From: a virus | Direction: 5' to 3' (one strand) | IMG/VR virus record: IMGVR_UViG_3300030382_002581 | Location: 1-24,695 of that record | DNA length: 24,695 nucleotides | In this document: piece by piece, positions 1 to 24,695 of the stretch | How the letters are laid out: each line of letters starts with the position of its first letter | How positions within the stretch are numbered: position 1 is the first letter of the stretch | Translations under genes and position numbers: made by a program | The notes under the pieces: model-generated | What the model was told of the DNA's origin: nothing | The model's input: only the letters and a program-made list of their open reading frames with translations | The model's database searches: none

Positions 1-594
1 AATAAAGCAGTTCAATATGCGTGTAAGTATTATCATTATTCAAAAACAGTCCCAGTGAATACACATTGATATAATGTATATTATAATAGTGAGTGGTGTT
101 GAGTAATATTATATGGTACAGGTGCGAATTGCAATATTTGCAAACCATTTGGATTGAAACAATGAGAAGTTATTGAATTAGTCAGAGTGGCGCTTAATTG
201 AAAACAGGAAAATGTAAGTAAACCATTGAGTATATCATTAAAACTAATAAAAAAAGATTTACCTTTATGTAAATTGATAGTCAGTTATTCTGACTTAGAC
301 CAAAACCATGTTTGATCTATATATAGAGCCACTAACTGGTTGTATTTATGAACTGCAGGTATTGACTCATTTTCTGCTTTCATTATTAAGTGAAAAAAAG
401 TACATCCTAAATCTGTTTATTGAATGTGAGTAAAACAATCATTAGAAAGTGTGAAAAAACATATAGACAAAAATGCGACAAAACATTACACGAAATGAAA
501 ACATAAATATATATATATTTTAGATCAACATTATGTATTAGACATAAAATCATATCCATATCCAAAAATAAAAAAAGAATATATACATATATAA
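1..594 (+). CDS. mom: Mom-like DNA adenine hypermodification protein (5' partial)
   Basis: The frame is open from base 1 to TAA at 592-594 (197 residues visible, start lies upstream) only if UGA is sense. The translation carries the hallmark stretches of the phage Mom family: GTGANCNICKPFGL (about residues 39-52), EVIELVRVAL (56-65) and QNHVGSIYRATNW (101-113). From family knowledge, phage Mu Mom has a GNAT-like fold and converts adenine in DNA to an N6-methylcarbamoyl form, protecting phage DNA from host restriction. UGA codons fall at the conserved glycine of HVG (residue 105) and just after the NWLYL strand (117), which supports UGA = Gly. The C-terminal third is basic (KKHIDKNATKHYTKG), fitting DNA binding. 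A tRNA gene begins 3 bases after the stop and the small terminase follows. Function is by family recognition; I did not identify catalytic residues. Confidence 0.85.
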
Positions 595-597
595 CAT

Positions 598-672
598 GCG
601 TCTATAGTGTAATAGTAGCACATGAGTCTTCCAGGCTTGAGGTGGCAGTGCAATTCTGACCTAGACGCTCCA
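598..672 (+). tRNA. tRNA-Gly, anticodon UCC, divergent
   Basis: A 75-base cloverleaf can be drawn. The acceptor stem is 7 perfect pairs (598-604 with 662-668), followed by discriminator T669 and encoded CCA (670-672). G1-C72, C2-G71, U73 and C35/C36 are the known bacterial glycine identity elements. D stem: 607-609 with 619-621. Anticodon stem: 623-627 with 635-639, with three wobble pairs; loop 628-634 with anticodon UCC at 630-632. T stem: 644-648 with 656-661, with one bulged base (A659); loop 649-655 keeps T54, C56, A57 and A58. Oddities: position 55 is G instead of T and the D loop has AG where GG is usual, so the G18-psi55 contact is altered. It should read GGA/GGG, not UGA (which needs UCA). 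It could be a decaying or specialised tRNA. Confidence 0.65.
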
Positions 673-679
673 AAGTATT

Positions 680-694
680 TATAGGTAACCTATA
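680..694 (+). repeat. Perfect inverted repeat upstream of small terminase
   Basis: TATAGGT (680-686) and ACCTATA (688-694) are exact reverse complements around a single A. The element lies between the tRNA 3' end and the terminase ATG at 699. It could be an operator-like protein site or a small RNA hairpin near the tRNA processing point; no poly-T tract follows, so it is not a terminator. Confidence 0.4.
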
Positions 695-698
695 TTAG

Positions 699-1121
699 AT
701 GGGCTGACAAACTAAATGCAAAAGATGTAACAACCGAAAGAAGCAATGTACTTGCTGAAGACCTACCAAAAAAACAGAAGAAGTGGTTGGTAAACTAGAG
801 GATATACTAAAGATAGACTGAACTGTGTCAGAGGCTTGTAATTATGCAGGGATAAACCAATGTACTTATTATGATCGGCTAAAAAAAGATCCTCAGTTTT
901 CAAAGAAAATGCAGGCTGCTCAGGATTATCCCTTCATTCTAAGCAGAAGAACGCTAATGAAAGCCATTGTCAGAGATGAAGACGCTAAGGCAGCTATAGA
1001 GTATTTGAAGCGTAGGGACAAGAGATACAAGGACAAAGCAGCAGTTGAGTTAGACGCTAACATAGACGTTACGAGTGCTACAGATGAAGAACTAGACAAG
1101 CTCCTAGCTCCTTGAGCGTAA
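699..1121 (+). CDS. terS: Terminase small subunit
   Basis: 140 residues. ATG at 699 is the only ATG between the in-frame TAG at 696-698 and the body of the gene, and gives MGGQTKCKRCNNRKKQ followed by GRPTKKTEEVVGKLEDIL, a typical start of small terminases. The next part, DGTVSEACNYAGINQCTYYDRL, is the helix-turn-helix that recognises the packaging site, followed by a charged helical region (RRTLMKAIVRDEDAKAAIEYLKRR) for oligomerisation. The N-terminus has several cysteines (C7, C10, C17, C19) that could bind a metal; this is inference. UGA is used at residue 3, in GRP, in DGT and just before the end; the last codons are TGA GCG TAA. The protein selects phage DNA for packaging with the large subunit, which here lies more than 10 kb downstream. 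Confidence 0.85.
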
Positions 1122-1152
1122 GTATTTGCTTTCTAATTATATACACAATATA

Positions 1153-1356
1153 ATGGATAACGACATTACAACTACAGTCCGAAAAGAAACTCCACAGTAC
1201 ACATGGTACAAAGATATATATTACTGAGAAATACACTTATGAGTAGGATTGCCTTGAAAGTACATAGGAGGAATGACCCTACCTATAGGCTCTACAGACG
1301 AGGATATAGAGGCAATCCTAGACCATCACACAAATCTCCACAAAAAAGGCTTGTAA
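1153..1356 (+). CDS. Small protein of unknown function
   Basis: 67 residues from ATG 1153 to TAA 1354-1356, with three UGA glycines (in YYGEIH, HLGVG and LPGKY). The sequence has aromatic and glycine-rich strands in the first half (TWYKDIYYG, LPGKYIGG) and a helical, acidic C-terminal part (STDEDIEAILDHH). No family is recognised. It sits between the small terminase and the adaptor in the structural operon. Upstream is an AT-rich leader (ATTATATACACAATATA) without a clear Shine-Dalgarno site. Bases 1357-1434 after it hold no gene that I can see. Confidence 0.6.
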
Positions 1357-1434
1357 TTCCTATAGTCTAGTTTATAATTGGTTTAATGGAGTAACCTTAA
1401 TAGGATTCCAGCACATTTATTTCACTGATGCTGG

Positions 1435-2085
1435 ATGACCTCACTCGTAAATTTAAGAACAAAATGCAGGGATGAGTTCGTAAAGATTGATCCTAACTCT
1501 AAAGTTTGGAGTGCCGATGTGCTAGACAGTTACATAAATAGAGGATACACACAGACACAAAAGGATGGCAATTATCAGTGGAGAGAGAACCAAGCAAGTA
1601 CAACAGCTACATCAGTATCTGGCACTCAGGAGTACAGTCTCCCGAGTGATTTTATTAGACTGAAACTACTTAGATATAACGGCGATCAATTAGAGAAGGT
1701 AGACTATATGTCACTCTTGATAGAGAACAGCACTATGCCTACTGGAAAGCCTTACCAATACTACTTGTATGGAGGGAATTACGGACTATATCCAACTCCT
1801 AATGACGCTCAGACAATAGACATATACTACCTGAAGCTGTTGCCTACCATAACGACATCACAAGCTAGTGCGTTGCCAGATCCTTTTGACGATGCTATCT
1901 GTGAGTTTGCCAAGTACGCAGCATTTTTGAGCGTACAGAAACAACCACAGGCTCAGTTAGCCCTTGCTGACTACAACTTTATGATCCAAACACTAATGAC
2001 TTCCTACATAAACGAGGATGAGAATATCAAGTTTGGCTATCAAAGAATGGGTGGTTCTATGAGAAATGACGTTCTATACAGATAA
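1435..2085 (+). CDS. Phage adaptor / head-tail connector protein
   Basis: 216 residues with no in-frame UGA. N-terminal helices (LVNLRTKCRDEF, SADVLDSYINRGYTQTQKD) are followed by a WRENQ-x-TATSVSGTQEYSLPSDFIRL segment, then TGKPYQYYLYGGNYGLYPTP and a helical C-terminal half (DDAICEFAKYAAFLSVQKQ). This order, including the 'sGtqeYsLPsDF' and 'g.lglyPtP' strands, is typical of the adaptor proteins (DUF6682-like) that bind the portal and connect it to the short tail in podoviruses. The next large gene is the nozzle-like protein, as expected. The start at 1435 is the only in-frame ATG after the TAA at 1384-1386. Family assignment rests on pattern memory; the connector role is fairly secure from context. 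Confidence 0.75.
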   Translation: MTSLVNLRTKCRDEFVKIDPNSKVWSADVLDSYINRGYTQTQKDGNYQWRENQASTTATSVSGTQEYSLPSDFIRLKLLRYNGDQLEKVDYMSLLIENSTMPTGKPYQYYLYGGNYGLYPTPNDAQTIDIYYLKLLPTITTSQASALPDPFDDAICEFAKYAAFLSVQKQPQAQLALADYNFMIQTLMTSYINEDENIKFGYQRMGGSMRNDVLYR

Positions 2086-2157
2086 ATGTCAAGGCAAAAA
2101 AAGTATATAGGTAAGACCTACCATCAGAGAGATTGAGACAACTTCTTACGAGCGTAG
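2086..2157 (+). CDS. Possible mini-ORF, unknown
   Basis: ATG directly follows the adaptor stop (TAAATG) and opens a 23-residue basic peptide (MSRQKKYIGKTYHQRDG...) ending at TAG 2155-2157. A different forward frame is open from 2111 to about 2190 (VRPTIREIETTSYERRVSRL...) but has no start codon, so this patch could be a degraded or frameshifted small gene. Bases 2158-2217 hold no other gene. Confidence 0.25.
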
Positions 2158-2217
2158 AGTATCAAGATTGAGAGACAAAAAGTATGTATAGTATGTTTTT
2201 ATCAATTATTATACGAT

Positions 2218-2580
2218 ATGAGTAATATCAAGAATGTAATGGATGTGACGTGAGAGATTATAACGATCGACACGCTAATAGAGAAAAACCGACAGAAGAA
2301 GTACAGACACGTAAGTGGAACAGAGTTCAATACTGAGAAGAGAGTTAGAGTATTATGTGAGAGATGTAGAGAGGAGCTGATACCAAAAGAACTCAAGAGA
2401 AGAAACCACCAATACGAAGCTATCCCACAGGTTGAATCAGAGATGTTATCACTAGAGGATCTCCAGATGAAGTATGTAGAAACATTTAAGAAGAAGCTAC
2501 CTTACAGATACAAGAACGATACAGAACGACTTGCAAAAAAACTTTATATGCAACTAGGTAGATGCCAAAAGTCTCGGTAG
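2218..2580 (+). CDS. Small CxxC-containing protein, unknown function
   Basis: 120 residues, ATG 2218 to TAG 2578-2580, with one UGA glycine (VTGEII). It is highly charged, with a single CERC motif near residue 48 (RVLCERCREEL) and a lysine/arginine-rich C-terminal half (ETFKKKLPYRYKNDTERLAKKLYMQL). A lone CxxC could bind zinc as a dimer or with other ligands; this is inference. The last 19 bases overlap the start of the nozzle-like gene, which indicates translational coupling. The leader (TATCAATTATTATACGAT) is AT-rich and lacks a Shine-Dalgarno site. No family recognised. Confidence 0.65.
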
Positions 2581-4367
2581 TGAACAACTTTGAGGGCGGA
2601 TTAAACCTCACTCAATCCGCCAACATCAAGGACAATCAATTCACTATCGCTAGGAATATGTTTTATAATTCCGACAAGCAACTAGAAACGAGGAGGGGAA
2701 TGACAACCTTTGGTAACCAAATAGGAAGCGAACCCATTACAAGTTACTTCTTTTATCAGAGAGACGACAACTTGACTAGGACAGCAGTATGTAATAGTTG
2801 ATCTGTATTCTATGCTTATGACAACAGCACAGATACTTGGACATCCACACAAACAGGACTCAATGAGTATGAGACAATCCCTGGACTAACTACACACAGG
2901 ACAAGACGAGACTACGCAGTATACAAGAACATAATCTATATGGGTAATGGGGTTGATCCCTATGCAAGTTACGATGGTACAACGTATACACAAATATGAG
3001 TGAGTAGTGTAGGTACTTGTACGTTTACCAATGCCACAGATGTTGTAAATCTTACTTCACATAGTCTAGTGCTAGGGGATAATGTAAAGTTCACTACTAC
3101 AGGAACACTACCAGCAGAGATCACAGCAGGGCAATATTACTATGTAGCAGGGACAGTAAATCCAAATGACTTCCAGATTAGCACATCTCCTTGAGGAACA
3201 GTACTGGACTTTACAGATGATGGTACAGCCACAACAACTTGCTTCAATCTAACAGTGCCAAGAGTGAGATATGTGAGCTTCTTAGCAGACAGGATATACT
3301 CAGCAGGTGATGACGGAACTCCGATCACAATGTATGTCACTGATGCACTTCCAGCTGATGCTACAGATATCAACCAAAATGCAATTATAGTCGGAGGTGA
3401 TGAAACATGAAAGATCAATGGTATAAGTGAGATAGGAAGTATTATCTTAGCCTATAAATCAAACAAGATATACAGTATAGATGTAGACAATGGCAATGGT
3501 ATAGCAATAGATGCACAAGGAGGAGGTTACAGCGATAGGGCAATACAGAACGTAGAAAACTCCTTAGTGTACTTCAGCGATAGAGGAATAGACACCCTAA
3601 CACAAAGGGCAGGAGTCACAGGATCAGCAGCACTAACAGGTAAGCCATTAGGAGAAGACATAAGACAACTGACAAGCCAAATAGAAGAGTTCCAATACAA
3701 TAGTTCTGCATCACGATACATCAAAGGACTAAACAACTACTACTTCTCCTTTGACACCAACAACGACAACAGACCAGACACAACACTAGTATACAACAGT
3801 GCAACAGGAGGATGGACACAATATGAATATCCCAACCTATACGACTATGGTATCTACATAGACAGTAGCCAAGAGGTAAAATACTTGATCTCCAGTGCTA
3901 CAGGATGACAGATGTTCGAGATTGAGACAGGTTTCGATGACAACGGAGTAGCTATTCCGTATGAGTTAGAGACCAAAAGATTTGACTTCAATACTCCTGG
4001 ACTAAACAAAGACTTTGACTATGTAGATGTTATAGGGCTAAAAAGAGTAGGATTTGATATCCAAGTACAAGCCAAGGTAGATTGAGAGACAGCATCCGAA
4101 GGGTTTATAGATGATGACATGATAGATGTAGGTTCTACAGTGAAGGTGCTAGGTACAAGACCAATAGGAATAGTCTCTCTATGATGACCACAACAATCAC
4201 AAGGAGTACCAGTCTATAGATTCAGATTCAGACTCCCTATGTATTCAATGTGAAGTGACATAGCAGTAAATATGCAATCTACAGGAGGACTACGAATACT
4301 AGAGCAGATGAGAATTAGCAGAGAAGGAGAACCAGTGGATGTATTTAATTATCAAAGTATAGGATAA
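2562..4367 (+). CDS. Tail nozzle-like beta-propeller protein
   Basis: 601 residues, with nine UGA glycines joining several apparent fragments. The N-terminus (VVNNFEGGLNLTQSANIKDNQFTIARNMFYN, then LETRRGMTTFG) is the signature start of podovirus tail hub/nozzle proteins (P22 gp10 / T7 gp12 type): a 'GGL...' strand followed by 'd...rNm......le.R.G'. The rest is rich in beta strands and repeated blade-like segments such as RDYAVYKNIIYMGNG, RVRYVSFLADRIYSAG and IILAYKSNKIYSI, fitting a beta-propeller. A strand module at about residues 146-215 (CTFTNATDVVNLTSHSLVLGD...) resembles an inserted Ig-like domain. It lies directly after the adaptor region and its stop overlaps the next ATG (TAATG at 4365-4369). 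Expected role: distal tail tube through which DNA exits. The specific structural role is inference from order and N-terminal motif. Confidence 0.7.
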
Positions 4368-7072
4368 TGGCAAATCTCTTAGCTTACCCGATGCAAGACA
4401 ATTTTGAAACAACGTTAGCCCAATCACGAGATGGGGCAGTTGGCACGATTTATTTGAATGATTCTCCTACATTTACATTCCCAGCAACAGCAGATACTTA
4501 CTTTGTTGTGAATCCTGGGAAGAGTAATATGCAAGTTGCTAAGATAGACTCTTATGCTTCAGTAGCAAAGACTGCTAACGTGAGTAGCATAACAGTCAAT
4601 AAGGGGGCTAGTGTGGCTTACACACAGCAAACTCATGCAGTAGGAAGTACAGTTATCATCTCAGACAACTATGCTTTCTGGGAAGACATGGACACAGCGA
4701 TAATTAGCAAAGTAGGAAAGGACGAGACGAATCTAGTAACCTGAACAGTAAATTTTACAGGTACTAATTTCTGATTTGCTCCTGTAGAACTTACAACAGC
4801 AGAGAGAGATGCTCTTTCAGGAACTCCACTTTGAGCATTGATCCGAAACACAGACGATGCTATCCTACAATACAACACATCAGGAGGTTGGGTAGATGTA
4901 ACAAGCACAACGCCACCACTAACTTCAATAAATGGTTTCAACATAGGAAATCTATCACAGTATGATGACAACTGGACAATAGTGAATGATTGTGAGTCTG
5001 CTACTAACTGGTCAGCACAAGATGATGCTACTAACTTCGCATTAGTTACATCAGGACAGCTACTGGGTAGTGGATGTTTAGAGTGGGATAAAGCAGGAAC
5101 AAACGTCCTATCTGGTGTTCGTTATGACCCATCAACAGTAGACTATTCAGACTATAGATACCAACTATTCCACATATTCATCCCAACGATTACAGGAACA
5201 GGACTTACAGATGTGACTGTAGTGATTACAGATACAGACGGCGACACCTGAACATGGAATATAACAACTCAGTTTGAAGGAACAGCTTTATCTGAGAATG
5301 CCTGGAACTTCGTATCTTTTGATATGGACACTCCAGACAGTCAGAGTGGAACACTAGACATTAGTATTATAGATCACTTAGAGTATTCTATAAAGGCAGC
5401 ATCAGGAGATACATTCTCCAACGCCTTGATAGATTATATTAGTGTAGTCAAAGACAATTCAGGGACAAATGTTACTGATAATTTCTACTACAACTGAACA
5501 ACGTTTGATATGACTTGTGATACAGACTCTTGGGCAATCATAGATGAGAGTAATGACGAAAGAAAGATATTCCATTCTTCTCCCTTGTCTAGTGCAGGAA
5601 TATTCACAATGTCTTCTTCTTTGCCAACTAATGCAGAGTTTTTCTTCAAGGTGTATATGAATACAAGTAGTTCATTAAAGCCAATAACATTTAGATTAGA
5701 TGATGATAATAGAGTGTCCTTGGGTACACATCTCACAAGCGTAAGGGTAACCTATGAAGTAGCAACGGTAGAAACCACTACAATATTATTCGCATCATTA
5801 TCAGCAAACGAGACGGTATATTGGAAAGTAAAAAAGATAGGCAATAGATATGAAATATCAGCAAGTAAAGATTGAGCGAATTGGGAATCAGTTACTATAA
5901 GTGCTTCTTTTACTACTACATCTCTTATTGCTAGTTCATTTACAGGGTCTCCACCTATGAGAGGAGAGATAGTAAGTTATTCTTATGGACTGCTAACAGC
6001 AGGACACGCAGGAACTTCTGACTTTGCTTACAATGCACAGAAGGTAGCACTAGAAGATAATGCTGGAGCATTTACTACAGGAGATCTTCTTCCTGGACAA
6101 TTTGGAGAAGACACATCTAATGATGATTTATATGTAGGAAAGAACGACTGAACGGTAGAAAATCTTTCTTTGACTGTACCTGGAATAACTTCTAAATTCT
6201 GAGGAGATGGTTCTGATTGAGTACAAGGAGACGCTAACTTAACTATAGCAGGATCAAATAATACATACATAGTGAAAGACTTTACATCTTGGACAGCTGG
6301 TACTGTAGCAAGAACTTGTACAGTAACACCAACAGGATGTATAGTACATATAAAAGTAAGTTGAGATGCCGACTTCACAAATTGGACATTTGACTTTCAA
6401 GGTAAATGATCTCTATGAGGAGCGGCACCAGCAACTGTTTCACAGACAATAGGCATCAATTGAACTGATGGGATAACAAATATGCCATTTTTCAAAGCAA
6501 ACAAATGAACTCGTTGAGCAACCTATAGTAGTGGTTGAACTTGATGAGCTGCTCCAGAAATAGTTGATATTACATATTATCAATCATTGAGGGCATTATT
6601 TTCATTATCTTGAGCTTGAGGTGCTTCTTGAGGAAGTTGAGATTGAGGATTAGTATGACAATGATGAGGTGGTTGAGCATGATGAGGAGTTCTAATTATA
6701 GAAGTTGCCTGAAGTATAATTTGGTCATCTTCTGCAATAACAGTAGAATGAGCTGATGGTTCAAATTGAGACACTAATTGAATACCGAATAGTTCTGATG
6801 GAGGTTGAGGTTGATGAGGTTGAGGTTGAGTTTGTATAGTGCTATATAATTGAACGGAAACTGGCTCAGTAACTCCAGTAGTTTTATGATGAAATAAATG
6901 ACTTTGAGGAACTTGAGGAGCTCAATGATATACTGACTGATGATGAGGAGGATGAGGTGGTTGAGCTGCTGCAGCTGGAGTTAATTGATGAGGTGGTTGA
7001 GCAAATTGATGAGATGGATGAGATGGATGAGCTGGATGGTTTATGATAGAAAAGAACGAAGTATTTACTTAA
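4367..7072 (+). CDS. Tail fibre with polyglycine tip
   Basis: 901 residues. The N-terminal domain (to about residue 160) includes ELTTAERDALSGTPLG...RNTDDAILQYN, a common fibre element. Next come jelly-roll or carbohydrate-binding-like modules: CESATNWSAQDDATNF...GSGCLEWDK, DYRYQLFHIFIPTITG, and a second similar module (DTDSWAIIDESNDERKIFHS). A further segment AGSNNTYIVKDFTSWTAG follows. The C-terminal 200 residues are dominated by glycine runs (GGGGGAGGG, DGGGGGGGGG) between short strands such as ALFSLSG, GVLIIEVAGSIIW and GWFMIEKNEVFT. About 44 UGA codons lie in this last section. Glycine-rich tips are known from phage adhesins (for example T-even gp38), where polyglycine loops display receptor-binding surfaces; applying that here is inference. 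Start and stop overlap the upstream gene by one base. Confidence 0.8.
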
Positions 7073-7081
7073 TATATAACG

Positions 7082-8866
7082 ATGGCTATAGATCTAACGA
7101 ATCCCGATGACTTTGACAGAATCTCTAAGGCGATAGGTACGTCTACAGGAAGGAGATGAAGAAGGAAAACTCAAGACATCCTTAGTGGTTTTGGGTTGGA
7201 TATAGGTACATTCAAACCTCCCGTAGTGGCTACCACTCAAAATCCTCTTGTAGACAGATCATGAACTGTTAGTCAGAGGTTTGCAGCTCCTAATTTCTCA
7301 GACCCTGAATCTCTACAAGACTATATAGATCATGTAGATACTGCTGTAGCTTTTGGAGAAGACGTTGGACAAGAGGCAATCAATATATCTAAGAAAGCAG
7401 CAAGGACATTAGCCAACAGGACAGATGACAATACTATATCTAGTTTTGAAGATAGGATTGCTGCTGCACAAGCAAAGGTAGATAGAGATGCAGCAGCCTT
7501 AAGGGCAACTGGACAACAATCTATAGAAGCCAGAAGAGAGGCGTTGAATCAACAGTTTCAGCAATCTCAATGAGAATTACTTGAGGCTTGAGAAAGACAG
7601 AAGCAAACAGTACAAAGTTCTATGAGTTTCTCTTGATTTGGTAGAAGTACGTTTGCAGCAGATAAGCAACTAGAGATACAGAAAAATACAGATAAGGGTA
7701 TTCAATCCTTAGCAGCAGCTAGAGATGCCAACCTAGCGATGTTTAGAGCAGAGCAGGAAGGTGCAGATGCTGAAACTATAGCAGAAATGCAAGGAACTGT
7801 AGATGCCTTCAGACTTGAAGCAGCAGAATTACATAATGCTTCTATAGCAGAGACTGACAGGTTGAATAGAGAAGCTAACATCAGAGCGGCAGATAGAGTA
7901 AACAACCTACTAGAGGCTTCCAGTAAGTGATTTGGAGAAATAACTGATGATGAGTTCGATATGGTCAATAACTTCTCAGGAATAGTAATAGATGATGAAG
8001 GCAATCTCAATGAGAGCGTTATATCACGTGTACCTGAACATCTAAGAGCGATCGTAATTGCAACCGCTGCTAAGGCTAAGTCTCCAGACAGTGATGCTGC
8101 TGAAACAGTTACAGTAGGATCAGGAAAGAATCAAAGAAGATTCCAACGAGATCCAAACGCTATCAACTCATCAGGAGGAAAAGGAGCATACAGCATAGAG
8201 ATAGGAGCAAGAGGAGGGGCTTGAGGAGGATGAGGTTGAGGTGGGAAAAAAATGACAGCAGAAGAGATTGAAGCTTCAGGAATAGATCCATTTTCAATAG
8301 ATTTTTCTAAGGCTAAATTCAAGAATCAAGGACAGTGATTGGCATTTGGTTTTGCTGCTAGGATACTAAATTCTATGAATATATTAGACTGATTAGAAGA
8401 AGACATAACAGGGTTCTCTACAGCAGGGATTATAGGAAGAAGAATGTCACCAAACTTCTTGAAAGGTGATGTAGTGAGACAACAGAAGCAGACAGAGAGA
8501 GACTTTGTTAATGCTGTATTAAGGAGGGAGTCTGGTGCTGCTATTAGTGGTAGTGAGTTTAGAACAGCAAGGAAACAGTATCTCCCTCAACCATGAGATG
8601 ATGCACAGACTTTGAAGCAGAAAAGGGTAAATAGAATGATTGTATTACAAGGAATGGCAGCAGAATCAAACAACTTTGTTTTATTTGAGCCAGGTATTAC
8701 AGTATTAGAAGCCAATAAAACAAAAGACAAGACAGATGACTTTAGTATACCAGAGAATGCAGTAGATTTTGATGACACTATAGACTATCAAGAGGGAGAT
8801 TTTGCCATAAATAATGGTGTTATGTATATTATGGGAAGTGATGGTGAGTTTTATTTACCTGAATAG
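7082..8866 (+). CDS. Virion structural / probable DNA-ejection protein
   Basis: 594 residues, ATG 7082 to TAG 8864-8866. About residues 90-290 are alanine/glutamine/glutamate-rich and strongly helical, likely coiled coil (for example DRIAAAQAKVDRDAAALRATGQQ, ARDANLAMFRAEQEGADAETIAEMQG). A glycine run with several UGA codons follows (near 8215-8250, ending GGKKM). The C-terminal part has LRRESGAAISGSEFRTARKQYLPQPGDDAQTL, a motif I recognise from virion proteins of podoviruses and related phages whose long helical proteins are ejected with DNA. It sits between the fibre and a second large virion-type gene. A structural, possibly ejected, role is inferred; enzymatic motifs are not seen. Confidence 0.65.
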
Positions 8867-8871
8867 TATTG

Positions 8872-11439
8872 ATGGCAGTATTCAATGATAAGAAAGCACC
8901 AAAAACTGTTACAACTGTCTCTAAACAGCCAGTATTTAATAAAAGAAAAGAATCTCCTGGTATGTTTGGTAGACTAGGAGAGAAACTCATTGAAAGAGCT
9001 GATAGGGTAGTAACAGAAGACTTGCCTAAAGTCAGACCATTTTGAATTTGAGGTATAACTCCTAGACAAGCTGTTATAAGAGCTGTATGAGAGGGAGCAT
9101 GATTTATTTGACAAGATATACCAGGAGAAGTTATCTCAACAGTTTTTGGTGCTGTAGAGAAAAAAGCTCCAGAAGCTTTGAAAGAAGGATTCAAGAGTAC
9201 TTTGGCAAAAGCATGAGAGACTGCATTCTGAAAAACAATTTCTAAAGCATTGAAACCAGCTTTGCTAGCTGTACAGAAAGGAGCAGCAGCCTACTGAAAA
9301 CTCAAACAGAACCAACCAGAGTTAGCAAGAGACTTAGAGTCTATAGTAAACATAGGGTTATTTGCTGCTGAACTTCCTGGAATCAAACAATTTGGTAGAT
9401 GAGCAAAACAACTTATTGGGAAGTGAGCAACAAAAGTAGCAAGTAAAACAGACGACTTAGTTTCAGAAGCTAAGAAGTATAAGACGGCTGATGAGTTTGT
9501 GAAAGGAAATCATATTGTTGGCAAACACACATACACACCAAACTTTACTAAAAGACATATGAGTCCTAAAGAATATGAAAGATATATAAAAGAGACATCA
9601 AACCATTGGTTGATAAATTTAGACCCTGAAGCAGTTGATTTCTACCAACATATTTTAGCAGCGTGAGAGGGGAAACCTCAGCTAACACAAAAAGTTATTG
9701 ATTCGTTTAGTATAACAGTACCAACCAAACCAGTTAGACTTTATAGATGAATAAATAAGCACCAATATAAATGAGGTGGGAATATGTTTGAGTCATGGAC
9801 ATACGATAAAAAGAAAGCTGAAAAGTATGGTGGATGAGGTGTTATTTCTGAGACAATAAATCCATCTGACATAGTGATTGACACCACATATGCGAGTAAA
9901 GACCCCACATGGAGTGAAAAACTTAGACGGATATGAAAGGAAACATGAATACAATGATGATATACTGATAAAGAGGTAATTGTTTTCTCCGAGAAATTTA
10001 GAGAAACAAACACCCAACTCCGTAAGATACGGGAACAAGCAAACAAGTGATTACCAAAGAAGACTACAAATTTAATAGAAGAAGCCAAGAAGTATAAGAC
10101 AGCTGATGAGTTTGTGGAGAGTAGGGGTAAACCAATATATCATTGATGAAAATGAGATATACAAGAATTTATGATACCAAAAGAATGAAAAGAAAAAGCA
10201 GTATTTTTTACGTCTAAAAAGAATGTGGCTTGAAGTTATATAGATACAGCCAAAAGTCCTTGAAAGTTAAAAGTAGAATTTTTGGAAGATTTGTATTTTG
10301 ATAAAAAGATTACCAAAGAGGAGTTCATAAAAAAAAGAGAAGCAATTAAATGACAAATGTGAGATGAAAAATGAAGAATTACAGAAGCATTTTTAAATAA
10401 TAATGCAAAAACAAAAAAAATAACAGGTGTAGAAAGATATAATGCAAGCACACAAGAAAAGATAATAGATGAAGCGAGGAGAGAGTGATATGATGTAGTA
10501 GTAATAAAAAATACAATAGATGATGCATTTGAATATTGAGAATGAATACCATCTGATATAACAATTGTTTTCAATTCTGAGAAAATCAAAACAGAATCCC
10601 AACTCCGTAAGATACGAGAACAAGCTAACCCACAACCATTGTCTAAGAAATGAGAGAAGGTTATTGATATAGTTATGGCACCAGAGAATGCCAAAACAAA
10701 GAGAACAGCTTTTGGTGAGGGAAGATTAGGTATTGAAGATGAATGAGTTAAGACTGAATTATTTGGAAAGAGAAAATGAAAAATAGCTCCTAGTCAAAAA
10801 GAAATTGATGTGGCAAATACTATTCCAGAAGTAATCAAGAAACCGAGTAAAAACCCTGAAAAGTTAATGGGGCAAATAAAAGATGAAATAGGTGTTAGAT
10901 CAACAAAATTAGAGTGAAGGATGAAAGATGTTCCTGTGGGTGAGTTCCAGAATGACCTAAATAAAACAATATTGGAACTGGAAGGTTCTCTAATAAAAGA
11001 CCCCAATGTTGCTGCTACCTTAAGTATAAATGAAAAAACTGCAATCAAACAACTAATCATTGATCTCAGAGCAGCAGAGAATGCTGATGAAGTATGGAAA
11101 GCAAGGCAGACTTTTGACAATGCGGTTAAACAAAAGATAAAGGAAGGTATAAATTTGACAGACATACAGGAGACAAGAAGAGACAATTGGCTCAAACACA
11201 GGCGTGAATTGAATGAGGTTATGGATAAAGCGGTAGATTTAGCAGGAGACGCAAGTGTATCTAGTGAGTTTAGAATATTAAGTCATCTGTATGAAGCAAG
11301 AAACAATATGATAATGAGAGCTCCTGAGTTTGCTAAAGCTAAATCAGGCATATTTAGTTTGAAGAACCTTACAACAGCATGATTAACTGCTGGTGGTTCA
11401 ATAGCATGAGCGGCTGTTTTAGATCAATTATTAGACTAA
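8872..11439 (+). CDS. Ejection-type polyprotein with two ART-like domains
   Basis: 855 residues with dozens of UGA glycines. The N-terminal 200 residues are helical and basic. Domain 1 (about 270-395) looks like an ADP-ribosyltransferase: KPVRLYRG with R292, FESWT with S308/T310 (the S-x-T motif), and DKEVIVF with E368, the classic R-S-E order. Domain 2 (about 420-580) starts KPIYHGGKGD (H424), then AVFFTSKKNVAGSY and ends DITIVFNSEKIK, which resembles the ART domains of phage polyvalent proteins. Each domain is bracketed by EAKKYKTADEFV (199-210, 404-415) and QLRKIREQAN. The C-terminal 270 residues are helical and end in a hydrophobic glycine/alanine stretch (LTTAGLTAGGSIAGAAVLDQL), a possible membrane segment. 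Inference: it is packaged or ejected and modifies host targets. The stop overlaps the next start (TAATG). Catalytic activity is untested. Confidence 0.65.
9466..10116 (+). repeat. Direct repeat upstream of each ART-like domain
   Basis: Copies at 9466-9501 and 10081-10116 (36 bases each) differ at only two positions and both encode EAKKYKTADEFV in the same frame. They sit 615 bases apart. The two intervening protein domains are unlike each other, so the flanks are far more conserved than what they enclose. Confidence 0.85.
10015..10629 (+). repeat. Direct repeat downstream of each ART-like domain
   Basis: Copies at 10015-10044 and 10600-10629 (30 bases each) differ at two positions and both encode QLRKIREQAN, 585 bases apart. 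Together with the upstream repeats they delimit two cassettes of similar length inside one reading frame. Confidence 0.85.
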
Positions 11440-11513
11440 TGATGTTATTGCTATTTGTATGAATATTTATCTTCACATATTGTTTGCTTGAGCTGATAGA
11501 CATGAAAGACTAA
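11439..11513 (+). CDS. Mini membrane peptide
   Basis: 24 residues: MMLLLFVGIFIFTYCLLELIDMKD. The start overlaps the stop of the upstream virion gene (TAATG), an arrangement this phage uses repeatedly. Almost the whole peptide is one hydrophobic helix followed by a charged tail. It could be a tiny holin/antiholin, an accessory of the ejection apparatus or a chance frame; one UGA glycine lies inside. No family recognised. Confidence 0.45.
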
Positions 11514-11537
11514 TATTTTATTCCGTAGAACACGTGC

Positions 11538-13010
11538 ATGGACACTCTACAACAAGAAGTCCTCAAAGAGAAAGCCAGAAGAGAACTAGAGAAGAGGTAT
11601 CAACCAGAGAGAGAAAGCCTATACGAATTTCTACTCTCATACCGAAGCCTGGAAAAGAAACAGGAAATAGACGAAAACTGGCACATAAAGGAAATATGCT
11701 CTTGCCTTGAGGACGTATACTACTGAAAAACAAAAAGACTTATCATAAATATACCACCGAGGTCATTAAAAACTGAAATTGTATCCAAGGCATTCCCAGT
11801 ATGGTGCTTAGGTCAAGACACTAGGAAGAAGTTTATGCAAATCTCCTATTCAGCAGAGCTTTCACAGAAAAACTCTGGATGAGCAAGGGATATGTATACT
11901 TCACAGACATACAGACGTATGTTTCCAAGAGTATCTGATCTAAAAGAAGACCAAAGCACCAAACAACACTGGGAAAACCAAGATTGAGGTCAATATTATG
12001 CAGCAGGGTCGACTGGTACTATTACTGGTATCGGTGCTGACATTATCATCATTGATGATCCTATTAAGCCTGATGAGGCAGATAGTGAATTGGTAAGGAC
12101 AAAAGTCAACAATAACTACCATGACACTATAAAATCAAGGCTAAACGACAAAAGCCTAGGTGCTATCGTGATTATAATGCAGAGATTACATGACAACGAT
12201 CTATGTGGACATTTACTCGAGTTGACAGAGCAATGACTCTGAGAGGACTGGAAAGTATTGAAAGTAAGCGCCATAGCAGAAGAAAAAGATATGTTTAGAG
12301 CAAAGGGAGAGTCCTTCTTTCCCAAGAGGTTTCCTTTGGATATATTAGACCAGATCAAGAGGAGCAATGCAGCTACCTTCAGTTGTCAGTATCAACAAGA
12401 CCCTATCAACAAGGCAACACAGGAGTTCCATGAGGAATGGTTCAGATACTTTGATGAGATACCTACAGGAGGAAGGATATTCACTACTTGTGACCCAGCC
12501 TTTACCAAGAAAGCCTACTCAGATTCTAGTTGTGTGATGACAGGTAAGTTTATAGGGGAAAAGATGTATATATTAGAGTACACAGTAGGGAAGTTTGATC
12601 CAGGTGAGTTGATTGAGAAGATGATCTACCACATAAAGAAGCGAGAACCCGAGAAGATAGGAATAGAAAGCTACGCTGCACAGGTTACATTGAACTTCTC
12701 ACTGAGAGCAGAACTAGAAAGGAGGAATATCTGGGCAAATGTAGAAGAACTTACTCAGAAACACGACAAACACGCTAAAATAAGGAGATTGATACCATTA
12801 TACAGGAATTGACTGATATACCACAGAGCTGAAATGTACGAACTAGAAACTCAACTGAAGAAGTTCCCTAGATGACAGCATGATGACATAATAGACGCAG
12901 AACAGATGCTTTACGATCTCTACAAACTACAACCAAACTCAGAAGCAGCCAAAAGAGTGAAAATAGAGTACGATAACCTAGGAAGACCACAGATTGTTTG
13001 ATATGTTTAA
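11538..13010 (+). CDS. terL: Terminase large subunit
   Basis: 490 residues, ATG 11538 to TAA 13008-13010. The ATPase domain has an adenine/Walker A region IINIPPRSLKTE (about 69-80; K78, T79), a Walker B strand DIIIIDDP (168-175) and a SAELSQKNSGGARDM segment typical of terminases. The C-terminal nuclease domain has FTTCDPAF (D319) and PRGQHDDIIDAEQML near residue 445, the acidic residues that bind metal for cleaving the concatemer. Three UGA glycines lie in the C-terminal part. It packages DNA into the prohead through the portal, which is encoded immediately downstream with a 14-base gap. Unusually the small subunit is not adjacent but lies at 699-1121. Confidence 0.95.
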
Positions 13011-13024
13011 TTATTATAATAACG

Positions 13025-14911
13025 ATGCCCAAATCCATAAGTGTAGAAAAAAGAAAACAGGCAGATTTAGTCATGTTCGTCAATGCGAACTATGATAATT
13101 TTAAGGATCTTATGAAAGCCTATAGGGAGAAGATGCTAGGTGTATATGAAGGATATGCAACTTTCAAGCAAAAGAAACAAGCTGACCGACAGACTACATT
13201 TAAGGTCAATAAGGCGTATGAGGTTGTGAATAAGATTTTGCCTAGAGTTATGGCTAAAGACCCAAAGTGGATTGTAAGCGTAAGGACAGATGAGTTCAGA
13301 AAGGAGGACAAGAAGCTAAGTCCAGAAGAAAGGATGGATAAAATGAAGGATTTGCACAGGTTATCAAGAGGAATACAGGACTATCTCACATATATCTTTG
13401 ATAGATATTGACTTAGAGAAGTAATGAGGCTTTGGGCAAAGAACATGATTATTTACGGAAATAGCTACGCTAAGGTAAGATTTAAGTATGAGATGAGCAA
13501 AGACCTAGAGTATGAGGTTAGAGTAGATTGAGAGAATAAGATCAAGGAAGAGAAGATAACGGAAACTATTACAGGAGAATATCCAACCATTGAGATAAAG
13601 AGTTGGACTGATATGTATTATGATCCCAGATACGTCTTGTTTGAAGATATGCCTGGTATTATAGAAGAAACTAGCGGTGTAAGGATAGCACAACTAGAGG
13701 CACAGAAAGAAAGATATATGAACCTTGATAAGTTGAAAAGAATCCCTGAGATAAGCCAATGGAGTAGCGATCAAGATTCATACAAAAAAACCATACAACA
13801 GATTACAGGGATAGACACTACGGATATGAAGGAGGGAGTAGATAAAAACAGCATGAAAGTAAAAACATACTATGGATTCTACACATACAAGGGGAAAGAA
13901 AAATTATACCTCATATCTACTGTTGCAGACTTAGTGTTACTAGAGTTTAGAGAGATAACACATATACCATTAGAAGATATTAAGTGTTTTGAGGATACGG
14001 AGACACATTTTTCAACTGGTTTTGTTGAACCTATACTAGGTCTGCAAGAGGAGATGAACTTCAAGAAGAATAGTGCTAGTCAATACATAACTGGGGCATT
14101 AAATAGATCATGGGTGCGATCTCCTAATAGTGGAGTGAATCCAAAGGATTTGATTAGCAAACCTGGAAATATCATTACAACATCTAAGGATGCAGTAACA
14201 GCTTTAGAAAACATCACAGAATTGCCTCACAGACCGCTTCCCTTCGACTACTTTCAAGAGCAGAACGACATAGAGAGGCAGGTACAGTCTCTGACGTTCA
14301 CTGTAGACACAAGTAACCCTAGAAGCCAACAAGCACTAACAAATACAGCCACTTGAGCAAGAATTAAGTTTTTTGAGAGTAATAGCGTAATTGATGAAAT
14401 TAGAAAGCATTTTGAAGAGGGACTAGAGAAAATTGCATACAAACTACTGCAATCTACCTACGAGAATATGGAAGAGAACATAGTCATCAAGAAGATGGGA
14501 GAAAAAGGCTTCTGGGAGATCAGTAGAGAGTTGCTCAGAGATGCACTCAGAAGATACTCAATTAAAGTAGAGGCATGATCCAGTAGCTTTGATAGTGTGG
14601 AAGCTAGGAGAGAAGATGCCATAGCATTCTATACAATGGCAATACAAGCCAAACAAGCAGGAGTAGAGATAGACCTCAAGGAAGCATTCAAAGATATGGC
14701 ACAAACATTTGAGAAGAAGAATCTTGATAAATTCTTGAAAGAAGATATTCAGACTAAACAACAGGATATATTGAGTCAAATTATGTGACAGTGATGACAA
14801 TGAGGAGGGTGAGGATGAGGACAGCTACCAACACCAGGGGCTACTCCAGGTACTGATGCCGCAGCATTGACAGAACAAGTTGCAAAAGGTGGTCTAACCG
14901 CAGGTATTTAA
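13025..14911 (+). CDS. Portal protein
   Basis: 628 residues. I chose ATG 13025 (MPKSISVEKRKQ) after the AT-rich leader TAATTATTATAATAACG; an in-frame upstream ATG would lie inside the terminase end. The protein has the layout of podovirus-type portals: an N-terminal helical part with FKVNKAYEVVNKILPRVMAKDPKW, LWAKNMIIYGNSYAKVRF, a long stem with FFESNSVIDEIRKHFEEGLEKIAYKLLQ, and FVEPILGLQEEMNFKKNSASQYI. It should form the dodecameric ring for DNA entry and attachment of the adaptor. The C-terminus is a glycine/glutamine run (QIMGQGGQGGGGGGG) written largely with UGA, followed by a PTPGATPGT linker and a short tail. It lies between the large terminase and scaffold, the standard context. Confidence 0.9.
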
Positions 14912-14961
14912 TACTTGGCAGGTAGAAATACTGTAAGCCCAATTTTACATCTTTTAACGCT

Positions 14962-15246
14962 ATGAGTGTAATTGATTTACTTGCTGAAAGGAAATCCAAG
15001 AAGGCTTATTATGCTAGTAGAACGGTCGCCGAAGATTACTTCTTTAAGCAAAAATCTGCCATTCAGGGCATCGCAGGAACTCCATGATACAAGGAGATTA
15101 AAGAATACTGGTCAAGAGTAATGGAAGGAGCTTTTGAGAGACTCAAAACAGTAAAGTCAGATGACATTAAGTGAGTACAAGCTACCTTGCGTGAAGCAGA
15201 CCAATTCCTGACCTTCCTTGCAAATCTAGAGAACCTACCAAAGTAA
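14962..15246 (+). CDS. Small protein between portal and scaffold
   Basis: 94 residues, ATG 14962 to TAA 15244-15246, two UGA glycines (TPGYKEI, DIKGVQ). It appears wholly alpha-helical (MSVIDLLAERKSKKAYYASRT; KEIKEYWSRVMEGAFERLKTV; ATLREADQFLTFLANLENL). The position between portal and scaffold suggests a head-assembly or minor virion protein. No family recognised. Confidence 0.7.
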
Positions 15247-15268
15247 CTTTTTACTATTTACTATTACC

Positions 15269-15883
15269 ATGACGGACTCAAAAGAAACAACCCTAGAGAA
15301 AAAGGTAGAAGAAGTTGAGGGGACTTCCAATGAACAACCAGGAATCGAGGTAGACTGAGAGAAGGTAAGTTTAGAGGACATCAAGGAGCGAAAGGGTGGC
15401 TACCTACGTCAATCAGACTACACTAAAAAAACACAGGAAGTCGCTACTATGAGAAAGGAACTTGAATCTAAGATATCTGAAGCTAATCAACCAAAAATTG
15501 AAGAAACTGATGATGTCAAAGCAGCAAGGGAATTTCTCAAGAACGAAGGAGTAGTGACAAAGAGTGATCTTGAAAACTTACAAAAGGCACAAGAGGCTGA
15601 ATTTAAGTTTAGAGAAATGCTTGACATCAATCCTAATCTTTCAACACACGAACAGGCAATCAGAGATTTGCAAAAAGCTACCTGAGAAGCCTACGAGGAT
15701 GTTATTACCAAATATTGATTCTCTAACTCGGACAAACTGTCTAAGGCTAAACAAGCAAACAAGACTTTAGTATGAGGATCAGACAAGGAAAGCGGGGAGA
15801 AATCCATAGCTGACATGACTGAATCTGAATACGACGCTTACAGGAAGAGGGAAGGATTCGATATGGGGGGTACATTCTCATAA
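15269..15883 (+). CDS. Capsid scaffolding protein
   Basis: 204 residues, strongly acidic and helical. The segment GEKVSLEDIKERKGGYLRQSDYTKKTQEVA (about residues 30-60) is the recognisable scaffold signature ('GYlRqsDYTkKTqe'), followed by a coiled coil (MRKELESKISEANQ; LENLQKAQEAEFKFREML). The C-terminus (MTESEYDAYRKREGFDMGGTFS) is the part expected to bind the capsid protein. It sits 28 bases upstream of the major capsid gene. Four UGA glycines are present. Established role of the family: guides procapsid assembly and leaves before or during packaging. Confidence 0.85.
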
Positions 15884-15911
15884 TCCTTTTATTGATTTAT
15901 CCACATAAACA

Positions 15912-17117
15912 ATGGCAAATACATTTACAGTTGATTTTCCCGAGATTTGGGCAAGAGAACAACAGAGAGTATTCTACAAGACTAATGTCGCTATGAAGAT
16001 TGCTGATATCTCTTTCAAATCCCAACTTTCAAGAGGAGACACACTAAACAGACCTTACAGATCTTCAAACGAAGTGCAGACCTACACAAGAGGTACTGCA
16101 ATTACTATCGATGACAAAACAGATACACAGGAACAACTATCTATCAATAGAGAGTTCGCAACTGGCTTCTACATCGATGACTTCGACAAGATTCAGTCAA
16201 ACTACAACCTTATTGCAAACTATGCTAAAGATGATGGTGTATACTTGTCCAATCAAGTAGATGCTGACGTTCTTGGTGAAGTCTTCAATGCTACTTCTAC
16301 AGTAGACGATGGAGATATAGGTGGTACTTCATCAAATGGTATATTACTTACTACTTCTAACATATTGGCTACTGTATCTGCTGCTAAAAAGAAATTGATG
16401 AAGCAGAACATCCCAGGAAACAACTTCTACGGAGTAATCTCTCCTGAATTTGAAGAGATTCTCATTCAATATGGTGCTGGTAGAGATACTGTCATGGGAG
16501 ATAAATTGAATGACAATGGATTCATCACAAACTTCTATGGCTTCAAACTATACAGAAGTAACCAGACTGCTGGATCTGCTGTATTGGCTTTGGCTACTGA
16601 TCCTACAAATACAGACACTGTAGTCATCGGAGGAGTAACATTCACTTTTGTATCTTCTATTGGTACGACTGCTGGTAATGTTCTTATCGATGGTACTGTA
16701 GATACTACAAGAGCAAGTTTCGCAACATTGCTAAACGATCCTGGTACTACTACAGCCACTGGAGTAGCACTCACTGGTAGTGACTTGAGACTCTTCCAAA
16801 ACAGAGTTTCTGCTACTAACGATGACACAGCAGATACACTAACTGTAAACTACAAAGGTGTAGGTGTACTTGCAGTTTCTGAGACACTTACTGATGCTAC
16901 AGATGTGTGGACTACAGCACTAGAAAAACAACATCAACTCTTTGGAGGTGTTGGAAATCCAGTCCTTGTTATGCAAAGCGATGCAAGAGTAAGAATGAGG
17001 GAGGTACAAGACAAATTGGGTGTAAATGTTCTCAATGGTGTTCTTTACGGTGTTAAAACATACGTAGACAATGGAAAGGCTATGGTCAATGTTGAGATTC
17101 AGTCTAGCACCTTCTAA
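15912..17117 (+). CDS. Major capsid protein (HK97-like fold expected)
   Basis: 401 residues, ATG 15912 to TAA 17115-17117. The N-terminus (TFTVDFPEIWAREQQRVFYKTNVAMKIADISF) and segments GDTLNRPYRS, NVLNGVLYGVKTYVDNGKAMVNVEI are typical of phage major capsid proteins with the HK97 fold. A beta-rich insertion lies at about residues 220-335 (ALATDPTNTDTVVIGGVTFTFVSSIGTTAGNVLIDG...), of a type seen as a surface Ig-like or decoration domain in other capsid proteins. None of its 34 glycines is written with UGA, in sharp contrast with neighbouring genes, which fits high expression. It follows the scaffold and is followed by a strong terminator. Identity comes from context plus sequence style. Confidence 0.88.
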   Translation: MANTFTVDFPEIWAREQQRVFYKTNVAMKIADISFKSQLSRGDTLNRPYRSSNEVQTYTRGTAITIDDKTDTQEQLSINREFATGFYIDDFDKIQSNYNLIANYAKDDGVYLSNQVDADVLGEVFNATSTVDDGDIGGTSSNGILLTTSNILATVSAAKKKLMKQNIPGNNFYGVISPEFEEILIQYGAGRDTVMGDKLNDNGFITNFYGFKLYRSNQTAGSAVLALATDPTNTDTVVIGGVTFTFVSSIGTTAGNVLIDGTVDTTRASFATLLNDPGTTTATGVALTGSDLRLFQNRVSATNDDTADTLTVNYKGVGVLAVSETLTDATDVWTTALEKQHQLFGGVGNPVLVMQSDARVRMREVQDKLGVNVLNGVLYGVKTYVDNGKAMVNVEIQSSTF

Positions 17118-17132
17118 TACATAAGGTAAGTG

Positions 17133-17165
17133 GATAGGGGGAGAAATCCCCCCATCTTTCTTTTT
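17133..17165 (+). terminator. Rho-independent terminator after capsid gene
   Basis: GGGGG (17137-17141) pairs with CCCCC (17148-17152) across a 6-base loop; GAT (17133-17135) and ATC (17154-17156) can extend the stem. A T-rich tract (TTTCTTTTT) follows. It lies 15 bases after the capsid stop and could set the high dosage of capsid message. Confidence 0.85.
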
Positions 17166-17186
17166 AATTTATTTACAAATAAAACA

Positions 17187-17468
17187 ATGGCTAATATTAC
17201 AGTAGGAACTTCAGAATGAACTATTTGAAGTTTCTTAGACCAACAAACTGACATTACTGAATTTGTAGGTACAGTCTACGTTCTCGTAAAGAATTACGAT
17301 AGTGGGAAAGTCATATACCTAAGAAGAAATATGACTGTTACTTCATCAAATGGCTATCCTATTGAGTACAATGGTTCTATAGTGCTTCCTTACGATAGCT
17401 TGAATGAATACCATATCATTTCAGATTCTGCGAGTACTGACGTAAGAGTTTTGCCAACCAAATCATAA
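17187..17468 (+). CDS. Small beta-rich protein downstream of capsid
   Basis: 93 residues from ATG 17187, leader TTATTTACAAATAAAACA. Two UGA glycines lie near the start (TSEGTIGSF). The remainder is strand-rich: VGTVYVLVKNYDSGKVIYLRR, MTVTSSNGYPIEYNGSIVLP, YHIISDSASTDVRVLPTKS. Position and beta character suggest a head decoration or fibre-attachment protein, but I recognise no family, so this is inference from context only. Confidence 0.7.
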
Positions 17469-17495
17469 TACAATTTTATCATTATCAATCAAATC

Positions 17496-18860
17496 ATGTG
17501 AGACAGAATGGTTCAGGAATTTCACTCAGACAGTGGAGCTGCAATAGGAGGTACTATTGCTTGAGGAACAGATGATTGTATTCTGTTTATAAATCCAGCC
17601 TCAACGTTAGATGAAGATACTAACTTCAAGCGAGACACAGATAATGCTAAATTATCTATTTTGTGACAAGCAGAAGCAACTGCTTCTATAACTGCAACAG
17701 GATCAGCAGGTATAGTAGACGCACATGATTTAGATATTGCACTAGCTGTATCAGGAACAATATCCTCTTCTGACTATAACGGTATAAGAGGCACAACAAC
17801 AATAACATGAACTGGCACACTCAACGCAGATGTAACAGGACAGAATGGTACTGGGGCTATCAATGGTAACTTTGTTAATGCCTGAACAGGTACAATAGCA
17901 AGAGGTATAGGTTTAATGGGTTCATCACAGGTAGTAGCAGCAGGAACAACAACAGAAGCTATTGGTTGTGCTACTGCAGTAATTATGGCACATCCAGGTG
18001 GTACTATAACAGATGCTATAGGTTTCCAATCCGCTATAATCAATGCAGCAGGTACAATAACTAACGCCTATGGTATCAAACTACCTAATATAACAGCAGG
18101 GGGTACTCTTAACTATGCTATAGAAACAGGTACTTGATTAGTAGGTTTTGGTGATGATGTAACTTGTACAGCAGACCTTACAGTAGATCAAGATGCAACA
18201 TTTAATGGCGATGCTACTATGGCATCAGGAGCTGATTTAATCTTATGATGAAATGTATTGGGGAATAAGGGTGATGATCTTACCTCAGCAGGAGATATGG
18301 ACTTTACAGGAACAGGAGGTAACTTTAGGAATATATCAGGAACTACTACTATAAATGGTATGACAGATAGTATCCAATCTGGTACAATAGTTGCACTTAG
18401 AGCCAATGGCTCTTGAGGGACAACAATAAATCACAATGCCTCACCTTGAGCATGATATGATAATTTTCTTTTAGATGGTGCAGTAGATAAGACACTAGAG
18501 ATAGGAGACAGCTTAATAGTAGTGAAAGACGCAACATCTTGGACACAGATAGCTCCTATAAAAAGGAGTGACTCCATATATACAACACCTTGAACCACAG
18601 GAAATATAGCAGTAGGAACTAAGAAAGTATGGGCAGACGCAACAAGTGGGAACATAGTATTGACATTACCGCCTGTAGCAGAATGGATAGCAGAGGAGAT
18701 TACTGTAATGAAGATAGACGCTTGAAGCAATACAGTAACAGTAGATGGCAATGGTTCAGAAACAATAAATTGAGCAGCGAATTTTGTATTAGCGTCAACG
18801 TATTCTTACTGCACAGTAAGCAATGATAGTGGAGAGTGTTTTATCTTGGGATATAGATAG
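17496..18860 (+). CDS. Tail fibre/spike with beta-solenoid repeats
   Basis: 454 residues, ATG 17496 (its second codon is TGA, Gly) to TAG 18858-18860. The middle region (about residues 130-215) contains repeats of the type GTITDAIGF..., GTITNAYGIKLP..., GTLNYAIET with a period near 20 residues, a pattern common in trimeric phage spikes and fibres. The part DGAVDKTLEIGDSLIVVKDATSWTQIAP resembles a segment of the other fibre (TYIVKDFTSW). The C-terminus (VWADATSGNIVLTLPP...ITVMKIDAGSNTVTVDGNGSETINGAANFVL) is a recognised fibre end module, probably for receptor contact. Many UGA glycines. It lies just before the lysis genes. Receptor and enzymatic activity are unknown. Confidence 0.75.
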
Positions 18861-18905
18861 AGCATTAAAATAGATTTTATTTCAGTCTAATTGAAAATGA
18901 AATAA

Positions 18906-19130
18906 ATGCCTACACCAACAAATTGAGAACTAAAAATTATGCTAGACAGTATTTGATTATGAATAAAGTCTATGCACAGGAGGCAAGACACTACTAATGG
19001 TCAAGTGTTGAAAAATTCTGAGTTTAGGCTTAAAGCACAGGGTTCTGTTATCGCCATCAAGGCAATAGTGGGACTTATAGGTGTGTGAAATATCGTCATA
19101 ATTATCAAGCTCTTTATTATTTGATTATAA
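18906..19130 (+). CDS. Holin-like (XhlA-type) membrane protein
   Basis: 74 residues with five UGA glycines. The N-terminal half is polar (MPTPTNGELKIMLDSIGLGIKSMHRRQDTTN) with a helical linker (GQVLKNSEFRLKAQGS), and the C-terminal half is one long hydrophobic helix (VIAIKAIVGLIGVGNIVIIIKLFIIG). This soluble-helix-then-membrane layout resembles XhlA-type lysis proteins. It is 4 bases upstream of a second membrane protein and near the peptidase, so it forms part of a probable lysis cassette. The assignment is by topology and context, not by strong sequence identity. Confidence 0.6.
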
Positions 19131-19134
19131 TTAT

Positions 19135-19332
19135 ATGACACTAAAGAAAGCTCGATGGAAGTCCAAAACTATTCTTAGTGCTATTGCTCTTGCACTTATT
19201 CTACTTTGACAAATCACTGGTGTAGAGATTGCACAAGGTGAAGTAGGTAACATACTAGAACATATCACAGCAGCGGCTCTTATTCTAGTAAACATCTATG
19301 GAAGGTTTACTGCTGATAGTAAACTAAGTTAG
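19135..19332 (+). CDS. Probable holin
   Basis: 65 residues, ATG 19135 to TAG 19330-19332. A basic N-terminus (MTLKKARWKSK) precedes a first hydrophobic helix (TILSAIALALILLGQITGV, with one UGA glycine), a short loop with acidic residues, and a second one (HITAAALILVNIYG), with a short charged tail. Size and two-helix topology fit small phage holins, which permeabilise the inner membrane at lysis. It lies between an XhlA-like protein and the peptidase gene. No specific holin family is claimed. Confidence 0.65.
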
Positions 19333-19351
19333 TTTTATTCATAGGAATAAT

Positions 19352-20308
19352 ATGAACTTAGAAAAAGGACAGCACTTTGGACTTATTGATGATGTTGATG
19401 CTAGGGATTTTTGAGAAGAAGAATTACTAGGTGCTACGAGAGACTTGAAAGACTTGCCTACAATCTACGAAAACTGGCAAGATAATCACATAGAATACAA
19501 TCAAAAAGAAGTGAGTAATTCTAGTTGCGTGAGTGAAGCAGGGACAACCTGTCTTTCTAACTATACCTGAGAAAGAATGGAGCTTTTTTATAGAAAAGAA
19601 AAACGAGACTACTTCAAGAATGAATCCAAGATAGGAGCAGGAGAATGAGTAGGTACATACTTGAGTAAGGGAACACGAGGGACAAAGGAACGACACAACA
19701 ACAACAATGAGGAGAAAGTTTCTTATTTCAAGATATGGACTAATTCTGATCTGTGGCGATCGTTACTGAAGAAAGGATATATTCTCCAATCAGGCTTCAG
19801 GGGAAGCAGTGCTTATTCAAGCGATAAGAATGCAGATGGTAAGCTAGATAAGGTGGAGAGTATCAAAGACTTCGCTTATGGGCATAGTATCTGTCTAGTA
19901 TGGGATTGAGAACACGTAAGGGTAGTAGATAGCTATGCAAAGGCTGAAAGAGCTTCTATAGGATATAACAAGTACAACACCTACAGTGTAGAAGTATCAC
20001 GAGAGAAACTACTGAAGAATAATGTATTCTTTCCTTCTTCTTATGTTTTTGTGCTTGACAAGTATCTTGACAAGGATTATATTGTAGAAAAGAAAAAGGC
20101 AAAGGAGAAAGATTTACTTACTCAACTCAATGACATGTTGAACGAAAAAGCAAAAGAGAGAAAAATGTCTCAGGCACAGAAGGATCAGAGAGACTTAGAC
20201 CTAATGAAGAAATTAGGTATATGGAATGGTAAAGACTGAGAAGACTTCATACAGAGAAGACACGCTATTCTTATGATGGCTAGACTTTACGATAAACTAA
20301 AAACATAA
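19352..20308 (+). CDS. Papain-like cysteine peptidase, probable lysis enzyme
   Basis: 318 residues, ATG 19352 to TAA 20306-20308. Likely catalytic Cys59 lies in SNSSCVSEAG at the start of a helix, His178 in AYGHSICLVW and Asp193 in VRVVDSYA, the Cys-His-Asp/Asn order of papain-fold (C1/C39-like) peptidases. A canonical EF-hand calcium loop, DKNADGKLDKVE (158-169), lies between Cys and His. The C-terminal 100 residues are a lysine-rich helical region (EKKKAKEKDLLTQLNDMLNEKAKER) that could bind the envelope or a partner. Two holin-like genes precede it and a terminator follows, so an endolysin-like role is the most likely; a virion-maturation or host-directed protease is the alternative. No signal peptide is seen, consistent with holin-dependent release. 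Confidence 0.7.
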
Positions 20309-20311
20309 CTT

Positions 20312-20335
20312 CCAATACTTAGGTATTGGTTTTTT
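20312..20335 (+). terminator. Rho-independent terminator after lysis cassette
   Basis: CCAATAC (20312-20318) pairs perfectly with GTATTGG (20323-20329) around a TTAG loop, followed by six T (20330-20335). It lies 4 bases after the peptidase stop codon and probably ends the late transcript. Confidence 0.9.
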
Positions 20336-20350
20336 ATTATAAAACCAAAT

Positions 20351-20638
20351 ATGGAGTTCGATTGAGTTTGGAAAGTCAATTTAGATATCTGACACTCACT
20401 CTGAGTAGACATAGAGCGTGTGGGTGATAAAGTAATTGTGCAATGTCTGAATACTAAAAAAGAAATTGTCTCTACTTTATATCTCACTAAACTAGATGGA
20501 GAAGAAGAACAAACAGAAGTTGAAGCTAAGCCAAGTACCACTCAAGACACCAACTGTGTGGGAAATGTATATCTCCAAGAGAGACAAGCCACTCAGAACA
20601 CCATTGATTGGACACTTGAGGAATTTTGTAAAGAGTAA
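20351..20638 (+). CDS. Small protein of unknown function
   Basis: 95 residues, with three UGA glycines near the N-terminus (FDGVWK, DIGHSLG). A beta-rich first half (VIVQCLNTKKEIVSTLYLTKL) is followed by an acidic linker (DGEEEQTEVEAKPSTTQDTNC) and a short C-terminal helix (TIDWTLEEFCKE). It is the first gene after the terminator, so it starts a new transcription unit. No family recognised. Bases 20639-20677 after it are AT-rich leader only. Confidence 0.7.
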
Positions 20639-20677
20639 ATAAAGTAATTTATCTTTATATTCTATACTTATATATAA

Positions 20678-20944
20678 ATGCCAACACAACAAGAGATGGA
20701 AATGTATGCCTTTTTTATGTCTAAGATGGATATGTGGCTAGACTTAAATGAGGCACAAGCTATTAAATTCTGTGAACAATTTCCTCTTACACAAGAAGGA
20801 GGAACAGAAGGAGTGCCAGAAGAGGTACTTGCTGGGTTTGCTAAATTTAAGTTATGGGTAGATGCTTTACTTGTAGCAAGAGAGGGGTTAGGAGAAATGG
20901 AAGCCTTCCATGCAGAAATGATGAAAGAAATGCAACCAGAGTAA
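20678..20944 (+). CDS. Small acidic helical protein, unknown
   Basis: 88 residues without any UGA; all its glycines are GGA, GGG or similar. It is methionine- and glutamate-rich and likely all helical (QQEMEMYAFFMSKMDMWLDL; EEVLAGFAKFKLWVDALLVAREGLGEMEAFHAEMMKEMQ). The start follows an AT-only leader (TATACTTATATATAA). Absence of UGA, as in the capsid gene, may indicate strong expression. No family recognised. Confidence 0.7.
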   Translation: MPTQQEMEMYAFFMSKMDMWLDLNEAQAIKFCEQFPLTQEGGTEGVPEEVLAGFAKFKLWVDALLVAREGLGEMEAFHAEMMKEMQPE

Positions 20945-20978
20945 AAAAAATGTAGTTATTGTTTATTTTTATAAGTAG

Positions 20979-21110
20979 ATGTGGAAGAAAATATCAGAAG
21001 ATGAAAAAACTATTCTTTGATTGTTTGCAGCTATAATATTTATGTTGTGATTGATGGCGCTAATAGGATTTATTTCCTGAGCAATGAGTAATGGTATCGG
21101 GACTTTCTAG
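20979..21110 (+). CDS. Small single-span membrane protein
   Basis: 43 residues: polar start (MWKKISEDEKTI) and one hydrophobic helix (LGLFAAIIFMLGLMALIGFISGAM) with three UGA glycines, ending SNGIGTF at TAG 21108-21110. Without UGA as sense nothing would be called here. Topology suggests N-in with a membrane anchor. Function unknown; it lies among small probable early genes. Confidence 0.55.
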
Positions 21111-21146
21111 GACAGAGAAAAAGGGATAAAAGTTTTTGAAATAGCC

Positions 21147-21174
21147 TTGCAATTAGAAAAGTAATCATTATAGT
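21147..21174 (+). promoter_or_regulatory. Candidate sigma70-type promoter
   Basis: TTGCAA (21147-21152) and TATAGT (21169-21174) are separated by 16 bases, close to the -35/-10 consensus. Predicted transcription would begin near 21181, just before the structured RNA element. No gene in this 237-base gap uses it directly. Confidence 0.45.
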
Positions 21175-21180
21175 CCTAAG

Positions 21181-21308
21181 TAATTGTGTTCTTTAAGCTA
21201 TAAAGTTCCTTCCCAGCCACGTCCGTAATGACGGTATAAACTACTACAACGATACTCAAGAAGAGGTGGTTGCTTTTATCCAATGGCTGGGTGGGACGAC
21301 CACCTTTT
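21181..21308 (+). ncRNA. Candidate structured RNA with pseudoknot
   Basis: This lies in the largest non-coding gap of the window (21111-21347). Stem A: CCCAGCCA (21212-21219) pairs perfectly with TGGCTGGG (21284-21291). Stem B: CCGT (21223-21226) with ACGG (21231-21234). Stem C: 21261-21272 pairs over 12 positions with 21297-21308 (two G-U pairs), ending in TTTT. Stem C's 5' strand lies inside stem A and its 3' strand outside, so A and C form an H-type pseudoknot. An alternative pairing CGTCC (21220-21224) with GGACG (21294-21298) would compete. It could be a free small RNA of about 125 bases ended by stem C, or a leader controlling the gene at 21348. It matches no RNA family I know. Confidence 0.6.
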
Positions 21309-21347
21309 CACGTGTCCAAAAAAAGATTTATTCTTAATTATTATTTC

Positions 21348-21521
21348 ATGAATGAATATGAAATCACTTGTAGAGTTGTCACGGGTTATGGGAAGTTTGA
21401 AGCTGTATACAATGTAAATGCCCCAAATCTATTAGATGCCATTTATAAAGTATACGAAGATACACAACTTGAGTGAATGGATAAGTTTGGAGTGATTAAG
21501 GCAACGGCTATATGTAAATAA
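21348..21521 (+). CDS. Small protein downstream of structured RNA
   Basis: 57 residues, ATG 21348 to TAA 21519-21521, one UGA glycine (QLEGMDKFG). The frame is open further upstream, but that part overlaps the RNA stems and the AT-rich leader just before 21348 marks the likely start. Sequence: EYEITCRVVTGYGKFEAVYNVNAPNLLDAIYKVYED, a beta-beta-alpha style small fold. It may be controlled by the RNA element. No family recognised. Confidence 0.6.
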
Positions 21522-21541
21522 TTTACAATATAATAAAATAA

Positions 21542-22357
21542 ATGCACAGAGGTTACATCAAACTACGAAGACAATCACAAGATAGTAAGCTATACTTTGC
21601 TGATCCATTTACTCGTTGGCAAGCTTGGCAGGATTTGTTGTTAAATACTAACCATAAAGATTGAGTAATTATAGTTAGAGGTAATATTATAAATCTAAAA
21701 AGATGACAAAATTGATACTCAGAGACAACTTTAGCAGTGAGACGGAAGTGGTCAAGATGAAAGGTAAGAAGGTTCTTAAAATACCTAGAAACGGTACAAC
21801 AGATAGTACAACACAAAAGCAAGGTCAAAAGCATCATAACGATCAATAATTACGATATGTATCAATGAAATGGTACAACTGACAGTACAACAGACGGACA
21901 TCAGACGGTACAACAGACGGACACTAATAAGAATGTTAAGAAGGATAAGAATGTAAAGAATAAAGATGTACCTCCAAAAAATCCTTCTTCTACTAAACAA
22001 ATTCTTTCTGAAAAAAAAGGTAAGGATGCGGTGAAAATTGAAGACATCCTAGGATATGATATATTCATAGATAAATACGGAAAGGAAATGCTAGAGGAAT
22101 TTATTGAGTATCGAACAGCTCCCACAGCAAGTTGAAAGCAAGTACGGCAAGAACAAACAACATTTGATATCTGAAGAAGGCTAGTTACTTGGTACAGAAG
22201 GGGTAAATCATACAAAAAGAAATATGAACTAGAAAAAACTTATGAGAACTTTGTAGACCTACTCAAGAAAGATAAGTTCCCAGAAGCAAAGGAGATGGCA
22301 GGTAAAGACTACGGAAAGCGATATACCAAATATCTTTTGAATGATTTTACTTGATAA
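21542..22357 (+). CDS. Replication initiation protein (DnaD/phage O-like)
   Basis: 271 residues, ATG 21542 to TAA 22355-22357. The N-terminal 115 residues have the winged-helix pattern of phage replication organisers: RGYIKLRRQSQDSKLYF, RWQAWQDLLLNTNHKDG, VRGNIINLKRGQNGYS, TTLAVRRKWSRGKVRRFLKYLE and KSIITINNYDMYQ. A low-complexity TDSTTDGHQTVQQTDTNKN linker and a lysine-rich stretch follow, then a helical C-terminal domain (DIFIDKYGKEMLEEFIEYRT, FDIGRRLVTWYRRGK) expected to contact helicase. Several UGA glycines fall in conserved turns (NHKDG, RGQNG, WSRG). The helicase gene is 7 bases downstream. Expected role: binds the phage origin and loads the helicase. Similar low-complexity linkers in related genes sometimes hold the origin; no clear iterons were seen here. 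Confidence 0.82.
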
Positions 22358-22364
22358 TGATACC

Positions 22365-23198
22365 ATGATAGACATTTCCTGAATAGAAGATATTGATTAC
22401 TGTGTTATGCAACCATTCACACGATGACTGGAGCATATAGACAAGTATCTAGGTAAGCCTGCTTATAATGATCTGATAGTCCTATGATGATTTGCCTGAA
22501 TATGAAAAACTGAAATGGCCTACTTCCTTGCTAGGAAGAACTCAGCACTTGGGAACAAGACAATGTTTCTATCACTTGAGCTACCCAAGAAAGACATGAT
22601 AATGAGGACGGTATGGAAGAGACACGGTTTCAATAAATACAAATCACAGACTACGGAGATAAGCCCTGAACTAGAAAAGAAGATGATGGACATGACTTTG
22701 GATATGATGGCTGATGATAATATAGAAATTATATCCCCTGATGGTGCTTGGTGAATTGACGAGATTGAGAGACGCATTGAGGAAGGCAACGATATGAACT
22801 TCAAGATATTCATTATTGATAATCTTTGAAAAATATCTTGAGATGCAAATGAGAATACAAGATTTGAAGAAATATCATCAAGACTCCAAGATATAAAAAA
22901 CAAGCACAACATCTGTATAATACTCCTACACCATCTCAAAAAGCCTACAGACAAGAAAGAACAGTATAGACCATGATGAATACAAGGATTCAGAGGAAGC
23001 CAGAAGGTAATAGACAACGCTACACAGGTAATAGAGATTTGGAGAAACAAAGATCCTGAAATGTGAGTAGAGATAAATTGCACAACATTACTTCTCCAAT
23101 ACAAAGATACTTGGTTTGGTAATAGTTGAAGGGCAGAGTTCCGATTTGATAAATGAGAATATGTGCAGGAAAATCCATTTTATGATAATCCATTCTAA
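22365..23198 (+). CDS. DnaB-type replicative helicase (RecA-fold core)
   Basis: 277 residues, a helicase core without the usual N-terminal DnaB domain or a primase domain. Walker A is GGFAGIGKTE (41-50), whose glycines 41, 42, 45 and 47 are all UGA codons (22485, 22488, 22497, 22503). Then come FLSLELPKKDM (the 'sLEM' region), Walker B FKIFIIDNLG, ICIILLHHLKKP and GFRGSQKVIDNATQVIEIWRN, matching DnaB/gp4 motifs in order. There are 14 UGA glycines. ATG 22365 is used because the ATG at 22357 runs into TAG at once. The stop overlaps the next start. Expected role: unwinding at the phage fork after loading by the upstream initiator. Confidence 0.9.
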
Positions 23199-23377
23199 TG
23201 ATCCTATCAGAAGAGATAAACTACCGAGAAACATTGAAGAGGTTTAGGAAAAAACCCTTCCAAGAAATAATGGAGACAAGATTTCTAGTAAACAAAGAAG
23301 CTAATTTTGAAGTACAAATGGCAATACTAGACTTCCAAAATAAAATATCTGAAATAGATTTATTCTTAATAAGATAA
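23198..23377 (+). CDS. Small helical protein, unknown
   Basis: 59 residues; the start overlaps the helicase stop (TAATG at 23196-23200). It contains no glycine at all and is charged and helical (EEINYRETLKRFRKKPFQEIMETRF, EANFEVQMAILDFQNKISEIDLFL). Coupling to the helicase suggests a replication accessory role, but no family is recognised. Confidence 0.6.
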   Translation: MILSEEINYRETLKRFRKKPFQEIMETRFLVNKEANFEVQMAILDFQNKISEIDLFLIR

Positions 23378-23378
23378 T

Positions 23379-23528
23379 ATGAAAGAAACTTACAACATTG
23401 ACATTGAGTACGGATCAGAAGAGGATAAAGAGTTTCGACAGAAAAGCGTATTATGAACTCTAAGGATTTTAAGGGGCTATGTGAAAAAAGACTGAAAAAA
23501 CAAAATGGAAATAAAAAAAATATTATAG
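23379..23528 (+). CDS. Small basic protein, unknown
   Basis: 49 residues, ATG 23379 to TAG 23526-23528, two UGA glycines (VLGTLRI, KDGKNK). It begins acidic (NIDIEYGSEEDKEF) and ends lysine-rich (GYVKKDGKNKMEIKKIL). It lies one base after the previous stop in the replication cluster. No family recognised. Confidence 0.5.
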
Positions 23529-23568
23529 CCTGAACCTATAAATAGCTTTTACCCCATAATAAATTATA

Positions 23569-24090
23569 ATGACAATACTTCAATCAATCAAAACAATCGA
23601 GAAAGAACTTGAGAAAATCAAAAACCTCTCTAAGGAAAAACCAAAAAAGAAAACAAAAACAAAATCGAAAAAAATAGGAAACAAAACCTTTACTATCCTT
23701 AGACCTGAACCAAATGGAAAAGACATATTTGCTTGACCTGAATGATACGAACATATCAGATATATTAAAGGCACAGCCATCACTAGAGAAGCCAAAAAAG
23801 CAGGGAAAAAACTTTTTGAAAATAAACAACAAATAGAAGAGTTTTTAGAAACTCACATCACTGGTGAAACAAGAATCCAAAGAATACAAAACTTTACTGA
23901 CCTTATGGGACTAGAAAAATCAGGGTATCGCCATTCCGATGGTGATTGGCTCGGTCTGAGAGTTCGAGGTTTTGCTTGGTTGTCTGATTCAGACGATGGC
24001 AGAGCATACGAGCTCGTATTCTCAGATGATGGCGCGTACGTCTATCGGAGCAATCTTGGGATCTTTCAGCCTGTCATTTGTTTTGACTAG
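23569..24090 (+). CDS. FISUMP-like domain protein, host-type
   Basis: 173 residues. A lysine-rich N-terminus (KEKPKKKTKTKSKKIG) precedes a domain that resembles the FISUMP family (Fibrobacter major paralogous domain) as found in many CPR proteins: TAITREAKKAGKKLFENKQQIEEFLETH, GETRIQRIQNFTDLMGLEKSGYRHSDGDWL, then RGFAWLSDSDDGRAYELVFSDDG and an end, IFQPVICFD, matching the usual 'GFsVRCv' close. From about 23920 the DNA turns clearly richer in G and C, with CGC/CGA/CGG arginine codons and no UGA, unlike its neighbours. That suggests acquisition from the host or another genome. The function of the family is unclear; surface or binding roles are suspected. No signal peptide is seen. Confidence 0.6.
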
Positions 24091-24109
24091 ATTTTATTTA
24101 CCGAATCTA

Positions 24110-24439
24110 ATGAACAACAGAACATCAGGACACTCCCGAGAAAGAGAATGTATGAACAACTATAAAGCACTAGGGTATAAATGCACTACTGCTAGATACT
24201 CCAGTAGAGAGACAGATGATTCCTGAGTAGACCTTTGCTGACTCCCACGAAACATACAATGTAAGTCCTATTCTAGCTTCACTATCAATAATGCCATCGA
24301 ACTACTAAACACTATGCCAGAAGGAATAAATGTAGTAGAGCTGAAAAAGAGAGAAAAGGTAAACAAGAAACACAAGACTACAGGTAAGTTAGTTATAATG
24401 AAGCAGGAAGATTGGTTAGATTTAATTTCTAAAAGATAA
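24110..24439 (+). CDS. PD-(D/E)XK nuclease, Holliday-junction-resolvase-like
   Basis: 109 residues. Glu11 or Glu13 in SRERECMNNYKALGYKC, Asp41 in DSGVDLCGLP and Gln50-Cys-Lys52 in NIQCKSY follow the E...D...(E/Q)xK arrangement of small resolvase-like phage nucleases, including the 'R.aR....DlvGlp..iqcK' flow. Both glycines around the Asp (SG-VDLCG) are UGA codons. It probably trims or resolves branched DNA before packaging. The stop overlaps the start of the methyltransferase (TAATG at 24437-24441), so the two are likely co-translated; a restriction-type nuclease paired with the methyltransferase is an alternative reading. Confidence 0.7.
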
Positions 24440-24695
24440 TGGCATTTACTTATAATTGGAATTTAAGCGACTTGGAAAATGTATCTAAAAATTGATACAA
24501 AGTTTTTAGTTGTTTTTCTTGTGGATGATGAAGTAGTATGTGATACAAAATGGCTTGATACGATGTGATTGGTACTTGTGAGATTGATAAAAAAATGAAT
24601 GAAGTCTATCAAAAGAACTTTGATCCAAAATTCAAATATGAAATGTGAATACAGGAAATGTGCAAATTAGATACATTTCCAGATGAATTATATAA
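24439..24695 (+). CDS. dcm: DNA (cytosine-5) methyltransferase (3' partial)
   Basis: 85 residues are visible before the window ends. KVFSCFSCGGGSSMGYKMAGYDVIGTCEID (21-50) matches motifs I and II of C5-cytosine methyltransferases: the glycine-rich SAM-binding loop (29-31), the SxGY helix and the acidic E48/D50 after the second strand that holds the SAM ribose. Glycines 30, 31, 35 and 40 are UGA. The catalytic PC motif and target domain lie beyond the window. It probably protects phage DNA from restriction. Confidence 0.85.

Follow-up and report, generated by a model that had tools for sequence, protein, structure and literature searches.

An 855-residue protein encoded just upstream of a phage terminase gene carries two different domains in tandem, each enclosed by the same pair of short flanking sequences. 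These flanks recur around many domains in unrelated phages and around different domains in close relatives, so the bracket that they form reads as a plug-in slot for trading effector domains between phages, a general interpretation that is well supported by comparison of the sequences. Mechanistically, it is probable, in our judgment, that domains of a virion-type polyvalent protein are exchanged as in-frame cassettes by homologous recombination through the common flanks.

The window, by which we mean the whole stretch of 24,695 nucleotides analysed here, is part of a 31.6-kb virus record. Its reading frames are short under the standard code and become long if TGA is assigned to an amino acid. 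When terminases of this phage group were compared with those of three relatives that do not use TGA, the TGA codons stood opposite Gly in 457 of 647 cases and never opposite Trp, and TGA is thus read as glycine in this group; TGA as Trp was rejected on the same comparison, and both the standard code and TAG as glutamine were rejected for the broken frames they produce. By this codon evidence the phage uses code 25, which is known from Gracilibacteria and Absconditabacteria as well as some of their phages (PMC10746230), and the virus is a phage of glycine-recoded, Gracilibacteria-type bacteria. The ORF for the 855-residue polyvalent-type protein (8872–11439, plus strand) contains 37 in-frame TGA codons and is followed on the same strand by the gene for the terminase large subunit (11538–13010), which served to find relatives; portal-type and major capsid genes come next, in that order. 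In the same phage, a short ORF (L002:12947-13582) matches positions 105–217 of the 324-position profile for C5-cytosine DNA methylases and is perhaps truncated or split.

Two bracketed cores in one conserved protein

The bracket is visible in the window as two pairs of direct repeats, both in frame within one ORF given TGA as glycine. The N-flank pair (9465–9501 and 10080–10116) extends over 37 nt at 95% identity and the C-flank pair (10004–10044 and 10589–10629) over 41 nt at 88%; they stand out because the remaining direct repeats in the same 6-kb stretch span only 21–31 nt at 73–83%. On the plus strand, a conserved N-terminal part (8872–9456) leads to the first N-flank (EAKKYKTADEFV, 9466–9501; 39 bits with the N-flank profile), core 1 (9502–10003), and the first C-flank (10004–10044, ending in TQLRKIREQAN), where a match to the phage L102 begins. 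The second N-flank (EAKKYKTADEFV, 10081–10116; 44 bits), core 2 (10117–10588), the second C-flank (KTESQLRKIREQAN, 10589–10629; 27 bits with the C-flank profile), and a conserved C-terminal part (10672–11436) complete the protein. No similarity could be detected between the two cores, and an earlier note on this DNA, which had described two slots bracketed by near-identical repeats and filled with divergent cores, was accurate in both respects.

Core 2 belongs to the Pfam family ART-PolyVal (PF18760; E 6e-11, 43.7 bits against a curated cut-off of 31.2), with the H of its YHG motif at 10141–10143. Its AlphaFold model (pLDDT 83.7) is ART-like and matches models of viral ART-PolyVal domains at E 4e-9; among solved structures RES and PARP rank highest but weakly, at E 0.015 and 0.05, respectively. 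By Pfam and predicted structure, then, slot 2 is an ART, with no assay data for ADP-ribosyltransferase activity itself. Core 1 shows R (9745–9747, in LYRG), S (9793–9795, in SWT), and E (9973–9975, in DKEV) in the order of R-S-E ARTs, an arrangement seen by eye in the translation and also in one alignment, with no significance attached to it. It matched no family, profile, or PDB entry, the R-S-E families included; hhalign against R-S-E units returned only 2.9% probability; the unit 1 structure model, built from only 9 sequences, reached a low-confidence pLDDT of 53 and was set aside; and neither viral contigs nor named phages yielded a relative of core 1 or of the whole 855-residue protein. 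An orphan without a confirmed family, core 1 is of R-S-E type by its motifs alone, and any ART activity is inferred. The suggestion that both domains are ART-like, for which structure prediction had been proposed as a check, holds for slot 2 and is without family or structural support for slot 1.

In L102, another TGA-recoded phage, the slot that precedes the junction shared with the window is filled by an R-S-E-type ART (PF03496; 24.6 bits against a 23.4-bit cut-off), and both L102 and L090 likewise pair an R-S-E-type match with HYD-like cores. A single TGA-recoded protein of L090 (L090:3562-5952) matches both the ART profile PF01129 and, with a score below the cut-off, ART-PolyVal.

Outside the bracket, the protein has recognizable kin. 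In piecewise profile searches, with the parts searched separately, the N-terminal part matched five bracket-free relatives (L032, L013, L029, L020, L019) and the C-terminal part three others (L008, L006, L003), all encoded just 5' of, or near, a terminase gene. As both ends of the protein match proteins of bracket-free relatives, the two-cassette block is best read, from these alignments, as an insertion into a conserved protein. None of the 15 pre-terminase proteins of relatives carries the flanks, and the outcome that would have refuted the exchange of cassettes, namely both domains always fixed in related phages, did not occur.

The bracket in other phages

A degenerate search with the N-flank recovered 69 stretches of viral contigs and only 6 across all genome contigs, one of the 6 in a Gracilibacteria MAG (L118); a separate C-flank search recovered 23 stretches. 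Pooled, the searches yielded 68 non-redundant bracketed units, mostly from uncultivated phages and under two genetic codes, with the consensus EAKKYK[ST]A[ED]EFV for the N-flank and KTxxQLxxI[WR]xxAN for the C-flank. That the two flanks belong together was evident from a C-flank profile trained only on loci of the second search: it matched 30–400 residues downstream of 36 of 54 N-flank copies, never upstream of N-flanks, and in 0 of 384 other long ORFs. At Pfam E < 0.01, the cores of 67 units comprise ART-PolyVal (23), DUF3990 (9), GNAT (3), ParB (1), and SprT-like (1) domains; some of these assignments lie below curated cut-offs, many cores have none, and several proteins bear two or more units in tandem. 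Because the search patterns shape them, the frequencies of units and cores are not estimates of prevalence. The N-flank pattern occurred in only 1 of 287 Gracilibacteria-phylum genomes, and hence no host reservoir was found. Two MAG contigs, from Desulfococcaceae (L116:2611-3159) and Gracilibacteria (L118:771-1367), carry stand-alone genes that consist of a single bracketed unit. Upstream of the bracket, the L027 protein (L027:1-1923) has a HELEH metallopeptidase-like motif and a weak eCIS_core match.

Close relatives differ in the cores that they carry between the same flanks. The DNA of the related phages L027, L031, and L074 is about 80–86% identical starting at the C-flank, across the terminase gene and further on, and 86–96% identical over their N-flank stretches (the L074 contig starts within the N-flank region), yet shows no similarity between the flanks. 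One core is a helical stretch of 60 residues, another an ART of about 145, and the third an unassigned domain of 87; the junctions lie within the flanks. Between L055 and L076, identity is 98.8% as far as the final N-flank codon and resumes at 99% within the C-flank, and the cores in between are unrelated; as these contigs overlap only at the unit, they may come from two strains or be repeats within one genome. The comparison of homologues that had been proposed supported the swap-in cassettes envisaged in the earlier note: other domains do occupy the bracketed slots of related phages.

The same pattern extends to phages with unrelated or distant genomes, which have flank DNA in common and not core DNA. 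The window and L102 match over 117 nt at 89% across the C-flank/linker/N-flank junction, with unrelated cores on either side; their terminases gave no match and their portal-type proteins only a weak one. Elsewhere, the window and the longer L102 record (L124) have in common patches of 443 nt at 90% (17542–17984) and 235 nt at 79% (6194–6425), in probable tail protein genes, so that these phages exchange other modules too; they may share a host.

Flank DNA and the competing explanations

The flanks are conserved as DNA beyond what their residues demand. In the window, codons for the same residue are identical at 11 of 13 positions between the N-flank copies, against 5.8 expected from codon usage (binomial p 0.004), and at 9 of 11 between the C-flank copies, against 4.9 expected (p 0.014); because synonymous identity exceeds these expectations, the DNA identity of the copies cannot be attributed to shared amino acids alone. 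Between contigs, codon identity is 0.60 for the N-flank and 0.57 for the C-flank, against 0.46 and 0.42 expected from codon usage, and between units of one protein it rises to 0.70 and 0.73, respectively. An ART-motif control also exceeded expectation, though by less (0.47 against 0.39), and for that reason part of the flank excess may be of other origin. Across the whole unit set, Ser is encoded by AGT in 37 of 40 N-flanks and by TCC in 29 of 35 C-flanks, while Lys is mostly AAG in one flank and AAA in the other, a pattern that points to common descent of the flank DNA. The two-fold sites hardly vary, contrary to local codon usage, and two Ala wobble sites are free, which leaves selection on the flank DNA or RNA itself possible but not demonstrated. 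At the second Ala codon of the N-flank GCT, GCG, and GCA (25, 20, and 19) account for all 64 cases, GCC not being among the three commonest codons; at the first, GCC is common (17 of 66). A candidate internal ribosome site in the N-flank (GAGGAG TTT GTG) was set aside, as Ile codons and the Val codons GTT and GTA occur there and Met is rare.

That the flanks are kept by selection on the protein, as a structural clasp, docking segment, encapsidation signal, or processing site bordering each injected domain, with cores changing through illegitimate recombination and selection for intact domains, remains a real possibility, if one to which we give less than an even chance. The flanks are always in frame, are conserved as protein under two genetic codes, and, in the model of unit 2, take an ordered form with high confidence (pLDDT about 94–97); on the other side, flank DNA is held in common beyond codon usage and breakpoints fall within the flanks. 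Since they are invariably in frame and ordered in that model, a protein role is likely as well, and it probably coexists with a role in recombination. The near-identical flanks of the two tandem units in the window, and the tandem units of several other proteins, could instead suggest that one unit was duplicated in this phage and that the core then diverged rapidly under selection with the flanks unchanged. We consider this very improbable, and it is already largely refuted: no similarity is detectable between the two cores while synonymous sites in the flanks are nearly unchanged, and the cores of other phages between the same flanks are unrelated folds.

A dedicated site-specific system, with flanks that serve as recognition sites of an unknown recombinase or nuclease and are selected as DNA, would account for their sharp DNA consensus (GAAGCNAAGAAGTATAAGAGTGCNGAGGAGTTTGTG; AAAACCAAATCCCAACTMACMGACATCTGG), for the contrast between near-fixed two-fold sites and free Ala wobble sites, and for the stand-alone flank-core-flank genes of L116 and L118. 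It is nonetheless unlikely, given that an arrangement of the two flanks as inverted repeats was rejected (14 of 35 positions), that no dedicated recombinase was seen adjoining the units, although no systematic search was made, and that flanks of different phages commonly differ at 5–7 of 36 positions. A broader and still speculative proposal, which we regard as doubtful though worth stating, is that the flanks form a DNA-encoded socket selected as a recombination target, either for Red-type annealing or for an unknown recombinase, through which unrelated phages draw in-frame effector cassettes from a common pool, as an intragenic counterpart of gene cassettes.

Proposed exchange mechanism and relation to known systems

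According to the homologous-recombination mechanism that we favor, each cassette would consist of an N-flank, an effector core, and a C-flank, the flanks being short boundary sequences common to many phages at both the protein and DNA levels. Recombination via the flanks would replace, add, or duplicate a core with the reading frame intact, and in the window phage such events would have placed an R-S-E-like and an ART-PolyVal cassette in tandem within the conserved protein whose gene directly precedes that of the terminase. The probable agents, which are inferred, are Red-type phage enzymes, that is, a YqaJ exonuclease acting with ERF or RecT. YqaJ is encoded by the L031, L076, and L027 phages, together with ERF in the first two and RecT in the third; neither ERF nor YqaJ was found in the window record, which may be incomplete. 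In the related phages L027 and L031, RecT in one (L125:14157-15520) and ERF in the other (L126:13183-14342) each adjoin the same type of YqaJ exonuclease, which is another module exchange. Gene position and polyvalent precedent lead to the inference that the 855-residue protein most likely enters the virion and is injected along with the DNA, in which case the ART core or cores would act on host molecules at an early stage of infection, modifying targets that are again a matter of inference.

How injected phage effector proteins are assembled and renewed is poorly understood, and a two-sided bracket makes this question directly testable. It reveals exchange at a sub-gene scale, connects phages whose bacterial hosts are recoded with those of standard-code hosts through a single pool of boundary sequences, and offers a sequence handle for new effector domains, which may be anything between the flanks. 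No paper containing the flank motif letters was found, nor was a two-sided, intragenic, DNA-conserved bracket in multiple phages found in the literature, most subscription papers lying outside the search.

Known precedents include polyvalent proteins, polymorphic toxins, and boundary sequences between genes. Polyvalent proteins of phages and conjugative elements are described as multidomain and predicted to be virion-associated; they hold one or several ART-PolyVal domains (of the H-Y-D2 clade) alongside GNAT, ParB, and peptidase domains, and the authors note mosaicism and suggest recombining cassettes for one case (Iyer et al. 2017, PMC5512222). Precedent for injection with DNA comes from the same work and from a further report (PMC5512222, PMC9503650). 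The window protein resembles these in carrying two bracketed cores within 855 residues, only one of them from a confirmed enzyme family, and its support for packaging and injection is limited to a gene position beside the terminase, portal, and capsid genes. A conserved flank bracket, present here, does not appear in the relevant passages of PMC5512222. Core 1 resembles the R-S-E ARTs of the T4 Alt and ADPrib_exo_Tox type in the order of its R, S, and E motifs, and the sister slot of L102 holds PF03496, but core 1 itself matches no R-S-E family.

In polymorphic toxins, including the MuF phage toxins, a constant delivery part is combined with effector domains that are swapped by cassette recombination (PMC3482391, PMC5576092), and the bracketed phage proteins similarly join a conserved part to exchanged effector domains. 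Toxins of this kind replace one C-terminal tip together with an immunity gene, whereas the bracketed slots lie inside the protein or at its end, have a boundary on each side, and can recur within one protein; no immunity gene was recognized, without a systematic search, and the gene next to that of the window protein is the terminase. In the model of mosaic phage genomes cited in PMC3233612, short conserved sequences at module edges target homologous recombination, and in the bracket, too, module edges share DNA within which breakpoints fall. In that model those sequences lie between genes, whereas the flanks described here are intragenic, translated, and placed around single domains in unrelated genomes. 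What is new relative to the known shuffling of polyvalent and polymorphic effectors is a bracket that is two-sided, internal, and repeatable.

Follow-up and report, generated by a model that had tools for sequence, protein, structure and literature searches.

Introduction

In phage P4, expression of the replication genes is shut off when transcription terminates prematurely, the CI RNA pairing with leader segments both upstream and downstream (PMC4825925). The repC attenuator of plasmid pT181 sets an intrinsic terminator against an upstream antiterminator before a replication initiator gene (PMC4878617). The locus described here, a structured RNA just 5′ of a small ORF that is followed by genes for a DnaD-like initiator and then a DnaB helicase, resembles both. 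It shares with P4 the position in the leader of a phage replication operon and the long complementary segments, and the premature-termination control that has been shown in P4 is proposed here. It differs in that the complement sits within a hairpin terminator, in its loop. This leader has two complementary segments; an arrangement of three was seen, by eye, only in the relatives L310 and L312 (L numbers are our handles for sequences). Rfam and DNA searches found no sequence relation to P4, and a processed CI-like RNA would be a candidate here by analogy. As in pT181, a terminator would be opposed by an upstream antiterminator before an initiator gene, and the hairpin loops are able to kiss. 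However, the pT181 antiterminator takes the 5′ arm of its terminator, whereas the upstream strand here takes the loop and upper stem (3′ strand); pT181 is also a plasmid rather than a phage, and antisense RNA is part of its type of control. By analogy, the RNA may work like either system, and it is not a demonstrated member of either class.

Two other classes share fewer features. Pseudoknot riboswitches that overlap a terminator have the same competition or overlap of pseudoknot and terminator, but here there are no conserved ligand-binding nucleotides, the sequence is unconserved and Rfam gives no match. Type III antitoxin RNA (ToxI-like) likewise has a pseudoknot flanked by a promoter-like sequence and a small ORF. 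This assignment was rejected, as 21110-21347 holds no family of tandem repeats and no toxin domain adjoins it: in place of an adjacent endoribonuclease toxin gene lies a 57-aa ORF without a significant match in Pfam or PHROGs. We propose that the RNA is probably a transcription attenuator, in which antiterminator and terminator compete in the leader of a phage replication operon, a function we infer from its architecture and position.

A recoded phage and its replication operon

The window is the whole stretch of DNA analysed (24,695 nucleotides, bases 1-24695 of a 31,627-base virus record), and coordinates refer to it unless stated otherwise. Its standard-code ORFs are short, while code 25 (TGA=Gly) yields long ORFs rich in TGA codons. 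The proteins encoded include a Terminase_6N protein, a podovirus-like head-tail adaptor (portal), a major head protein, a DnaD-like helicase loader and a DnaB helicase. The virus is a podovirus-like phage on code 25. The code belongs to Gracilibacteria and Absconditabacteria, for which clearly recoded phages and prophages have been described (PMC10746230). Because the phage uses it, the host is likely to be found among code-25 bacteria of the Gracilibacteria/Absconditabacteria type.

Under code 25 a 43-aa ORF stops at 21110 and the next ATG lies at about 21348, leaving 21111-21347 non-coding, in agreement with the 237 bases given in the preliminary description. The leader thus placed in the replication operon, a feature of P4-type leaders, has the helicase loader and helicase genes directly downstream:

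21348-21521, + strand, 57-aa ORF (code 25), first after the leader
21542-22357, + strand, DnaD-like helicase loader/replication initiator (code 25; phrog_2514, E 3e-24)
22341-23198, + strand, DnaB-like replicative helicase (code 25; PF03796, E 1e-20)

Two interlocking helices compete for the same bases

The leader had been described as carrying an 8-bp stem, a 4-bp hairpin and a 12-bp stem interlocked as a pseudoknot, and all three stems are there as claimed. The features, identified with RNAfold and a scan for interlocked pairs of helices, are as follows:

21147-21174, + strand, promoter-like pair TTGCAA (21147-21152), 16 nt, TATAGT (21169-21174); 9/12 match
21168-21203, + strand, upstream hairpin UUAUAGU...AGCUAUAA (RNAfold)
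21205-21219, + strand, P1a, upstream strand GUUCC-UU-CCCAGCCA, candidate antiterminator strand (RNAfold, interlocked-pair scan)
21212-21219 and 21284-21291, + strand, P1, 8 bp, CCCAGCCA with UGGCUGGG
21220-21234, + strand, small hairpin, CCGU/ACGG or CGUC/GACG (RNAfold)
21251-21272, + strand, P3a, 5′ arm of the terminator-like hairpin (GAUAC 21251-21255, core 21260-21272)
21261-21272 and 21297-21308, + strand, P3, 12 bp, AAGAGGUGGUUG with CGACCACCUUUU
21274-21282, + strand, inner 5′ hairpin strand UUUUAUCCA, partner 21288-21296 (RNAfold)
21284-21297, + strand, P1b, UGGCUGGG-U-GGGAC, in the hairpin loop and upper stem, partner P1a
21297-21316, + strand, P3b, 3′ arm CGACCACCUUUU with GUGUC extension; weak U run

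The 4-bp hairpin is CCGU-AAUG-ACGG at 21223-21234. P1 is extended by GUUCC (21205-21209) with GGGAC (21293-21297), and P3 outwards by GAUAC (21251-21255) with GUGUC (21312-21316). P3 also extends inwards (UUUUAUCCA, 21274-21282, with UGGGUGGGA, 21288-21296), so that its upper part and P1 compete for the same bases. Whether RNAfold returns the P1 fold or the P3 one depends on the ends chosen for the sequence. When constrained, the nested P1 state reaches -34.2 kcal and the hairpin state -38.4 kcal, a gap of about 4 kcal, which supports the earlier suggestion of a possible switch based on alternative pairing.

Taken purely as a nested fold, the leader departs only moderately from chance (z -2.3 to -2.6). 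The interlocked pair is far more so: in the scan, which scores the stacking energies of ungapped helices only, P1 plus P3 (21212-21309) sums to -42.5 kcal, the best interlocked pair on either strand of the 31.6-kb genome. This energy was matched in none of 120 whole-genome dinucleotide shuffles (best -40.8) and in none of 4000 local shuffles.

The promoter-like pair and the U-poor tail

The -35/-10 pair and the T-residue ending of the preliminary description are present as sequence, and neither stands out. The leader region holds 4 promoter-like sites against 3.0 (sd 1.8) in shuffles, which is not above chance, and no terminator-like site was called in this leader because its tail, UUUUCACG, is too U-poor, with a U run of four residues (UUUU). 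With its short T run and chance-level promoter, this genome offers no support for a stand-alone RNA of 125 bases with its end at 21308. A search for an antisense RNA to the leader found a minus-strand promoter-like site at 21382-21355 (9/12), again not above chance. The relatives L147 and L153 carry TTGACA-16-TAATAT at the equivalent place relative to their RNA. The U-tailed intrinsic terminator before the initiator, a pT181-type feature, is not called in this genome and is present in L157, L309-L312, L315 and L317.

Architecture recurs in related phages without sequence conservation

Sequence searches gave little. The leader region has no match in Rfam 15 over the gathering threshold or at relaxed E, so that the family look-up proposed earlier named no family, and relatives' leaders likewise gave nothing above threshold. 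GGGUGGGAC in the leader resembles the T-box motif; with no Rfam match, a T-box was dropped. DNA similarity searches against phages and plasmids returned no meaningful match, helicase or initiator as a single protein query found no relatives, and prophages in host genomes yielded one distant match only, in a Hyphomicrobiales MAG. Capsid, portal and terminase queries retrieved many relatives, many of them on code 25, and none has a leader similar to this one in sequence. The preliminary description would have abandoned the RNA if its stems were not kept in related phages. At the sequence level they are not kept; the architecture is and, in alignable cousins, so is the covariation of P1.

An interlocked-helix scan of the relatives' intergenic regions found strong cases. 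Their shared design, sited as it is here, is an intrinsic terminator that has, in its loop or upper stem, the complement of a segment further upstream. In L157 (the record of L153) a 22-bp hairpin with loop AAGUCAGACC precedes the terminator GCACCUCACUC-(GGUCUGACUUAA)-GAGUGAAGGUGC-UUUUU, whose loop GGUCUGACUU is the exact complement of the upstream hairpin's loop, 124 nt before the initiator start. L159 has AAAGCCCUAU-(..GCAAGGAUUGU..)-AUAGGGCUUU-U with ACAAUCCUUGC upstream, just 5′ of its initiator. In L156 the design also lies upstream of initiator and DnaB and, as in this genome, small ORFs separate element and initiator. L158 is borderline (7-bp P1, p 0.06).

The prediction drawn from these first phages, that the element precedes the initiator-helicase operon, was tested on a later-fetched set of nine further code-25 phages located by DnaB, together with the standard-code cousin L318. 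The element lies directly 5′ of the initiator in L309, L310, L311, L312, L313, L317 and L318; in L314 and L315 it precedes small ORFs belonging to that operon, and L316 has a weaker, borderline candidate. Counting only interlocked pairs of -31 kcal or lower that carry a U-tract, in a strict window of up to 300 nt before the initiator, 9/14 phages are positive against 11/449 other gene starts, some of which are the same elements counted from a neighbouring ORF. The Fisher value of 1.2e-10 overstates independence, the phages being related, and the L314 initiator start is uncertain. This genome is outside the nine positives because its U run is short. A link to all DnaD-type initiators was rejected, since 0/8 annotated phages of other, unrelated groups with such initiators show a comparable element.

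The balance between the two states varies. In most relatives the terminator fold is favoured over P1 alone by 8-20 kcal, and the idea that the P1 and terminator states are always near-equal was dropped: it holds here, in L157 RNA1 and in L159, and not in the others.

L310 and L312 show, by eye, a three-segment arrangement in which a central segment UGUGUUGU has complements on both sides. Both also carry GGTCGTGGGTTCGAATCCCACCCCTCCCA (L310 2700-2730, L312 2853-2880), which resembles a tRNA/tmRNA 3′ end (Rfam tmRNA, sub-threshold), beside a tyrosine-recombinase-like ORF. This site is probably attP, so that both cousins are probably temperate. Because the both-sided complements occur together with an integrase and an attP-like tRNA/tmRNA end, control of lysogeny by the element is conceivable in these two phages.

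P1 covaries in alignable cousins

Four leaders (L309, L310, L312 and L320) could be aligned through a shared inner stem, for which a pattern scan had found one further cousin only, L320. Their P1 versions are AGGGCUAC/GUAGCCCU, GACAUCAC/GUGAUGUC (two phages) and a AGCAUGAC-like form (L312). P1 is 100% paired, with 8/8 pairs in 4/4 leaders and double compensatory changes at 6/8. The number of cells paired, the double-change pairs and the covariation score all lie above 500/500 shuffles, and sliding the 3′ strand makes the signal collapse. These values come from only three independent P1 sequences, and from cousins rather than from a direct test of this genome's leader. The alignment shows that long-range P1 pairing is under selection in the cousins.

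A model for attenuation and its alternatives

The strands are arranged in the order P1a, P3a, P1b, P3b, so that P1 could form during synthesis before the 3′ arm of the hairpin exists. P1a would then capture the loop of the terminator-like hairpin, together with its upper stem in this genome, leaving the upper half of the hairpin incomplete, and transcription would proceed into the initiator and helicase genes. With P1a occupied or in another fold, P3 would form as a complete hairpin (about 22 bp here) and transcription would stop or pause before the replication genes. Given the 8-20 kcal advantage of the terminator fold over P1 alone in most relatives, the effect of P1 there would have to be kinetic, or P1 and the terminator would coexist as a pseudoknot. 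Promoter, termination and folding order are predictions, and the short U run makes termination the least certain of the steps in this genome. The RNA had been proposed as a small RNA, an attenuator or a protein-binding RNA; the attenuator is best supported, by the relatives' U-tailed terminators with upstream-pairing loops near the initiator.

If correct, the model describes a device that is widespread among the phages of one little-studied group of recoded bacteria. Attenuation of replication genes is already known for phage P4 and some plasmids; in the geometry proposed here an upstream strand captures the terminator loop. Only the pairing is conserved, and therefore sequence searches and Rfam miss the element; further switches of this kind should be findable by architecture and gene position. 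More speculatively, and with a small chance of being right, the code-25 phages and their standard-code cousin may share a fast-diversifying system of RNA immunity or copy control, in which the terminator loop pairs with an upstream or trans-acting RNA and the loops serve as specificity tags like plasmid incompatibility determinants.

Control by a trans-acting RNA, as in P4 immunity, is an unlikely explanation for this leader. A small RNA cut or copied from the leader would pair with the exposed complement of new leaders and force termination, giving immunity or copy control with the fast-changing loops as specificity tags. The P4 precedent, the complete divergence of loops whose pairing is maintained, and the UGUGUUGU segment of L310 and L312, with its adjoining integrase and attP-like end, are all in keeping with this. 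However, no separate small RNA is evident, no integrase was seen in this genome, and the antisense promoter is not above chance.

It is quite unlikely that P1 and P3 instead form together as a static pseudoknot, the stable end or body of an RNA that might, for example, protect a small RNA or leader from nucleases. Loops of 41, 11 and about 5 nt in this genome would allow both helices together, and the promoter and U-tailed end in L153 resemble those of a small-RNA gene. Yet upper P3 and P1 have bases in common here, the L153 linkers of 0-2 nt could hardly span 10-12 bp, making both full stems together improbable on sequence grounds, and placement before the initiator suggests control in cis.

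Coincidence, in the form of strong but non-functional hairpins in a promoter/terminator region, we consider very unlikely. Comparable pairs (z <= -4) do occur in 7/566 strand tests (about 1-2%) of random phage intergenic regions, taken from unrelated contigs returned by a loose DNA pattern for P1 plus hairpin, and the tail and promoter here are weak, but the pair is the best in its genome, exceeds every shuffle and is sited where relatives carry the element. Least probable of all is an operator whose shape would be recognised by the initiator, the helicase or some other phage protein, which would thereby repress translation or transcription of its own gene, for although RNA operators are an established phage device and the placement before the initiator would suit one, members show no conserved nucleotides of the kind a sequence-specific protein would require, and the start codon and its surroundings lie outside the stems in this genome.

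Other features of the phage and its relatives

Further elements of related design lie elsewhere in the relatives. L147 (1221-1350) has, between its terminase and portal genes, an insertion reaching the portal ATG that comprises a TTGACA-16-TAATAT promoter, a kissing-type element and a U6 terminator. A second element in L153 (17151-17285, equal to L157 552-685) combines a strong promoter, interlocked stems at most 30 nt further on and a U7 terminator, and has the look of a small-RNA gene. In L156 (11601-11644) a compact interlocked pair with a U-tail lies just 5′ of an ORF that, by eye, resembles a NUMOD4/HNH homing endonuclease.

In the present genome, the N-terminal half of the initiator resembles the SPP1 gene 38 product (33.8%), and three imperfect 23-nt direct repeats (ACAACAGACGG-like) within its gene, at 21796-21920, are possibly iterons of a replication origin. 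A tRNA at 598-668 is called by Rfam (33.6 bits) and not by ARAGORN, with anticodon UCC (Gly) by eye. A large protein encoded at 8869-11439 has the ADP-ribosyltransferase domain of polyvalent proteins (PF18760, E 1e-9). A gene resembling those for DNA cytosine methyltransferases is split between two ORFs at record bases 24439-25584 (window end and L126), with an HNH-like ORF following at record base 25587; both were recognised by eye.
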